Positions 1-64,000 of a stretch of 64,000 nt of DNA are shown in pieces; the first letter of the stretch is position 1; each line of letters opens with the position of its first letter. The notes beneath the pieces are model-generated. The model did not search any database, was not told the DNA's origin, and saw nothing but the letters and a program-made list of their open reading frames with translations. A program made the position numbers and the translations under genes. The DNA is from Holophagaceae bacterium (GTDB lineage Bacteria; Acidobacteriota; Holophagae; Holophagales; Holophagaceae): assembly GCA_021286765.1 (NCBI GenBank), contig JAJTBS010000001.1:1-64000 (forward strand), in the 5' to 3' direction.

Positions 1-17
1 GCGAGTGCATCGCCCGA

Positions 18-38
18 GACGCGCCACAAGGGCGCGTC
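18..38. terminator. Hairpin downstream of hybrid kinase
   Basis: A perfect 8-bp stem (GACGCGCC / GGCGCGTC) with a 5-nt loop lies about 30 bases past the stop codon of the minus-strand kinase gene. There is no T tract on either side, so it may be only a stabilising 3' hairpin rather than an intrinsic terminator. Confidence 0.35.
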
Positions 39-69
39 GAAGGGAGGCGGGGCGGGGAAGAGCTCCCTC

Positions 70-2286
70 CTACCTTGGCTTGAAGGCCAGTGCATCCAGG
101 CAGCGGGCCACCTCGTCCCGGGTGATGGGTTTGATGAGAACCGAGGTGCTGGGCCACCGGGCCAGGGATTGATCGAGTTCCCCGTCCCTGAAGCCAGTGA
201 TGACCAGGACGGCCTGCCGGGGATCCCGCTCCTTGATCCGTTCCAGGGCCTGCGCCCCGGTCATGCCGGGCATGTTGTGATCCAGCAGCACCAGGTCGAA
301 GGTCCGCCCCTCCTTCAGCAGGCGCAGGACCGAGGGGCCGTCCTCGACCACCTCCATCTGGTGGCCCATTTCCCGCAGGAGGGCCGGGAATGAGCTGCGG
401 ACCAGCGCATCGTCGTCGGCCATGAGGAGGTTCAGCGGACGGAAGAGGGGATGGCCAGCCTGGAAGGCCTCACCAAGCTGCTCGGGCTCGGCCTGGGCCA
501 GGGGGAAGCGCATGGAGACTCGGGTTCCGATCCCCGGCCGGCTCTGGATGTCGAGCTCGCCGCCATGGGCGCGCACGATGTTCTGGACCATGGCGAGGCC
601 GAGTCCCGTCCCCTTTCCAACGGGCTTGGTGGTGTAGAAGGGTTCGGTGGCGTGGGCCAGGGTCTCGGGGCTCATGCCCTGGCCCGTGTCGCGGACGGTC
701 AGGTTGATGTGCTGGGTTCCCTGCCGCTTTGTCTCCAGGAAGAGGGTGCCCCCCGCCGGCATGGCATCGACCGCGTTCACGCAGAGGTTCATCAAGGCGC
801 TGCCCAGGGTGCTGGTCTCGCCCATGATCCAGCTGGGCTGAGGTTCGAGGTCCACTTCCAGGGCGACCTTGTGGCGCAGGGTCTGCCGGAGAATTTCCGT
901 CTCGCTCGCCACCACGGCGTTCAGGTCAATGAGGTGGGGCGTCTCCAGGTCCTTGCGCACGAAGTTGGTCAGACGCTTGACCATGTCCCGGCCCCTCAGG
1001 GCTGCCTGTTCGAGGGTGTTCATGGACTTCAGGAGGAATTCGTCCGTCCGGTACTTGACCTGCAGGGTGGAGGCGACGCTGAGGATCGCCGACAGGACGT
1101 TGTTCATGTCATGGGCCACGCCGCTGGCCAGGCTGCCCAGGCTCTCCAGCTTCTGGGCCTGCTGCAGCTCTGCTTCCATCCGGCGCCGCTGGTCATTGGC
1201 GAGCCACTGATCGGTGACGTCGCGGTTGAGCCCGATCATGCGGACCGCCTTGCCCTCCGCGTTCCGCTGGACCAGGCCGTCGGCAGAGATGTGGCGGATG
1301 TTCCCATCCGGAAGCAGGATCCGGAACTCGCTGTGGAATTCGCGCTCCCCTCTCAGGGCAGCCTGGCTGTCAGCGGAGGCGGCGTTCTTGTCCTCGGGGT
1401 GGAGACGGCGCTCCCAGGCTTCCAGGCCGCCGGGGAAATCCCCGGGGGTGTACCCGTAGATCTCCATCATCCGGCTGTCCCAGAGCATCAGCCCCGTCTC
1501 GAGGTTCCAGTCCCAGATGCCCAGTCCGCCGGAGCGGGTGGCCAGCTCAAGGCGCTGGCCCAGTTCTCGCAAGGCGATTTCGGCCTTCTTCTGCTCGGTG
1601 ATCGTGTCGAAGATGGCGATGAATTCGCCTGGAGCCGGGCAATAGGTGTTGATGGAGAACCAGATGTCCAGGCTCTCCACCAGGGTCTCGAAGCGCTCGG
1701 GGGCGCCGGACCGGGCCACCCTTCCGTAGGTTTTGAGGAGGTCCACGTTGGATTCACGGAATCCGGGGATCACCTCGGAGACACGGCGGCCCGCCACATC
1801 CTTCAGCCCGGTCAAGGTCGAAAAGGCGGGGTTCACCTCCAGGTAGATGAAATCGACGGGCTCGTTCCCCTCGAAAATCATCCGGCAACGGGCAAACCCC
1901 GCGGTCATGTTCTCGAAGATGCCGCGGTAGCGGTCCTCGCTCACATACAGGGACCGCTCGATGAGGTCCTGCGCCTCATGAAGCTGCTGGTGGAAGCGGC
2001 TGAACAGGATGCCCGTGATGGTGAAGATCACCATGGACACATAGGTGCTGGGCCGGTGGTCGGTTGGAATGAAGGCCCACCAGACGAGGAAGGTGGAGAG
2101 AAGGGTGGCGACCGACCCCCACCGCAAGCCCCCGATCCAGGAGGCGAGGAAGACCGCCGGATAGAACAGGAACCACACGAAGGGCTTGATGCTCGACCAG
2201 AAGGCCCACTGGATGGCAAGGGCCAGAAGGGGTGGAACCAGGGCCAGGAATGGGTACCTTTTGAGCCGTTTGATCGTGCTTTCCAT
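70..2286 (-). CDS. Membrane hybrid PAS sensor histidine kinase with C-terminal receiver
   Basis: A signal-transducing kinase of about 738 residues. The first ~110 residues hold several hydrophobic segments resembling the DUF4118 (KdpD-like) four-helix membrane domain. Two PAS domains follow (about 115-235 and 245-365), each ending in an ...DxTxQ/E-type linker. Then come a HisKA phosphoacceptor (GVAHDMNNVLS, His near 392), a HATPase_c domain with N box (NLCVNAVDAMP) and G boxes (DTGQGM, GKGTGLGLA), and a receiver domain with phospho-Asp in LVLLDHNMPG (about 669). I chose the ATG at 2286 (MESTIKRL); an in-frame TTG lies 17 codons upstream. The H-box and receiver closely resemble those of the larger kinase at 7058, so the two look like paralogues. 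Input signal and partner regulator are unknown. Confidence 0.9.
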   Translation of the reverse strand: MESTIKRLKRYPFLALVPPLLALAIQWAFWSSIKPFVWFLFYPAVFLASWIGGLRWGSVATLLSTFLVWWAFIPTDHRPSTYVSMVIFTITGILFSRFHQQLHEAQDLIERSLYVSEDRYRGIFENMTAGFARCRMIFEGNEPVDFIYLEVNPAFSTLTGLKDVAGRRVSEVIPGFRESNVDLLKTYGRVARSGAPERFETLVESLDIWFSINTYCPAPGEFIAIFDTITEQKKAEIALRELGQRLELATRSGGLGIWDWNLETGLMLWDSRMMEIYGYTPGDFPGGLEAWERRLHPEDKNAASADSQAALRGEREFHSEFRILLPDGNIRHISADGLVQRNAEGKAVRMIGLNRDVTDQWLANDQRRRMEAELQQAQKLESLGSLASGVAHDMNNVLSAILSVASTLQVKYRTDEFLLKSMNTLEQAALRGRDMVKRLTNFVRKDLETPHLIDLNAVVASETEILRQTLRHKVALEVDLEPQPSWIMGETSTLGSALMNLCVNAVDAMPAGGTLFLETKRQGTQHINLTVRDTGQGMSPETLAHATEPFYTTKPVGKGTGLGLAMVQNIVRAHGGELDIQSRPGIGTRVSMRFPLAQAEPEQLGEAFQAGHPLFRPLNLLMADDDALVRSSFPALLREMGHQMEVVEDGPSVLRLLKEGRTFDLVLLDHNMPGMTGAQALERIKERDPRQAVLVITGFRDGELDQSLARWPSTSVLIKPITRDEVARCLDALAFKPR

Positions 2287-2551
2287 GGCGTTTTCCGAGA
2301 AGGCTTGGTGGATCCCCGGACCCGGGATCGCCTTCAATGGGGAGTGGCGTCACCGGCTGAGCTTCTCTCACCCATGCGGATCGGTTGTTCGTGAGTCGTG
2401 ACTGAATTCTGATTTTCGCGGCCAAGCCTGGCAAGGGCGGAAGTTGGAAAGACACGCATCATGTCTTCAACAAGATCACCGGAGGGGCGTCACGGGGGGC
2501 CACTCGGGGAATCCAAGGATCCGCAGTTCCTTCAACTCACAAGGAGGTCTC

Positions 2552-3442
2552 ATGATCCTCATCACTGGCGCCACCGGCACCATCGGCAGGGAACTCGTCC
2601 TCGATCTCACGGCCAGGCGGAGCACCTTCAAGGTGATGGTCCGCTCGAAGGAGGCCAGCAAGGGCTTTGAAGCCAAGGGCATCAAGGCTGTTCACGGCGA
2701 TTTCGAACGCCCGGAGACCTTTGCCGGGGCCCTGGCCGAGGTGCAGTCCGTGTTCCTGCTCACCACCCCGCGCCCCGACGGTCCCCTGCTGGAGCGGGCC
2801 TTCCTGGCGGCCTGCAAGGCCAGGGGCGTCCAGCATGTGGTCCGCCTCTCGGCCATGGGAGCCAATCCCTCGGCCGCCTCGGCTTTGCTCCGCAATCACG
2901 GCCGCTGCGAGACCCAGCTGGAAGACAGCAGCCTCGCCTGGACCCACCTGAGGCCCACCATCTTCATGCAGAACCTGGTTCCCTTCATCGGTCCCACTGT
3001 CTCCAAGGAGAGCACCCTCTACGCTCCGGCCGGCGATGCCCGCATGCCCTGGGTGGACATCCGGGACGTCGCCGCCGTGGCAGGCCTGGTGCTCACCACC
3101 AAGGGGCATGAAGGTCTGGTGCATGAGCTGACCGGCCCGGAAGCCCTCACCTACACAGAGGTCGCCGCCCACCTGAGCCAGCAGTTGGGGCGGCAGATCA
3201 CCTATGTGAACGTGCCCGAGGGGGCGGCCCGCCAATCCATGGTGGGAACGGGGATGTCCCCCTGGCTGGCGGAAGGCCTGATCACGCTCTATCAGTTGTT
3301 CAAGGCCAATGGCCCCACGGCCATGCCCCTGGAGACCGTGGAGCGGCTCACGGGCCGTGCTCCAAGGGCGCTCTCCGACTACCTCAAAGAGAACGAGGCT
3401 GCCTTCCGCCCGATCAAGCCCGTGGAAGTGGCGCGACCGTAG
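2552..3442 (+). CDS. NmrA/QOR2-like NAD(P)-binding atypical SDR
   Basis: A 296-residue atypical short-chain dehydrogenase. It opens directly with the dinucleotide-binding motif ITGATGTIGREL, and the centre (HVVRLSAMGA; LRPTIFMQNLVPF) matches NmrA/YtfG-like NAD(P)H quinone oxidoreductases or NAD(P)-sensing regulators. It lacks a clear YxxxK catalytic pair at the usual spacing, consistent with the atypical class. The ATG at 2552 is chosen because AAGGAGG lies 8 bases upstream; the frame stays open further 5' but has no better start. It stands alone between divergent and downstream signalling genes. The substrate is not predictable from sequence. Confidence 0.85.
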   Translation: MILITGATGTIGRELVLDLTARRSTFKVMVRSKEASKGFEAKGIKAVHGDFERPETFAGALAEVQSVFLLTTPRPDGPLLERAFLAACKARGVQHVVRLSAMGANPSAASALLRNHGRCETQLEDSSLAWTHLRPTIFMQNLVPFIGPTVSKESTLYAPAGDARMPWVDIRDVAAVAGLVLTTKGHEGLVHELTGPEALTYTEVAAHLSQQLGRQITYVNVPEGAARQSMVGTGMSPWLAEGLITLYQLFKANGPTAMPLETVERLTGRAPRALSDYLKENEAAFRPIKPVEVARP

Positions 3443-3466
3443 TTTGGAGCCGTTCCTTCCTTTTTC

Positions 3467-3486
3467 TATTTATTTTTAAATAAATA
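3467..3486. repeat. AT-rich near-perfect palindrome
   Basis: Twenty consecutive A/T bases forming a 9-bp inverted repeat around a 2-nt centre, conspicuous in a GC-rich genome. It lies 25 bases after the NmrA-like gene and just upstream of the structured leader. It could be a protein-binding site, a promoter UP element or a poor terminator. I see no convincing -35/-10 pair around it. Confidence 0.45.
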
Positions 3487-3500
3487 AGTTAATAGGGTGA

Positions 3501-3667
3501 TTCGGCAACTTCTCAAGTAATCGCGGGGCCCTGCCGAAACCAGACCAATCTAAGACACCTAGATGTTCTGCCTTCGGGGCAGAACGCCTTTTCGGGCAGG
3601 CATCAGGCCTGCAAGTCGAAGGCGCAACCAGTCCGATCCCCGCGATCGGTGATGGTTGCGCCTTTTT
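3501..3667 (+). ncRNA. Structured leader or small RNA upstream of cheW, class unknown
   Basis: Four consecutive stems occur in about 165 bases. They are TTCGGCA/TGCCGAA (3501-3507 with 3532-3538), an 8-bp GTTCTGCC stem closed by TTCGG (3565-3585), GCAGGC/GCCTGC with a 5-nt loop (3596-3612), and a long terminator hairpin (3621-3667). The RNA ends 60 bases before cheW, so it is either a riboswitch/attenuator for the cheW-MCP pair or a free-standing sRNA. I compared it by eye with c-di-GMP-I, c-di-GMP-II, TPP, cobalamin, glycine and SAM consensus motifs and found no match. Covariance in homologues would be needed to prove it. Confidence 0.5.
3621..3667 (+). terminator. Strong intrinsic terminator in the cheW leader
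   Basis: A 10-bp perfect stem (GGCGCAACCA / TGGTTGCGCC) with a second nested stem (CCGATC / GATCGG) inside it, followed at once by TTTTT. This is the best-formed terminator in the first 20 kb. It sits in front of a gene, not behind one. Confidence 0.8.
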
Positions 3668-3726
3668 CGTTTGTCTGTTTTTCCTCCACTCCCGACCCCA
3701 TCCGTCCTTCTCCTGGAGCGTGCACC

Positions 3727-4227
3727 ATGGCAAACGCCGACACCAGTTCCCAGGGCATCCAGCAGGTGCTCTGTTTCGCCCTCGAGGGCGAGGCTTACGC
3801 CATCCCCATCATGAAGGTGCGGGAAATCCAGGCGCAGGCCGTGCTCACCCGCATCCCCAAGGCACCCTCCTACATGCCTGGCGTGATCAACCTGCGCGGC
3901 GCCATCGTGCCGATCCTGGATCTGCGCCAGCGCTTCAGCCTTGGCGAGGCTCCCGAGGACACCCGCTCCGTCATGGTCATCGTGGAAGTCCAAGGCCGGA
4001 CCGTTGGCATCCGGGTCGACTCCGTGTCCGATGTGCTCGACCTTGAGGCCTCCGCGATCCGTCCGGCCCCGGAACTGGGCACGCAGACGACCCTGGGGCG
4101 CGAGTTCATCGGCGGCCTGGCCTCGCTGCCCAATGCGGCCGGGTCGGATTCCATGCTCATCCTCCTGGACCTCGACCACCTGCTTTCCGATCACGAACTC
4201 CACCTTCTCGAATCCGCCACCGCCTGA
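3727..4227 (+). CDS. cheW: CheW chemotaxis coupling protein
   Basis: A 166-residue single-domain CheW that links chemoreceptors to the kinase CheA. Typical motifs are present: FALEGEAYAIPIMKVREI near the N terminus, RIPKAPSYMPGVINLRG, a GAIVPILDLRQRF strand, and VDSVSDVL in the second half. The ATG at 3727 gives MANADTSS; the open frame continues upstream into the leader without a better start. The chemoreceptor gene follows after 15 bases, so the two are likely co-transcribed. No cheA, cheR, cheB or cheY is nearby, so the pair must plug into a kinase encoded elsewhere. Confidence 0.93.
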   Translation: MANADTSSQGIQQVLCFALEGEAYAIPIMKVREIQAQAVLTRIPKAPSYMPGVINLRGAIVPILDLRQRFSLGEAPEDTRSVMVIVEVQGRTVGIRVDSVSDVLDLEASAIRPAPELGTQTTLGREFIGGLASLPNAAGSDSMLILLDLDHLLSDHELHLLESATA

Positions 4228-4242
4228 ACCCCGGAGACTCCC

Positions 4243-5961
4243 ATGCTCACCAACCTGAAAATCGGAACCCGCCTCACCGTCGCCTTCTCCCTGATCCTCC
4301 TGCTTCTGATGGTGATCATGGTGACCGGCATGAACCGCATCGGCGTCATCGGGGACAACACCAGCGAGATCGTCGAACACTACAATGCGCAGGAACGGCT
4401 CGCCTTCGACATGGCCGAACAGCAGCACATCGTCTCCCGGGTCATCCGGACCGTCATTCTGGAGGCGGACCCGGCGGAGAAGCAGAAGTACGACGAGCGG
4501 CTCGAAGAAGCCCGCAAGGAATACGATTCCGCCGCAGGCAAGCTCCAGTCCACGCTGAGGTCCGACGAGGCCAAGGCCCTGTTCAACACGGTCCAGAGCG
4601 CACGGGACAAGGTCCGCCCTGCCAACTCCAAGGTCCTCGAGCTGTCCATGAAGAGCCACCGCGACAAGGATGCCGCCCAGGCGCTGATCGAGGAGGTCCA
4701 GCCGCTGGCGAATGCCCTGCAGAAGGACATCGACAACCTCATGGGCTTCCTCCGGAAGGCCACCGCCAAGCGGTATGAGGAAGCGAAGGCCGCCCAGTCC
4801 CAGGCCACGCTGTACATGACCGTCATCTCGATTCTCGCCCTGCTCTCCGGCATCGGGCTGGCGTATTTCATCACCCGCAGCATCACGGTTCCCCTCAAGG
4901 CCGTGGGCGATGTCATCGCGACCGTGGCCCAGGGCGACCTGACCCAGAAGGTGGAGATCAATTCGAAGGATGAGCTGGGCGACCTGGGCCGCATCCTCAA
5001 CACGACCAACGAGGGCCTCCGCGAGATGGTCCTGCAGATTCAGGAGAGCGCCCTGGCCATCTCCACCGCCTCCGGGGAGATCTCCTCCGGCAACACGGAC
5101 CTGAGCCGGCGCACGGAGGAGCAGGCCGCCAGCCTGGAGGAGACCGCCAGCAGCATGGAGCAGATCACGAGCAACGTGAACCAGACCGCCGACAACGCGA
5201 AATCGGCCAACCACGAATCCAGCAAAGCGCGCCAGGTGGCCCAGGACGGCGGCGCCGCCGTCACCCAGGTCATCGCCGCCATGGAGGCCATCAACCAGTC
5301 TTCCGCCAAGATCAACGAGATCATCGGCGTGGTGGATGAGATCGCCTTCCAGACCAACCTGCTGGCGCTCAACGCCGCCGTGGAAGCGGCCCGGGCCGGT
5401 GAGCAGGGTCGCGGCTTCGCCGTGGTGGCCGCCGAAGTGCGCAACCTGGCCAAGCGCAGCGCCGACGCGGCCAAGGAGATCAAGGGCCTCATCCGCGAGA
5501 GCGTGGCCAAGTCCACAGACGGGAACAAGGTAGCCGCGCACGCCGGCGAGACCATCCAGGAGGTGGTGGCCAACGTGCAGCGCGTCACCTCGCTGGTCAG
5601 CGAGATTGCTGTGGCCACCCAGGAGCAGAGCACGGGCCTGAACGAGATCAACAAGGCCGTGGTGTCCATGGACGAGGTCACTCAGCAGAACGCGGCCCTG
5701 GTGGAGGAGGCCGCCGCCGCCGCCGAATCCATGGACGCCCAGGCCCATGCCCTCACTGAGATCGTGGCTCGCTTCAAGACCGGCGTCGAAGTCCGCCGGA
5801 CCGAGGCCCCTCGCGCGAAGACGAGCGTGACTCATCAGGCCGCTCCGAAGCCGCTGCGGGCTGCGGTGAAACGTTCAGCCGCCCGGCCCGAGCTCGCCCA
5901 AGGGAAGGTCCCGGTCGCGACGCCCAAGGGCACGGATGACGGCCAGTGGGAATCCTTTTGA
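4243..5961 (+). CDS. Methyl-accepting chemotaxis protein (Tsr-like)
   Basis: A 572-residue transmembrane chemoreceptor. TM1 is about 10-32, followed by a helical periplasmic domain (four-helix-bundle type), TM2 at about 190-213, a HAMP domain, and a long MA signalling coiled coil. The conserved hairpin tip ([20 protein letters not shown]) binds CheA/CheW, and Glu/Gln-rich methylation helices flank it ([16 protein letters not shown]). The last five residues, QWESF, fit the xWxxF pentapeptide that tethers CheR/CheB in enterobacterial Tsr/Tar. That implies a methylation system with a pentapeptide-binding CheR somewhere in the genome. It directly follows cheW. The ligand is unknown. Confidence 0.95.
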
Positions 5962-5970
5962 ACATGACCT

Positions 5971-5995
5971 GCGGGCGCCCCACCGGGGCGCCTGC
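5971..5995 (+). terminator. GC-rich hairpin after the chemoreceptor gene
   Basis: An 11-bp stem (GCGGGCGCCCC / GGGGCGCCTGC, one G-T pair) with a 3-nt loop begins 10 bases after the stop codon. The T tract is poor, so termination may be weak or partial. The carbonic anhydrase start codon is only 20 bases further on. Confidence 0.45.
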
Positions 5996-6015
5996 GCTTA
6001 TCCGGGAGAAGCCCC

Positions 6016-6906
6016 ATGAACTCGACCGCATGCCTGCTGACACTGGCCCTGGTGACTCCAGGCCTGGCCTCTGAGCACTACTCGACTCCGAAAAAGCGGA
6101 GTGCCAAGGAGGAATCCGATCATTCCAAAGTCGCAACCCAGGGGGCCTCCGCCAAGGCAGGGGGGGATGCCCGGCTGAAGGCCCTTGAAGCGGAGAACCT
6201 GCGCCTCCGGCAGGAACTGGCGAAGAAAAACGGTGCCGGCGCGACCGCACCCGGGTCCGAATCGGCCAGTCCGGATGGAGCCCTCGAGGAGCTGAAATCG
6301 GGAAATGCCCGGTTCACCTCCGGGGCCAGGACCCGCAGCCAGATGGGGGCCAACGATGCGGCCCTCAGGCAGACCCTGGCCAAGGGCCAGGCTCCCTTCG
6401 CCGTGATCCTGACCTGCAGCGACAGCCGGCTGGCGGACAACTTCATCTTCGACCAGGAGCTGGGCCGCCTCTTCACCATCCGGGAAGCCGGGAACTGTCC
6501 CGACATCCAGGGGCTGGCGAGCATCGAGTACGCCGTGGAGCATCTGGGATCGAAGGTCGTGGTGGTGATGGGGCATGACGGCTGCGGCGCGGTGACGGCC
6601 GTCAAGAAAGCCGGCGCCGAGCCCCTGCCGGGCAACCTTTGGAGCCTGCAATCCGCGATGGCCGGGCTCCTGGAGAGCGTCCACCCCAAGGCCGGCGAAA
6701 GTGAAGCCCAGCATCTCGCCCATCTGGTCGAGTCCAACGCCGTGCGCCAGGCCCGAACGGTCGTGGCCCGCAGCGCCGCCGTCCAGCATCTGGTGGCGAA
6801 TGGCCAGCTGAAGGTCGTGCCGGCCATCTACAACCTAGCCTCTGGCCAGGTGAGCTTCCTCCCGCCGGTTGGCATCGCCGCCGCCCCGGCCGAGGCCCAC
6901 CACTAG
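6016..6906 (+). CDS. Exported beta-class carbonic anhydrase
   Basis: A 296-residue protein that should interconvert CO2 and bicarbonate. Zinc ligands and the catalytic dyad of the beta class are visible: CSDSR (Cys134, Asp136, Arg138) and GHDGCGAV (His187, Cys190). The N terminus is a short signal peptide (LLTLALVTPGLAS) followed by a charged, Lys/Glu-rich stretch (about 45-72) likely to form a coiled coil. The enzyme is therefore probably periplasmic, whereas most bacterial beta-CAs are cytoplasmic. It has a good start 20 bases after the preceding hairpin. Role in CO2/pH handling at the envelope is inference. Confidence 0.92.
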   Translation: MNSTACLLTLALVTPGLASEHYSTPKKRSAKEESDHSKVATQGASAKAGGDARLKALEAENLRLRQELAKKNGAGATAPGSESASPDGALEELKSGNARFTSGARTRSQMGANDAALRQTLAKGQAPFAVILTCSDSRLADNFIFDQELGRLFTIREAGNCPDIQGLASIEYAVEHLGSKVVVVMGHDGCGAVTAVKKAGAEPLPGNLWSLQSAMAGLLESVHPKAGESEAQHLAHLVESNAVRQARTVVARSAAVQHLVANGQLKVVPAIYNLASGQVSFLPPVGIAAAPAEAHH

Positions 6907-7057
6907 GCCTGTCCCCGGGAACTCCCTTGGGCCTTCGCGGCCCAGAGGTGCCAGGAGCCCCCAGTCGCGGTGCCCCGGGGCTTGAGAACCCATTCTGGGC
7001 CGCAGCATGGTCTGATACCCGTGGGCCGGAAGTCCCACTCCCTGGAGGCCCCGAACC

Positions 7058-10000
7058 ATGGCTTCGCAACCCCGCAACCGATGGCAGGAGTCCTCTGGCC
7101 TCCTCCTCCTGACGGGGGGCCTCTTGCTCGGCATCACCCTGGGCACCTACCGGCACATCCAGGCGGAGCGTCGAGAGGCGCGGTCTCTGGCCGCAGCCGG
7201 CCTGGCCGCCATCGGGGACCTGAAGGCCAGCCAGATCGTCCAGTGGCGGCGGGAGCACTTGGCGGATGCCCGGCACTTCAACCGGCCCCACGGGTTCGCC
7301 GACCTGGTCCGGCGCGGCCTGGCTCCCAGGCCTGACCCCCAGGCTCTGAAAGCCCTGGAGAACTGGCTGGGCGAATACGTGGCCCAGAACCAGGCCGATG
7401 CGGCCAGGCTTCTGGATGCCCAAGGCCGCGAGCGGCTCGCGGTGCCGGCGGGGCGTCCGCCCATGTCGGCATCCGCCCGGCAGGAGGCCATGGCTGCTCT
7501 GGCCGGTGGGGAGCCCACCTTCAGGGACTTCTACCGGAGCCCGGAAGACGGGCGGATCTACCTGGGCCTGTTCATTCCCGTGCCTGATGCTGAGCGGCCG
7601 GGACGGTTCCTTGGCTTGCTCAACCTGAGGATCGATCCCAGCCGGAGCCTGTACCCCTTCATCCTGCACTGGCCGACCCCATCGCCTTCTGCCGAGACCC
7701 TCCTGGTCCGGAGGGAGGGCGATCAGGCCGTCTACCTCAGCGAGCTCCGCTTCCAGCCCGGGGCGGCCCTGACTTCAATGGCCGGTAAGGAGCGGGGGGA
7801 CTATCCCGCGGCCCAGGCTGTGCGGGGCGCCCAGGGGATCATCGAAGGCCTGGACTATCGTGGGGTTCCCGTCCTGGCGGACCTGCGGCCCATTCCAGGC
7901 TCACCTTGGTTCCTCGTGAACAGGATCGACCAGGCGGAGGTTTTCGCGGACTTCCAGCGCAACCTCCTGGGTTCCCTGTTGCTGGGGGCGGCCCTCGTGC
8001 TGGCCACCCTGGCGGGTTCGGCCCTGATCTGGCGGGAGAAACGAGCCCTACAGGCCCGGCGGCAGTATGAGTCGGAACGGGAGAGCGCCTGGCTGAGGGA
8101 CGCCATCGCCCGGAGCCAGGACGAGGTCTACGTCATCGAGATCGACACCCTGCGGTTCCGGTTCGTCAGCGCGGGAGCCTGCAGGAACCTTGCTTACAGT
8201 CCGTCGGAACTCCTGGAGATGAGCCCCTCGGTCATCGGCTTCTCCAGGCCGGACGAGGATTTTCAGGCCCTGGCCAAGCGGGTGGTGGAATCCGGAGGGG
8301 AGCCTCTGTCCTACCAGGCCACTCACCGCCGGAAGAACGGGACGGCCTACCCGGTGGAGGTGCAGCTTCAGCGGGTGGATCACCATGGGGAATCCGTGCT
8401 TCTGGCAGTGGCCAGAGACATCACGGAATCGAAGCGGGCCGAGGAGGCGCTCCGGGAAAGCCTGCTCAACTATCGGAACCTCGCCGATTCAGGCCAGGCC
8501 CTGATTTGGACCAGCGGGCTGGACAAAGGCTGCACCTACTTCAATGAACCCTGGCTGCGCTTCACGGGCCGGAGCCTGGAACAGGAACTGGGGAATGGCT
8601 GGGCCGAGGGGGTGCACCCCGAGGATTTCGAGCGCTGTCTGCAGACCTACGTCGCGGCTTTCGATCGACGCGAACCCTTCAGCATGGAATACCGCCTTCG
8701 CCATGCCAGCGGCGAGTACCGCTGGTTGCTGGACGATGGCACGCCCAACCTGGATGCCAGGGGCAATTTCCTGGGCTACATCGGCTATTGCCTGGACATC
8801 ACCGATCGGAAGCGGGCCGAGCAGGAGGTGGAAAGGCTGAACGCCCTGGTCAAGGAATCCCAGTCCATCGCCCAGGTGGGGGGATGGGAAATCGACCTTC
8901 CGTCCAACACCCTTTCCTGGACGGAGGAGACCTACCGGATCCACGAGACCAGCCCTCTGGAGTACACCCCCACGGTGGAATCCGCCATCGCCTTCTACGC
9001 CCCGGAATCCCTGCCCTTGATTCAGCAGGCGGTTCTGGCGGCGATCGAACAGGGGTTGCCATTCGATCTCGAACTGGAGGTGATCACCGCCCGCGGCCGC
9101 AGGATCACGGTCCACACCACCAGCCGGCCGATCCAGCAGGAGGGACGAACCATCAAGGTGGTGGGAGCCTTCCAGGACATCACTGCCCAGAAGGAGGCCG
9201 AGCGAAGCCTGAGGGAGGCCAAGACGCGGCTGAAGCTGGCCATCGAGGCAGGGCGCATGGGGGTCTGGGACTGGGACCTGCAGGATGGCTCCATGGTCTG
9301 GGACGAGCGGATGTTCCAGCTCTACGGCATCACCGGGGCAGACTTCACGGGTGTGGTGAAGGACTGGCAGGAGCGCGTCCATCCCGCCGATGCCGGACGG
9401 GCCCTGGAGGACTGCGCAGCGGCGCTTCGGGGGGAACGGCCATTCTCCACGGAATTCCGCATCCTCGGTCCGGATGGCACGATCCGCTGGATCCGGGCCG
9501 CGGGCCAGGTGCTCCAGGGGCAGGATGGCCAGCCCGTCCGGATGACCGGCGTGAACTGGGACATCACGGAACAGAAGCGGGACGCGGAGGCCCTTGAACT
9601 CGCACACTTCGCGCTCGAACACCTGTCCGATCCCGTCTATTGGCTCAGGAAGGATGCCAGCATCGCCGACGCCAACCAATCCGCCCTCCTCGAGCTGGGC
9701 TACACGCGTGAGGAGCTGCTTGGGCTCAAGCTGTCGGACATCGACGTGAACTACAGCGAGGCTTTCTGGGCGGAGCATTGGCCGGAGATGTGCCGCCTCG
9801 GATCGATGATGCTTCCGAGCCGGCACAGGAGAAAGGACGGCAGTGAATTCCAGGTCGAGATCAGCATCAACCACATTCGTTTTGGGGACCAGGAACTGCT
9901 CTGCGGATTCGCCAGGAACGTGGCCGAGCGCGAACAAGCGGAGGAACAGCTCAGGCGCAGCGAGGCCATGCTGCGCAGCGTGATCGACGCCTCGCCGGTC

Positions 10001-11491
10001 CCCTTCGCCTTGAGCGAGGGGAGTGGCGAGATCACCTACCTGAATCCGACGTTCATCCGGTCCTTCGGCTATGACCTGCAAGATCTGCCAACCCTCGCGC
10101 ACTGGTGGACCGAAGCCTACCCGGACCCGGAATACCGGGGCTGGGTCATGGACCACTGGCAGAAGCGCCTGAACCGTTCCGAACGCGAGGGGACCCGCTT
10201 TGAAAACCTGGAGGTGAAAGTCCGCTGCAAGGATGGCTCCGACCGCACCATATTGAGCAGCGTCGCGCCCCTGACCGGGTCCTTCCGGGGGACCCACCTG
10301 CTGGTGTTCTACGACATCACCGAGCGCCGGCAGATGGAGCTGGAGCACAGCTCCCTTGAGAACCAGTTCAACCACCTGCAGCGGCTCGAGAGCGTCGGGC
10401 GCCTGGCCGGGGGCATCGCCCACGACATGAACAATGTCCTGGCCTCCATCATGGCCGTCGCGAACCTGATCCACTTCCGCGGCGGGGAGGACGCGGAGCG
10501 CGCCGCGCTCATCCTGGATGCCAGCAAACGGGGACGGAATCTGGTGAAGGGGTTGATGGAGTTCGCCCGCCGCGAGATCCAGGACGCCGAGTTCGTAGAT
10601 CTCAACGAGACGGTTGCCAAGGAGGCGGAACTGCTCGCAAGCACCACCCTGAAGCGGATCGAATTCAAACTGGATCTGTCCCCGAAATTGCCGAGGCTGA
10701 TGGGCTCGGTCACGGCCATCTCGACGGCGCTGATGAACCTCTGCGTCAATGCCATCGATGCCATGCCCGAGGGGGGGACGATCACCCTTCGTACCTCGCA
10801 GATTGAGGAGGGGGTGCTGGAACTGGAGGTGTCGGACACAGGGCACGGCATGCCACCGGAGGTGCTCTCCCGGGCCATGGAGCCCTTCTACACCACCAAG
10901 CCGCTGGGCAAGGGAACCGGCTTGGGGCTGTCCATGGTGTTCGGGATGGTCCAGGCCCACAACGGAACCATCGATATCCAGAGCCAGGTCGGAGCCGGAA
11001 CGCAGGTTCGCATCCATCTGCCGATCATTCCGAGCGAGAAACGGGGCTTGGCGCGCGCTGTTCCCGCCCCGGCTCATGCCCTTCCGCCGCCGTTGCGGAT
11101 TCTCCTGGTGGATGATGATCGGCTGGTGCGGAAATCCACGGTCGAGATGCTCACCGCGCTTGGCCACCAGCTGTCGGCGGTGTCGGGGGGAGAGGAGGCC
11201 CTGGCCTTTCTCCGGCACGGGCCCGCCTGGGACGTGGTGATCCTTGATCAGAACATGCCCGAGATGAACGGCCTCGAGACCCTTCGCCGCCTCAGATCCC
11301 TCCAGCCGGAGCTGCCCGTCGTGGTGGCCACCGGTTTCGCGGACGAGCAGCTGCGGGGCTCCCTGGCGTCGATCCCGAAGGTGGTCTTGCTTCCCAAGCC
11401 TTATTCCATCAACGAAATACAGGGCTGTTTTTCGGACGTCTCCCTGGGCCTCCAGGCTCCTTCCAGCCAGGGTTTGGGGAACCGCCCCTGA
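7058..11491 (+). CDS. Giant membrane hybrid histidine kinase with six PAS domains
   Basis: 1477 residues. TM1 (about 14-30) and TM2 (303-324) flank a ~270-residue periplasmic sensor. Six PAS/PAC units follow in the cytoplasm (about 345-455, 470-585, 595-710, 725-840, 848-960, 970-1090), most ending in a DITE/DITD-type linker. The kinase core has HisKA (GGIAHDMNNVLAS, His1122) and HATPase_c (NLCVNAIDAMP; DTGHGM; GKGTGLGLS). A receiver domain closes the protein (VVILDQNMPEMNG, Asp1397). ATG at 7058 is preceded by CTGGAGG. The fourth PAS and kinase core are clearly related to the kinase at 70-2286. A lone receiver protein follows at 11634 and is the likeliest partner. The periplasmic ligand is unknown. 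Confidence 0.93.
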   Translation: MASQPRNRWQESSGLLLLTGGLLLGITLGTYRHIQAERREARSLAAAGLAAIGDLKASQIVQWRREHLADARHFNRPHGFADLVRRGLAPRPDPQALKALENWLGEYVAQNQADAARLLDAQGRERLAVPAGRPPMSASARQEAMAALAGGEPTFRDFYRSPEDGRIYLGLFIPVPDAERPGRFLGLLNLRIDPSRSLYPFILHWPTPSPSAETLLVRREGDQAVYLSELRFQPGAALTSMAGKERGDYPAAQAVRGAQGIIEGLDYRGVPVLADLRPIPGSPWFLVNRIDQAEVFADFQRNLLGSLLLGAALVLATLAGSALIWREKRALQARRQYESERESAWLRDAIARSQDEVYVIEIDTLRFRFVSAGACRNLAYSPSELLEMSPSVIGFSRPDEDFQALAKRVVESGGEPLSYQATHRRKNGTAYPVEVQLQRVDHHGESVLLAVARDITESKRAEEALRESLLNYRNLADSGQALIWTSGLDKGCTYFNEPWLRFTGRSLEQELGNGWAEGVHPEDFERCLQTYVAAFDRREPFSMEYRLRHASGEYRWLLDDGTPNLDARGNFLGYIGYCLDITDRKRAEQEVERLNALVKESQSIAQVGGWEIDLPSNTLSWTEETYRIHETSPLEYTPTVESAIAFYAPESLPLIQQAVLAAIEQGLPFDLELEVITARGRRITVHTTSRPIQQEGRTIKVVGAFQDITAQKEAERSLREAKTRLKLAIEAGRMGVWDWDLQDGSMVWDERMFQLYGITGADFTGVVKDWQERVHPADAGRALEDCAAALRGERPFSTEFRILGPDGTIRWIRAAGQVLQGQDGQPVRMTGVNWDITEQKRDAEALELAHFALEHLSDPVYWLRKDASIADANQSALLELGYTREELLGLKLSDIDVNYSEAFWAEHWPEMCRLGSMMLPSRHRRKDGSEFQVEISINHIRFGDQELLCGFARNVAEREQAEEQLRRSEAMLRSVIDASPVPFALSEGSGEITYLNPTFIRSFGYDLQDLPTLAHWWTEAYPDPEYRGWVMDHWQKRLNRSEREGTRFENLEVKVRCKDGSDRTILSSVAPLTGSFRGTHLLVFYDITERRQMELEHSSLENQFNHLQRLESVGRLAGGIAHDMNNVLASIMAVANLIHFRGGEDAERAALILDASKRGRNLVKGLMEFARREIQDAEFVDLNETVAKEAELLASTTLKRIEFKLDLSPKLPRLMGSVTAISTALMNLCVNAIDAMPEGGTITLRTSQIEEGVLELEVSDTGHGMPPEVLSRAMEPFYTTKPLGKGTGLGLSMVFGMVQAHNGTIDIQSQVGAGTQVRIHLPIIPSEKRGLARAVPAPAHALPPPLRILLVDDDRLVRKSTVEMLTALGHQLSAVSGGEEALAFLRHGPAWDVVILDQNMPEMNGLETLRRLRSLQPELPVVVATGFADEQLRGSLASIPKVVLLPKPYSINEIQGCFSDVSLGLQAPSSQGLGNRP

Positions 11492-11633
11492 TCAGACACC
11501 TGGAGCCAGCCTTCGCCGTCGCCCGCTCTGGTGGCGGTGGAGCCTGCATGGACTTGCTGGCGTATGATGGGTTGGCTCAGCACATCCAGCCCCTTCGACC
11601 CCCAGCTCTGCTTCCCCAGGATCGTGGAACCTC

Positions 11634-12380
11634 ATGACTCCCGCCATCGACTCTCCGATCCGCGTGCTGATGGCCGACGACGAGGAAGTCTACCTGCTCG
11701 CCACCGCAGAGCTGTTGCGTCAGTGCGGCTTCGCGGTGGACACGGCTCCGGATGCCTTTCAAGCCCGGGAACTCCTGGTATCAAAATCATACGATGTGCT
11801 GGTATCCGACATCCGCATGCCGGGCAACGAGGACCTGACCTTTCTCCAGCAGGTCGGGAAGCTCAGCCCCTTCCTCCAGATCATTCTTGTGACCGGCCAT
11901 CCGACGGTGGAAAGCGCCATGCAGGCTGTGCACTTGCCAGTGATGGCCTATCTGGCCAAACCCGTGGATTTCGAGGTGCTGACCGAGCACATCCGACATG
12001 CGGCGGCCCTGGCCCGGACCCGAGGCGCCATCACGAGGTCCCGTGGCCGGCTCGCGTCCTGGATGGAGGATCTCGATCGGCTTCAGACCCTGGCTCCCCT
12101 GAGTGCGGGTGGCGCGCCCCGGGACCTCACCCGCGACGTGCTCGGCTTGGCCATGGGCAATATCGCCGGGGTGCTGATGGACATGAAGGCGCTCTTCGAA
12201 GCCAGCCTGGGGGAAGAGGATGCGGCTGCGCCCTGTGCCATCCGGGCCTGCCCCAGGCTGGAAACCTATCGATCTGCGGTCCAGGAAAGCATCGAGGTGT
12301 TGGAGCACACCCGCCACGCTTTCAAGTCGAAGGAATTGGGCCAGCTTCGGGAGCGGCTCGAGGCGCTCGAGAAATCCTGA
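11634..12380 (+). CDS. Response regulator: receiver plus helical extension, no output domain
   Basis: A 248-residue protein. Residues 8-125 form a CheY-like receiver with the acidic pair (MADDEE), phospho-acceptor Asp59 (VLVSDIRMPG), switch Thr (LVTGHP) and conserved Lys (LAKPVD). The remaining ~120 residues are charged and helical and match no DNA-binding, GGDEF or HD-GYP motif that I can see. It lies 142 bases after the giant hybrid kinase on the same strand. It probably acts by protein-protein interaction or as a phosphorelay intermediate; that is inference. The ATG at 11634 gives a normal receiver N terminus. Confidence 0.85.
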   Translation: MTPAIDSPIRVLMADDEEVYLLATAELLRQCGFAVDTAPDAFQARELLVSKSYDVLVSDIRMPGNEDLTFLQQVGKLSPFLQIILVTGHPTVESAMQAVHLPVMAYLAKPVDFEVLTEHIRHAAALARTRGAITRSRGRLASWMEDLDRLQTLAPLSAGGAPRDLTRDVLGLAMGNIAGVLMDMKALFEASLGEEDAAAPCAIRACPRLETYRSAVQESIEVLEHTRHAFKSKELGQLRERLEALEKS

Positions 12381-12461
12381 TGCCCGCCCTGTGAATTTCT
12401 GAACAACGCCAAGGGCACCTGCGTTCCTGGGCTAACCTGGACCCCTGCCCCAGGAAGGTCC

Positions 12462-13291
<830 letters not shown>

Positions 13292-13295
<4 letters not shown>

Positions 13296-14545
13296 GCTGC
13301 ATCGCCGTCATCGGCTCTGGAATCGCGGGACTGTCCACCGCCTGGCTGCTCAGCCGCGAACATGAAGTCTGGGTCTTCGAGAAGGAAGGCCGGATCGGCG
13401 GCCACACGCACACGGTCACCGTGGATGCCCCCGAAGGGCCCGTGGCGGTGGACACAGGCTTCATCGTCCACAACCGGGTGAACTACCCGAACTTCATCCG
13501 GCTCATGGAGGAGCTGGGCATCGACACCTGTCCCAGCAACATGAGCTTCGCCGCCAGCGGCAACGCGCATCCCTGGTGCAGCCGCGGCCTGAACGGCCTG
13601 TTCACCGAGCGGCGTCACCTGGTGGCTCCGGCCTTCTTCGGCCTCTGGGCCGAGGTCCTGCGCTTCAATCGGCTGGCCCCGGCGCTGCTGGACCGTGCCG
13701 AGGCCGAAGGGCCGACCCTCGGCGAGTACCTGGCCCACCACAGGTTCTCCCAGCGGTTCAAGTCCGAGTACCTCTACCCCATGGCTGGCGCGGTGTGGTC
13801 CACGAGCCTGGTGGACATGGAGCAGTTCCCGGCCGTCACCCTGGCCCGGTTCTTCCACAACCACGGTTTCCTCGGCGTGACCACGCATCACCCCTGGCGC
13901 ACCATCCCCGGCGGGACTTCGCGCTACCTGGACCCGATCACCCGGCCCTTCCGGGAACGCATCGTGACCGGCGCCCGGATCATCGGCGTCCGGCGATCTG
14001 AAGGGGCCGTCCACCTGCACCTGGAAGGGCAGGAGGCCCGGTCCTTCGATCACGTGGTCTTCGCCTGTCACGGCGACCAGGTGTTGGCGCTCCTGGCGGA
14101 TGCCACACCCCAGGAGCGGGAGGTGTTCAGCGCCTTCACCAGCAACTTGAGCCCCACCTTGCTGCACCACGACCCTGCCCTGCTGCCCGCCAAACGCCGA
14201 GGCTGGGCCTCCTGGAATTTCCGGGCGCATGGGGATGCCGGGCGTCTGGTGCTGACCTACCACATGAACCGCCTCCAGCCCCTGGGCACCCGCCAGGACT
14301 GGTTCGTGAGCCTGCATGCGGAGGATCTGCTGGATCCCGCGGCCATCGCCGGCCGCTATGCCTACGAGCATCCCCGCTTCACCCGCGAGGCCATCTGCGC
14401 TCAGGCGCGCTGGGCGGAGGTCAGCGGCCCGGCCTCTCATCACGGCCGCACCCACTACGCCGGCGCCTACTGGACCTATGGATTTCATGAGGATGGCGTT
14501 CGGTCGGGAATCCGTGTCGCACGTGGCCTGGGGGTCACATGGTGA
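13292..14545 (+). CDS. FAD-dependent amine-oxidase-like oxidoreductase (COG2907 type)
   Basis: 417 residues starting at ATG 13292, which overlaps the desaturase stop by 4 bases. An N-terminal Rossmann motif (VIGSGIAGLSTAWLLS) and the following FEKEGRIGGHTHTV are diagnostic of the flavin-containing amine oxidase/phytoene desaturase fold. The family is regularly found beside DUF1365 and cyclopropane synthase genes, for example in the RpoE-ChrR regulon of alphaproteobacteria. In Rhodobacter a relative takes part in furan fatty acid formation. A similar oxidation of membrane acyl chains is a reasonable but unproven guess. The last ~17 codons are duplicated immediately downstream. Confidence 0.88.
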
Positions 14546-14653
14546 GTGAGCGCCGCAGGGCGAGAGGTCTCGCGCATCCGCTCAGCGGATGCCGAGTGGA
14601 TGGCGTTCGGTCGGGGATCCGTGTCGCACGCGACCTGGGGGTCACATGGTGAG
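14491..14653 (+). repeat. Direct repeat duplicating the end of the FAD oxidoreductase gene
   Basis: A 56-base unit at 14491-14546 recurs at 14598-14653 with 3 mismatches. Each copy ends in the same stop/start overlap ATGGTGA. The 51 bases between the copies contain a perfect 8-bp hairpin (GCATCCGC / GCGGATGC, about 14573-14591). Copy 1 holds the real stop of the upstream gene; copy 2 holds the start of the DUF1365 gene. The simplest reading is a tandem duplication with, or caused by, insertion of a small hairpin element. Confidence 0.9.
14539..14652 (+). CDS. 37-codon minigene created by the duplication
   Basis: Between the two repeat copies runs an open frame that begins at the ATG overlapping the upstream stop (ATGGTGA) and ends at the TGA overlapping the DUF1365 start (ATGGTGA again). 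Its C-terminal 17 residues (DGVRSGIRVARDLGVTW) repeat the C terminus of the FAD oxidoreductase with one change. It may do nothing except carry ribosomes across the inserted bases and so keep the operon translationally coupled. It could also be untranslated. No homologue is expected outside this locus. Confidence 0.35.
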   Translation: MVSERRRARGLAHPLSGCRVDGVRSGIRVARDLGVTW

Positions 14654-15446
14654 CCTTCCGGAGCCTGCCCTCTACATTGGTGAGGTGCGCCACCGGCGCA
14701 CGAAGCCCAAGGTCCACGCCTTCACCTATCCCCTGTTCATGGCCTTCCTGGATGTGGACCGCATCCCCGAGTTGTGTGGGATGTCCCGTCTGCTCAGCTA
14801 TGGCCGCTGGAACTGGGCGGCCTTCCACGAAGAAGACCAGTTCGGGGACCCCGCGCTGCCCCTGCGGGAGCGGCTGCGCCGGGATGCCGAGGCCAAGGGC
14901 CACCAGTTGCCGGAAGGGCCCATCTACCTGCTGACCCACCTGCGCTACCTGGGCATCTGCTTCAATCCCGTGAGCTACTTCTACTGCCACGACCGGGAAG
15001 GGCGGCTCACCTTGATCATGGCCCAGGTCAGCAATACGCCCTGGCGGGAGCGGCACACCTACTGGATGCCCGTGGCCGAGGGCCGCCAGGGGCCGAACGG
15101 AGTCAGCTTCGAGGTGCCCAAGACCTTCCATGTGAGCCCCTTCATGTCCATGGACTGCCACTACCGGTGGGCATTCACGCCGCCGGGCGACACCCTGCGG
15201 GTCCACATCGCCGAGTTTGAATGTCTAGATTTATTTTTCAACGCAAGTTTAAATCTCCAGAAATATCCCTGGACGCCGAGCATCCTAAGAAAAACGCTCA
15301 TCCGGTTCCCCTGGATGACCCTCAAGGTGCTCACGGCCATTCATTGGGAGGCTTTCTGGCTATGGATCAAGCGCGTGCCGGTGTTCACCCACCCCGGTCC
15401 TTCGAAGCCACCGACACCCCCTCCCTCGCCCAGCGTCTCCTCCTGA
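14646..15446 (+). CDS. DUF1365 protein of the lipid-modification operon
   Basis: 266 residues from ATG 14646. Family motifs are seen near the N terminus (YIGEVRHRRTKPKVHAFTYP), in the middle (YLGICFNPVSYFYC; VPKTFHVSPFM) and near the C terminus (FPWMTLKVLTAIHWEAFWLW). DUF1365 (COG3496) has no established reaction but is almost always encoded next to COG2907 FAD oxidoreductases and cyclopropane synthases, implying a shared lipid pathway. A 15221-15260 patch is unusually AT-rich yet stays in frame within conserved sequence. The gene overlaps the next one by 85 bases. Confidence 0.85.
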   Translation: MVSLPEPALYIGEVRHRRTKPKVHAFTYPLFMAFLDVDRIPELCGMSRLLSYGRWNWAAFHEEDQFGDPALPLRERLRRDAEAKGHQLPEGPIYLLTHLRYLGICFNPVSYFYCHDREGRLTLIMAQVSNTPWRERHTYWMPVAEGRQGPNGVSFEVPKTFHVSPFMSMDCHYRWAFTPPGDTLRVHIAEFECLDLFFNASLNLQKYPWTPSILRKTLIRFPWMTLKVLTAIHWEAFWLWIKRVPVFTHPGPSKPPTPPPSPSVSS

Positions 15447-16627
15447 GGTCCCTCGCCGGCATCCGGGTGGGCCGGTTGGACCTGGAAGTTGCGGGGCGGC
15501 GGGTGATCCTCGGGGATCCCGACTCGGACCTGCGGGCCCGGGTCTCCATCCGCGACCCGCGAGCCTTTCGCGCGGGGCTGCTCCATGGCGAGATCGGCCT
15601 GGGCGAGGCCTTCATGGCGGGCTGGTGGGAGACCGACGACCTCGTCTCCGTCGTGCGCATCGCGGTGCGCAACATGGCCGCCTTCGATCAAGAAGGGGGC
15701 TTCCTGGCGGTGCTTGGGAAAGCCGCCAACCGCCTGCTGCACCGCCGCCGCCGCAACCATGTGGAAGGTTCCCGCCGGAACATCGGCCACCACTACGACC
15801 TGGGCAATGACTTCTACCGCCTCTGGCTGGATCCCACACTGGCCTACTCCTGCGCCGTGTTCGAAGCAGCGGATCAACCGCTCGAGGCGGCCCAGCGAGC
15901 CAAGTTCGAGCTGATCTGCCGGAAGCTCCAGCTGGGGCCCGAGGATCATCTGCTGGAGATCGGCACCGGCTGGGGCGGGTTCGCCCTCCATGCCGCCCGC
16001 CACCATGGCTGCCGGGTCACCACCACCACCATCAGCCGCCAGCAGTTTGAGTACGCCCGGGAGCTCTTCCGCCGGGAGGGGGTGGCGGATCGCATCGACT
16101 TGCGGCTGGAGGACTACCGGCACCTGACGGGCCGGTTCGACAAGGTCGTGAGCATCGAGATGTTTGAGGCCGTGGGCCTGGAATTCTACGATGCCTACTT
16201 CGGCAGCGTGGATCGCCTGCTGAAGCCCGGTGGGCGCTTCCTGCTCCAGACCATCACCATGAACGAGCAGCGCTTCGATGACTACATCCGCCAGAGCGAC
16301 TGGATCCAGAAGTACATCTTCCCCGGCGCCGAGCTGGCATCTGTGTCGCGCATGGCCGCTTCCATCGGGCGGTCCACTTCCATGAAACTGCACCACCTGG
16401 AAGACATCGGCCTGCACTATGCCCACACCCTGCATGCCTGGCGCGAGGCCTTCCACGCCCGGCTGGACGAGGTGCGCGCCCAGGGCTTCGACGAGACCTT
16501 CCTCCGCATGTGGGACTACTACCTGGCCTACTGCGAAGGCGCCTTTGCCGAGCGGTACATCGGTGACGCCCAACTGCTGCTCACCAAGGCCGGCGGGGAT
16601 ACCGCCCTGTTCAACGAGCCCTGGTGA
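15362..16627 (+). CDS. cfa: Cyclopropane-fatty-acyl-phospholipid synthase
   Basis: A 421-residue SAM-dependent enzyme that methylenates cis double bonds of membrane phospholipids. Motifs: a conserved approach to the active site (GHHYDLGNDFYRLWLD), SAM-binding motif I (LLEIGTGWGGFALHAA), VSIEMFEAVG, and a family-typical C-terminal half (FIFPGAELAS-like YIFPGAELAS). ATG 15362 is preceded by GGGAGG 10 bases upstream. The frame is open further 5' but that part lies inside DUF1365 and lacks family character. The desaturase three genes upstream could supply its cis-unsaturated substrate. Confidence 0.93.
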   Translation: MDQARAGVHPPRSFEATDTPSLAQRLLLRSLAGIRVGRLDLEVAGRRVILGDPDSDLRARVSIRDPRAFRAGLLHGEIGLGEAFMAGWWETDDLVSVVRIAVRNMAAFDQEGGFLAVLGKAANRLLHRRRRNHVEGSRRNIGHHYDLGNDFYRLWLDPTLAYSCAVFEAADQPLEAAQRAKFELICRKLQLGPEDHLLEIGTGWGGFALHAARHHGCRVTTTTISRQQFEYARELFRREGVADRIDLRLEDYRHLTGRFDKVVSIEMFEAVGLEFYDAYFGSVDRLLKPGGRFLLQTITMNEQRFDDYIRQSDWIQKYIFPGAELASVSRMAASIGRSTSMKLHHLEDIGLHYAHTLHAWREAFHARLDEVRAQGFDETFLRMWDYYLAYCEGAFAERYIGDAQLLLTKAGGDTALFNEPW

Positions 16628-16959
16628 TGCGGCCCCTCTGGCTGTTTTCCATCGCGGTGCTCATGGCCATGGTCGCGGTGACCACCTGGGCCAGCCTCGA
16701 AGCCAATGTGCTCGTCGGCTTCCAGCGCCTGCTCGCGGATCGCTGGGGCGTGGCTACCCTGTGTGATGCCTATTTCGGATTCGTGTGGTTCTGGCTGTGG
16801 ATCCTCTACAAGGAGGCAGATCTTGGGCGTGGCCTTCTCTGGCTGCTGCTGCTCTTCGCGCTGGGCAACCTGGCCATGGCGGCCTACATGCTGATCCAGC
16901 TGCACCGCTTGCCTCCCGGCGCTGGCGTCGATGCCCTCCTTCTGCGGAGAGCCGGATGA
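16627..16959 (+). CDS. DUF1475-like small membrane protein
   Basis: 110 residues with three predicted membrane helices (about 4-22, 42-62, 66-88). The conserved look of LCDAYFGFVWFWLWILYKE matches my memory of the DUF1475 family. Its ATG overlaps the cfa stop (TGATG) and its own stop overlaps the next start (ATGA), so it is translated as part of the operon. No catalytic residues are evident; a scaffold or accessory role in the lipid pathway is a guess. Confidence 0.7.
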   Translation: MRPLWLFSIAVLMAMVAVTTWASLEANVLVGFQRLLADRWGVATLCDAYFGFVWFWLWILYKEADLGRGLLWLLLLFALGNLAMAAYMLIQLHRLPPGAGVDALLLRRAG

Positions 16960-17426
16960 GCCTCCGGCGCTGGCTATGGGAGCCGGTCATGGGGCAGCTG
17001 CGGCAGGGCCTGAGTCCCGAGCGCCTGGCCTGGAGCCTGGCCCTGGGCCTTGGTGCCGGCGTGTCGCCCCTGGTGGGGACCTCCACGGGGCTCTGCATCC
17101 TGCTGGCCCTGGCCTTCAAGCTGAATCAGGTGGTGATGCAGGTGGCGAACTACCTGGCCTACCCGCTGCAGCTGCTCCTGCTCATCCCCTTCATCCGCCT
17201 CGGCGAGAAGCTCTTCGGGGCGCCCCGGCTGCCCCTCTCGCTGGAGGTGCTCGGAAACGCCCTCCGGACGGACGCCTGGGGAACCCTGCACACGTTCTGG
17301 GCCAGCCTCTGGCATGCCGGGGTGGCTTGGCTCCTGACCGCACCGATGGGGGCGGCGCTCCTGGCCTGGATCCTGGTTCCGGTCTTCCGGGCTGCGGCCC
17401 GCCGCTTCCGGGGACAGACCGCATGA
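16956..17426 (+). CDS. DUF2062 membrane protein
   Basis: 156 residues with several hydrophobic helices. The stretch LALGLGAGVSPLVGTSTG followed by FKLNQVVMQVANYLAYPLQ is typical of DUF2062, a small integral-membrane family of unknown function often found near glycosyltransferases or lipid genes. Start and stop overlap the neighbouring genes by 4 bases each. Family assignment is from recognised motifs only. Confidence 0.75.
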   Translation: MSLRRWLWEPVMGQLRQGLSPERLAWSLALGLGAGVSPLVGTSTGLCILLALAFKLNQVVMQVANYLAYPLQLLLLIPFIRLGEKLFGAPRLPLSLEVLGNALRTDAWGTLHTFWASLWHAGVAWLLTAPMGAALLAWILVPVFRAAARRFRGQTA

Positions 17427-18205
17427 TGGCCGCGGCGATCTGGGGCACGGGACTCCTGAGCCTGTTGCAGGTGGGCTTCTGGCTCCGGCAGTGCCGCACC
17501 CGCAATGCCGGCTGGGTGGACGTGGGCTGGTCCCTGGGGTTGGCCGTCATGGCGATCCTGGCCGCGGGGCTGGGGCCGGCGCCCCTGGAGCGGCGGTTCC
17601 TCGTGGGCTTCATGGGCGGTCTGCATGGCCTGCGCCTTGGGCTGCACCTCTGGCGCAGGGTGGCCCGTGATCCCCACGAGGATGGCCGCTACCAGTCGAT
17701 CCGCGCGGCCTGGGGGACGCGCCTGAACGCGAAGTTCTTTGTCTTCTTCCAGGCCCAGGCGCTGCTTGACGTGCTGCTGGGGCTGCCCTTTCTGCTGGCG
17801 GCCTGGAACCCGCGGCCGGGGTTGCACCCCCTGGAGTGGGCCGCGGCAGCCCTGTGGCTGGGAGCCTGGTTCGGCGAGGCCCTGGCCGACCGCCAGCTTC
17901 GGCGGTTCAAGGCCCGGACCGAGGCGAGGGGCCGAACCTGCCGCGAGGGCCTGTGGCGCTACTCGCGCCACCCCAACTATTTCTTCGAGTGGCTGGTATG
18001 GGTGGCCTACTTCCTGCTGGCCCTGCCCGCCCCCTGGGGCTGGACCGCGGTGCTGTGCCCGGCGTTGATGCTGTATTTCCTGCTGCGGGTGACCGGGATT
18101 CCCTATACCGAGGCCCAGTGCCGGCGCAGCCGCCCCGAGGACTACGCCCGCTACCAGCGGGAAACCTCGCCCTTCATCCCCTGGTTTCCGAGGGCCCCAG
18201 CATGA
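17423..18205 (+). CDS. DUF1295 / steroid 5-alpha-reductase-like membrane protein
   Basis: 260 residues with about six membrane helices. The C-terminal segment ([18 protein letters not shown] ... [18 protein letters not shown]) is the signature of the DUF1295 / isoprenylcysteine methyltransferase-steroid reductase superfamily (COG3752). Such proteins reduce or methylate hydrophobic substrates in the membrane, using NADPH or SAM; the RHPNYF motif is expected at the cofactor site. In this operon it may reduce or modify acyl chains. An alternative ATG lies one codon downstream (17426). Confidence 0.85.
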
Positions 18206-19224
18206 TGGATACCCTGCTCGCTTCCGGCCTCGTGCCCGATGGGCTCATCCGTCTTCGCATCCGGCAGCTGCTTCGCCAGCGCTTGCGGGAAGAGGCAGCG
18301 GGGGGCCTCGAGGCGGCCCACGGAAACCTCCGCCAGCACCTGGCGGCCTGGTCCGCGGGTCCCGTCGCGGTGCACACCCAGGATGCCAACGAGCAGCACT
18401 ACGAGGTGCCGCCCCGGTTCTTCGAGCTGGTCCTCGGGCCGCACCTCAAGTACAGCTCCGGCCTGTTCGAGCCGGGAACATCAGCGTTGGGTCAGGCCGA
18501 GGCGGCCATGCTGGCCCTCACCTGCGAGCGGGCGCAGCTGGCCGATGGGCAGGACATCCTGGAACTGGGCTGCGGCTGGGGCAGCCTCACGCTGTGGATG
18601 GCCCAGCACTTTCCCGCGAGCCGCATCACCGGGGTCTCGAATTCCAGGGACCAGCGGGCCTTCATCCTGGCGCGGGCCGCTGAGCGCGGGCTGGCCAACG
18701 TGGAGATCCTCACGGCTGACATGAACACCTTCGAGGCGCCCGGCGCTTACGACCGGGTGGTGAGCGTGGAGATGTTCGAGCACATGCGCAACCACCGGGA
18801 ACTGATGGCCCGCATCGCCCGGTGGCTGCGCCCCGGTGGGGAGCTGTTCGTCCACATCTTCACCCACCGGGACTTCACCTACCCATTCGAGGTCCGCGAC
18901 GACTCCGACTGGATGGCGAAGCACTTCTTCACGGGCGGCATCATGCCTTCCGACAGCTACCTGCTGCGGTTCCAGGAACAGTTGCACCTGGCGGACCACT
19001 GGCGCGTCTCCGGCATCCACTACCAGGCCACGGCCGAGGCCTGGCTGCGGAACCAGGATGCGCACCGGGAAGAGATCCTCAGCCTGTTCCGGGCCACCTA
19101 CGGGGCCGAAGCTCCCTGGCGCTTCGTGCAATGGCGCATCTTCTTCCTGGCCTGCGCCGAGCTGTGGGGCTTCCGGGGCGGCTCCGAGTGGTTCGTCAGC
19201 CACTACCGCTTCCGCCGCCCCTGA
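18202..19224 (+). CDS. Second Cfa-like SAM-dependent methyltransferase
   Basis: 340 residues, shorter than Cfa. N-terminal helix-rich ~75 residues are followed by a Cfa-type region ([18 protein letters not shown]), SAM motif I ([16 protein letters not shown]), and [17 protein letters not shown]. The C-terminal half differs from the cfa product at 15362 ([17 protein letters not shown]). It resembles the COG2230-related methyltransferase found with COG2907 in photo-oxidative-stress operons, where the Rhodobacter relative (UfaM) methylates an acyl chain. It ends the operon; 44 bases separate it from the next gene. Confidence 0.87.
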
Positions 19225-19268
19225 TCCCCGGCTAGCCTGTCATCACCTGGATATTTGGAGCCTTGAGC

Positions 19269-20372
19269 ATGAGCGAGTCACGCGCCCGCAAACCCTCCGT
19301 GATCAAGAGGCGGTTTCCCTGGGGCTGGTTGGTGCTGGGCCTGCTTGCGGTGGCTGTCCTGGGAGCCATGATGGCGGCGCGGGGCGGCCCTGTGGCCGTC
19401 TCCGTGTCGTCCCCCACGGTCTTCAAGGCTGGCGAGCGCAATCCGTTGGTGACCGCCTCGGGTTACCTGGTGGCCCGTACCCGGGCCACGCTGTCGAGCA
19501 AGGTGCTGGGCCGCGTGAGCTGGCTGGGGGTGCAGGAGGGCAGCCGGGTGGCCAAGGGGCAGATCCTGGCGCGACTGGAATCGCCAGATCTGGCCGCCAG
19601 CCGGGACCAGGTGCAGGCCCAGTTGGATCAGGCCAAGGTGGACCTGGACCGGGCTGAGAAGCTGCGCGCCCTGGGCATCCAGGATGCGGCCACCGTGGAC
19701 CGGCTCCGCAGCCAGAAGCGCACCCTGGAGGCTCAGCTGGCCTACCAGAACGCCCTGCTCGACAGCATGGAGCTGCGGGCGCCCTTCAGCGGCGTGGTCA
19801 CCCAGAAGCTCTCCGAAGTGGGCGAGACCGTGGCGCCGGGCAGCGCGGGTGGCGCCAATGCCATCAACGCCGTCCTGGTCATGGCCGACTTCGACACGCT
19901 GGAAGTGGAAGTGGAGGTGAACGAGGCCTCCATCGCCAAGCTGCAGCGGGGCATGCCCGCGGAGGTCCGGGTGGATGCCCTGGATGGGCAGGGCCAGCGC
20001 TCCGTGCTGAAGGGACGGCTGCGGGAAATCTACCCCAGCTCCAACCGGCAGAAGGCCGTGGTGGTGGTGCGTGTGGCCTTCGTCGAGAAGGACCCGCTGC
20101 TTGTGCCAGACATGGGGGCCAAGGTCACCTTCCTGGGCGACGCCTATGCCCAGGACGTGGTCGTGCTGGGGCGGGAACAGGTGAAGAAGCAGGATGGCAA
20201 AGCCTTCGCATGGGTGGTGGAGAACGGCCTGGCGGTGCAGACGTTCGTGAGCATCCAGGCTGAGAATCCAGTCGGGCTGGAGGTGAAGGGCCTGCCCAAG
20301 GACGCGATGCTGATTGTGGCCCCGCCCGAATCCCTGAAGCCCGGCGCCAAAGTCAGGGTCAAGAACGGATGA
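19269..20372 (+). CDS. Membrane fusion protein (MacA/HlyD-like)
   Basis: 367 residues, one N-terminal membrane anchor (about 19-37), then periplasmic adaptor domains: a barrel-sandwich/lipoyl half (ATLSSKVLGRVSWLGVQEGS), an alpha-helical hairpin rich in Gln/Lys/Asp (about 112-165), the returning lipoyl half (MELRAPFSGVVTQKLSEVG) and beta-barrel domains. It would join the inner-membrane ABC permeases encoded next to an outer-membrane channel. ATG 19269 is chosen (TTGGAG about 10 bases upstream); an in-frame TTG lies two codons earlier. Its stop overlaps the ATPase start. Confidence 0.9.
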   Translation: MSESRARKPSVIKRRFPWGWLVLGLLAVAVLGAMMAARGGPVAVSVSSPTVFKAGERNPLVTASGYLVARTRATLSSKVLGRVSWLGVQEGSRVAKGQILARLESPDLAASRDQVQAQLDQAKVDLDRAEKLRALGIQDAATVDRLRSQKRTLEAQLAYQNALLDSMELRAPFSGVVTQKLSEVGETVAPGSAGGANAINAVLVMADFDTLEVEVEVNEASIAKLQRGMPAEVRVDALDGQGQRSVLKGRLREIYPSSNRQKAVVVVRVAFVEKDPLLVPDMGAKVTFLGDAYAQDVVVLGREQVKKQDGKAFAWVVENGLAVQTFVSIQAENPVGLEVKGLPKDAMLIVAPPESLKPGAKVRVKNG

Positions 20373-21091
20373 ACGCCGACCGCTTCGACCTGGGCGGGGG
20401 CGAGCCCATCATCACCCTGCGCGACGTGGCCAAGAGCTACTGGCGGGAGGCACTGGAGATCCCGGTGCTCCAGGGCATCGACCTGGAGATCCCCAGGGGG
20501 GCCTACATCGCCCTCATGGGCCCCTCCGGCAGCGGGAAGACGACGCTGCTGAACCTGGTGGCTGGCATCGACCGCCCCACCGGGGGGTCTCTGGAGGTGT
20601 GCGGCCATGAACTGAACGCCCTGGATGACGACCAGCTGGCCGCCTGGCGCAATGCCCATGTGGGCTTCATCTTCCAGAACTACAACCTGGTGCCGGTGCT
20701 GAACGCCTTCGAGAACGTGGAACTGCCCCTCCTCCTCACGGGGGCGGGCCGCGGCGAGCGCCGGGATCGTGTGGAGGAGGCCCTCGCCCTGGTGAACCTC
20801 ACGGACCGGATGTGGAACTACCCCCGCCAGCTCAGTGGGGGCCAGGAGCAGCGCGTGGCCATCGCCCGGGCCATCGTCACGGACCCCGACCTGCTGGTGG
20901 CCGACGAGCCCACGGGTGCCCTGGATGCGAAAAACGCAGAAGAAGTGCTCGCCCTCATGGCGCGGCTCAATTCGGAGTACCAGAAGACCATCGTGATGGT
21001 CACCCACGATCCGAAAGCCGCACATCATGCGCGGCACCAGATCCACCTCGAGAAGGGCGTGCTGGACAAGGCCGTGGAGGTGAACCGGTGA
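20369..21091 (+). CDS. ABC transporter ATPase (MacB/LolD family)
   Basis: 240 residues, complete nucleotide-binding domain: Walker A GPSGSGKT (51-58), Q-loop in [14 protein letters not shown], signature LSGGQEQR (155-162), Walker [13 protein letters not shown], and H-loop VTHD. The [16 protein letters not shown] stretch is typical of the LolD/MacB/FtsE branch that powers mechanotransmission-type (FtsX-fold) permeases. It lies between the adaptor and two separate permease genes, forming one operon. Confidence 0.93.
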
Positions 21092-21104
21092 GCGGGGCCT
21101 GCTG

Positions 21105-22271
21105 ATGCGCTGGATGGCACTCATCTGGAAGAGCCTGATGCGCTCCAAGCGGCGCACGCTCCTCATCGTGGGCAGCCTCATCCTGTCCGTGTTCACGGTG
21201 GCCGTGCTCCAGAGCCTGCTCACCACGCTGGACGCCGTCACCAACAATCCGAATTCCAGCAACCGGCTCGTGGTGCGGCACAAGAGCGGCCTGACCCAGA
21301 TGCTCCCCCGCAGCTACGAAGCCTACCTGCGCCAGCAGTCGGAAGTGGAGACCGTCTGCGCCCTCCAGTGGTTCGGGGGCTACTACCAGGATCCCCGCAA
21401 TTTCTTCGCGAACTTCGCCAGCGATGAGACCACCTTGTTCCAGACCTTCCGGGAGGAGTTCGGCGTCGCCGGCATCACCGAGGCCCAGATCAAGGAGTAC
21501 CTCCGGGATGGCGCGGGCTGCATCGTGGGCGAGAGCCTGGCCCAGAAGAACGGCTGGAAGGTGGGCGACGTGGTGCCGTTGACGGGCACCATCTTCCCCA
21601 TCAACCCGCGCCTCACCATTCGGCTCATCTACAAGAGCCCCAAGCCCTCGGACGAGAACGTCCTCCACTTCCACTACAAGGTGCTGGAGGAGGGGGTGCC
21701 CCGCATGAAGGGCCTGGTGGGCTCCTTCTGGGTGCGGACGCACCGGCCGGAGGACATCCCCCGCTTCATCGAAAGGGTGGATCGGCACTACGCCAACAGC
21801 GCCTACGAGACGCTGACGGAGACGGAGAACGCCTTCAACCTCAGCTTCGTGAAGATGCTCGGCAACATCGGCGCCATCATCCAGGGCATCACGGCCGCGG
21901 TGGTGGTGGCCATCCTCATCGTCACGGGCAACACCATGGCCACCGCCATCCGCGAGCGCACCACGGAGATTGCGGTCTTCCGGGCCATGGGTTTCTCCGC
22001 GGGCCGAGTGCTGGCGTTGCTGCTGTCGGAAGGCGTGCTTCTGGTGGGCGCCGGGGGTGGCCTCGGCGTGCTGCTGGCGAACCTGGCCGCCGGCGGCGTC
22101 CGCGAATCCCTGGGGGTGGCCATGCCCTTCTTCGCGGATTTCGCCATCCTTCCGGACACGGTCCTTGCCTGCATGGCGGGGGCCCTGGGCATCGGCGTCC
22201 TCGCCACCTTCGTGCCGGCTTACGCGGCCACCCGCCGGCCCATCACGGACGGCCTGAAGGCCATCGGATGA
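21105..22271 (+). CDS. FtsX-type ABC permease, first subunit
   Basis: 388 residues with the MacB/LolC layout: TM1 near the N terminus (RTLLIVGSLILSVFTVAVL), a large periplasmic domain (about 45-245), then three C-terminal helices (AAVVVAILIVTGNTMATAI; VLALLLSEGVLLVGAGGGLG; LACMAGALGIGVLATFVPAY). The cytoplasmic sequence RTTEIAVFRAMGFSAGRVL is the conserved coupling region of FtsX-family permeases. Two permease genes side by side suggest a heterodimer. Stop overlaps the start of the next permease. Confidence 0.9.
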   Translation: MRWMALIWKSLMRSKRRTLLIVGSLILSVFTVAVLQSLLTTLDAVTNNPNSSNRLVVRHKSGLTQMLPRSYEAYLRQQSEVETVCALQWFGGYYQDPRNFFANFASDETTLFQTFREEFGVAGITEAQIKEYLRDGAGCIVGESLAQKNGWKVGDVVPLTGTIFPINPRLTIRLIYKSPKPSDENVLHFHYKVLEEGVPRMKGLVGSFWVRTHRPEDIPRFIERVDRHYANSAYETLTETENAFNLSFVKMLGNIGAIIQGITAAVVVAILIVTGNTMATAIRERTTEIAVFRAMGFSAGRVLALLLSEGVLLVGAGGGLGVLLANLAAGGVRESLGVAMPFFADFAILPDTVLACMAGALGIGVLATFVPAYAATRRPITDGLKAIG

Positions 22272-23497
22272 TCCTCGGCCTGCTCATCCTCCTGCCTCTG
22301 GCGGCCTACCTGGCCTGGCTGGTCTGGGCCCTGGTGGCCTATCCCATCCCCCTGGGCTACAACCTGCGGTCCCTGTGGCAGCGCAAGCTGTCAAGCCTCA
22401 GCACGGCCGCGGCCATCGCCCTGGTGGTGGGCATCTTCGTGGTGGTGCTGAGCCTGGCCCAGGGGCTCTCCGTGGCCTTCGTCAGCAGCGGCCGACCGGA
22501 CCAGGCCATTGTGCTGCGCCCCAATGCTCGCTTCGAGTTGAACAGTTCCATCGAGCGGGACCGCATGCGCATCCTCAAGGTCCATCCCCTGCTCAAGCGG
22601 GATGCGGAAGGCCCCATGGCCAGCGCCGAGGTGGTGGTGGTGAAGCTCTTTCCCATGGCCGACGGCACCGACACCAATGTCACGGTGCGGGGGCTGGAGG
22701 GCAGGGGCATCACCCTGCGCCCCCAGGTCCGGCTCGTGCAGGGTCGCTGGTTCCGGCCGGGGCTCAGCGAGGTGGTGGTGCCCCGGAAGATGCAGGGCCG
22801 CTTCCCCAGCATGGAACTGGGCCGGAACCTGCGCATGGGGGGGCGTGACTGGCAGATCGTGGGGACTTTCGATGCCGGTGGCGCCAGCTACGAGAGCGAA
22901 GTCTGGTCTGATGTGAACGACGTGATGCAGGCCTTCCGGCGCGAGTCCTATTCCGCCATGGTGGCCCGCCTGGAAAGCCCCGGCCGGGTCGAGGGTTTCC
23001 TGAAGGCTGTGGAGGACGACAAGCGGTTGAAGCTGGATGTGATCCGGGAGACGGACTACTTCAGAGAACTCACCAAGGCGGGCGATCCCATCAAGATCCT
23101 GGGCAACCTCATCACCCTCATCCTCACGGGCGCGGCGATCTTCGCGGCCATGAACACCATGTATGCCGCCGTGGCCGGGCGCACCAAGGAGATCGGCACC
23201 CTGCGGGCGCTGGGGTTCCGCCAGCGGGAGATCCTGGCCAGCTTCCAGTGGGAGAGCATCTTCCTTTGCCTCGCGGGGGGCCTCCTGGGGTCGGGGTTGG
23301 CCCTCTTCGCCAACGGTATCCAGACCGGTACCACCAGCTTCGAGACCTTCAGCGACGTGAGTTTCGCCTTCACCATCACCCCGGGCCTCATGGCCCAGGG
23401 GGTGGCCTTCAGCCTGGTGATGGGGCTGCTGGGAGGCTTCCTGCCGGCCTGGCGGGCCAGCCGCATTCCGTTGACGGAGGCGATGAAGGGGGGGTGA
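22268..23497 (+). CDS. FtsX-type ABC permease, second subunit
   Basis: 409 residues. It has an extra N-terminal hydrophobic stretch (LGLLILLPLAAYLAWLVWAL) before the usual TM1 (LSTAAAIALVVGIFVVVLS). A periplasmic domain and three C-terminal helices follow, with coupling motif GRTKEIGTLRALGFRQREIL. The C terminus WRASRIPLTEAMKGG is the family's usual ending. A near copy of that ending occurs again 181 bases downstream outside the gene. Together with the preceding three genes it forms a tripartite export pump or lipoprotein/antimicrobial extrusion system; the cargo is unknown. Confidence 0.9.
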   Translation: MILGLLILLPLAAYLAWLVWALVAYPIPLGYNLRSLWQRKLSSLSTAAAIALVVGIFVVVLSLAQGLSVAFVSSGRPDQAIVLRPNARFELNSSIERDRMRILKVHPLLKRDAEGPMASAEVVVVKLFPMADGTDTNVTVRGLEGRGITLRPQVRLVQGRWFRPGLSEVVVPRKMQGRFPSMELGRNLRMGGRDWQIVGTFDAGGASYESEVWSDVNDVMQAFRRESYSAMVARLESPGRVEGFLKAVEDDKRLKLDVIRETDYFRELTKAGDPIKILGNLITLILTGAAIFAAMNTMYAAVAGRTKEIGTLRALGFRQREILASFQWESIFLCLAGGLLGSGLALFANGIQTGTTSFETFSDVSFAFTITPGLMAQGVAFSLVMGLLGGFLPAWRASRIPLTEAMKGG

Positions 23498-23680
23498 GGC
23501 GGCTGGCCCTGCCGCGCGGCCGGCGCCTGCGGCTTGGCCTTGCGGAGGCCGGCCTAGTGCTCAGCCCGTCGGGTGCCCGGCTCAGAACGCTGCCCCGCAG
23601 CGCCCTTTGCCACCCAACAGGACTTCGCTCTGGCGGGCCAGCCGCATTCCGCTGACGGAGGCCATGAGGGGGGGTGAGGC
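23449..23680 (+). repeat. Direct repeat of the permease 3' end
   Basis: About 52 bases covering the last codons of the permease (23449-23500) recur at 23630-23680 with 3 substitutions and one deleted base. The copy still reads W R A S R I P L T E A M R G G in one frame. The ~130 bases between contain a bulged inverted repeat (GGCCGG...CCGGCC, 23518-23554). Either the gene end was duplicated, or the second copy is the surviving tail of a deleted paralogous permease gene. Confidence 0.88.
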
Positions 23681-23688
23681 CGCTGTCC

Positions 23689-23717
23689 TTGACAGCCATC
23701 GTTTTGCGAGGCAGATT
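23689..23717 (+). promoter_or_regulatory. Candidate promoter for the padR gene
   Basis: A perfect TTGACA -35 hexamer at 23689-23694 begins right after the duplicated permease tail. At 17 bases spacing lies CAGATT (23712-23717), a poor -10. The strong -35 and the location 58 bases before the GTG start make a promoter plausible, but the -10 is weak. Confidence 0.35.
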
Positions 23718-23751
23718 GAAGGTGCTTCTTTCTCCTAACCCGGAGGGCCTC

Positions 23752-24078
23752 GTGGACCGTGAATTGCTGAAGGGCAGCACGCCGCTGCTGCTGTTGTCGC
23801 TGCTCTGCGAGGGGCCCATGTACGGCTACCAGATCATCGAGACGGTCCGTCAGCGCACGGGTGGAAGCTATACGTTGAAAGAGGGGGCCTTGTACCCCGC
23901 TCTCCACAAGCTTGAAGCCACCGAGTTCATCGCCTCCTACTGGGAGACCCAGGAGAACGGCCGGGAGCGGCGCTACTACGCCATCCAGCCGGCGGGCCTG
24001 GCTTTCCTGACGGCCAAGAAGAAGGAATGGAACCAGTTCGTGGACATGGTCCAGGCCTTCGTGGGACCCAGGGCCTAG
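23752..24078 (+). CDS. PadR-family transcriptional regulator
   Basis: 108 residues, a compact winged-helix regulator. Family motifs: LLKGSTPLLLLSLLCEGPMYGYQI, then LKEGALYPALHKLE (recognition helix and turn), and a wing NGRERRYYAIQPAG. GTG 23752 is chosen because CGGAGGG lies 8 bases upstream and it gives the family-typical N terminus. The partner gene downstream, with a HAAS-type domain, is the usual companion of PadR regulators that sense membrane or ligand stress. The adjacent ABC export operon is a likely target. Confidence 0.9.
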   Translation: MDRELLKGSTPLLLLSLLCEGPMYGYQIIETVRQRTGGSYTLKEGALYPALHKLEATEFIASYWETQENGRERRYYAIQPAGLAFLTAKKKEWNQFVDMVQAFVGPRA

Positions 24079-24088
24079 CAGGCAGCCC

Positions 24089-24853
24089 GTGTCCAAGGCG
24101 CTGGAAGCCTATCTCGTCCAAGTGGGCTCAGGCCTCAAGGGCCTGTCCCGGAGGCGTCGCCTGACGGTGATCCGCGAGCTGGAAGCGCACTTGCTGGACG
24201 AGGCCGAGGCCCGCGGCATCGAATCCGAATCGGCCATGTCCGCCATGCTCTCCGAGAAGGAACACCCCAGCCTGCTGGCAGAGGAACTCGCCGCTGGCGA
24301 GGGCGAAGATGCCAACCACCGGGGTGGCACTGCCCTGGCCGCGGGCGTGATCATCGGCCTGGCCACCGGCGGGCACATGTGGTGGTTCGAGGGCTGGCGC
24401 TGGTACATCGCCTTGGCCTTCGCCGCGGCTCAGGGGCTGGCCGTGGGTTCCGGCTATTTCTGGGTGCGCCGCCACTGGCTGCGGCTGGAGCCCTGGGCCC
24501 GGACCCTGGTGGCGGTGCTCATCACCGCCGTGCTGTCCATTCCCCTGGGCTTCACCACCCACCACGGCTTCAAGCCGACCCGCCTGCTCTATGGCGCCTT
24601 CACAGGATTCCTCCTGGAGCGTCACAGCCAGGAACGCCCCCTCTGGCAGGCGCTTCTGGAGCCGGTGGTGTTCACCGCGCTCATGTTCATCCTCGAAGCC
24701 GGGGTGCTGGGCCGGATCCGCTTCCAGTGGTGGAAGGTGCCCCTGGAGCTCAGCTTCAACGCCACCATCCTCCTGAGTGTGATGCTGGCCACCCGCTTCA
24801 AGCGGCTCCTGGCTGAGCGGCGGGTGCTCACCCCCCAGCAGCAGCAAGGGTAG
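24089..24853 (+). CDS. HAAS-domain membrane protein paired with PadR
   Basis: 254 residues from GTG 24089. The N-terminal ~80 residues are a helical, charged HAAS/DUF1700-like domain (LEAYLVQVGSGLKGLSRRRR ... LEAHLLDEAEARG). About five membrane helices follow (near 86-100, 105-125, 140-165, 190-210, 220-240). Such proteins are commonly co-encoded with PadR and probably act as membrane partners or anti-regulators. It starts 10 bases after padR, so they are co-transcribed. Confidence 0.75.
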   Translation: MSKALEAYLVQVGSGLKGLSRRRRLTVIRELEAHLLDEAEARGIESESAMSAMLSEKEHPSLLAEELAAGEGEDANHRGGTALAAGVIIGLATGGHMWWFEGWRWYIALAFAAAQGLAVGSGYFWVRRHWLRLEPWARTLVAVLITAVLSIPLGFTTHHGFKPTRLLYGAFTGFLLERHSQERPLWQALLEPVVFTALMFILEAGVLGRIRFQWWKVPLELSFNATILLSVMLATRFKRLLAERRVLTPQQQQG

Positions 24854-24872
24854 GGACTTTGGGGAATCCCCC

Positions 24873-24901
24873 TTGAGTCAAAAGGAATCGGGCGGTAGAC
24901 T
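24873..24901 (+). promoter_or_regulatory. Sigma-70-type promoter for rpmE
   Basis: TTGAGT (24873-24878) and TAGACT (24896-24901) are separated by exactly 17 bases, each matching 4 of 6 consensus positions. The predicted transcript would start near 24908, about 70 bases before the rpmE ATG. Confidence 0.6.
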
Positions 24902-24976
24902 GGTCCTCTTGCGTGGACAAGCCGCGTGCGCATACCCCGCTGGTGGGGGCATCCGGTCGGTCCCAGGAGGAAAGCC

Positions 24977-25234
24977 ATGAAAGAGAACATGCACCCCGAA
25001 CTGCACGACGTGAAGGTCCACTGCGCCTGCGGCAACGAGTTCATGACGCGCTCCACCAAAAAGGAGCTGCGCGTGGAAATCTGCTCGAGCTGCCACCCCT
25101 ACTTCACGGGCAAGCAGCGCCTGATGGACACCGAAGGCCGCGTGGACAAGTTCAACAAGAAGTACGCCAAGAAGGCGGCCCCTGCGGCCCCCGAGGCGGC
25201 TCCTGCCGAGACCGCCCCGGTCACCGAAGCCTAG
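24977..25234 (+). CDS. rpmE: Ribosomal protein bL31
   Basis: 85 residues. [19 protein letters not shown] is a typical L31 N terminus, and the cysteines (CAC near 17-19; [10 protein letters not shown]) mark the zinc-binding form. A 20-residue Ala/Pro/Glu tail extends past the normal end at about residue 65. The ATG at 24977 follows AGGAGG closely; the upstream in-frame ATG lacks support. Monocistronic: promoter before, strong terminator after. Confidence 0.95.
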
Positions 25235-25246
25235 CTGATTCGTTCC

Positions 25247-25280
25247 AAAGGACGGGCCGAGCGATCGGCCCGTCCTTTTT
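25247..25280 (+). terminator. Intrinsic terminator of rpmE
   Basis: A perfect stem of at least 14 bp (AAAGGACGGGCCGA with its complement) around a GCGA tetraloop, ending in TTTTT, 13 bases after the rpmE stop codon. One of the clearest terminators in the window. Confidence 0.92.
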
Positions 25281-25303
25281 CGTAGGCGCGGATAGGAGGG
25301 ATC

Positions 25304-26377
25304 ATGCTCGACCAGCTTGAAGCCGTGGAGGCCCGCTTCCAGGAAGTGGAGGCGCAGCTCCAGGATCCCGGCGTGGTGTCGGATCCCAAGCGCCTGCGGG
25401 AGCTGTCCAAGCTCCGGGCCGAGCTGGAGCCGGTGGTGCTGGCCTTCCAGGCTCAGCGCAACCTGGTCAAGCAGCTCGAAGAGGCCGAGTCCATCCTGGG
25501 CGACAAGGCCATGGAGGCCGAGCTGCGCGAAATGGCCGAGCTGGAGATCCCCGACCTGAAGAAGGCCATTGCCGAGGGCGATGCGGAGATCAAGCGGCTG
25601 CTCATCCCCAAGGACCCGGCCGACGCCAAGAACGTGATCCTCGAAGTCCGCGCCGGCACGGGCGGCGAGGAGGCGGCCCTGTTCGCTGCGGAGATCTTCC
25701 GCATGTACATCCGCTTTGCGGAACGCAGGGGTTTCAAGGTGTCGGTGCTCGACGAGAGTGATGCCGATGCGGGCGGATTGAAGGATGCCACCGCGGAAAT
25801 CCAGGGCGAGGGGGCCTACAGCCTCTTCCGCTTCGAGAGCGGCGTGCACCGGGTGCAGCGGGTGCCCAAGACCGAGACCCAGGGCCGCATCCACACCTCA
25901 GCCTGCACCGTGGCGGTCATGCCCGAGGCCGAGGAGGTGGACATCGAGATCCACCAGAAGGACCTGCGCGTCGATACCTTCTGCTCCGGCGGCAAGGGCG
26001 GCCAGAGCGTCAACACCACGTATTCGGCCGTTCGCCTCACCCACCTGCCCACCAACACCGTGGTGCAGTGCCAGGACGAGCGCAGCCAGATCAAGAACAT
26101 GGCCAAGGCCATGACGGTGCTGCGCAGCCGCCTGCTCCAGAAAGCCCAGGACGAGGCGGACGCCATCCATTCGGCCATGCGAAAGTCCCAGGTGGGCAGC
26201 GGCGACCGCAGCGAGAAGATCCGCACCTACAACTTCCCCCAGGGGCGCGTCACCGACCACCGCATCGGCGTCACCATCCACCAGATCGACAGCTTCATGG
26301 GCGGCCAGATCGAGCCCATCCTGGAGCCCCTCCGCGCGGCCTTCGAGGCGGAGCGGTTGCAGGCGCTGGAAGCCTGA
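25304..26377 (+). CDS. prfA: Peptide chain release factor 1
   Basis: 357 residues, the normal RF1 length. Recognises UAA/UAG stop codons and triggers peptide release. The codon-recognition tripeptide of the P-x-T type is at 188-190 (PKT in [15 protein letters not shown]), separating it from RF2 (SPF). The catalytic GGQ loop is at 232-234 in a slightly unusual context ([17 protein letters not shown], where SGAGGQHVN is commoner). It starts 24 bases after the rpmE terminator. No prmC (hemK) gene follows, unlike many genomes. Confidence 0.96.
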
Positions 26378-26410
26378 TCAGGGCCGAGGCCGTGAATCCA
26401 GAGGGTAGAG

Positions 26411-27253
26411 CTACTTCCTGAGCGTCACCCGCTCCGCCGTCGTCAGACTGAAGGCCACGGGCTTTCCTGAGGGGATGCGGATGATGGTATCCGCCGTGCC
26501 CGCGGCGAGGGCCGTGCCGGCGGCAGCGCCCAGGGCGGCTCCGCCCAGGGCGTGGTCGTTCTTGTTCTTCTTGTCGGACAGGATTCCGATGAGGGCGCCC
26601 AAGGCCGCGCCACCGCCGATGTACTTGGCGTTGCGCTCGCCGCGGGCCGTGGCGACCACGACGTGCGAGTCGGTGTCGATGCCCACACCGGCGATCTCCG
26701 TGAGGCGGATCCCCAGGGCCCCTTGGCCGTTGCTCAGGCGGCCGGCCGCGGCGCTCTGGGTGATGACGCCCCGGGCCTGACTGCCGGCGCTCCAGACCAG
26801 CTTGCCATCCTGGACCACGTCCGAGGCCAGGGTGCCATCCCAGGCATCGCCGGCCAGATCCTTTTCGGTGGTCAGCTCCCGGGCCAGGGTGATCTCGAGC
26901 TTGGTCCCGATGGGGACCTCCACCACCACGGGTTTCGGGTCGTTTTTCGGGGCAGGGGCCTGGGCCAAGGTAAGGGCTTCCTGCTTCTTGATTTCGGCGC
27001 GCTTCTTGGCATCGGAGACCTGCCGCTCCAGGGCCTTCACCTGGGACTTGGTGAGGTGCTGCACGGTCTCCGCATCGTCGCCGGTGGCCTTGCCGGACTT
27101 GGCCTCGGCGAGCTGCTGCTCCAGCTGGGCGACCTTGGCTTCGGCGGCCTTGGCGGCCTCTTCAGCCTGAATGGCGGCTTCGCTCTTGTGGTTGCAGGCC
27201 AGTGAGAAGGAAAGGGCTGCCGCGAGGGCGAGGTGGGGGAGCACGGGACGCAT
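26411..27253 (-). CDS. Lipoprotein with coiled coil and glycine-zipper segment
   Basis: 280 residues. The N terminus is a lipoprotein signal with lipobox SLAC (Cys20), followed by an Ala/Glu/Lys-rich coiled coil (about 23-100). A beta-rich middle carries PIGTKLEITLARELTTEKD, reminiscent of envelope proteins holding small beta domains. A Gly/Ala-rich stretch (about 217-250: GGGAALGALIGILSD, ALGGAALGAAAG) looks like a glycine zipper able to insert in membranes. Anchored in the inner or outer membrane; function unknown. It diverges from hrcA, sharing a 56-base intergenic region with a palindrome. Confidence 0.75.
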   Translation of the reverse strand: MRPVLPHLALAAALSFSLACNHKSEAAIQAEEAAKAAEAKVAQLEQQLAEAKSGKATGDDAETVQHLTKSQVKALERQVSDAKKRAEIKKQEALTLAQAPAPKNDPKPVVVEVPIGTKLEITLARELTTEKDLAGDAWDGTLASDVVQDGKLVWSAGSQARGVITQSAAAGRLSNGQGALGIRLTEIAGVGIDTDSHVVVATARGERNAKYIGGGAALGALIGILSDKKNKNDHALGGAALGAAAGTALAAGTADTIIRIPSGKPVAFSLTTAERVTLRK

Positions 27254-27272
27254 GGGGCCTCCTCGATTGGGG

Positions 27273-27289
27273 TGCCGTATAGTATGGCA
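27273..27289. promoter_or_regulatory. Operator-like palindrome between lipoprotein gene and hrcA
   Basis: TGCCGTA-TAG-TATGGCA is a 7+3+7 inverted repeat with one mismatch. It overlaps TATAGT (27278-27283), a good -10 for hrcA transcription, 27 bases before its ATG. It is not the CIRCE sequence to which HrcA usually binds. A repressor site for one or both divergent genes is plausible. Confidence 0.45.
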
Positions 27290-27309
27290 TCCCGACAGGG
27301 ACCCTTCCG

Positions 27310-28359
27310 ATGGCCCGACCCAACCTCAACCCCCGCGGCGAATCCGTCCTGCGCACCCTCATCGAGACCTACCTCGAGGCGGGGGAACCTGTGGGTTCGC
27401 GCCTGCTGGCCAAGCGGTATCCCGAGCCCCTGTCCAGCGCCACGATCCGGAACGTGCTGTCGGATCTGGAGGACGAGTCCATGGTGGCCCAGCCGCATAC
27501 CTCGGCGGGCCGGATCCCGACCGAGCGGGCCTACCGCTACTACGTCGACCGATGGCTCAAGTCCCTGCCGCCGGGTCCCGAGGTGGAAGGTCGGCTGTCC
27601 ACCACCCTGGACGGCCTGGATCTGGATCCCGAGGCCTGGGCCCGCCATGCCAGCCGCACCCTGGCCGAAGTCATGGGGGGCGTCTGCGTGGCGCTGCCCA
27701 TGCCCCTGTCCCAGAGCCGGCTGGTGCGGCTGGAGTTCGTCCCGGTCGGTCCGAATCGCCTGGTGGCGGTCTGGGTGGGCAGCCTGGGGGAAGTCGAACA
27801 TCGGCTCATGGAGAATCCCTGGCAGCACCCGGAGTCGGTCCTGACCGAGCTGGGGAACTACGCCACGGCCCACTTCGCTGGGCTCACCCTGGTGGAGATG
27901 CGCTCGAAGCTGCTGGAGGCTCTGCGAGCTGGCGCCCGGGAGGGCGAATCGCTCCGGCGGCGCCTCCAGGAACTGGCGGCCCGATGGCCGGAGGATCCGG
28001 AAACCGTGGACCCGCCAGTGCTGGTCTCCGGCCTGGGGCAGCTGGGCGGTTTGCCCGAGTTCGAGGATGTCTCCAGGTTCCGGGATCTGGTGGCCGCCTT
28101 CGAGGAGCGGGGGCGCCTGGCCCATCTCCTCAACGCATTCGCAGGTCGAGCCTCTGAGGACGTCCAACTGCTGCTGGGGACCGAGAATCCGTACTTCGAC
28201 GCCTGGCCCCTGGCCACGGCGGTGCGGACCGTGGCGCTGGGGCCCGCGGGCTTCGTCACTTTCGCCCTGGTGGGTCCGCTTCGGATGGATTACAGCCGGG
28301 TCCTGGGTGGATTGCGCTGGTGGTCCCGCCAGGTTCAGAGCCGGCAGGACCGAGCCTAG
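27310..28359 (+). CDS. hrcA: Heat-inducible transcription repressor HrcA
   Basis: 349 residues, typical HrcA length. The winged-helix N terminus (LNPRGESVLRTLIETYLEAG EPVGS in two parts; LSSATIRNVLSDLED; TSAGRIPTERAYRYYVD) is unmistakable. A GAF-like dimerisation domain follows, ending with VTFALVGPLRMDYSRVLG. HrcA represses class I heat-shock operons by binding CIRCE, yet I find no complete CIRCE here. It heads the order hrcA-grpE-dnaK-dnaJ, all on the same strand. Confidence 0.96.
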   Translation: MARPNLNPRGESVLRTLIETYLEAGEPVGSRLLAKRYPEPLSSATIRNVLSDLEDESMVAQPHTSAGRIPTERAYRYYVDRWLKSLPPGPEVEGRLSTTLDGLDLDPEAWARHASRTLAEVMGGVCVALPMPLSQSRLVRLEFVPVGPNRLVAVWVGSLGEVEHRLMENPWQHPESVLTELGNYATAHFAGLTLVEMRSKLLEALRAGAREGESLRRRLQELAARWPEDPETVDPPVLVSGLGQLGGLPEFEDVSRFRDLVAAFEERGRLAHLLNAFAGRASEDVQLLLGTENPYFDAWPLATAVRTVALGPAGFVTFALVGPLRMDYSRVLGGLRWWSRQVQSRQDRA

Positions 28360-28398
28360 GCCATTCCCGCGATTGCCAGGAGTGCTTATACTTCTGCG

Positions 28399-29106
28399 AT
28401 GCCTACCGATATCCCACATCAGCCGGATGCCCAGCCTGACGCCCCTCAAGCCGAATCTGAGGACTTGGTGGACCTCAACCTGGACGAAGGCCTGGAGGGC
28501 GATCTCCAGTCCGTGGCCGATGAAGTGGCCTCCGAATACCGGACCCAGATGGTCCCGGAGATGGATCTGCCCGACCTGCCCCAGCCTGCCGCCGACCTGG
28601 ATGGCCGGGTGGACCTGGAATCCGCGCTGACGGAGGCCGAGCACCAGATGGAGGACATGCTGCGCCGGGAGGCGGAGCTCATGGATCAGCACCGGCGGCT
28701 CGCGGCGGACTTCAACAACTTCCGGAACCGGGCCCAGCGCGATATCTCCCTCGCCGTGGAACAGGCCGAGCGCAAGATCCTCCTGGAAATGCTGCCGGTG
28801 CTCGACAACTTCGAGCGAGGGCTCGGAGCCTCATACCAGGATGTGGAGTCCTTCCGGGCCGGTGTCGAGTTGATCCGCAAGCAGTTCCTCGAATCCCTGC
28901 GCCGGTTGAACGTCGAGCAGCTGCCCCTTCGGGTGGGCGAGCCCTTCGACGCCCTGACTTCCGAAGCCTTGACCACCTTCAGCGATCCCAACCTTCAGGA
29001 CGGGGCGGTGGCCGCCATCTATGAACAGGGCTACAACCTCAAAGGGCAGCTCCTCCGGGCCGCCCGAGTGGTGGTGAATCGACTCCAGGAACCTGGAAAA
29101 TCCTAG
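28399..29106 (+). CDS. grpE: Nucleotide exchange factor GrpE
   Basis: 235 residues. An acidic disordered ~75-residue N terminus precedes the long coiled coil and GrpE core. Key stretches: RLAADFNNFRNRAQRDI, LEMLPVLDNFERGLGA, and a C-terminal beta wing ending GYNLKGQLLRAARVVVNR. It accelerates ADP release from DnaK. The family-typical PFDP/xxHEA segment is altered (GEPFDALTSEALTTF), and the partner DnaK is also divergent. Confidence 0.94.
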   Translation: MPTDIPHQPDAQPDAPQAESEDLVDLNLDEGLEGDLQSVADEVASEYRTQMVPEMDLPDLPQPAADLDGRVDLESALTEAEHQMEDMLRREAELMDQHRRLAADFNNFRNRAQRDISLAVEQAERKILLEMLPVLDNFERGLGASYQDVESFRAGVELIRKQFLESLRRLNVEQLPLRVGEPFDALTSEALTTFSDPNLQDGAVAAIYEQGYNLKGQLLRAARVVVNRLQEPGKS

Positions 29107-29183
29107 TCCGATCCATGCTTCTGCTGGATCCGCTTTCGAGAAGTCGAATACGATAATTGACGCGACCCCAGGGAGTTCCACTC

Positions 29184-31049
<1,866 letters not shown>

Positions 31050-31088
31050 TCGGGCCCTTCATCGGCTATCCTGGAAGGTCAGGATGGG

Positions 31089-32255
31089 ATGATGAAGCGC
31101 GACTACTACGAAGTACTGGGTGTTTCCAAAGAGGCCGGCGCGGATGAGCTGAAGAAGGCCTACCGCAAGCTGGCCATGGAACTGCATCCCGACCGCAATC
31201 CGGGCAACAAGGAGGCGGAGGAGAAGTTCAAGGAGGCCGCCGAGGCCTACAGCGTGCTTTCCGACGCCGAGAAGCGGAAGGTCTACGACCAGTTCGGCCA
31301 TGCGGGCCTGGGCGGCGCGGGGGGCGGCGGCCAGCAGTTTCAGTTCGATCCGAGCCAATTCGCGGATTTCGAGGACATCCTGGGCAGCTTCTTCGGCGGC
31401 GGGCTCTTCGGCGACCTCTTCGGCGGGGGGGGGCGGCGCCGGTCCTCCGGCGAGGAGCGGGGCTCCGACCTGCAGTACAACCTCAAGCTCAGCTTCCAGG
31501 ACGCGATCTTCGGAAAGGACGCGGTGGAGCTGTCCATTCCCCGCCTGGAGGCCTGCGATACCTGCCACGGCTCGGGCTGTGAGGCCGGCACGCGGGCCGA
31601 GACCTGCCCCCAGTGCCGGGGCGCGGGGCAGGTGGCTGTGCGCCAGGGCTTCTTCCAGATGCTGGCCCCCTGTCCCCGCTGCGAAGGGCGCGGGCGGATC
31701 ATCCCCAAACCCTGCCGAGCCTGCCATGGCGAGGGGCGCATTCATCGCAAGTCCAAGGTCAGCTTCAAGGTCCCGGCCGGCGTGGACCGGGGCACGCGGC
31801 TCCGGCTGCAGAACCAGGGCGAGGCGGGGCGCTTCGGGGGGCGCACGGGCGACCTCTACGTGGTCTTCGACGTGGAACCGGACGCCCGCTACGAGCGGGA
31901 TGGCAGCGACCTGCACCGGCGGCTGGAAGTGCACTGGCCCCTGCTGGTCACCGGGGGAACCCTTGAGGTGGAGACACCCTACGGCTCCGACAAGGTCAAG
32001 CTGGCGGCCGGCACCCCCGCGGACCACGTGGTGAAGCTGGTGAACGCAGGCGTTCCGCGCCTGCAGGGCAGCGGCCGCGGGGATCTCTACCTCCACCTTC
32101 GGGTGGCCGTCCCGAAATCCCTGACGACCGAGCAGCGGCAGCTGGTGGACCAGCTCCGCCGCAGTCTAGATGGCGAGACGGAGGCGGGCGAGGAGGAGGG
32201 ATTCCTCGCCAAGGTGTTCGGCTCGGAGAAGGGTGGCAAGAAGAAGCGGAAGTAG
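31089..32255 (+). CDS. dnaJ: Chaperone DnaJ (Hsp40, type I)
   Basis: About 388 residues (ATG 31089; a second ATG at 31092 is equally possible). The J domain carries HPD in ELHPDRNPG, followed by a Gly/Phe-rich linker (about 70-120) and four CxxCxGxG zinc-finger repeats ([32 protein letters not shown]). Two beta-sandwich substrate-binding domains complete it. It stimulates DnaK's ATPase and presents clients. The stop codon is 9 bases from that of the convergent GGDEF gene, with no room for a separate terminator. Confidence 0.96.
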
Positions 32256-32264
32256 GGGGCGCTT

Positions 32265-33422
32265 TCAGCCCGCCACCATCACCCGCCCCTTGCCTTCCTG
32301 TTTCGCCCGCAGCAGGGCGTGGTCGGCCTGCTCAATGAGATGGCCAGCGCCGTCCGCATGTTCGGGATAGGCGGCCACGCCGGCGCTGAGGGAAACCGTG
32401 AGGTGGTCCCGGCCCAGGTCCAGCGGATGTTCCTGGAGGACCTGGATCAGGCGTTCGCCCAGTTTCCGCGCGCCCTGGGCCGTGGTGCCCGGCATGAGGA
32501 TGCAGAACTCGTCCCCGCCGTACCGGTAGAGGCGGTCGTGGGCGCGGCAGAGCCGCTGGGCCGTGACGGCCACGGATTCCAGCAGCAGGCTGCCCGCGGG
32601 GTGGCCATGGCTGGTGTTCACCCGCTTAAGGTCGTCCACGTCGATGAAGAGCAGAGCCAGGGGCTCCGCCTTGGCGGCGGCGGAGCGCACCGCTTGCGGC
32701 AGCTCGGCCTCCAGGCAGCGCCGGTTCTGGGCCACTGTGAGGTCATCCTTGAAGGACAGGGCCCTGCTTTCTTCGAGCTGCCAGGCGCTGAGCAGCAGCG
32801 GCTCCATGTCGTCGAAGCCGCGGAGGAACCGTTCGGGCCGCTCTTTCGGGCCCGCCAAGCGCAGGATGCCCAGCTGCTCGGAAGGGGCCATGAGGAAGGC
32901 CTCGCCGCGGCGCACGAGCTCGGCCGCCTCGTGGCGGGGCAGGGGCGCTTCCGTGAAGGTGCTGTCGCCCACGCGCTGGTAGAAGGTGTCGTCCCGCCGG
33001 AGCCAGATGGCGCCCCCTTCCGCACCGGAGAGCCGGACGGCCCGGGCCAGGGCCAGGCGGAGCAGCTCGTCGAGGGAGGCCAGGTGCATCATCTGGCGCA
33101 ACCAGCCCTCGCTACCCAGGTCCCGCTCCCGCAGGTGGAGCAGGGCCTCCCGGGCCGCCTCAAGGGGTCGGTTCTGGAGCAGCACCCAACCAGGACGGAG
33201 GTTCAGCACGGTGCTCACCTCCTCGGGGTCCGCCTTCTGCACCCACCAGAGAATTTCGGTTCCCTCGGCAGGGATGAGGCGGGCATCCGGGTGCTCGGCC
33301 ACCACCACGAGGGAGCCTGGCCCCGGGCCATCCTGTACCTCGTCTCCCCAGGCCTTGAAGGCCACACGGAGGGCATCCCCCGCAGGGGAGGGATGCACTT
33401 CCAACCAGTGGACGAGGGGCAT
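32265..33422 (-). CDS. Diguanylate cyclase with degenerate receiver and GAF-like domain
   Basis: 385 residues. The GGDEF active site is intact (YGGDEF, 302-306), preceded by an RxxD inhibitory site at the right spacing (RAHD, 293-296), so it should make c-di-GMP and be product-inhibited. The first ~95 residues resemble a receiver lacking phospho-acceptor residues. Residues 105-220 look like a GAF sensor. It lies 54 bases downstream of the large unknown gene that diverges from pilB, suggesting a link between c-di-GMP and type IV pili. Confidence 0.9.
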   Translation of the reverse strand: MPLVHWLEVHPSPAGDALRVAFKAWGDEVQDGPGPGSLVVVAEHPDARLIPAEGTEILWWVQKADPEEVSTVLNLRPGWVLLQNRPLEAAREALLHLRERDLGSEGWLRQMMHLASLDELLRLALARAVRLSGAEGGAIWLRRDDTFYQRVGDSTFTEAPLPRHEAAELVRRGEAFLMAPSEQLGILRLAGPKERPERFLRGFDDMEPLLLSAWQLEESRALSFKDDLTVAQNRRCLEAELPQAVRSAAAKAEPLALLFIDVDDLKRVNTSHGHPAGSLLLESVAVTAQRLCRAHDRLYRYGGDEFCILMPGTTAQGARKLGERLIQVLQEHPLDLGRDHLTVSLSAGVAAYPEHADGAGHLIEQADHALLRAKQEGKGRVMVAG

Positions 33423-33476
33423 GGGACTTCCTGATGACCAACTCTTCGACCGTGGACCGTGTCCGGATGAGACTGC

Positions 33477-35435
33477 TCAGCCCAGGGCGGCTTCAAGGCG
33501 CAGGGCCAGCTGCCGCAGATGGGCCGCAAGCTGGTCCAGGGCCGGGGGCGAGGCCTCCCGCGCGCTCCGCTCGGCCCGGACCCAGCGCTTGAGCAGAGCG
33601 AGGCACTGCGGGTCCCGCACTCCCAGCCGCTTGGAGGTCTGGATGAGCTTGTGGGAGAGCCGCGTCCGCTCGGAACCGGAGGAGCTCTCCCGCAGCTCGT
33701 CGATGAGCTGGAGGGCCTCCTGGGCCACTTCCAGATCCTGCCGGATGAGGGGGATCCGGGCGTTGATGCGCAGCAGGAAGAGCTCGAGGAATCGCAGCAG
33801 CTCGCCCAGCACGTCCATGCCATCGCGCAGGGCCTGGGGGACGTCCTGGGGCGACTCCAAAAGGCTTCCGAGCTCCTGGATAAGCCGCTCGGCCTCCTCC
33901 CGGTCCGGGCGCCGCATGAGGGGGAACTCAGGGCTTCTCCGGAAGGCCAGCAGGTGCCGGTAGGTGTGGGAGAGGCCCAGGGCCAGCCGCGGCCAATCCT
34001 GCAGTTCCAGGTGGAGCTGGAGCTGCCCGTGAAGGGGGGGAACCTGCTCCCACAGCCGCTGGATGCGCAGGCGGAGCCGCTCCCCCTCCTCCATCATGCT
34101 GGGTGACTCGGGGAAGAGGCGATGCTGCACCTCGGGTGAGAAGATGCCCACCAGCTCCCCCATGAGCTGCTTCTGGTGGTTGATGAGGAGCCCCTTGAGG
34201 TTGTCCAGGGTCTGGGCCAGCTGATCGGCGTCCTGGCCGGTCAGGGCCTGTTGCAGAAGGCTGCGGAGGGTGCCCTGATCCTGCTGGAGGCTCAGCACGG
34301 CCTGCCGGAGGAAAGCCCGCAGGCGGTGCGTCTCCGGACGCGAGGGGTCCAGCAGCTCGCCCCGGGCAGGCTCGTAGGAGCGCTCCGCCAGCCGTCCCAG
34401 TTCTGATTCCAGGACCAGGAAGGTGGGGACGGCCGCGTAGCGTTCCCGGAGGCCCGCGCTGGTGGCTGAGTCGAGGGATTCAAGCAGGCCCAGGAGCGAG
34501 ACGTGGCTGGCCAGGGCCCGAGCCACCATGGAGAAGGCGGGACGGTCGCTTCGCCGGATCTGCTGGAGGAGGCGGCGCAGTTCCGGCGGCATGCTGTCCC
34601 GGAACAATTCGGCGTCCATGCGGGGAAGGGACCAGCCCAGGTGGTCCCAGAGCCAGCGCAGGCTGCCTCGGACCTGCTCCACGGCGGGCCAATGGATGCC
34701 CCGGTCCAGGGGGCGCACGAGGCTGAGGCGGAGGTTGGAGACCACGTGTTCCAGCAGGAGCAGCGGTTCCACCCGGGCATGGACCTCAGCGGGAATGCAG
34801 GCCTCCAGCTGTTCGGCCAGCCGGCCAAGGGATTCCTCAAGGCGGCCCTGCCCCTGGATGGCCCGGTTGACGGCCTTCATCTGGGCATTGAGCCGCGAAA
34901 CCGCGGCGGGGCCAGGCTCGACCTGATGGAGGGCGGCCAGGATCTCGCGGAAGGCATCTCTGTGTCCGGCCAGGAAGGATGACCACATCTGGCGGAGGTT
35001 GCCGCTGTCCTCGGATGGGGCCAGGGACATGGCGCGCAGCGAGGCGAGAAGGTCCAGCAGCTGGGTCACCCATTCGGGCTGCTGCTGCTCCACCATGAGC
35101 TCGCGGTGGGCGGCCTCGGCCTGGTCGCCCAGCCGTCCCAGGCTGTGGAGCATGACCAGACCCATGGCATTCCTGGCCTCACCCAGCCTGCGGGGGGAGA
35201 AGGTATGCAGGAACGCGAGGAAATAGCCCAGGCTGCGGCGCAGGGCGGCCTGCGCGGGCGACTCCTCGCTGCTCGCGATCTGCTTGGGGGCGGCCTCCAC
35301 CAGGGGTTCCAGGTCCCTGGCGCCCTCCCGCAGGATGTCCTCCAGCAGGGTCAGGTCGCTCTTGGATAGACCTTTATCCCGGATCAGCTGCCGGGCCAGC
35401 AGCAGTCGCTGGGGCTGGGTGCCTGGGGATGACAT
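33477..35435 (-). CDS. Large all-helical protein of unknown function
   Basis: About 652 residues from ATG 35435 (an in-frame TTG lies 5 codons upstream). I do not recognise it. It is Leu/Gln/Arg/Glu-rich, has no signal peptide or membrane helix, and reads as repeated amphipathic helices with no cysteine-rich, nucleotide-binding or catalytic motif. Such composition fits a cytoplasmic scaffold or helical-repeat protein. It is transcribed divergently from pilB (80 bases apart) and followed by a diguanylate cyclase, so it could couple c-di-GMP signalling to the pilus machine. That role is inference from position only. Confidence 0.8.
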   Translation of the reverse strand: MSSPGTQPQRLLLARQLIRDKGLSKSDLTLLEDILREGARDLEPLVEAAPKQIASSEESPAQAALRRSLGYFLAFLHTFSPRRLGEARNAMGLVMLHSLGRLGDQAEAAHRELMVEQQQPEWVTQLLDLLASLRAMSLAPSEDSGNLRQMWSSFLAGHRDAFREILAALHQVEPGPAAVSRLNAQMKAVNRAIQGQGRLEESLGRLAEQLEACIPAEVHARVEPLLLLEHVVSNLRLSLVRPLDRGIHWPAVEQVRGSLRWLWDHLGWSLPRMDAELFRDSMPPELRRLLQQIRRSDRPAFSMVARALASHVSLLGLLESLDSATSAGLRERYAAVPTFLVLESELGRLAERSYEPARGELLDPSRPETHRLRAFLRQAVLSLQQDQGTLRSLLQQALTGQDADQLAQTLDNLKGLLINHQKQLMGELVGIFSPEVQHRLFPESPSMMEEGERLRLRIQRLWEQVPPLHGQLQLHLELQDWPRLALGLSHTYRHLLAFRRSPEFPLMRRPDREEAERLIQELGSLLESPQDVPQALRDGMDVLGELLRFLELFLLRINARIPLIRQDLEVAQEALQLIDELRESSSGSERTRLSHKLIQTSKRLGVRDPQCLALLKRWVRAERSAREASPPALDQLAAHLRQLALRLEAALG

Positions 35436-35514
35436 GGCAAAAGCATACAATGGTTAGGATTTCGGAACCTGCTGGTGGTGATACCATCGCTTCACCCCAA
35501 TCTGGAGGCAGCCA

Positions 35515-37362
35515 GTGGTCAGCAAGCTCGGGGAAATGCTCGTCAAGGCCCAGCTCATCACGGATGCCCAGCTGGATGAGGTCATGAAAATCCAGCGCCG
35601 GGAGGGCGGCAAGCTCGGGAGCATCGTCGTGCGCTCTGGCTTCTGTTCGGATCAGGACATCGTGAGCTTCCTGGGCATGCAGTATGGCGTCCCGGCCGCG
35701 GACCTGGAGCAGTGGCCACCCATCGACGCGGGTGTCATCGCCCTGATCCCCAAGGACCTGGCCCAGCGCCACAAGGTGCTGCCCCTCCAGCGCACCGGGA
35801 ACGTCCTGACCCTGGCCATGTCCGATCCCACGGACATCTTCGCCATGGATGATGTCCGCTTCCATACGGGTTACAACGTGGATCCGGTGGTTTCCAGCGA
35901 GATGGGCCTGGCCCGGGCCGTGGAGAAGTACTACGGGGGCAACAGCGCCATCCGCCTGGCGGACGGTACCAAGGCCCGCGGCGGCCAGGGCGGCCATGGC
36001 GGGAGTGGTCCCCAGGCCAGCGGCCCCACCGACACGGACGCAGGCCAGCCCTATAGCGAAGAGGATGAACACTTCGACCTGTCGGAACTGGAGCAGGAAC
36101 TCGATGCCGATGCCGAGTTTGATGCCACCGAGGACGACGACAGCAGCGTCAATGTCGGCAGCCTGAAGCGGGGCAGCGAGGACGCTCCGGTCGTGAAGCT
36201 CGTGAACATGGTGCTCATCGATGCCATCAAGCGGGGCGCCTCCGACATCCACATCGAGCCCTACGAAAAGACCTACCGCATCCGGTTCCGCATCGACGGC
36301 ATCCTGATGGAGGTGATGCGGCCCAACCTCAAGCTGAAGGATCCGCTGACCTCCCGCGTGAAGATCCTGGCCAAGCTCAACATCGCCGAGCGGCGCCTGC
36401 CCCAGGACGGCCGCATCAAGCTGCGCGTCAACATGCAAGGCAAGCAGAAGGTCATCGACTACCGCGTGAGCATCCTGCCCACCCTCTTCGGCGAGAAGAT
36501 CGTGCTGCGGCTGCTGGACAGCGACAAGCTCATGCTGGACCTCACCAAACTGGGCTTCGAGCCGGAGAGCCTTGAGCGCTGGGACCGCCAGATCTCCAAG
36601 CCCTACGGCATGGTGTTGGTGACCGGCCCCACAGGCTCCGGCAAGACCAACACCTTGTACTCCTCCATCGCCAAGCTCAATACGGTCGACACGAACATCA
36701 TGACGGCGGAGGATCCGGTCGAGTTCAACTTCCCGGGCATCAACCAGGTGCAGATGAAGGAACAGATCGGCCTGAACTTCGCGGCTGCCCTGCGCTCCTT
36801 CCTCCGGCAGGATCCCAACATCATCCTGGTGGGCGAAATCCGCGACTTCGAAACGGCCGAGATCGCCATCAAGGCCAGCCTCACGGGCCACCTGGTGCTC
36901 TCCACCCTGCACACGAACGACGCTCCCAGCACCATCAACCGCCTCATGAACATGGGCGTGGAGCCGTTTCTGGTGGCCACCTCCGTGAACATCATCTGCG
37001 CCCAGCGCCTGGTGCGCCGACTCTGCGCCAACTGCAAGATGGTGGACACCCATCACCAGCCGGAGGAGGCCCTCTACAAGGTGGGCTTCACGCCCGAGGA
37101 AGTGCAGAAGGGCATCACCTTCTACAAGCCGGTGGGCTGTGAGACCTGTAACAAGCGCGGATACAAGGGCCGCGTGGGCCTCTACGAAGTCCTGGAGATG
37201 TCCGAAACCCTCAAGGACATGATCCTCACGGGCGCCTCGGCCATCGAGATCCGGGAGCAGGGGCAGAAGGAGGGCATGATCACCCTCCGCCGCTCCGGGT
37301 GCCGCAAGGTCCTCGATGGGGTCACCACCATTGAAGAGATCATCCGAGAGACCGTGCTTTAG
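35515..37362 (+). CDS. pilB: Type IV pilus extension ATPase PilB
   Basis: 615 residues, GTG start at 35515 after CTGGAGG. The N-terminal domain is MshEN-like (KLGEMLVKAQLITDAQL ... KLGSIVVRSG), a fold that binds c-di-GMP in several PilB/MshE proteins. An acidic linker (about 150-205) precedes the GspE ATPase core with Walker A GPTGSGKT (near 371-378), Asp/Walker B boxes (LVGEIRDFETAEIA) and a tetracysteine zinc motif (CANCK ... CETCNKRGYKGR). It polymerises pilin. Next to pilT, pilC and pilA in an operon. Confidence 0.95.
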   Translation: MVSKLGEMLVKAQLITDAQLDEVMKIQRREGGKLGSIVVRSGFCSDQDIVSFLGMQYGVPAADLEQWPPIDAGVIALIPKDLAQRHKVLPLQRTGNVLTLAMSDPTDIFAMDDVRFHTGYNVDPVVSSEMGLARAVEKYYGGNSAIRLADGTKARGGQGGHGGSGPQASGPTDTDAGQPYSEEDEHFDLSELEQELDADAEFDATEDDDSSVNVGSLKRGSEDAPVVKLVNMVLIDAIKRGASDIHIEPYEKTYRIRFRIDGILMEVMRPNLKLKDPLTSRVKILAKLNIAERRLPQDGRIKLRVNMQGKQKVIDYRVSILPTLFGEKIVLRLLDSDKLMLDLTKLGFEPESLERWDRQISKPYGMVLVTGPTGSGKTNTLYSSIAKLNTVDTNIMTAEDPVEFNFPGINQVQMKEQIGLNFAAALRSFLRQDPNIILVGEIRDFETAEIAIKASLTGHLVLSTLHTNDAPSTINRLMNMGVEPFLVATSVNIICAQRLVRRLCANCKMVDTHHQPEEALYKVGFTPEEVQKGITFYKPVGCETCNKRGYKGRVGLYEVLEMSETLKDMILTGASAIEIREQGQKEGMITLRRSGCRKVLDGVTTIEEIIRETVL

Positions 37363-37374
37363 GCGAGGTGATTC

Positions 37375-38559
37375 ATGAGTGAAGTCGGCGCCAACTATGT
37401 TGCCCCGCTCCAACAGCTGCTGAAGACGATGGTGGAATATGGGGGGACGGACCTCCATATCACGACGGAATCAGCCCCCCAGATCCGCATCGATGGCCGC
37501 ATGGTGCCCCTCAAGCTGCCGCCCATGGATGCCTCCCAGACCCGCTGGCTCTGCTATGGCGTGATGACGGACCAGCAGAAGCACCGCCTTGAGGAAGATT
37601 TCGAGGTGGACTTCTCCTTCGGCTTGCAGGGCGTGGCCCGCTTCCGCGCCAACGTGTTCAATCAGCGCGGCGCCACCGCCGGGGTGTTCCGAACCATTCC
37701 TGAGCAGATCCGGAGCTTTGATCAGCTGGGGCTGCCGCCCTCCATCCAGGCTCTGACCAGCAAACCCCGGGGCCTGGTTCTGGTGACGGGGGTGACGGGG
37801 TCTGGGAAGTCCACGACCCTGGCCGCCATGGTGGACAAGATCAACACCGAGGAACCGCTCCACATCCTCACCATCGAGGATCCGGTGGAATACGTCCACA
37901 AGCACAAGCGGGCCCTGGTGAACCAGCGTGAGATCCATGCCGACACCCACAGCTTCAAGAAGGCGCTTCGTTCGGCCCTGCGCCAGGACCCCGACGTGGT
38001 GCTGGTGGGTGAAATGCGCGATCTGGAGACCATCGAATCCGCGCTGACCATCGCCGAGACGGGCCACCTGACCTTCGGCACCCTGCACACCAGCAGCACT
38101 GTGCAGACCATCAACCGCATCATCGACGTGTTCCCCAGCCACCAGCAGCCGCAGATTCGCGCGCAGCTTTCCCTGGTGCTGGAAGGCGTCATCTGCCAGA
38201 GCCTTATTCCCAAGGCCAGCGGGAAGGGCCGGGCCCTGGCCCTGGAGATCATGATCCCCAACTCCGCCATCCGGAACCTCATCCGGGAGGACAAGATCCA
38301 TCAGATCTACGGCGTCATGCAGTCAGGGCAGGCGAAATTCGGCATGCAAACCTTCAATCAGAGCCTGTCGGACCTGGTGATCCGCAAGGAAATCAGCCAG
38401 GAGCAGGCCTTCGACTATTCCTCCAACACCGATGAACTGCGCGAGCTCATCAATCGCGGAGTTGGTGTTGGGGCCGCCGGCGGGCGAAGTTCCGCGGCTC
38501 CCAGCCAGTCCGCCAGCGCGGTCCTGGGCGGGCGGAACCCCAACATCAAGTACACCTAG
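37375..38559 (+). CDS. pilT: Type IV pilus retraction ATPase PilT
   Basis: 394 residues. Walker A is GVTGSGKS, the Asp box LHILTIEDPVEYVH, Walker B VLVGEMRDLETIESAL, His box TGHLTFGTLHT. The PilT-specific AIRNLIRE element is present (NSAIRNLIREDKIHQ), distinguishing it from PilB. A ~35-residue Gly/Ser/Ala tail extends the C terminus beyond the usual ~350-residue length. It powers pilus retraction for twitching and DNA uptake. It begins 12 bases after pilB. Confidence 0.95.
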   Translation: MSEVGANYVAPLQQLLKTMVEYGGTDLHITTESAPQIRIDGRMVPLKLPPMDASQTRWLCYGVMTDQQKHRLEEDFEVDFSFGLQGVARFRANVFNQRGATAGVFRTIPEQIRSFDQLGLPPSIQALTSKPRGLVLVTGVTGSGKSTTLAAMVDKINTEEPLHILTIEDPVEYVHKHKRALVNQREIHADTHSFKKALRSALRQDPDVVLVGEMRDLETIESALTIAETGHLTFGTLHTSSTVQTINRIIDVFPSHQQPQIRAQLSLVLEGVICQSLIPKASGKGRALALEIMIPNSAIRNLIREDKIHQIYGVMQSGQAKFGMQTFNQSLSDLVIRKEISQEQAFDYSSNTDELRELINRGVGVGAAGGRSSAAPSQSASAVLGGRNPNIKYT

Positions 38560-38629
38560 GACTTCTCGGCAGGGGCTTTCCTGCCTATGCTGAAAGCACC
38601 ACTGTTCCCAGCCGCTCTCCGAGGTCCGC

Positions 38630-39832
38630 ATGCCCGCTTATGCTTGGAAAGGCAAGAACCGAATGGGAGAAGTCCAGGAAGGCGTCCTGGTCTCTGATTC
38701 CCGTGATTCCGCCGCGACCACCTTGAAGCGCAACGGCATCGAAGTCATGAACATAAGAGTCATGGCCGCCGAGGGGGGCAAGTCCCTTGGCAAAGTCCCG
38801 CCCAAGGCGCTGGCCATCTTCACCCGGCAGTTCAGCGTGATGATCGACGCCGGCCTGCCCTTGGTGCAGTGCCTTGAAATTCTCGGCGCCCAGCAAGATC
38901 ACAAAGGCTTCCAGCGCATCATCGAATCCGTGCGGGACGATGTTGAGAAGGGTTCCACCCTCCAGGCGGCCCTGTCCAAGCACCCCAAGGCCTTCAACGA
39001 CCTCTTCGTGAACATGGTCGGTGCCGGCGAAAGCGGCGGCATCCTGGACATCATCCTGCAGCGGTTGTCGGGCTATATCGAGAAATCCGTGAAGCTGACC
39101 GCCAAGGTCAAAAGCGCCATGACCTACCCCGTTGCCATCATCAGCATCGCCATCATCGTGGTGATCGTGATCATGGTGAAGGTGATCCCCGTCTTCTCCG
39201 CGATGTATTCGGGCCTGGGCAGCAAGCTGCCCTATCCAACCCAGGTCTGCATCGCCATGTCCGATGCCATCATCAATTATTGGTGGCTGCTCCTTGGAGC
39301 CCTGGTCCTGATCGTGGTTGGTCTCAAGCAGTACTACAAGATTCCCGCGGGCCACCTCCAGATCGACACGCTCCTGCTGCATGTGCCTGTCCTGGGACAG
39401 GTGCTCCGCAAGGTGGCCGTGGCCCGATTCTGCCGGACCCTCGGAACCCTCATCAGCTCTGGCGTTCCCATCCTGGAGGGCATGGACATCACGGCCAAGA
39501 CCGCGGGGAACCTGGTCATCCAGAACGCCATCCTCAAGTCCAAGGATGCGGTGGAACAGGGACGCAACATCTCAACCCCTTTGGCGGAGACCAAGGTCTT
39601 TCCCCCCATGGTGGTCCAGATGGTGGGTGTCGGCGAGGCCACGGGCGCCTTGGATGCCATGCTGGCCAAGGTGGCCGACTTCTACGAAGACGAGGTGGAC
39701 AATGCCGTGGCCAGCCTCACCAGCCTCATGGAACCGATCATGATCTCCGTGCTGGGTGGCATCGTGGGCTTCATCGTAGTGGCCATGTACATGCCGATCT
39801 TCGGCCTTGCGGCTGCCTTCGACAAGAGCTGA
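38630..39832 (+). CDS. pilC: Type IV pilus inner-membrane platform protein PilC
   Basis: 400 residues with the duplicated T2SSF/GspF domain. Each half is helical and ends in membrane helices (VAIISIAIIVVIVIMV; WWLLLGALVLIVVG; VLGGIVGFIVVAMYMPIF). Recognised motifs include FTRQFSVMIDAGLPLVQCLE and GTLISSGVPILEGMDITAKT. It couples PilB/PilT rotation to pilin insertion or removal. A 70-base gap separates it from pilT, and the pilA promoter-like element begins 9 bases past its stop codon. Confidence 0.95.
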   Translation: MPAYAWKGKNRMGEVQEGVLVSDSRDSAATTLKRNGIEVMNIRVMAAEGGKSLGKVPPKALAIFTRQFSVMIDAGLPLVQCLEILGAQQDHKGFQRIIESVRDDVEKGSTLQAALSKHPKAFNDLFVNMVGAGESGGILDIILQRLSGYIEKSVKLTAKVKSAMTYPVAIISIAIIVVIVIMVKVIPVFSAMYSGLGSKLPYPTQVCIAMSDAIINYWWLLLGALVLIVVGLKQYYKIPAGHLQIDTLLLHVPVLGQVLRKVAVARFCRTLGTLISSGVPILEGMDITAKTAGNLVIQNAILKSKDAVEQGRNISTPLAETKVFPPMVVQMVGVGEATGALDAMLAKVADFYEDEVDNAVASLTSLMEPIMISVLGGIVGFIVVAMYMPIFGLAAAFDKS

Positions 39833-39840
39833 GGCCCGGT

Positions 39841-39856
39841 TGGCCGGTGAATTGCA
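39841..39856 (+). promoter_or_regulatory. Sigma-54-like promoter of pilA
   Basis: TGGCCGGTGAATTGCA matches TGGCACG-N4-TTGCA at 10 of 12 positions, with GG and GC at the required spacing. Transcription would begin near 39867, giving a short leader that still includes the GGGAGG ribosome site. Sigma-54 with PilR drives pilin genes in Pseudomonas and Geobacter, so the location is apt. Confidence 0.65.
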
Positions 39857-39881
39857 TCCCTTCGGGGTTCGGGAGGACACC

Positions 39882-40298
39882 ATGCGACGAGCGACGCAAG
39901 GCTTCAGCTTCATCGAAATCCTGTTGGTGGTCGTGATCATCGGCATTCTGGGTGCCATCGCCATCCCTTCCTACCTCGGCCAGAAGAAGAGTGCCGAGCT
40001 GGTGGGCGATGCCCAGCAGAACACCAAGGCCCTGCAGATGATGCTGGAGACCCGGAAGGCGGACACGGGTCTGTATGGACCGGCCGGGGCTGTCACCGTC
40101 TGGAATCCTGATGGCACGGTCAGTGGCACCAACCTGGCCCCCCTCTTCGCACCCAAAGGCTCCACGATCATGACCTACACCCTGACGGTGGACGGCACGG
40201 GCCTGGCGTACGACCTGACCATCAACGACAATCGCCCCGGGAAGGGCAACGCCAAGATCTTCCAGACGAATCAGACGGGACAGCAGCTTTACCCCTGA
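39882..40298 (+). CDS. pilA: Type IV major-type pilin PilA
   Basis: 138 residues including a short 7-residue leader MRRATQG. Prepilin peptidase should cut at G|F; mature residues begin FSFIEILLVVVIIGILGAIA with Glu5 conserved and a hydrophobic helix of ~25 residues for membrane storage and filament packing. The head domain is short (about 100 residues) with Tyr/Trp residues but no cysteine pair, so the disulfide-bonded D-loop of many pilins is missing. ATG 39882 follows GGGAGG. It follows pilC and carries its own sigma-54-like promoter. Confidence 0.93.
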   Translation: MRRATQGFSFIEILLVVVIIGILGAIAIPSYLGQKKSAELVGDAQQNTKALQMMLETRKADTGLYGPAGAVTVWNPDGTVSGTNLAPLFAPKGSTIMTYTLTVDGTGLAYDLTINDNRPGKGNAKIFQTNQTGQQLYP

Positions 40299-40552
40299 GG
40301 GATCCTCAGGCTTGATGCGCTCGGGGCGATTCCGGGAGAGGGGTGTGTCTAGATGCGTCGCTCCTTGGGCGGATTGCGTCAGGGGCGGCTGAGTTGCGAA
40401 GCCTACGGAGGTTCTTGCCTCCACTCCTGGACCTCTTCCGCTGGTGAAGCTCACTGCACTGCGGGACGGTTCCCCCCACCAACAGTGTCCGGGGCGAACT
40501 CCAGGGATGCGCCAGGTCCCCGAGTTTGTTTCTCCCCGGAATGAGGGTACAT
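40299..40552. other. Intergenic region after pilA, no gene seen
   Basis: About 250 bases between pilA and the convergent terminator hairpin. Short open frames here lack ribosome sites and family character. A 7-bp inverted repeat CCTGAGG-GAT-CCTCAGG (40297-40313) overlaps the pilA stop and may be a weak 3' hairpin. I see no promoter pair or repeat. Confidence 0.5.
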
Positions 40553-40584
40553 GCGAACCCCCGCCTAGGCGGGGGTTCGCTTTT
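40553..40584 (+). terminator. Terminator between convergent pilin genes
   Basis: A perfect 13-bp stem (GCGAACCCCCGCC and its complement) with a 2-nt loop, followed on the plus strand by TTTT. It lies 14 bases past the stop of the minus-strand pilin gene and 250 bases past pilA, so it can end transcripts from both sides, better for plus-strand ones because the T tract is on that side. Confidence 0.8.
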
Positions 40585-40598
40585 GACGAGTCGACCGA

Positions 40599-41048
40599 CT
40601 ACTCGACCGGCACCTGGGCCAGCTGCGTGACCGCGCCATTGCCCGCCGCCCCGGACTTGAGATGCTTGTAGGTCACGATGACCACGTTGTGCGCATCGCC
40701 ATTGATGTCGTTCTGGGTGGCAGCCAGCACACCGACATCCCCATCGGCGACCGCATTGCCCGCTACCAGGGCCGTGGTGGTGTTGGTGTAAGCGTTCTTG
40801 CAGTTGGGGTAGACGAAGTTCGGCAGGGCCGTGACATAAGCGATGACGGCGGCCGGCGTGGGGTTGTTCATGAGCTTGGCGGAGGAGGCGATCTCGGAGG
40901 CCACGGCCTGGGCGGTGGCTTCCGTGGCCTTCTGCTTCGCACGATCGCGCTGGCCCAGCAGGGCCGGGATGGCGATGGCGGAGATGATGCCGATGATGGC
41001 TAGCACGAGCAGCAGCTCGATGAGGGTGAAACCGGATTGACGCTTCAT
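40599..41048 (-). CDS. Type IV pilin-like protein
   Basis: 149 residues. Leader MKRQSG is followed by FTLIELLLVLAIIGIISAIA, a perfect class III signal with Glu5. The head domain (about 110 residues) includes PNFVYPNCKNAYTN and a single cysteine. It is clearly paralogous to the pilin at 41184 (shared ALPN(F/Y)xYPN(C/A)KN motif and helix), less so to PilA. A sigma-54-like promoter lies about 50-65 bases upstream of the start codon. Confidence 0.9.
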   Translation of the reverse strand: MKRQSGFTLIELLLVLAIIGIISAIAIPALLGQRDRAKQKATEATAQAVASEIASSAKLMNNPTPAAVIAYVTALPNFVYPNCKNAYTNTTTALVAGNAVADGDVGVLAATQNDINGDAHNVVIVTYKHLKSGAAGNGAVTQLAQVPVE

Positions 41049-41095
41049 GGTGTGGCCTCCAGGATTTGGGTCGCACTTGGCGAGATCAATTAGTC

Positions 41096-41111
41096 AGCAA
41101 TGCTCATGCCG
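41096..41111 (-). promoter_or_regulatory. Sigma-54-like promoter of the 40599 pilin gene
   Basis: On the minus strand CGGCATGAGCATTGCT matches TGGCACG-N4-TTGCT at 10 of 12 positions, with GG and GC exactly spaced. It is placed between the upstream pilin's terminator and the start codon at 41048, so this gene has an independent promoter. Confidence 0.65.
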
Positions 41112-41134
41112 ATGATGCCGGGCAGGTCGACAAA

Positions 41135-41162
41135 CAAAAACCCCCGGGGGTGAACCCGGGGG
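41135..41162 (-). terminator. Terminator of the 41184 pilin gene
   Basis: Read on the minus strand, an 8-bp stem CCCCCGGG/CCCGGGGG with a short TTCACC loop is followed by TTTTTGTTT, about 22 bases after the stop codon. It separates the two tandem minus-strand pilin genes into independent transcripts. Confidence 0.85.
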
Positions 41163-41183
41163 CTGGAGTGTCTAACCTTTGGG

Positions 41184-41639
41184 CTAGTCGAGGGCCACAA
41201 CCTTGGTGCTGGTGACGTTGGCACCGTTCTCGATGTAGATGCCGGTGATGGTGATGGCGGGATAGGTCCGGCCAGCCTCGGTGACCGTGCCGGCAGCGAG
41301 ACCGACTTCACCAGGGGCCGCGGCGGCGGCGTTCTTGTAGGGGGTAACCGCACCACCATAGGGGTTCTTGGCGTTGGGGTAGGCATAGTTCGGGAGGGCG
41401 ATGACGGCGGCGACGGTATCGGCGGCCACGGTAGCGGCGGTCGAAGTGCCATTGTCCTTCAGGGTGTCGCCGAGGCGGGCGCACTCACCAGCGGCGCTGG
41501 CAATCATGGCCTGCACGGCCTTGACCTTGGCGCGCTCGCGCTGGCCCAGCAGGGCAGGCACAGCGATGGCAGCGATGATGCCGATGATGGCAAGCACGAG
41601 CAGCAGTTCGATGAGGGTGAAGCCCTTCTGGTTCTTCAT
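41184..41639 (-). CDS. Type IV pilin-like protein
   Basis: 151 residues. Leader MKNQKG, then FTLIELLLVLAIIGIIAAIA with Glu5. The head domain holds ALPNYAYPNAKNPYGG, aligned with ALPNFVYPNCKNAY of the neighbouring pilin, and one cysteine (ECARLG). Ribosome site AGGAG is 8 bases before the ATG. It has its own sigma-54-like promoter and terminator. Together with PilA it gives three independently controlled pilins beside the assembly genes; which is the major subunit cannot be told from sequence. Confidence 0.9.
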   Translation of the reverse strand: MKNQKGFTLIELLLVLAIIGIIAAIAVPALLGQRERAKVKAVQAMIASAAGECARLGDTLKDNGTSTAATVAADTVAAVIALPNYAYPNAKNPYGGAVTPYKNAAAAAPGEVGLAAGTVTEAGRTYPAITITGIYIENGANVTSTKVVALD

Positions 41640-41677
41640 GGGTGTTCTCCTAGTGGGCGATGGCCGCGAGACAAGAT

Positions 41678-41693
41678 ATCAATCCTTGTGCCA
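41678..41693 (-). promoter_or_regulatory. Sigma-54-like promoter of the 41184 pilin gene
   Basis: On the minus strand TGGCACAAGGATTGAT matches the -24 box TGGCAC exactly and most of the -12 box (TTGAT for TTGCA/T) at the correct 16-base overall span. The start codon lies 38 bases downstream. The substitution of the -12 C is the weakest point. Confidence 0.55.
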
Positions 41694-41958
41694 ACACGCC
41701 AGACATGGAAGAAAACCATATGTTTCAAGAAGCCGTAGTGGACCGCACGCTTTTGGGAGGCCCGGGTGGTCCGGCGGAAGGGCAGGTGACTGACGCAGAA
41801 GGGCAGTCTCATGGCTCTGTTGCGTCAATTGGATTCAGCTGAGGTCTGAATCCTGAATTCACCGGAATTCGCAGGCGTCCCCTCGGATCCGCCGCATAAC
41901 CCCAAGGATCGAGGTCGGACCCGTAGGGTGATGCTCCATCCAGACGGTGTACCTGTTC
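41694..41958. other. Intergenic region between pilin and TPR genes
   Basis: About 265 bases without a convincing gene; a 60-codon frame on the plus strand has no ribosome site. It contains a perfect 8-bp hairpin GGATTCAG/CTGAATCC (41831-41853), about 105 bases past the TPR gene's stop, and paired GAATTC sites (41855-41870). A PilR/activator binding site for the sigma-54-like promoter would be expected here, but I cannot identify one. Confidence 0.5.
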
Positions 41959-43038
41959 TTAAGCCCGTTTCAGCAATTCCATTAGCTCCCTGGCTCCTCG
42001 GTGCCGCGGATCGAGCTTGAGCGCCTCCTGCGCCGCGTGCTGAGCTTCCTCCCTGTGCCCGAGGCCCAGAAGGATCTGACCCTTGCGCCACCAGGCGCTG
42101 GGGTACCCGCCGGAGCCGCCTTCCAGGGGCTCGCGCAGGACCTGATCCAGGGCCAGCAGGCCCTCCGGGCGGTGCAGGCCGCTGGCGGCCGCCACCTTGC
42201 CGAGTTGCAGGCGCAGCAGGCTGGGGGCATCGACTTGGCCGAGGTGCTCCTGGATGACTTTCCAGGCCGTCTCCGGTTGGCCGGCGTGGAGGTAGGCGTC
42301 GCTGACCGCCACCACCCCCCGGGCGTGCGTGCGCACGCCCGGGAGCAGACGGGTCGCCTCGGCCAGGAGGCGGGCGTTCTTGCCCGCCTCGCCCAGGGCA
42401 CGCTTGGCGGGTTTGCGGTCGAGGGCATCCAGCCACTGACCCACCACTTCGGGATCCTGGGGAGCCTTGGCCAGGGCGCGTCCGAACCAGGACTCCGCCT
42501 CCCGCCACTGGTTCTCCTCCAGGAGAATGAGCGCCTGCAGCAGGTCGCCCCGGGCCGGGGCGATGGCGCGCAGGCGATCAGCGCACTGGATGGCCTTGCG
42601 GGTGGATCCGCCGAGCAGCCCGGGCAGCATCTCGTAGGCCAGGCCCAGGCTGGTCCAGGCCGGGGCCAGCGTGGGATCGGCCACCGTGGCGGCGCGCAGG
42701 TCATCCATGGCGCCGAGGGCGCTGCGCAGGGCGCCGAAGTCGCGCTGCTTGATGGCCTCCCCGGCCCGCGCCAGGCCACGGGCCAGGAGGGCATCCGCCA
42801 GATCGGGCTTCAGGGACACCGCGCGCTCGGCCGCGGAGAGCGCCTCCCCGAACCGCAGGAGGCTGGAGAGGGCCTGGGACTTGGCGGCCCAGGCGAGGGC
42901 CTCGTCCGGATGTTCGCGAAGGCGCCGCTCGGACTCGGCCAGCACCTTGAGGTAGCGTCCCGCCTCCAGGTCGGCGCGGAAGGCGGGGGCCTGGGCCTGG
43001 AGTATCGAAAGGAAGACGACAGGTGCGATGCGGATCAC
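41959..43038 (-). CDS. Exported TPR-repeat protein
   Basis: About 359 residues using GTG 43038, which gives a signal peptide (IRIAPVVFLSILQAQA|P); an ATG 11 codons upstream would spoil it. Repeated helical pairs of the TPR type are evident (ALAWAAKSQALSSLLRFGEA; ADALLARGLARAG; APAWTSLGLAYEML; SAWWRKGQILLGLGHREEA). TPR proteins are scaffolds; a pilus or envelope assembly role is possible given the pilin neighbours but not demonstrable. Divergent from fabI, with about 160 bases between. Confidence 0.78.
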   Translation of the reverse strand: MIRIAPVVFLSILQAQAPAFRADLEAGRYLKVLAESERRLREHPDEALAWAAKSQALSSLLRFGEALSAAERAVSLKPDLADALLARGLARAGEAIKQRDFGALRSALGAMDDLRAATVADPTLAPAWTSLGLAYEMLPGLLGGSTRKAIQCADRLRAIAPARGDLLQALILLEENQWREAESWFGRALAKAPQDPEVVGQWLDALDRKPAKRALGEAGKNARLLAEATRLLPGVRTHARGVVAVSDAYLHAGQPETAWKVIQEHLGQVDAPSLLRLQLGKVAAASGLHRPEGLLALDQVLREPLEGGSGGYPSAWWRKGQILLGLGHREEAQHAAQEALKLDPRHRGARELMELLKRA

Positions 43039-43196
43039 GGGGCCCCTGGGGGGAGTAGGACAGGACAGCATTAACAGAGATGCGGGAAGGGGTGAACAGG
43101 ATTCGGGCCGGACCCACCAGGCCTCCGATCTGGCGGAATCCCGTGGAGTTGGTGTATCCTGAGTGATTGTTCGGACATGACTCTGGAGGAGCTCGC

Positions 43197-43976
43197 ATGG
43201 CGACCAAGGGTGGACTGCTGGAAGGGAAGCGCGGCCTGATCATCGGGGTGGCCAACAAGCGGTCCATTGCCTGGGGCATCGCCCAGAAGGTGACCGAGGC
43301 CGGCGCCCAGCTCTGCCTGACCTACCAGAACGAGCGTCTGGGCGACAACGTCCGCGAGCTGGCCGCCGAACTGAAGAACCCCCTGCTGACCATGATGGAT
43401 GTGGGCAGCGACAGCCAGATCGTCATGGCCTTCGATGAGATCCGCAAGAAGTGGGGCAAGCTCGACTTCGTGGTGCACGCCGTGGCCTACGCCCCCCGGC
43501 AGGCCCTGGAGAACCGCTTCGTGGATACCAGCCGCGAGGACTTCCGCGTGGCCCACGACATCAGTGCCTACTCCCTGGCGGCCATCTCCCATGCCGCCAC
43601 GCCCCTCATGCCCGAAGGCGGCTCCATCGTGACCCTCAGCTACCTGGGCTCCGAGCGCGTCGTGCCTGGCTACAACGTCATGGGGGTGGCCAAGGCCGCC
43701 CTGGAAGCCAGCGTGCGCTATCTTGCCGCCGACCTGGGCCCCCAGGGCATCCGGGTGAACGCCATCTCCGCAGGCCCCATCAAGACCCTGGCTGCTTCCG
43801 CCATTCCCGGCATCGGCTCCAAGCTCAAGCAGCATCGCTCCCACACGCCCCTGCAGCGGGACACCGATCAGCTGGAAGTGGGCGATGCCGGCGTGTTCCT
43901 GGTGAGCGACATGGGCCGCGGCATCACCGGCCAGGTGCTCTACGTCGACGGCGGCTTCAGCATCATGGCGGGTTAG
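43197..43976 (+). CDS. fabI: Enoyl-[acyl-carrier-protein] reductase FabI
   Basis: 259 residues. It reduces the enoyl-ACP double bond with NAD(P)H in the last step of each fatty acid elongation cycle. The N terminus has the FabI-specific nucleotide-binding form (LIIGVANKRSIAWGIAQ). The catalytic Tyr-x6-Lys is present (GYNVMGVAKAALE), as is the conserved ISAGPIKTLAAS. ATG 43197 is preceded by CTGGAGGA. It is the expected target of triclosan-type inhibitors. A composite repeat/terminator follows. Confidence 0.96.
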   Translation: MATKGGLLEGKRGLIIGVANKRSIAWGIAQKVTEAGAQLCLTYQNERLGDNVRELAAELKNPLLTMMDVGSDSQIVMAFDEIRKKWGKLDFVVHAVAYAPRQALENRFVDTSREDFRVAHDISAYSLAAISHAATPLMPEGGSIVTLSYLGSERVVPGYNVMGVAKAALEASVRYLAADLGPQGIRVNAISAGPIKTLAASAIPGIGSKLKQHRSHTPLQRDTDQLEVGDAGVFLVSDMGRGITGQVLYVDGGFSIMAG

Positions 43977-43977
43977 C

Positions 43978-44050
43978 GCTCTCCGGGGGTTCCGCGCTGC
44001 GCGCATACCCCCGGGCCCCCGCGCTCAACCCGGCTGAGCCGGGTTTCGCT
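43978..44050 (+). terminator. Composite inverted repeat behind fabI
   Basis: Two stems in series: CCGGGGG...CCCCCGG (43984-44015) with a ~20-base loop, then AACCCGGC-TGA-GCCGGGTT (about 44028-44046) followed by TCGC. The same arrangement, starting with an identical GCTCTCCGGGGG, lies immediately behind nuoN at 61946. This copy has a poorer T tract. Confidence 0.65.
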
Positions 44051-44122
44051 GGTGTTCTCGGGGAGTTCTGCGTCCGGCCGGATTCCGTTCTGGGGAAGCT
44101 CCACCTCCCCGAGGCGGGGCCC

Positions 44123-44596
44123 TCAACCTTTCTGCAGGCCCGCCAAGACCTCGATCACCTCAGCGACATGCCCCTTCACGCTGACCTTGGGCCACACGTG
44201 GCGGATGACGCCCTTGGGGTCGATGAGGAAGGTGCTGCGGATGATGCCTTCCATCTCCTTCCCGTACATGACCTTCTTCCCGAAGGCGCCGAGGGGCTTC
44301 AGCAGGGCGAGGTCAGGGTCTGAGAGCAGGCGGAACGGGAGACTCTGCTTGGCGATGAAATTCTGGTGACTCTTGAGGCTGTCCCGGCTGATGCCGTAGA
44401 CCTGGGCTCCCAGGGACAGCACCCGGGCCATGTTGTCGCGGAAATCGCAGGCTTCGGTGGTGCACCCGGGGGTGCTGTCCTTGGGGTAGGCATAGAGCAC
44501 CGTCCAGTGGCCCTGAAAGTCTTTGGCCGAGACCGCGGTGCCCTGGTCGTCCTGCAGGGAGAAGGCTGGGAGGGGATGTCCGAGGAGGGGGCTCAT
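44123..44596 (-). CDS. bcp: Thioredoxin-dependent peroxiredoxin Bcp
   Basis: 157 residues from ATG 44596; the frame remains open upstream but without Bcp character. It reduces hydroperoxides. Peroxidatic Cys45 lies in DSTPGCTTEAC and resolving Cys50 is five residues later, the atypical two-cysteine form of BCP/PrxQ. Conserved YPKDSTPGCT and the C-terminal IRHVWPKVSVKGH are typical. It is 28 bases downstream of the ABC permease gene and could be the last gene of that operon. Confidence 0.93.
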   Translation of the reverse strand: MSPLLGHPLPAFSLQDDQGTAVSAKDFQGHWTVLYAYPKDSTPGCTTEACDFRDNMARVLSLGAQVYGISRDSLKSHQNFIAKQSLPFRLLSDPDLALLKPLGAFGKKVMYGKEMEGIIRSTFLIDPKGVIRHVWPKVSVKGHVAEVIEVLAGLQKG

Positions 44597-44624
44597 GGGG
44601 CCAGGGTAGCGGGCCCGGGTGGAA

Positions 44625-45338
44625 TCAGCCAGCGGCCTCGGTTCGCCCCGGTGCCGATACCCAGGCCAGCAGGAGCACCGCGGCCAAGGCGGCCCAGCCC
44701 AGCGGGGAGGGGTCCGAGCCGAGCCGGGGGAGTTCCTGGGCCAGCAGGCGGCCCAAACTGTCCTCGCCTGGGCCGGGTCCCAGACCCAGGGCCGCCAGGG
44801 TGGCTTCGCCCCACAAGGCCGAGAGCCAGGCACTCGGGAAGAGCAGTGCCGCCTGCTGCCAGGCCCAGGGGGACCAGCGGCGGAGAATGGACCGCCAGGG
44901 AGCGCCCAGGGTGCGCTCGGCGGCCCAGGCCGGCGAGTGCCGGAACTGCGCCAGCCGGGCCCGCAGGGGTGGCTCCAGGTGGGGTGCGATCAGCAGGCCC
45001 AGCAGCAGGCCCAGGGGCAGGGCGGCCAGTCCGCCCAGCGCCGCCGCGAGGGGCAGCAGGAAGAGCAGGGGGGGCAGGCTGCGCAGGGCGGACCAGGCCC
45101 CAAGCAGGCGCTGTCCGCGCCAGGCGAGGAGGAGGCCCAAGGCCAAGGCCAGCAGGGCCGTGGCGCTGGCGAAACCAAGGCTGCGGGCGGAGGCCAGCAG
45201 GAGGCGGAGGAGGGCGTCCCGGCCCAGGTCATCGGTGCCGAGCGGGTGCCTGAGGGTCGCGGCCAGGCCGCCCTGGAAGGGCGCCAGGGCCAGGTCGGGG
45301 AGCAGCAGGGCCCCGAGGAAGGCGAGGCGCCACGTCAC
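44625..45338 (-). CDS. Oligopeptide-type ABC permease (DppC/OppC-like)
   Basis: 237 residues from GTG 45338, which overlaps the previous stop (GTGA). The N-terminal hydrophobic helix and HPLGTDDLGRDALLRLLLAS are the hallmark of DppC/OppC permeases. Further helices are very Leu/Ala-rich. The EAA coupling-loop region is weakly conserved (AAERTLGAPWRSILRRWSPW). It works with the adjacent permease and substrate-binding protein; no ATPase genes (DppD/DppF) are adjacent. Sequence drift suggests a specialised or decaying system. Confidence 0.8.
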   Translation of the reverse strand: MTWRLAFLGALLLPDLALAPFQGGLAATLRHPLGTDDLGRDALLRLLLASARSLGFASATALLALALGLLLAWRGQRLLGAWSALRSLPPLLFLLPLAAALGGLAALPLGLLLGLLIAPHLEPPLRARLAQFRHSPAWAAERTLGAPWRSILRRWSPWAWQQAALLFPSAWLSALWGEATLAALGLGPGPGEDSLGRLLAQELPRLGSDPSPLGWAALAAVLLLAWVSAPGRTEAAG

Positions 45339-45979
45339 GCCACCTCCTGGTCCGCACGCTGCGACAGCAGCCAGAGCAGGGTCAGGGCCAGGATCCAGCC
45401 GGTGAGTCCAGCCCGATCCCGCACCGACACCCGGATCATCCAGTCGGTGCCGAGGCCGGGCACGCCCAGGATGCGTTCCAGCACCAGGGTTGCTGTGAGC
45501 CAGACCGGCAGCCGCGCAGCGGTCCAGCGGCCCCAGAGGCGCAGCAGCACCCGGTACCGCACCCGGTTCACGGCGGCCCGGCCCCAGGCCTGCGGGAAGG
45601 GCTGCTCGGCCGGCATGGCCTGGGCTAGCCAGCGGACTTCCCCAGGCAGGGAGGCTGCCAGAAAGGCCAGCAGCCAGCCCCAGAGCCCGGGCGGTCCCCA
45701 GAGGGCAGGCCACAGGGCCAGGAGCAGCCCGGCCCAGAGCAGGTCGGGCGGGGCTTCCAGCAGGGCCAGGGACCGGTGGGAACCCAGGTTGGGGCCGCCC
45801 CGCCAGGCCAGCAGGGGGGCCAGCACGGAGAGCGCACCAATGGCCAGGAGCGTCGGGCCCACGGCGGCCCAGGGGAAGCCCGGGGGAGCGGCCTGCTTCC
45901 AGACGGAACCCGGGAGTCCCAGGGCCAGTCCCAGCCCCAGGCCCCAGATGGCCAGGCCCATGGCGATCCGGGTCTTCAT
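45335..45979 (-). CDS. Short ABC permease (DppB-like position)
   Basis: 214 residues from ATG 45979, overlapping the binding-protein stop by 4 bases. Several hydrophobic helices and a coupling-type segment (FPQAWGRAAVNRVRYRVLLRLWGR) followed by LPVWLTATLVLERILGVPGLGTDW agree with the C-terminal half of DppB-type permeases (ExxFxxPGLG). The N-terminal GTDPA-type and first periplasmic region are missing relative to ~300-residue family members. Truncated or minimal form. Operon partner of the genes on both sides. Confidence 0.72.
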   Translation of the reverse strand: MKTRIAMGLAIWGLGLGLALGLPGSVWKQAAPPGFPWAAVGPTLLAIGALSVLAPLLAWRGGPNLGSHRSLALLEAPPDLLWAGLLLALWPALWGPPGLWGWLLAFLAASLPGEVRWLAQAMPAEQPFPQAWGRAAVNRVRYRVLLRLWGRWTAARLPVWLTATLVLERILGVPGLGTDWMIRVSVRDRAGLTGWILALTLLWLLSQRADQEVA

Positions 45980-47346
45980 TGGCCCCAGCGCCAGCCGGCG
46001 GCACCCGGCGTGTGCAGGTAGATGCCCATGGGGCTGGGCTCCACCTGGAGGTTCCGGTCCACCCAGATCACGCTGCGGAAATCCAGCAGGGGCAGGGCGG
46101 CGGGATTCTGGGCCCAAAGCGAATGGAGGTTGCGCCAGCCGATGTCCCCCGGCTGCTGGATGCGGGCGCTGAGCTCCGCCAGCCGGGCGTGCCGCCAGCC
46201 CGTGAAGTTCATGGGGCCTTGGGGCTCCAGGAATTCCATGACCGCCCAGGGGTGGGGATCGAACACCACCTGGGAACAGGCGAGCTGGAACTCCCCCTTC
46301 TGGAGGCGTTCCACCAGGAGACCCTGCTCGAGAGGGATGAGCTGCAGGTCGAAGCCATCTTTGCGGGCCCGCTCCCGGAGCGCGAGCAGGAGCTTTTCGG
46401 TGAATTCGTCCCCCGCCGGGTAGTGCAGTCGCCAGGAGCCCGGAGCCTTGGGCGCAGCCGTTCCCGGGTTCATGGCCTGGGGCTCGAAGCCGAGGGTTTC
46501 GGGCCAGAGGCCGCGACTGGGATGGGCGTTCTGGCCGAGGAGCTGAAGGGGGAAAGCGTCTTTGCGCCATCGCTCGAGCAGCTGGAGTGGCCCCACGCCG
46601 GCATGGCTCCAGACCACCAGCTGGGCGTGCATGGGCTGGATCAGCAGGCGGTGGGTGGGGGGGACTTCGGCCTGGCGCCGGGTGGCGGGGGCGCCGATGT
46701 GGAGCCAGCCCTTCTGGAGGGCCGTCATGACTGCGGCCCCGTCCTGAAGGAGGCGGAACCGGATGCCATCGATGCGGGGTTTCAGGAAGTGGTCCCTGCG
46801 GGTGAAGACCCAGGCACCCGGCTCTTTGCGGAAGGTGAAGGGCCCCGAGCCGCGATCCGGGTGGCCGCTCTGGGCGATGGGGATCCGGGCCAGCTCCATG
46901 AGGAGTCGGCCCAGGGGCTTCCGGGAGCGGATCCAGGGCTGGTCCCGCTCCACGCCCACCTCCGCGCCTTCCAGGATGGCGCGCTTGGTGGCGCTGGCCC
47001 GGGGCTGCCGCAGCAGCTCACGGACAGTCCAGGCCACATCCTCGGCCCTCACGCGGGTGCCGTCCGTGAACCGGGCATCGGGCCGCAGCGTGAACAGGAG
47101 CGACCCGTCCTTCCGGAGCTTCCAGCCGGTGGCCAGCCTTGGGACCACCTTCCCATCGGGTCCCAGGCCCACCAGGCTGTCCCCGGCCAGGGACTGGAGG
47201 AGCCACTGCTCATAGCTGTCCCCCTGGATGAAGTCGAGGGGGCCGGGATCGCGGGGCAGGGACTCTTCCACCATCTGGGCCGCCAGAGGGGCCGAGGTGA
47301 GGCCGAGAGGGAGGATGAGGCAGAGGGCCAGGAGCAGGTGGCGCAT
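45976..47346 (-). CDS. Extracellular solute-binding protein family 5
   Basis: 456 residues with a signal peptide (LLLALCLILPLGLTSAPLAA). Motifs of peptide/nickel-binding SBP_bac_5 proteins: LVGLGPDGKVVPRLATGWK, LLFTLRPDARFTDGTRVRAEDVAWT, and the later GSGPFTFRKE. It would capture a peptide or similar solute in the periplasm and pass it to the two permeases encoded downstream. It diverges from the ABC exporter gene at 47456. The ligand is not predictable. Confidence 0.88.
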   Translation of the reverse strand: MRHLLLALCLILPLGLTSAPLAAQMVEESLPRDPGPLDFIQGDSYEQWLLQSLAGDSLVGLGPDGKVVPRLATGWKLRKDGSLLFTLRPDARFTDGTRVRAEDVAWTVRELLRQPRASATKRAILEGAEVGVERDQPWIRSRKPLGRLLMELARIPIAQSGHPDRGSGPFTFRKEPGAWVFTRRDHFLKPRIDGIRFRLLQDGAAVMTALQKGWLHIGAPATRRQAEVPPTHRLLIQPMHAQLVVWSHAGVGPLQLLERWRKDAFPLQLLGQNAHPSRGLWPETLGFEPQAMNPGTAAPKAPGSWRLHYPAGDEFTEKLLLALRERARKDGFDLQLIPLEQGLLVERLQKGEFQLACSQVVFDPHPWAVMEFLEPQGPMNFTGWRHARLAELSARIQQPGDIGWRNLHSLWAQNPAALPLLDFRSVIWVDRNLQVEPSPMGIYLHTPGAAGWRWGQ

Positions 47347-47455
47347 GAAGGACCTGGGGGTTTCCTCAAGGATGCGCCGGGTGGCGGCATGGAGAAAGAT
47401 GCAACCATGCCCCCGGGGGGATTGGTGTTGCTACTCTGATTGGCTGGAGGCCCGC

Positions 47456-49207
47456 TTGGCGGATCTTTCGAATTCGAAGCTCTGGTGGTGGTGGCCCCTC
47501 ATGGCGCGCCACCGGCGCACCCTCTACTGGGGCCTGGCGGCCACGGTCTGGTGCAGCGTGGCGGCTTCGGTGGTGCCTTACTGGTCCGGCCGGGCCGTGA
47601 ACGCCCTGGAGCGCGGCGACTGGCACGGTTCCCGGGTCTTCCTGGCTTGGATGCTCGGCTTCACCGCCGCGGCGGGCATTGGCCGGTACCTCATGCGCAA
47701 CACCCTCATCGGGCTCAGCCGCGAGGTGGAACGGGAGCAGCGGGAGTCCCTCTACACCTTCCTGCTGGCCAGGCCCTTCGCCTTCTACGAGCGCCAGCGG
47801 GTGGGCGACCTCATGTCGCGCGTGGGCGATGACGTGGGCACGGTGCGCATGGCGACCGGGCCGGGCCTCATGAGCTTCCTCCAGGTGCTGTCCATCCTGC
47901 CCGTGACCCTGGGCCTCATGTTCCACACCAGCTGGCGGCTCACCCTGGCCGTGATGCTGCCCTTCTCCTTCCTGGCCCTGGGCTTCTACATCATCGGAAA
48001 GTGGAGCCACATGGTGCAGCAGAAGCTGCAGCTGGCCTTCTCGGCGCTGTCCACCTTCAGCCACGAAACCATCAGCGGCGAGCGGGTGGTCCAGGCCTTC
48101 GGGTTGGAGGAGGCCCGGGTGGCGCAATTTGGGGCCCTCAGCCGCCGTCACGCCATGCTCAGCATGAAGCAGTCGGTGATCTTCAGCGCCTATGCGCCGC
48201 TGTCCGCCTTCATCGGCGGGGTGTCGGCCCTGATTCTGGTGGCCTACGGGGGCAGCCTGGTGGTGAAGGGGGCCTTGACCCTGGGTGATCTCACCGCCTT
48301 CACCGGCTTCCTGGTGGCCCTGGCCTGGCCCATGATGAGCCTGGGCTGGTCGGCAAACCTGTTCCAGCGGGCCAAGGCCGGGCAGGAGCGCCTGGATCAG
48401 CTGCTGCAGAGTCCAGAGGCTCCACTGCCGCTGGCGGAAGCCATCACCTTGCCGGAAGCCCCGGCCGCGCTGAGGCTTGAGGGTGTGGTGCACCGCTTCG
48501 AGAGTGGTCGGGGCCTGGGCCCCCTGGAACTGGCCCTGGCCCCCGGCGAAAGCCTGGCGGTGGTGGGTGGCATCGGCTCAGGCAAGACGCTGCTGCTGCA
48601 GGTGCTCGCCGGACTGCGGGAACCTCAATCGGGACGCATGCTGGTAGATGGGGAACCCCTGTCCGATCGGACCCTGCGCCGCCACTGGGCGGGGCTGGGC
48701 TGGGTACCGCAGGAGGCCTTCCTGTTCTCGGACACCCTGCGCATGAACCTGGCCATGGGGAGGCCGGAGGCCACGGAAGAGGAGATCTGGGAGATTGCCC
48801 GGGTGGTGGCCATGGATGAGCTGATCCGCCGGTTGCCGGATGGCCTGGACACGGTGGTGGGAGAGCGGGGCGTCATCCTCAGCGGCGGCGAACGTCAGCG
48901 CACGGCCCTGGCCCGGGCCCTCCTCCGCCGCCCGCGCCTCCTCCTGCTGGACGATGCCCTTTCCGCGGTGGATGCCGAAACCGAGAGCCGCATCCTGGAG
49001 AACCTGCGGGGCTTCCTGGGCAAGTCGACGCTGGTGCTCGCGACGCACCGGGTCTTCGTGGCCGAGACGTGCGCCCGCGTGCTGGTGCTGGAGGAGGGCC
49101 GGATGATCCAGGTGGGTGATCCGGAGTCCCTGGCGGCCCAGCCCGGCTTGTTCTCACGGCTCAAGCGGCTGCAGAGCCTGGAGCGGGAACTGGTCCGCGG
49201 CGCCTGA
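47456..49207 (+). CDS. ABC exporter half-transporter with non-canonical Walker B
   Basis: 583 residues from TTG 47456, chosen because GGAGG lies 5 bases upstream and the length fits the family (ATG 47501 is the alternative). N-terminal six-helix transmembrane domain, then a nucleotide-binding domain: Walker A GGIGSGKT (371-378), Q-loop WVPQEAFLFS, signature LSGGERQR (475-482), Walker B LLLLDD (495-500), H-loop His531. The catalytic glutamate after Walker B is Asp, and the surrounding LDDALSAVDAETE is typical of one member of heterodimeric exporters. No partner gene is adjacent. Confidence 0.9.
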   Translation: MADLSNSKLWWWWPLMARHRRTLYWGLAATVWCSVAASVVPYWSGRAVNALERGDWHGSRVFLAWMLGFTAAAGIGRYLMRNTLIGLSREVEREQRESLYTFLLARPFAFYERQRVGDLMSRVGDDVGTVRMATGPGLMSFLQVLSILPVTLGLMFHTSWRLTLAVMLPFSFLALGFYIIGKWSHMVQQKLQLAFSALSTFSHETISGERVVQAFGLEEARVAQFGALSRRHAMLSMKQSVIFSAYAPLSAFIGGVSALILVAYGGSLVVKGALTLGDLTAFTGFLVALAWPMMSLGWSANLFQRAKAGQERLDQLLQSPEAPLPLAEAITLPEAPAALRLEGVVHRFESGRGLGPLELALAPGESLAVVGGIGSGKTLLLQVLAGLREPQSGRMLVDGEPLSDRTLRRHWAGLGWVPQEAFLFSDTLRMNLAMGRPEATEEEIWEIARVVAMDELIRRLPDGLDTVVGERGVILSGGERQRTALARALLRRPRLLLLDDALSAVDAETESRILENLRGFLGKSTLVLATHRVFVAETCARVLVLEEGRMIQVGDPESLAAQPGLFSRLKRLQSLERELVRGA

Positions 49208-49209
49208 CC

Positions 49210-50841
49210 TCAGGCCCCTTCCCTGAAGGTCACCTTGTTGATCTCCGCGAAGGTCGTAATGCCGATTCGCACCTTCTCGATGGCGCTCTCCCGGAGGAAC
49301 TGCATCCCGCCGCGACGGGCGGCGGCCTTGACTTCGCGGGTGGGGGCCCGCTGAATGAGCAGCTCCCGGATCTCGTCGTTGAGGCCCATGAACTCGATGA
49401 TGGCCTGTCGGCCGCGGAAGCCGGTGCCGTGGCAGTCCACACAACCCACCCGGTCGAAGAGGCTGGCGCTCCGCAGCCAGGCCTCGTCCACGCCATTCTC
49501 TTCCAACTCCTGGGGGGTCGGGATCGGGGCGGGGCGCTTGCACTTGGGGCAGAGGACGCGGATGAGGCGCTGGGCCAGGATGCAGTTGAGGGAGGACACG
49601 AAGTTGTGGACCTCGACGCCCATGTGCTGGAAGCGGCCCAGTACGTCCAGCACGTTGTTGGCGTGGACGGTGGTGAAGACCAGGTGACCCGTGAGGGCGG
49701 ACTGGATGGCGATCTGGGCCGTTTCGGGATCGCGGATCTCGCCCACGAGGATCTTGTCGGGGTCGTGGCGCAGGATGGAACGCAGGCCCAGGGCGAAGGT
49801 GAGCCCCTTCTTCTCGTTCACGGGGATCTGGGTGACGCCCTCGAGCTGGTATTCGACCGGGTCCTCGATGGTGATGATCTTGTCCTCGGGGGCCTTGATC
49901 TCGCTGAGCACCGCGTAGAGGGTGGTGGTCTTGCCGGAGCCGGTGGGCCCAGTCACCAGGAACATGCCGTAGGGCTCGCGGGAGAAGCGGCGCAGGCGCT
50001 TCAGCTCGTGGTCCGAAAAGCCCAGGATCTCAAGGCTGAGGGACTGGAACTCCTCCGTGAGGTTCTCCTTGTCCAGGATGCGGATGACTGCGTCCTCGCC
50101 GTGGATCGTGGGCATGATGCTCACGCGGAAATCGATGGCCCGGCCCCGCACCTTGAGCTTGAAGCGTCCATCCTGGGGCTTCCGCTTCTCGGCGATGTCC
50201 AGCTCGGACATGACCTTGACGCGGCTGATGATGGGGGAAGCGAAGCGCCGGTCGATGGGGTCGGCGGCGGGGTAGAGGCTGCCGTCGATGCGGTACTTGA
50301 TCTGGAAGCCCGTGGACATGGTCTCCAGGTGGATGTCGGAGGCGCGACGCTGGAGGGCATTGAAGATGGTGGTGTCCACCAGCCGGACGATGGGGGCCTC
50401 GTCCTTGTCGGTCAACCGCTCCAGGTCGAGCACCTCGTCGTCCCAGTCCTCCTCGTGGAGCACCTGGACCTTGAGGGCCTCCCCGGCCTCGTCCATGACC
50501 TTCTGGCCGCTCTCGGACTTCTTCAGCACCTCCTGGATCTGCGCCAGGGGGGCGCAGGCGAAGCGGAGGGGGCGCTTGAGCCTCATGCGGAGCATGTCCT
50601 GGGTGGGAATGTCCAGGGGGTCGGCCATGGCCAACCAGAGGACGCCCTCCCGCTCCTGCACCGGCACGAAGTGGTGCTTGAACATCAGATCCAGCGGCAG
50701 GGCCTGGAACAAAGCGAAGTCCACGGGCTCCCGGGTGAGGTCCAGGGTCGGGTAGAGCTCCTTCGCGGGCCTGAAGCCGGTCATGGTCTGATCGCCCGAG
50801 GCGACGGCATCCGAAGGAACCGGGGGGTTTGGTGTGGACAT
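49210..50841 (-). CDS. GspE/PilB-family secretion ATPase (second copy)
   Basis: 543 residues. N-terminal domain is divergent (about 25-120, LFQALPLDLMFKHHFVPV). The ATPase core is complete: SDIHLETMSTGFQIKYRIDG, Walker A GPTGSGKTTTLY, ITIEDPVEYQ, ILVGEIRDPETAQIA, tetracysteine CPKCK ... CVDCHGTGFRGR. It is not next to other type II secretion or pilus genes and lacks the MshEN motif seen in PilB at 35515. It could serve a separate type II secretion or pilus system. Stop codon is 2 bases from the convergent exporter's. Confidence 0.9.
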   Translation of the reverse strand: MSTPNPPVPSDAVASGDQTMTGFRPAKELYPTLDLTREPVDFALFQALPLDLMFKHHFVPVQEREGVLWLAMADPLDIPTQDMLRMRLKRPLRFACAPLAQIQEVLKKSESGQKVMDEAGEALKVQVLHEEDWDDEVLDLERLTDKDEAPIVRLVDTTIFNALQRRASDIHLETMSTGFQIKYRIDGSLYPAADPIDRRFASPIISRVKVMSELDIAEKRKPQDGRFKLKVRGRAIDFRVSIMPTIHGEDAVIRILDKENLTEEFQSLSLEILGFSDHELKRLRRFSREPYGMFLVTGPTGSGKTTTLYAVLSEIKAPEDKIITIEDPVEYQLEGVTQIPVNEKKGLTFALGLRSILRHDPDKILVGEIRDPETAQIAIQSALTGHLVFTTVHANNVLDVLGRFQHMGVEVHNFVSSLNCILAQRLIRVLCPKCKRPAPIPTPQELEENGVDEAWLRSASLFDRVGCVDCHGTGFRGRQAIIEFMGLNDEIRELLIQRAPTREVKAAARRGGMQFLRESAIEKVRIGITTFAEINKVTFREGA

Positions 50842-50926
50842 GGAAGCATCCTAGCGGAATGGGCCTGGGGCCGAGTGGCCAGAATCGGACATGGGTCACA
50901 AAGGACGCGAGGATCGGCTTCGATCG

Positions 50927-50956
50927 TTGACCTGCGCGGGACCGGCACTCCACAAT
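50927..50956 (+). promoter_or_regulatory. Candidate promoter of the nuo operon
   Basis: TTGACC (50927-50932) and CACAAT (50951-50956) with 18 bases between, in the 134-base divergent region upstream of nuoA. Five and four of six positions match consensus. The leader would be only about 13 bases but includes CTGGAGG. Confidence 0.5.
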
Positions 50957-50975
50957 GACCTGTCCTGGAGGCTCC

Positions 50976-51329
50976 ATGCGCGGGTACGCGTCCATCCTGC
51001 TGCTGATCCTGGTAGCAGTGGCCCTGCCGATCATCATCTGGAATTTGTCGTGGCTGCTGCGCCCCAGCTGGCCCAGTGCGGCGAAATTCTCGTCCTACGA
51101 ATGCGGCATCACCACCACGAGCGAAGCCCGCGAGAAGTTCTCCGTGCGCTACTACCTGGTGGCCGTGATGTTCCTCGTGTTCGACGTGGAAACGGTCTTC
51201 CTGATGCCCTGGGCCATCCAGATGAAGGAACTGGCCATCTTCGGCGCCATCGAACTGGGCCTGTTCCTCTTCCTGCTGCTGTTCGGCTACGGCTACATCT
51301 GGTCCAAGGGAGCCCTCACATGGGAATGA
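50976..51329 (+). CDS. nuoA: NADH-quinone oxidoreductase-type subunit A
   Basis: 117 residues, three membrane helices. Conserved loop [33 protein letters not shown] is characteristic, quoted in part: YECG and FLVFDVE. It belongs to the membrane arm of complex I near the quinone site. ATG 50976 follows CTGGAGG. It opens an 11-gene operon with overlapping or closely spaced genes. Confidence 0.96.
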
Positions 51330-51829
51330 ATCAACCCACTGCCCTTGAGCACATCCTCATCACCACGAAGGTGGAGAAGGTCATGAACTGGTCGCGCGCC
51401 ACCAGCGTGTGGCCTGTGACCTTTGGCCTGGCCTGCTGCGCCATCGAGATGATGGCCGCCGGCGCCAGCCGCTTCGACTTCGACCGCTTCGGCGCCGGCA
51501 TCTTCCGCGCCACGCCCCGCCAGGCCGACTTGATGATCATCGCGGGCACCGTCACCTACAAGATGGCCCCGGTCATCAAGACCCTCTACGACCAGATGCC
51601 CGAGCCCAAGTGGGTGATCGCCATGGGCTCCTGTGCCACGGCGGGCGGGCCCTTCGACTCGTACCACACCATCCAGGGCGTGGACAAAATCATCCCGGTG
51701 GACGTCTTCATTCCCGGCTGTCCGCCCCGGCCCGAGTCCCTCATCTACGGATTCATGAAGCTGCAGGACAAGATCATGACCAGTAGCCTGGCCGACCGGT
51801 ACAAGGACATCTTCGAGGAGGTGGGCTGA
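51320..51829 (+). CDS. nuoB: Complex I subunit B (N2 iron-sulfur cluster)
   Basis: 169 residues. All four ligands of the N2 4Fe-4S cluster are present: the tandem Cys39-Cys40 ([10 protein letters not shown]), Cys105 (MGSCATAGG) and Cys134 (IPGCPPRPE). It passes electrons to quinone. ATG 51320 overlaps nuoA by 10 bases and has AGGGAG upstream; ATG 51326 is an alternative. Stop overlaps nuoC start. Confidence 0.96.
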
Positions 51830-52707
51830 TGTCGGACGAGACCCTCCCCCAGCCGCCGGAGACTCCGGAGGCCCCCGCCGGACCCTATGTCTACGACTAC
51901 GCCGCGTCCCCCCAGCGGCAGATCGTCCTGCCGAAGACCGTGCCCCTGCCCAGCCTGAAGACCTATGAGGCCGAGGTGAAGGCTGCGGCGGCGGCCGACG
52001 AAGCCAAGTGGCAGAAGATGCTGGCCGATTTCGAGACCGCCAAGGCCAAGGCCGAGGCCGAAGGCAAGGAGGCCCCCAAGCCCCCCGTCCGCCCGGTGCC
52101 CCGCAAGGATGACAACGACATGAAGACTCCCTGGCCCCAGGAGGCCAAGGATGATGACCTGCACCGCCTCCAGGAGCGCCTGGGCGGCAAGGCCGAGGAG
52201 ATCTTCGAGCAGGCCGGGGAGCTCACCTGCCAGGTGTCCAAGGAGGCGATCCACGAAGCCCTCCAGCTCTGCCGGCAGGACATCGCGTTGAACTACGAGA
52301 TGCTCGCCGACCAGACCGCCACGCACTATCCCGCGGCCACTGGTTTCGCCTTCAGTGTGGTCTACCACCTGACCAGCATCAGCCGCCGGAAGCGCCTGCG
52401 CCTGCGCATCCTGGTGCCCGAGGGCTTCCAGCCCGAGAGCGCCTGCGGCGTGTATCCCAGCGCGAACTGGATGGAGCGCGAGATCTACGACATGCTCGGC
52501 ATCCGCTTCGCCAACCACCCAGACATGACCCGCATCCTCTGCCCCGAGGACTGGGAAGGCCATCCCCTCCGCAAGGACTACCCCGTGGTGGGCTGGGGCC
52601 AGCGCGACATCGCGTTCCGGGAGGATCGCGGCGGCATGCTTGAGCGCATCGCCCTCCAGAAGGCCGGGCAGCTGGGCATCAACCTGAAGCAGCCCAAGGC
52701 GGAGTGA
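51829..52707 (+). CDS. nuoC: Complex I subunit C with long N-terminal extension
   Basis: 292 residues. The NuoC core starts near residue 120 and contains the family signature ANWMEREIYDMLGIRFANHP and the C-terminal LRKDYPVVGWGQRD. Ahead of it lies a ~110-residue extension rich in Lys, Ala, Glu and Pro, partly coiled coil (about 45-80), that standard NuoC (~200 residues) lacks. nuoC and nuoD are separate here, not fused as in E. coli. Confidence 0.94.
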   Translation: MSDETLPQPPETPEAPAGPYVYDYAASPQRQIVLPKTVPLPSLKTYEAEVKAAAAADEAKWQKMLADFETAKAKAEAEGKEAPKPPVRPVPRKDDNDMKTPWPQEAKDDDLHRLQERLGGKAEEIFEQAGELTCQVSKEAIHEALQLCRQDIALNYEMLADQTATHYPAATGFAFSVVYHLTSISRRKRLRLRILVPEGFQPESACGVYPSANWMEREIYDMLGIRFANHPDMTRILCPEDWEGHPLRKDYPVVGWGQRDIAFREDRGGMLERIALQKAGQLGINLKQPKAE

Positions 52708-52710
52708 TCC

Positions 52711-53811
52711 ATGTTCAAGAACGAGGAAATGGAGATCAACCTGGGGCCGCAGCACCCGTCCACCCACGGCGTGCTCCGGGTGAAGCTGCGGCTGGATGGC
52801 GAAACCATCACCCACTGCCGGCCCATGATCGGCTACCTGCACCGGGGCGTGGAGAAGATCTGCGAGAACCAGACCTTCTTCCAGGGCCAGGTGTGGACCG
52901 ACCGCATGGACTATTGCTCGGCCGTGGCCAACAACCTGGGTTGGGCCGAGGCCAACGAAAAGCTCTTCGGCATCACGGTGCCCCGGCGCGCTCAGTACAT
53001 CCGCACGATGCTGAACGAGTTCAACCGCCTGGCCTCGCACCTGATCTGGCTGGCCACCCACGCCCTGGACATCGGGGCCATGACGGTCTTCCTCTATGCC
53101 TTCCGTGAGCGCGAGGACATCCTCGACATGAACGAGGCCTTCTGCGGCTCGCGCCTGACCACCACGGCCTTCCGCATCGGCGGGCTCCGCGAGGACCTGC
53201 CTCCGGGCTTCGAGAAGCTGGTGAAGAAGTTCCTGGCCAAGTTCCCCGACTGCATCGCGGAATACGAGAACCTGCTGAACGAGAACCGCATCTGGAAGAA
53301 GCGCACCATCGGCGTGGCCAAGCTGAGCGCCGAGGACGCCATCGCCCTGGGCGTCACGGGGCCTGTCCTGCGGGCCGCGGGGGTGCCCTACGACATCCGC
53401 AAGGCCTTCCCCTACGCCGCCTACGCTGAGATGAACTTCGACGTTCCGACCCGCACCGAGGCTGACACCTACGCCCGGTATCTGGTCCGCATGGACGAGA
53501 TGCGCCAGAGCGCGCGCATCATCCAGCAGTGCATGGACGGCATGCCCGAAGGCCCGGTCATGGCCAAGCTGCCCAAGATCCTGAAGGCCGAGGTCAACGA
53601 GGTCTACCACGCGACCGAGGCGCCCAAGGGCGAGATCGGGTACTACATGGTGGGCGAGAAGGGCAGCGGCAACCCCTACCGCTTCCACGTGCGGGCCCCC
53701 GGATTCATCAACCTGCAAGCCCTGCCCAAGATGGCCGAAGGGAGCCTGATCGCCGACATCGTCGCGGCCATCGGCACCCTGGACATCGTGCTGGGCGAGA
53801 TCGACCGCTAG
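52711..53811 (+). CDS. nuoD: Complex I subunit D (49 kDa-type)
   Basis: 366 residues. Starts almost at the conserved core (NLGPQHPSTHGVLRVKLRLDG), so it lacks the N-terminal extra ~30 residues of many homologues. Other motifs: YLHRGVEKICEN, DRMDYCSAVANNLGW, and the C-terminal IVLGEIDR. It forms the quinone-binding cavity with NuoB. nuoH begins only 19 bases downstream, so nuoE, nuoF and nuoG are absent from this position. Confidence 0.95.
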   Translation: MFKNEEMEINLGPQHPSTHGVLRVKLRLDGETITHCRPMIGYLHRGVEKICENQTFFQGQVWTDRMDYCSAVANNLGWAEANEKLFGITVPRRAQYIRTMLNEFNRLASHLIWLATHALDIGAMTVFLYAFREREDILDMNEAFCGSRLTTTAFRIGGLREDLPPGFEKLVKKFLAKFPDCIAEYENLLNENRIWKKRTIGVAKLSAEDAIALGVTGPVLRAAGVPYDIRKAFPYAAYAEMNFDVPTRTEADTYARYLVRMDEMRQSARIIQQCMDGMPEGPVMAKLPKILKAEVNEVYHATEAPKGEIGYYMVGEKGSGNPYRFHVRAPGFINLQALPKMAEGSLIADIVAAIGTLDIVLGEIDR

Positions 53812-53830
53812 GCGACGAGGATCCCGAACC

Positions 53831-54997
53831 ATGCCGACTCCGACCCTCACCCAGTCCATCGTGATCACCCTCATCCAGTGCCTGCTGGTGGTGATCTTCG
53901 TCTTCGTCGTCGTCCCCCTGACGGTCTTCGCCGAGCGCAAGGTGCTCGGCTATCTGCAGCAGCGACTTGGCTCCACCCGGATCGCCAGCGGCCACGTGGG
54001 CCTCTCCGGCTACCTCAACAAGAGCATGTGGAAGTGGGGCCGGATTCCCGTCATCTCCTACTGGCGCGGCATCCCCGGCCTGTTGGCCGACGTGCTCAAG
54101 CTGATCCTCAAGGAAGATGTCATTCCCGCCAAGGCGGACAAGTTCGTCTTCTTCATCGCGCCCGCCCTCAGCATGGTGGCCGCGGTGGTGGTATTCGCCG
54201 CCGTGTCCTTCGTGCCCGGCGTCTTCTTCACCTTCCCGAAGTGGTTCCCCTACCTGGGCGGCCTGCCGGTATCCGGCGGCATCGCCGACATCAATGTGGG
54301 CCTGCTGTGGATCCTCGGCGTGGCCAGCGTCGGCGTCTACGGCATTGTCCTGGCAGGCTGGGCTTCGAACTCCAAGTATCCCCTCCTGGGCGGCCTGCGC
54401 AGCGCGGCTCAGATGGTCAGCTACGAAGTGCCCCTGGCCATCAGCCTGCTTGCCCCGGTGGTGCTCTCCGGCAGCCTCAACTTCGGCGAGATGGCCGCCC
54501 GCATGGCGACAGGGCTTCCCTTCTGGGGTTTGGTGCCGCAGATCCTCGGCTTCCTGATCTACCTCACGTGCGGTTTCGCGGAAACCAACCGCCTCCCCTT
54601 CGACATGCCGGAGGCCGAGAACGAACTGGTGGCGGGCTTCCACACCGAGTATTCGGGCATGAAGTTCGGATTCTTCTACCTGGCTGAGTACATCAACATG
54701 ACCGTGGTGGCGGCCCTGGCTTCAGGCTTCTTCCTGGGCGGCCCCTGGCTGCTGCCCTTCGGCCTCCAGGGCCTGGTGAATCCCTTCCTGCCCGCCTTCC
54801 TGTCCTGGTTCGGCGAGCCCCACGCCATCTTCTTCGTGGCGAAGATCATCTTCCTGCTCTTCACCTACATCTGGGTGCGTGGCACGATTCCCCGCTACCG
54901 GTACGACCAGGTCATGAGCGTCGCGTGGAAGTATCTGATCCCCATGGCGCTGTTCAACCTCCTGGTGGCGGCCGCCGTCCGCTGCTTCGCCGTCTAG
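53831..54997 (+). CDS. nuoH: Complex I subunit H (membrane)
   Basis: 388 residues, eight or more membrane helices. Conserved segments FAERKVLGYLQQRLGSTR, GWASNSKYPLLGGLRSAAQM and ETNRLPFDMPEAENELVAGF line the quinone channel and the proton entry path (E channel). The loop with KSMWKWGRIPVISYWRG (about 60-80) is somewhat longer than usual. Follows nuoD closely. Confidence 0.95.
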   Translation: MPTPTLTQSIVITLIQCLLVVIFVFVVVPLTVFAERKVLGYLQQRLGSTRIASGHVGLSGYLNKSMWKWGRIPVISYWRGIPGLLADVLKLILKEDVIPAKADKFVFFIAPALSMVAAVVVFAAVSFVPGVFFTFPKWFPYLGGLPVSGGIADINVGLLWILGVASVGVYGIVLAGWASNSKYPLLGGLRSAAQMVSYEVPLAISLLAPVVLSGSLNFGEMAARMATGLPFWGLVPQILGFLIYLTCGFAETNRLPFDMPEAENELVAGFHTEYSGMKFGFFYLAEYINMTVVAALASGFFLGGPWLLPFGLQGLVNPFLPAFLSWFGEPHAIFFVAKIIFLLFTYIWVRGTIPRYRYDQVMSVAWKYLIPMALFNLLVAAAVRCFAV

Positions 54998-55006
54998 GGG
55001 CCGACC

Positions 55007-55510
55007 ATGAACAAGATCCTGAGGACCCTCATCCCCTTCGACATTGTCAAGGGCCTGTCCATCACGGGCAAGCACTTTGCCAAGGTCTTCTTCTCCGCCA
55101 ACCGCCGGAAGGTGCCCTTTCACATCACCTCGGAATACCCCGAGGTCCCTGCCAAGGTCCAGCCCCGGTACCGCGGCCGCCTGACCTTACTCAAGGATGA
55201 GCAAGGCGAGATCAAGTGCGTCTGCTGCCTAGCCTGCGAGAAGATCTGCCCCACTCAGGTGATCACCATCGAGAAAGGCAAGAAGGAAGGGCGCAAGATG
55301 CCCTTCCCGGTTCGCTACGACTTCGAGATGGAGCGCTGCATTTTCTGCGAGTTCTGCGTGGAGAGCTGCGGCTTCGATTCCATCATCCTGAACCACCAGT
55401 TCGAGCTGGCCGCCTACAACCGCGAGGACTTCTCCATCGGCATGGAAGGCTTGGGCCAGAACATGTACGAGCCCTCGCCCGTGGGCAAGTTCAGCGTGGC
55501 CGACGACTGA
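55007..55510 (+). CDS. nuoI: Complex I subunit I (two 4Fe-4S clusters)
   Basis: 167 residues, with two ferredoxin motifs: CVCCLACEKICP (canonical CxxCxxCxxxCP) and CIFCEFCVESCG, in which the proline after the fourth cysteine is replaced by Gly. They hold clusters N6a/N6b that feed NuoB. Without NuoEFG encoded here, NuoI would be the most exposed electron entry in the assembled complex and could accept electrons from ferredoxin or an unknown donor. Confidence 0.95.
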   Translation: MNKILRTLIPFDIVKGLSITGKHFAKVFFSANRRKVPFHITSEYPEVPAKVQPRYRGRLTLLKDEQGEIKCVCCLACEKICPTQVITIEKGKKEGRKMPFPVRYDFEMERCIFCEFCVESCGFDSIILNHQFELAAYNREDFSIGMEGLGQNMYEPSPVGKFSVADD

Positions 55511-55553
55511 CCTCCAGACTTCCAGACCCTTCGCGCATTCCCGAGGACGCCCC

Positions 55554-56105
55554 ATGGAACACTTCATTCAAATGATCGGCCGGAACATGTTCGCCATCTT
55601 CGGCGCCATGGCTCTGGGCGGAGCCGCGTTCATGGTGGCTTCACGGACCGCCGTGCACAGCGTGCTCGGTTTCCTCTTCGCGATGCTCTGCATCGCGGGC
55701 TGTTTCCTCTCCCTGGAGGCCGAGTTCCTGGGGATGGCCCAGATCCTGGTCTACGCCGGGGGCATCGTGGTGCTCTTCCTCTTCGTGGTCATGCTTGTGG
55801 AAATGAGCAAGAAGAAGGAGAAGGAGGTCTTCCAACTCCAGTCCCGGTATGCCATCGTGGCGGTCCTCCTCGGCGCTGCCGCCTTTTTGGGCGTCTTCCG
55901 GAAGGTTCTCTTCGGAGCCGCCTCTCCCGAGGCCCTGGTGCTGCGTCCCGAGCTTGCCCAGGGGTTGAACGTGGCCAGCCAGAACGCCCAGGCTGTCAGT
56001 CGAGGCCTTTTCGCCGACTACCTGCTCCCCTTTGAGATCCTCAGCGTGATCCTCCTGGTGGCGCTGGTCGGCGCCGTGGTCCTGGCCAAGACGGAGCGTG
56101 TGTGA
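55554..56105 (+). CDS. nuoJ: Complex I subunit J
   Basis: 183 residues with five membrane helices. The conserved stretch EFLGMAQILVYAGGIVVLFLFVVML is the core of the family, quoted in part: AQILVYAGGIVVLFLF. It is part of the proton-translocation axis between NuoH and NuoK. The stop overlaps the nuoK start (TGATG). Confidence 0.95.
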   Translation: MEHFIQMIGRNMFAIFGAMALGGAAFMVASRTAVHSVLGFLFAMLCIAGCFLSLEAEFLGMAQILVYAGGIVVLFLFVVMLVEMSKKKEKEVFQLQSRYAIVAVLLGAAAFLGVFRKVLFGAASPEALVLRPELAQGLNVASQNAQAVSRGLFADYLLPFEILSVILLVALVGAVVLAKTERV

Positions 56106-56407
56106 TGGCCAGCATGAACGCGGTTCTCCTCGTCTCGTTCCTCCTGTTCTCCATCGGCATCATCGGCGTTCTCATCCGCCGCAATGCGCTGGTGATCCTC
56201 ATGTGTGTCGAGCTCATGCTCAACGCCGCCAATCTGAACTTCATCGCCTTCGCCCGCCACAGCGGTTCCGTCTCCGGCCAGGCCTTCGCCCTGCTGGTGA
56301 TGGGCTTTGCCGCTGCCGAGGTGGCCGTCGGCCTCGCGCTGGTGGTGGCCCTCTACCGCAAGCGCGACACCGTCCAGGTGGACGACATCAACCTGCTGAA
56401 GGGATGA
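56105..56407 (+). CDS. nuoK: Complex I subunit K
   Basis: 100 residues, three membrane helices. The central conserved glutamates are in NALVILMCVELMLNAANLNF and near AAEVAVGLALVVALYR, both required for proton transfer in complex I. ATG 56105 overlaps the nuoJ stop; a GTG one codon earlier is possible. Stop overlaps the nuoL start (ATGA). Confidence 0.95.
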   Translation: MASMNAVLLVSFLLFSIGIIGVLIRRNALVILMCVELMLNAANLNFIAFARHSGSVSGQAFALLVMGFAAAEVAVGLALVVALYRKRDTVQVDDINLLKG

Positions 56408-58761
56408 CGACGACCATGACTGCCGACACGACCCTGATGCACGCCGCAGCGACCGCCGCCTCGCAGCCGAGCACCCTGCTCTGGTTGATCCCCTTCCTGC
56501 CCTTATTCGGATTCCTCATCAACGGGCTCAGCGGCAAGAAGCTGCGGAACACCGCCATCGTCGACACCATCGCCCTGGGCAGCGTGGGCGTGGCCTTCCT
56601 GCTGACCCTCTACCACTTCGTCCAGCTGGTGGGCCTGCCCGCAGAGGGCCGCTCCCTCCACCAGAGCCTCTGGACCTGGTTCGACGTGGGCGGGGCCCGC
56701 GTGCTGGGCGGCCTCAGCACCTACAAGATCCAGTGGGCCTACAAGTTCGATGTGCTGAGCGGCTGCATGGCCCTCCTGGTGACCGGCGCGGGCTTCCTCA
56801 TCCACCTCTTCAGCACCGGCTACATGGCCGAGGAACGGAACGACGGCCGCTACTACCGCTTCATGGCCTACCTGAACCTCTTCGTGTTCAGCATGCTGAA
56901 CCTAGTGCTCGGCGCCAACATCATGATGATGTTCCTGGGCTGGGAGGGCGTGGGCCTCTGCTCCTACCTGCTCATCGGCTTCTACTTCGATAAGGAGTCC
57001 GCGGCCATCGCCGGCAAGAAGGCCTTCGTCACCAACCGCATTGGCGACTTCGGCTTCATGATCGGCTTCTTCCTGATCTTCCAGATCTTCGGAACCCTTG
57101 ACTACGACACGCTCATGGGTTCGGTGCGCGGCATTGCGAACCTTCCTGCCATCACGCTCTTCGGCATGACCCATACGGCGACCTGGTGGTTCAATCTCAT
57201 CGGCTGCTGCCTCTTCGTGGGCGCCATGGGCAAGTCGGCGCAGATCCCCCTCTATGTATGGCTGCCCGATGCCATGGCGGGTCCGACCCCTGTGTCGGCC
57301 TTGATCCACGCCGCCACCATGGTGACTAGCGGCCTCTACATGATCACCCGCCTGAATTTCATCTACGTGAATGCCCCGGTGGCCCTCTCTGTGGTGCTGG
57401 CCTTCGGCTCGCTGACCGCCTTCGTGGCCGCCACCATGGGCCTGGCCCAGTACGACATCAAAAAGGTGCTGGCCTATTCCACCGTGTCCCAGCTGGGCTT
57501 CATGTTCATGGGCATGGGGGCAGGTGCCTTCACGGCCGGCATGTTCCACGTGTTCACCCATGCCTTCTTCAAGGCCAGCCTCTTCCTCGGGTCCGGTGCG
57601 GTCATCGCCGCCTGCCACCACGAGCAGGACATGCGGAACATGGGCGGCCTGCGCAAGGTCATGCCCATCACCTTCATGTCCATGGGCCTGGCCACGTTGG
57701 CCATCAACGGCATCTTCCCCTTCTCGGGCTTCTTCTCGAAGGACGAGATCCTCTGGAAGGTCTTCGAGGGCTGGTACCAGCACGGCCACTACACAGGCCC
57801 CACGCTCAACCTGGTGGCCTGGATCCTGGGCATGCTGGGCGCCTTCTGTACGGCCTTCTACATGACCCGCCTCGTCGTCATGACCTTCTTTGGCGACTAC
57901 CGTGGCGCCGGGGACGATCCCTACCACCTGAGCGTGCCCTCCGAGGCCCACGGCCACGGAGATGCGCATGGACACGACGATCACGGGCACGATGCCCACG
58001 CCCACGCCCATGCGGATCACGGGCACGACAGCCATGCTTCCCATGGCGCCTCGCACGGCCATGGCGATCATGGCGATCACGGCTCCCATGGCCACGGCCC
58101 CACGGAAGTGGTCTGGAACATGTGGCTGCCGGTGGCCATTCTGGCAGGCCTGGCGGTGGTGGGCGGTTTCCTGAACTATCCCGAAAGCCTGCACCGCGTG
58201 GCGCCCCTCGTGCCCGCAGAGATCTTCAGCAAGTGGATCGAGCCGCTGCTCTACCAAGTGGCGCCTGCCCACCACGGCGAGCACGTGCCTCCGGCCATCG
58301 AGTACGGCCTCATGGCTTGGGCGACCTTCGTCTGGGCCCCCGGTGCGATGGTGCTGGCCTGGATCATCTACAAGAAGGATCCCAGCTGGAGCCGCGCCAA
58401 GGCCTTTGTCACCCGCTTCCCGAACCTGTTCCGCTGGGTGAATGCCAAGTACTACGTGGACGAGTTCTACGAGTGGGCCATCATCGGGCCCCTCAAGCGC
58501 TTCTCCGCCCAGCTCTGGAGCTTCGACACCTGGGTGGTGGACGGCATGGTGAACGGCGCGGCGCGCGTCACCCTCATCTGGGCCGAACTCATGCACTGGG
58601 TGGATGAGTATCTGGTCGATGGCGCTGTCGACCTGACCGAGTACATCGTCCAGGAGACCAGCGGCGTGTTCCGCGGGCTGCAGAGCGGCCGTGTGCAGCA
58701 CTACGCCTTCGTGATGTTCCTGGGCTTCCTCGCCTTCGCCGTTGTGAAATTCCTCGTCTAG
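56404..58761 (+). CDS. nuoL: Complex I subunit L with histidine-rich insertion
   Basis: 785 residues, over 100 longer than typical NuoL. The antiporter-like core is normal (WEGVGLCSYLLIGFYFD; LPDAMAGPTPVSALIHAATM; HAFFKASLFLGSGAVIAACH). Between the core and the last helices lies a ~52-residue insertion (about 514-566) holding 19 histidines in HG/HD/HA repeats. It probably forms a surface loop able to bind Zn, Ni or protons. The C-terminal lateral helix region follows. Overlaps nuoK by 4 bases. Confidence 0.94.
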   Translation: MTTTMTADTTLMHAAATAASQPSTLLWLIPFLPLFGFLINGLSGKKLRNTAIVDTIALGSVGVAFLLTLYHFVQLVGLPAEGRSLHQSLWTWFDVGGARVLGGLSTYKIQWAYKFDVLSGCMALLVTGAGFLIHLFSTGYMAEERNDGRYYRFMAYLNLFVFSMLNLVLGANIMMMFLGWEGVGLCSYLLIGFYFDKESAAIAGKKAFVTNRIGDFGFMIGFFLIFQIFGTLDYDTLMGSVRGIANLPAITLFGMTHTATWWFNLIGCCLFVGAMGKSAQIPLYVWLPDAMAGPTPVSALIHAATMVTSGLYMITRLNFIYVNAPVALSVVLAFGSLTAFVAATMGLAQYDIKKVLAYSTVSQLGFMFMGMGAGAFTAGMFHVFTHAFFKASLFLGSGAVIAACHHEQDMRNMGGLRKVMPITFMSMGLATLAINGIFPFSGFFSKDEILWKVFEGWYQHGHYTGPTLNLVAWILGMLGAFCTAFYMTRLVVMTFFGDYRGAGDDPYHLSVPSEAHGHGDAHGHDDHGHDAHAHAHADHGHDSHASHGASHGHGDHGDHGSHGHGPTEVVWNMWLPVAILAGLAVVGGFLNYPESLHRVAPLVPAEIFSKWIEPLLYQVAPAHHGEHVPPAIEYGLMAWATFVWAPGAMVLAWIIYKKDPSWSRAKAFVTRFPNLFRWVNAKYYVDEFYEWAIIGPLKRFSAQLWSFDTWVVDGMVNGAARVTLIWAELMHWVDEYLVDGAVDLTEYIVQETSGVFRGLQSGRVQHYAFVMFLGFLAFAVVKFLV

Positions 58762-58797
58762 TCCTTCCCTGCCTAGCCTTCATGGTTTGGAGTCCCC

Positions 58798-60480
58798 ATG
58801 TTCACCGCTAATACGACACTGATGCTGGTGGCGACCTTCCTGCCCGTCCTGGGCGCGCTGGTCCTCCTCTTCGTGCCCAAGGGCCAGCGCCGCATCTTCG
58901 AGATCGGCTCGCTCATCACCATGATCGCCAGCCTGCTGCTGAGCCTGCCCTTCTGGTTCGGCTACGACCGAGCCAGCGACGCGGTCCAATGGGCCGGGGC
59001 CTGGACCTGGATCCCAGCCTTGGGCGTGAAGTTCAGCGTGGGCATGGACGGCATCAGCCTCCTGCTCTGGCTGCTGACCACCTTCATCGGCCCCATTGCC
59101 GTCGCCTGCTCCTTCAAGTCCATCGAGGAGCGGCACAAGGAGTACTACATCTGGATGCTGGTGCTCCAGACCGCCATGCTCGGCGTGTTCATCACCCAGG
59201 ACATGTTCCTGTTCTACCTGTTCTGGGAAGTGATGCTGGTGCCCATGTATTTCCTCATCGGCATCTGGGGCGGTCCGCAGAAGCTCTACGCCGCCATCAA
59301 GCTCTTCCTCTACACCCTGGCCGGCTCGGTGCTGATGCTGGTGGCCATCCTGGCCATCTACTTCCTGCAGCACAAAGTCACGGGCGCCTACGACTTCTCC
59401 CTGGCCAGCTTCCAGGCCATGGCGCCCGTCATCGCGCAGCAGAGCAAGACCTACCAGCACCTCATGGCCCTCGCCTTCTTCATCGGCTTCGCCATCAAGG
59501 TGCCGATGTTCCCCTTCCACACATGGTTGCCGGACGCCCACGTGCAGGCTCCCACGGCCGGTTCGGTGATCCTGGCCGCCATCCTGCTGAAGATGGGCAC
59601 CTATGGCTTCGTCCGCTTCCTGCTGCCCATCCTGCCCACGGCCACCAAGGAATTGCTGCCCTGGTTCATCGCCCTGGCGCTCATCGGCATCATCTACGGC
59701 GCGCTGGTGGCCATGATCCAGAAGGACATGAAGAAGCTGGTGGCCTACTCCTCCGTGAGCCACCTGGGCCTCTGCATGCTCGGCCTCTTCGCCTTGAACC
59801 CCTACGGCATCAAGGGCGGCCTCTTCCAGATGATCAACCACGGCATCAGCACCAGCGGGCTCTTCCTCGCGGTGGGCATCGTCTACGAGCGCCGGCACAC
59901 CCGCATGATCGCCGACTTCGGCGGCCTTTCGAAGACCATGCCCGTCTACGCCACCATCTTCATGATCATGACCATGAGCAGCATCGGCCTGCCCCTGCTG
60001 AACGGCTTCATCGGTGAGGGCGTCATCCTCATGGGCTCCTTCCAGGCCTTCCCCTGGGCCGCCGTGGTCGCCACCCTGGGCATCATCCTTGGCGCCGCCT
60101 ACATGCTTTGGATGTTCCAGCGCGTCATGTTCGGACCCATCACCGCCGTCAACGAGAAGATGGATGACCTGAGCCTGCGCGAGGTGCTCTACTTCGCGCC
60201 CCTGGTGGCCGCAGCCTTCTGGATCGGCCTGTATCCCAAGCCGGTCATGGATGTCATGGACGCCCCGGTTCGCAAGCTGGTCGAGCAGGTCACGCCTGGC
60301 TTCCACGCCGCCGAAGCCCTTGCGGCCAAGCAAGCCGCCGCCGCCAAGCTGGGCATGCAGGGCATGGCTGCGCCGGCCCATCATGAGGCTGCTCCTGCGG
60401 GCCATGAAGCCGCCGCGGAAGGCCATGCCGCCCACGAGGCTCCGGCCCATGAAACCCCAGCCCACGGCGGAGGCCACTGA
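58798..60480 (+). CDS. nuoM: Complex I subunit M with His/Ala-rich tail
   Basis: 560 residues, 13-14 membrane helices. Proton-pumping signature segments include FWEVMLVPMYFLIGIWGG, FHTWLPDAHVQAPTAGSVIL and VAYSSVSHLGLCMLG. The last ~45 residues are Ala/Glu/His-rich with eight histidines (for example GHEAAAEGHAAHEAPAH), an extension not found in E. coli NuoM and similar in style to the NuoL insertion. 36-base gap from nuoL; stop overlaps nuoN start. Confidence 0.95.
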   Translation: MFTANTTLMLVATFLPVLGALVLLFVPKGQRRIFEIGSLITMIASLLLSLPFWFGYDRASDAVQWAGAWTWIPALGVKFSVGMDGISLLLWLLTTFIGPIAVACSFKSIEERHKEYYIWMLVLQTAMLGVFITQDMFLFYLFWEVMLVPMYFLIGIWGGPQKLYAAIKLFLYTLAGSVLMLVAILAIYFLQHKVTGAYDFSLASFQAMAPVIAQQSKTYQHLMALAFFIGFAIKVPMFPFHTWLPDAHVQAPTAGSVILAAILLKMGTYGFVRFLLPILPTATKELLPWFIALALIGIIYGALVAMIQKDMKKLVAYSSVSHLGLCMLGLFALNPYGIKGGLFQMINHGISTSGLFLAVGIVYERRHTRMIADFGGLSKTMPVYATIFMIMTMSSIGLPLLNGFIGEGVILMGSFQAFPWAAVVATLGIILGAAYMLWMFQRVMFGPITAVNEKMDDLSLREVLYFAPLVAAAFWIGLYPKPVMDVMDAPVRKLVEQVTPGFHAAEALAAKQAAAAKLGMQGMAAPAHHEAAPAGHEAAAEGHAAHEAPAHETPAHGGGH

Positions 60481-61943
60481 TGACCGGCTTCGCTCAGGGG
60501 CTACTGGCGGCGCTCCTCCGGGACACGCCCCTCATCACGCCTCAAATCTTCCTGATGACCGTGGCCACGCTCATGCTCTGGCCTGGCGACCTCTTCTTCA
60601 ACCGGAACGAGAAGCACAAGTGGGCGCCCGTCACCCTGGTGATCCTGGCAGTCACGGCCTTCCTGGTGACCCGGGTGCCGGACGGTGAGGGCTTCTCCCG
60701 CATGTTCCGCATGGATGGCCTCACCCGGGGCTTCCAGCTGCTCTGCATCCTGGCCTCGGCCGGTGCCGTGCTCCTGAGCGTGAAGCTGCTGGATAGCCTG
60801 AAACAGCAAACGGTCGAGTACTACGCCCTGATCCTGTTCTCGCTCTCGGGCATGCTCTTCCTCTGTGGCGCTTCCGACCTGATCTCGATCTATTTCAGCA
60901 TCGAGCTCATGGCCATCTGCATCTACATCCTGGTGGCCTACCTGCGGGACCGCGCCACCAGCGTGGAAGCGGGCATGAAGTACTTCTTGCTGGGGGCTTT
61001 CTCCAGCGGCATCCTCGTCTACGGCATCAGCCTGCTCTACGGCGCCGCCGGCGGCGTGACCACCAATCTGGCCGATCTGAATCAGGCCCTGGCCCTCACA
61101 CCCACCACCAGCAGCCTGCTGGTTTACACCGGGGTCCTGATGGTCTTGGTGGGCATGGCCTTCAAGGTGGCTGCGGTGCCCTTCCACATGTGGGCGCCGG
61201 ACGCCTACGAAGGCGCTCCCACCCCCATTACGGCCTTCATGGCTACCGCCCCCAAGGCCGCGGCCCTGGCGGCCTTCCTTCGCGTGTTCGGCACGGGGTT
61301 CCATGGCGTGTCCAGCGATTGGGTCCTGCCGCTCTGCTACATCGCCGGGGCCAGCATGGTCCTGGGGAACGTGGCGGCCGTGAAGCAGGAGAGCATGAAG
61401 CGCCTGCTGGCCTATTCCAGCATCGCCCATGTGGGCTACATGCTGCTGGGCGTGCTCTCGGGCGATCCCAAGGCCGGCGCTCAGGCTGTCTGGCTCTACA
61501 TGCTCATCTACATCGTGATGAACACCGGGGCTTTCGCCGTGGTGATCTACCTGCAAGGCAAGGGCGAGGGCGAGCGCATCGAGGACTTCAAGGGCCTGGG
61601 CCGCAAGCACCCCGTGCTGGCCTTCGCCATGATGATCTTCCTGCTGAGCCTGGCGGGCATCCCGCCCCTGGTGGGCTTCTTCGGGAAGTTCTACCTGTTC
61701 AAGCTGGCCATCGAGCAGGGCTTCGTCACCCTCACCGTCCTCGCGCTGCTGACCAGCGCCGTGAGCGCCTACTACTACCTGGGCGTGGTGAAGGAGATGT
61801 ACTTCAAGGAACCCGAAGGCGAGGCCATCCCCATGGGCGCCGCCCAGGTCTTCATCGTGACGGTGGCCTGCATCCTGGTGCTGGTCGGCACGGCCTTCGG
61901 CCCCTGGCTGCTGGACTGGGCAGGACGAATTTTCTGGGTTTGA
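60480..61943 (+). CDS. nuoN: Complex I subunit N
   Basis: 487 residues, the third antiporter-like subunit. Recognised segments: DLISIYFSIELMAICIYILV, VPFHMWAPDAYEGAPTP, MKRLLAYSSIAHVGYMLLG and SLAGIPPLVGFFGKFYLF. ATG 60480 overlaps the nuoM stop (TGATG). It closes the nuo operon and is followed directly by a two-part inverted repeat and strong terminator. Confidence 0.96.
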   Translation: MTGFAQGLLAALLRDTPLITPQIFLMTVATLMLWPGDLFFNRNEKHKWAPVTLVILAVTAFLVTRVPDGEGFSRMFRMDGLTRGFQLLCILASAGAVLLSVKLLDSLKQQTVEYYALILFSLSGMLFLCGASDLISIYFSIELMAICIYILVAYLRDRATSVEAGMKYFLLGAFSSGILVYGISLLYGAAGGVTTNLADLNQALALTPTTSSLLVYTGVLMVLVGMAFKVAAVPFHMWAPDAYEGAPTPITAFMATAPKAAALAAFLRVFGTGFHGVSSDWVLPLCYIAGASMVLGNVAAVKQESMKRLLAYSSIAHVGYMLLGVLSGDPKAGAQAVWLYMLIYIVMNTGAFAVVIYLQGKGEGERIEDFKGLGRKHPVLAFAMMIFLLSLAGIPPLVGFFGKFYLFKLAIEQGFVTLTVLALLTSAVSAYYYLGVVKEMYFKEPEGEAIPMGAAQVFIVTVACILVLVGTAFGPWLLDWAGRIFWV

Positions 61944-61945
61944 AA

Positions 61946-62024
61946 GCTCTCCGGGGGCACCTCGCTTGTGCAACTACCCCGGTTTCCCTCGAACAAGCCC
62001 GGCGGAGCCGGGCTTGTTCTTTTT
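61946..62024 (+). terminator. Composite repeat and terminator behind nuoN
   Basis: The first part begins GCTCTCCGGGGG and pairs with TACCCCGG (to about 61982). The second part is a perfect 12-bp stem AACAAGCCCGGC/GCCGGGCTTGTT (61992-62018) with a GGA loop and the tail CTTTTT. This layout is shared with the element behind fabI at 43978. Confidence 0.92.
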
Positions 62025-62133
62025 CCTTCGGCGAGGCTTTTCGCGAATCGCAGGCTCGCCCGCGCCACGGTTTTGCCTTTGCCGTACACTGAGCAGCGCG
62101 GGGTGACCCGCGCCTTTCTTGACTGGGGCCGGC

Positions 62134-62415
62134 ATGATCTTCAAGCGGAAGGTGGATGCGGATCCGGGGGAACGGGCCCTCTGGGGCGACCTCATGTCCC
62201 TGGGCTTCGTGTTCCCCATCGCCATCACCCTGGGCTTCTTCCTGGGGCGCTGGATCGGGGGCTGGTTCGGACGGCCGGCGGCGGGGCAATGGGTCGGCCT
62301 GGTCTGGGGCATCGCCACGGCCTTCTACGAGCTCTACAAAGTCAGCCAGCGCATGTCCCGGCGGGACGAGGCCGAGTTGAAGCGCCTCCAGAACGAGAAG
62401 GATCCCGATGCCTGA
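62134..62415 (+). CDS. atpZ: AtpZ/AtpI-type small membrane protein of the ATP synthase locus
   Basis: 93 residues with two helices (SLGFVFPIAITLGFFLGRWI; WVGLVWGIATAFYELY) and a charged C terminus. This pattern, with GRWIGGWFG, is that of AtpZ (F0F1 ATPase-associated, putative Mg2+/Ca2+ channel or assembly factor). ATG 62134 chosen; a TTG five codons earlier is in frame. Overlaps the next gene by 8 bases. Confidence 0.78.
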   Translation: MIFKRKVDADPGERALWGDLMSLGFVFPIAITLGFFLGRWIGGWFGRPAAGQWVGLVWGIATAFYELYKVSQRMSRRDEAELKRLQNEKDPDA

Positions 62416-62806
62416 GCCTGGGGATGATGGTGAGGGCCACCTGAGGCGGGTGACGGGGGCCATGGTGATCCTGGGCCTGCTGGGCATCCCCCTCTGGGGC
62501 TTCCTGCGCTCCTGGACCGCCGCCCTGGTCTTCGCCGTCGGCTCCCTGACCAGCCTGGCCTTCTGGGCCCTCCACCGGGTGCTGACGGCCCGGATGCTCA
62601 CCCCATCGGTGCGCCGCCGGTGGCTCTACGGCTTCCTGTCCCTGGGCAAACTGGCATTGATCGCCCTGGTGCTGCGTGGGATGATGGGAAATTACCCGGC
62701 GGAAGCCCTGCCGCTGGCCCTGGGAGTGCTCCTCTTCGTGGCCGGCATCCTTCTGGAGGCCTTGCGCCTGATGTTCCAGAAGCCTGAAGCCACGCCACCC
62801 GAGTGA
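62408..62806 (+). CDS. atpI: AtpI-like assembly protein
   Basis: 132 residues with four hydrophobic helices (about 15-33, 37-56, 68-90, 96-115). Position before atpB and size fit the ATP synthase I family, which helps assemble the c-ring. Sequence conservation is weak, so identification relies on context. It is followed by atpB after 12 bases. Confidence 0.7.
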   Translation: MPEPGDDGEGHLRRVTGAMVILGLLGIPLWGFLRSWTAALVFAVGSLTSLAFWALHRVLTARMLTPSVRRRWLYGFLSLGKLALIALVLRGMMGNYPAEALPLALGVLLFVAGILLEALRLMFQKPEATPPE

Positions 62807-62818
62807 GGTCTGACCGAC

Positions 62819-63550
62819 ATGGAACACCACGCATCGTTGCTCGCCCAGTGGCTCACCCACGCGTTGGGCCTCGCCCAGCACCCCTGGCCCGGCTTCGCCC
62901 ATGGCACCCCTCTGTCCGTGCTGGAACGGTACGACCACCTGCTGAACGCCGCCCTGGCCGCCCTGCTGGCCATGCTGATCACCGGGTTGGTGCGGAAGAA
63001 CCTGGCCCGCATTCCGGGGGGGCTGCAGCAGACCTTCGAGGGCGTCGTCGGCGGCCTGAAGGAAATGATCAACGACAACATCGCCCACCACGGCGAGAAG
63101 TACCTGCCCTTCATCGGGACCATGGCCCTGTTCGTCTTCTTCAACAACCTCTTCGGCCTGCTCCCCGGCCTCAGCCCCGGGACCAGCAACTGGAACGTCA
63201 CCTTGGGCGCGGCGCTGGTGGTGTTCGGTTACTACAACTTCCACGGCATGAGGGAGCAGGGCTTCGTGAAGTACTGGGCCCACTTCGCCGGCCCCATCTG
63301 GTGGCTGGCCCCCCTCATGTTCCCCCTGGAGATCCTGGGCCTGCTCAGCCGCATCCTCAGCCACTCCCTCCGTCTCTTCGGCAACATCGCCGGCGAGCAC
63401 GTGGTGGCGGGCATCTTCTTCGGCCTGATGCCCATCCTGCTGCCGGTGCCCATGATGTTCCTGGGCCTCTTCTTCGGTCTGATCCAGACCTTCGTGTTCA
63501 CGATGCTGGCCACGATCTATTTGAGCGGCGCCGTCTCCCACGAGCATTGA
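62819..63550 (+). CDS. atpB: ATP synthase F0 subunit a
   Basis: 243 residues. The proton half-channel helix carries the essential arginine (SHSLRLFGNIAGEHVV), and the final helix has FGLIQTFVFTMLATIYLSGA. The N-terminal part includes NLFGLLPGLSPGTSNWNVTLG, common to this family. It forms the stator channel against the c-ring. Spaced 92 bases from atpE. Confidence 0.95.
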   Translation: MEHHASLLAQWLTHALGLAQHPWPGFAHGTPLSVLERYDHLLNAALAALLAMLITGLVRKNLARIPGGLQQTFEGVVGGLKEMINDNIAHHGEKYLPFIGTMALFVFFNNLFGLLPGLSPGTSNWNVTLGAALVVFGYYNFHGMREQGFVKYWAHFAGPIWWLAPLMFPLEILGLLSRILSHSLRLFGNIAGEHVVAGIFFGLMPILLPVPMMFLGLFFGLIQTFVFTMLATIYLSGAVSHEH

Positions 63551-63642
63551 GCCTCCAGACATCGCCGCACGATTTCTGTTCGAATCGCATTCAACCGCCT
63601 GCGGGATTCCGAACCCTCCAGGCAACACCAAGGAGCACCACC

Positions 63643-63939
63643 ATGAAGAAGTTCCTCACCACCGCCTTCCTCTTCACCCTGGCCGCCGTCGCCTTCGCAC
63701 AGGTCCCCGGCGCCCCCCAGAAGAGCCTCTTCGAAGGCCAGTTCGTGGCCCACCTCTCCCTCGCCATCGCCGCCGCCGGCTGCGGTCTGGGCCAGGGCAA
63801 GGCCGTGGTCGCTGCCTGCGAGGGCGTGGCCCGCAACCCCCAGGCCGCCGGTGCCATCCGCACGACCATGATCATCGGCCTGGCCCTCATCGAGGCCCTC
63901 GTGATCTACGTGCTCGTGGCCGCCTTCGCCATCAAGTAG
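63643..63939 (+). CDS. atpE: ATP synthase F0 subunit c with signal-like N terminus
   Basis: 98 residues. The first ~20 residues look like a cleavable signal peptide (KKFLTTAFLFTLAAVAFAQ), followed by the two-helix hairpin. The ion-binding carboxylate Glu is in ALIEALVIYVL. Gln in GLGQGKA sits where Na+-type c subunits have Gln32, but the residue after Glu is Ala, not Ser/Thr, so proton coupling (as in chloroplasts) is more likely. A terminator follows at once, so atpF/H/A/G/D/C are not in this operon. Confidence 0.95.
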   Translation: MKKFLTTAFLFTLAAVAFAQVPGAPQKSLFEGQFVAHLSLAIAAAGCGLGQGKAVVAACEGVARNPQAAGAIRTTMIIGLALIEALVIYVLVAAFAIK

Positions 63940-63956
63940 GCGTTCCTTGTTCCGAG

Positions 63957-63986
63957 CGGGGCGTCCATGACTGGGCGCCCCGTTTT
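63957..63986 (+). terminator. Terminator behind atpE
   Basis: A 7-bp stem CGGGGCG/CGCCCCG with a 12-nt loop and TTTT tail, 17 bases after the atpE stop codon. It marks the end of the atpZ-I-B-E unit. Confidence 0.8.
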
Positions 63987-64000
63987 CATTGAGATCCCCT

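Follow-up and report, generated by a model that had tools for sequence, protein, structure and literature searches.

Sigma-54-type promoter elements upstream of Geothrix pilin genes, with GA in place of GC at -12 of most major pilins

Each of the three pilin genes in the window (the whole stretch of 64,000 nucleotides analyzed here, from a Holophagaceae bacterium of the genus Geothrix) is preceded by a -24/-12 element of the sigma-54 type, and across the genus Geothrix the element of the major pilins is conserved as TGGCAY-N5-TTGAT, with GA replacing the GC doublet at -12. The overall account that we favor, at a probability of roughly two in three, is that these pilins would be transcribed with sigma-54, that one activator site would serve the first major pilin and possibly the later ones, and that the sigma-54 of these bacteria would accept GA.

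Sigma-54 promoters across bacteria have the form TGGCAC-N5-TTGCW, sigma-54 is regarded as a nearly invariant sigma factor, and the prediction of sigma-54 regulons depends on the GC at -12. A conserved GA at this position, widespread in a genus, is unexpected against this background, and the promoters that carry it are filed here as a variant of the sigma-54 kind. Geothrix, an iron-reducing genus, is placed by NCBI in the Holophagaceae (Acidobacteriota); the sampled family (f1), referred to below simply as the family, is taken to be Holophagaceae.

Results

The pilin locus and its three -24/-12 elements

The pilins are identified by their prepilin methylation motif, and their neighbors are genes of the pilB, pilT and pilC types. 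The features of the locus are, in order of position:

35476-35491, plus strand: weak TGG-N10-GC sequence upstream of pilB, low score
35515-37362, plus strand: pilB-type assembly ATPase
37375-38559, plus strand: pilT-type ATPase
38630-39832, plus strand: pilC-type platform protein
39841-39856, plus strand: sigma-54-type -24/-12 element of pilA, TGGCCGG-TGAA-TTGCA
39882-40298, plus strand: pilA-like pilin gene, immediately 3' of pilC
40599-41048, minus strand: second major-type pilin gene
41096-41111, minus strand: -24/-12 element of the second pilin, CGGCATG-AGCA-TTGCT, all 16 bases the same in genome G031
41139-41164, minus strand: intrinsic-terminator-like hairpin separating the two minus-strand pilins
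41184-41639, minus strand: first (distal) major-type pilin gene (MKNQKGFTLIELLL...)
41678-41693, minus strand: -24/-12 element of the first major pilin, TGGCACA-AGGA-TTGAT, with GA and not GC as its -12 doublet
41791-41827, no strand assigned: putative enhancer consisting of two inverted halves, TGACGCA-N23-TGCGTCA, and situated 98-134 bases before the 41678 element begins

The canonical sigma-54 consensus is TGGCACG-N4-TTGCW, and the initial annotation had placed a sequence resembling it before each of the three pilins; on rechecking, the coordinates and strands were as it had given them, and so was the terminator between the two minus-strand genes. Its distances of 20-60 bases to a start codon also hold, the start codon lying 27 (39841), 49 (41096) and 40 bases (41678) past the second letter of the -12 doublet. 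The match of 10 of 12 letters that it gave for two of the elements is correct; the third, at 41678, which it had described by its -24 box, has two mismatches as well, so that the match is 10 of 12 in all three, and one of these two mismatches falls on the C of the -12 doublet. All three elements have the GG doublet at -24 within a TGGCAC-like box, and the GC doublet at -12 is present at 39841 and 41096 and absent at 41678, which carries GA; the latter is thus classed as a sigma-54-like variant, outside membership in the consensus. Taken alone, the motif shows no enrichment in the window: 77 matches with at most three mismatches compare with 106 expected from shuffled sequences. The pilin elements are three of the seven matches with two mismatches, and the evidence lies in position and conservation. 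The weak sequence before pilB keeps its GG and GC letters in all three readable upstream regions (G000, G016 and G017) and is the best-scoring site in none of them.

The gene rpoN, whose presence the initial annotation had named as a check on sigma-54 control, is found in one copy: the source genome (3.15 Mb) encodes a single RpoN, above the curated cut-off of TIGR02395. The sigma-54-activator domain is matched 17 times in it, strongly in 12 cases and weakly in 5.

Conservation across Geothrix, with GA at -12

Regions 20-60 bases before start codons were scanned with a weight matrix made from the sigma-54 consensus, in which the -12 base was kept neutral, and sites scoring at least 9 were counted. 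Such a site precedes 51 of the 59 major-type pilins of Geothrix. Of 354 control start codons taken from these loci, which belong to mechanically called, uncurated open reading frames that have a ribosome-binding site, 6 are preceded by one; in random sequences the rate is 1.4%. The -12 doublet of the 51 scoring sites is GA in 38, GC in 12 and GT in one.

The letters at -12 are left unselected by anchoring on the -24 box alone (TGGCAC or TGGCAT), which 40 of the 59 major pilins possess, in 38 distinct sequences. The letters found at -12 are then TTGA in 34 of the sequences, CTGA in two, and TTGT and TTCC in one each, the last base of the doublet being A in 36 of 38. Information content in this set is 1.60-2.00 bits in the -12 box, 0.43-1.13 in the spacer and 0.10-0.57 in the next seven columns; the two boxes thus stand at fixed spacing around a less conserved spacer. 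Deviations at -24 are seen in other genomes, with TGACACG at second pilins and NCGCACG at pilA. The elements are therefore kept upstream of pilins across Geothrix, as the initial annotation had expected of relatives, and since rpoN and activator genes are present as well, the sigma-54-type reading stands; promoters of this type at the three pilins are well supported by sequence.

GA-class elements upstream of other genes

The base following TGGCACR-N4-TTG in 47 Geothrix genomes is A 112 times and C 3 times (reversed-pattern control, 13), while G follows 34 times and T 4 times (reversed-pattern control, 49). The -24 box and the spacing are thus common to these sites and the canonical consensus, whereas the canonical combination of TGGCACR and TTGCW accounts for only 3 of 115 matches. 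The 112 GA matches are not independent, coming from 47 species of a single genus, and 29 of the contexts are those of pilins. Of the 91 distinct contexts that were read, 62 lie upstream of genes from eight families, and each of these 62 has GA:

29 contexts: major pilins
9 contexts: lipoprotein family without a Pfam match
6 contexts: 4Fe-4S protein
6 contexts: lipoproteins with DUF5666, and with a DUF4382 match slightly below its cut-off
5 contexts: DUF4402 proteins
3 contexts: PapD-like chaperone
3 contexts: Met-rich secreted protein
1 context: HlyD-type protein

Another 23 contexts have no gene-family assignment (20 with GA, 3 with GC), and the last 6 lie on the strand opposite a conserved coding start; these belong to a single string shared by 15 of the 112 matches, antisense in the 6 that were read, and the coding start opposite them is taken, from its first residues, for that of a candidate mglA-like gene. 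In several of these families the start codon lies 60-160 bases from the element, as opposed to 30-50. Envelope or secreted proteins make up most of the named families; such proteins, like pilins, are expected targets of sigma-54 regulons (PMC3162934).

Where GC persists

Upstream of lpxC, this class has a sigma-54-like site whose doublet is GC in 26 of the 27 regions that could be read: 7/7 in families f2 and f3, 12/12 in Geothrix and 7/8 in other members of the family (of 29 loci, G262 was unreadable for its frame and G245 for having no upstream sequence; the fragment L365 was set aside). The GC at lpxC (12/12 in Geothrix, 26/27 overall) rules out an absolute switch from GC to GA. In Geothrix the -12 box of lpxC reads T[GA]GCT, GC being retained and the letter before it altered.

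At pilA, 33 of the 35 best sites have TTGC, their -24 box is weaker, and the threshold score of 9 is reached by 13 of the 35; the form TGGC-N7-TTGCW occurs in 8 of the 35 upstream regions and GCACG-N4-TTGCW in 21. GC is thus kept at lpxC, at 33/35 pilA and at 12/51 major-type sites, so that recognition of GC has not been lost. The 94 best sites of pilins and pilA never combine TGGCAC with TTGC, which, with the weak -24 box of pilA, points to a trade: GA accompanies a perfect -24 box, and GC a weaker one.

Comparison outside Geothrix

A search with TGGCACG in a sample of the phylum returned 20 GA and 2 GC sites in 14 Geothrix genomes, against 196 GA and 513 GC sites in 181 genomes from outside the family (Fisher odds ratio 26, calculated over related genomes that are not independent). 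The reversed-pattern controls outside the family gave 48 for GA and 164 for GC; GA and GC both exceed the control there, which makes it an imperfect one. GA thus occurs beyond Geothrix, and at -12 it may be in use outside the family. Within the family, the other genera, for which 24 out of 30 genomes were covered, have 26 GA and 13 GC sites against a control of 16, an excess weaker than that in Geothrix, and GA pilin promoters are found in three further genera (G194, G154, G242 and G262). Of the other families of the class, f2 has 13 GA and 36 GC sites (control 6), and f3 has 23 GA and 24 GC sites against a control of 30, which is no signal. Among 19 scoring pilin upstream regions outside the family (20 were scored, G154 of the family being set aside) the doublet is GC in 13 and GA in one; pilins of other phyla also have imperfect sites, such as the GTGCT of Pseudomonas.

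RpoN of the family and the reading of -12

RpoN was compared between 43 sequences of the family (30 from Geothrix, 13 others) and 19 outsiders, in Klebsiella numbering. Identity to the Geothrix protein is 69-77% in the rest of the family and 34-42% in other families of the class. Four substitutions, S335D, M376F, Y389T and A459N, occur in 43/43 family sequences and in 0/19 outsiders: S335D lies in the extra-long helix, M376F and Y389T around the recognition helix, and A459N in the RpoN box, so that fixed substitutions fall in all three DNA-reading elements (S335D, Y389T, A459N). In the solved closed complex (PMC9770992), R455 and R456 read -24, H377, S379 and R383 read the GC at -12, and S335 holds the flipped-out -12 base that neighbors the GC contacts. 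Klebsiella sigma-54 (chain 7qv9_M and relatives) and the family share H377, S379, R383, R455 and R456; they differ in that Klebsiella has S335, M376, Y389 and A459 where the family has D, F, T and N. The GC-reading residues are thus unaltered in the family and the substituted ones are adjacent to them.

One reading is that the sigma-54 of the Holophagaceae may have been re-tuned from GC towards GA through the coordinated changes S335D, M376F, Y389T and A459N, a tentative proposal to which we would give somewhat less than an even chance. At least 10 positions in RpoN 311-475 are family-specific, and position 335 varies among the 19 outsiders, where N, Q, H, Y and K are seen and S in none; S335D, Y389T and A459N are therefore picks from a generally divergent protein, and their link to GA is correlative.

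The same observations would also arise if ordinary sigma-54 promoters had drifted to a tolerated, weaker -12 base while promoter reading stayed unchanged, the RpoN substitutions being neutral lineage markers. Drift would agree with the unaltered H377, S379 and R383, with the GC still present at lpxC, pilA and some second pilins, with the imperfect pilin sites of other phyla and with the occurrence of GA outside the family; it agrees poorly, however, with a near-fixed A, rather than scatter, after the -24 anchor, with the genus-wide predominance of A (112 cases, with 3 of C and 4 of T) upstream of eight gene families, with the missing combination of TGGCAC and TTGC, and with the prevalence of GC at the scoring pilin upstream regions outside the family. 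We consider drift unlikely on balance, though it deserves to be taken seriously.

A paired upstream site before first pilins

The putative enhancer of the window belongs to a pattern, [TG]GACGC[AG] followed by [TC]GCGTCA, with 29-30 bases from start to start, that lies 184-197 bases before the start codon. The exact pair, counted in the very sequences from which the pattern was derived, precedes 17 of 39 first major pilins, none of 20 later pilins and none of 35 pilA genes, and was found in 0 of 7800 shuffled upstream regions; at least one half-site, 120-220 bases before the start codon, is present at 29/39 first pilins and again at 0/20 later pilins and 0/35 pilA. The pilin locus of Geothrix thus seems to have a single activator site, while each genome has one to four tandem major-type pilins; this suggests one enhancer per pilin locus.

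The initial annotation had inferred that the three pilins are independently regulated, a view under which each would respond, at a sigma-54 promoter of its own, to a separate activator input. It is true that each has its own promoter, that the three promoters differ in sequence class, and that the terminator at 41139-41164 stands between the two minus-strand genes; against this, the enhancer-like pair precedes only the first minus-strand pilin, and not even half of its sequence is found 120-220 bases before the start codons of the 20 later pilins and 35 pilA genes. A putative enhancer placed only before first pilins is a poor fit to individual switching, and the proposal of three independent switches is left unsupported and, in our estimate, improbable. 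The exact pair is found before none of the 20 other GA-class genes listed, and a single half before 6 of the 20; half-sites being mostly missing there, one activator for all GA promoters was rejected as a candidate, and GA is not tied to one regulator.

A candidate for the regulator is a response regulator at C4:71804-73258, outside the window and about 30 kb from the pilins, with a receiver domain, a sigma-54-activator domain and a GAFTGA loop. The gene after it has a prepilin motif, and on its upstream side lie two glycosyltransferases and a DUF1573 protein. No histidine kinase is encoded by the three genes read upstream of it, and no NCBIfam model gives it the name PilR.

Discussion

Taken together, the placement and conservation of these elements lead us to favor the account in which each of the three pilins would be transcribed by sigma-54 RNA polymerase from its own -24/-12 promoter. 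An activator of the NtrC type would bind the pair 98-134 bases upstream and open the promoter of the first major pilin; the bound activator might, by looping, open the later pilin promoters too. The sigma-54 of Geothrix and its family would have changed to accept GA, which it would usually meet together with a perfect -24 box: the strong TGGCAC anchor might make up for the lost contact to C, and the additional A:T pair near the start of melting might ease opening, while promoters with a weaker -24 box would retain GC. That the GA-class elements only resemble sigma-54 promoters, being used by another sigma factor or bound by another regulator, is very improbable: a class lacking a letter regarded as near-invariant would suit this view, but the 16-base architecture, the TGGCA and TTGA kept around a less conserved spacer, the enhancer-like pair at the usual enhancer distance, and the failure of a consensus scan of 39700-42000 to return a sigma-70-like promoter (0.4 expected) all speak against it, as do the pilins and envelope genes downstream, targets expected for sigma-54 (PMC3162934).

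If the family uses GA, standard searches will miss promoters of pilin, fimbrial, lipoprotein and respiratory genes. A re-tuned sigma-54, if true, would be a natural case of the evolution of promoter specificity in a sigma factor: a small set of fixed substitutions affects the parts of the protein that read DNA, among them the residue in contact with the first melted base, so that the family may offer a natural experiment on the evolution of promoter reading, and one that also covers the trade of binding strength against ease of melting. The paired site may serve as a handle on the regulator and on the way in which one enhancer could drive several tandem pilin promoters, and iron reduction by Geothrix lends its pilin control practical interest. 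In the literature searched, which did not extend to the classic promoter compilations, we found no joint report on Holophagaceae and sigma-54; GA at -12 may already have been reported.

Sigma-54-dependent pilin promoters controlled by PilR are known in Pseudomonas and Geobacter. Geothrix likewise has a -24/-12 element near the start of its pilins, a putative enhancer-like site, rpoN and regulators of the NtrC type. It differs from the known systems as follows: unlike the PilS/PilR pair, its candidate regulator has no kinase adjoining it in the three upstream-side genes read; the -12 doublet of its main pilin is GA; and its one to four major-type pilins per genome come with a single putative paired site.

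Activators and a candidate pilin regulator

In the activator domains, the GAFTGA-type loop is the part that touches region I of sigma-54. The window's genome has 12 such domains with a strong match (loci L002-L013), and in six of them this sigma-54-contacting loop reads GAFTGA; the others carry variants, namely GAFTDA (3), GAYTDA (1), GSFTGA (1) and GAFSGA (1). A candidate for the regulator of the pilins is the NtrC-type response regulator encoded at the following locus; a kinase is not among the three genes read upstream of it.

C4:71804-73856 (= L049:9805-11857), outside the window: NtrC-type response regulator, then a gene with a prepilin motif

RpoN, searched for across genomes, has no match in G216, G238 and G239, members of a single genus (g5) in the family of the window. 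These three are small genomes, of 0.9-1.2 Mb.

Pilin copies and their surroundings

The number of major-type pilins varies between genomes: across the 38 Geothrix genomes that have them, there is one in 24, two in 9, three in 3, and four in 2. In the window, an inverted repeat was read by eye between the convergent genes pilA and second pilin; the terminator scan did not list it.

40552-40580: GC-rich inverted repeat, gcgaacccccgcctaggcgggggttcgc

Sigma-54-type sites at other genes

In most genomes of the class that were read (L336-L363), a sigma-54-like site lies 16-28 bases 5' of the lpxC start codon; in G259, where a later start was picked, the distance is 68 bases. This site would bring lipid A synthesis under sigma-54 control. 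In genomes G014 and G037 (L304, L305, L332), DUF4402 genes are preceded by two adjoining GA promoters (sigma-54-type, with GA in place of GC at -12), about 1.7 kb apart, and the gene for a PapD-like chaperone has a leader resembling theirs. The two promoters and the similar leader suggest that these genes form a fimbrial locus, driven by sigma-54 and with a conserved leader.
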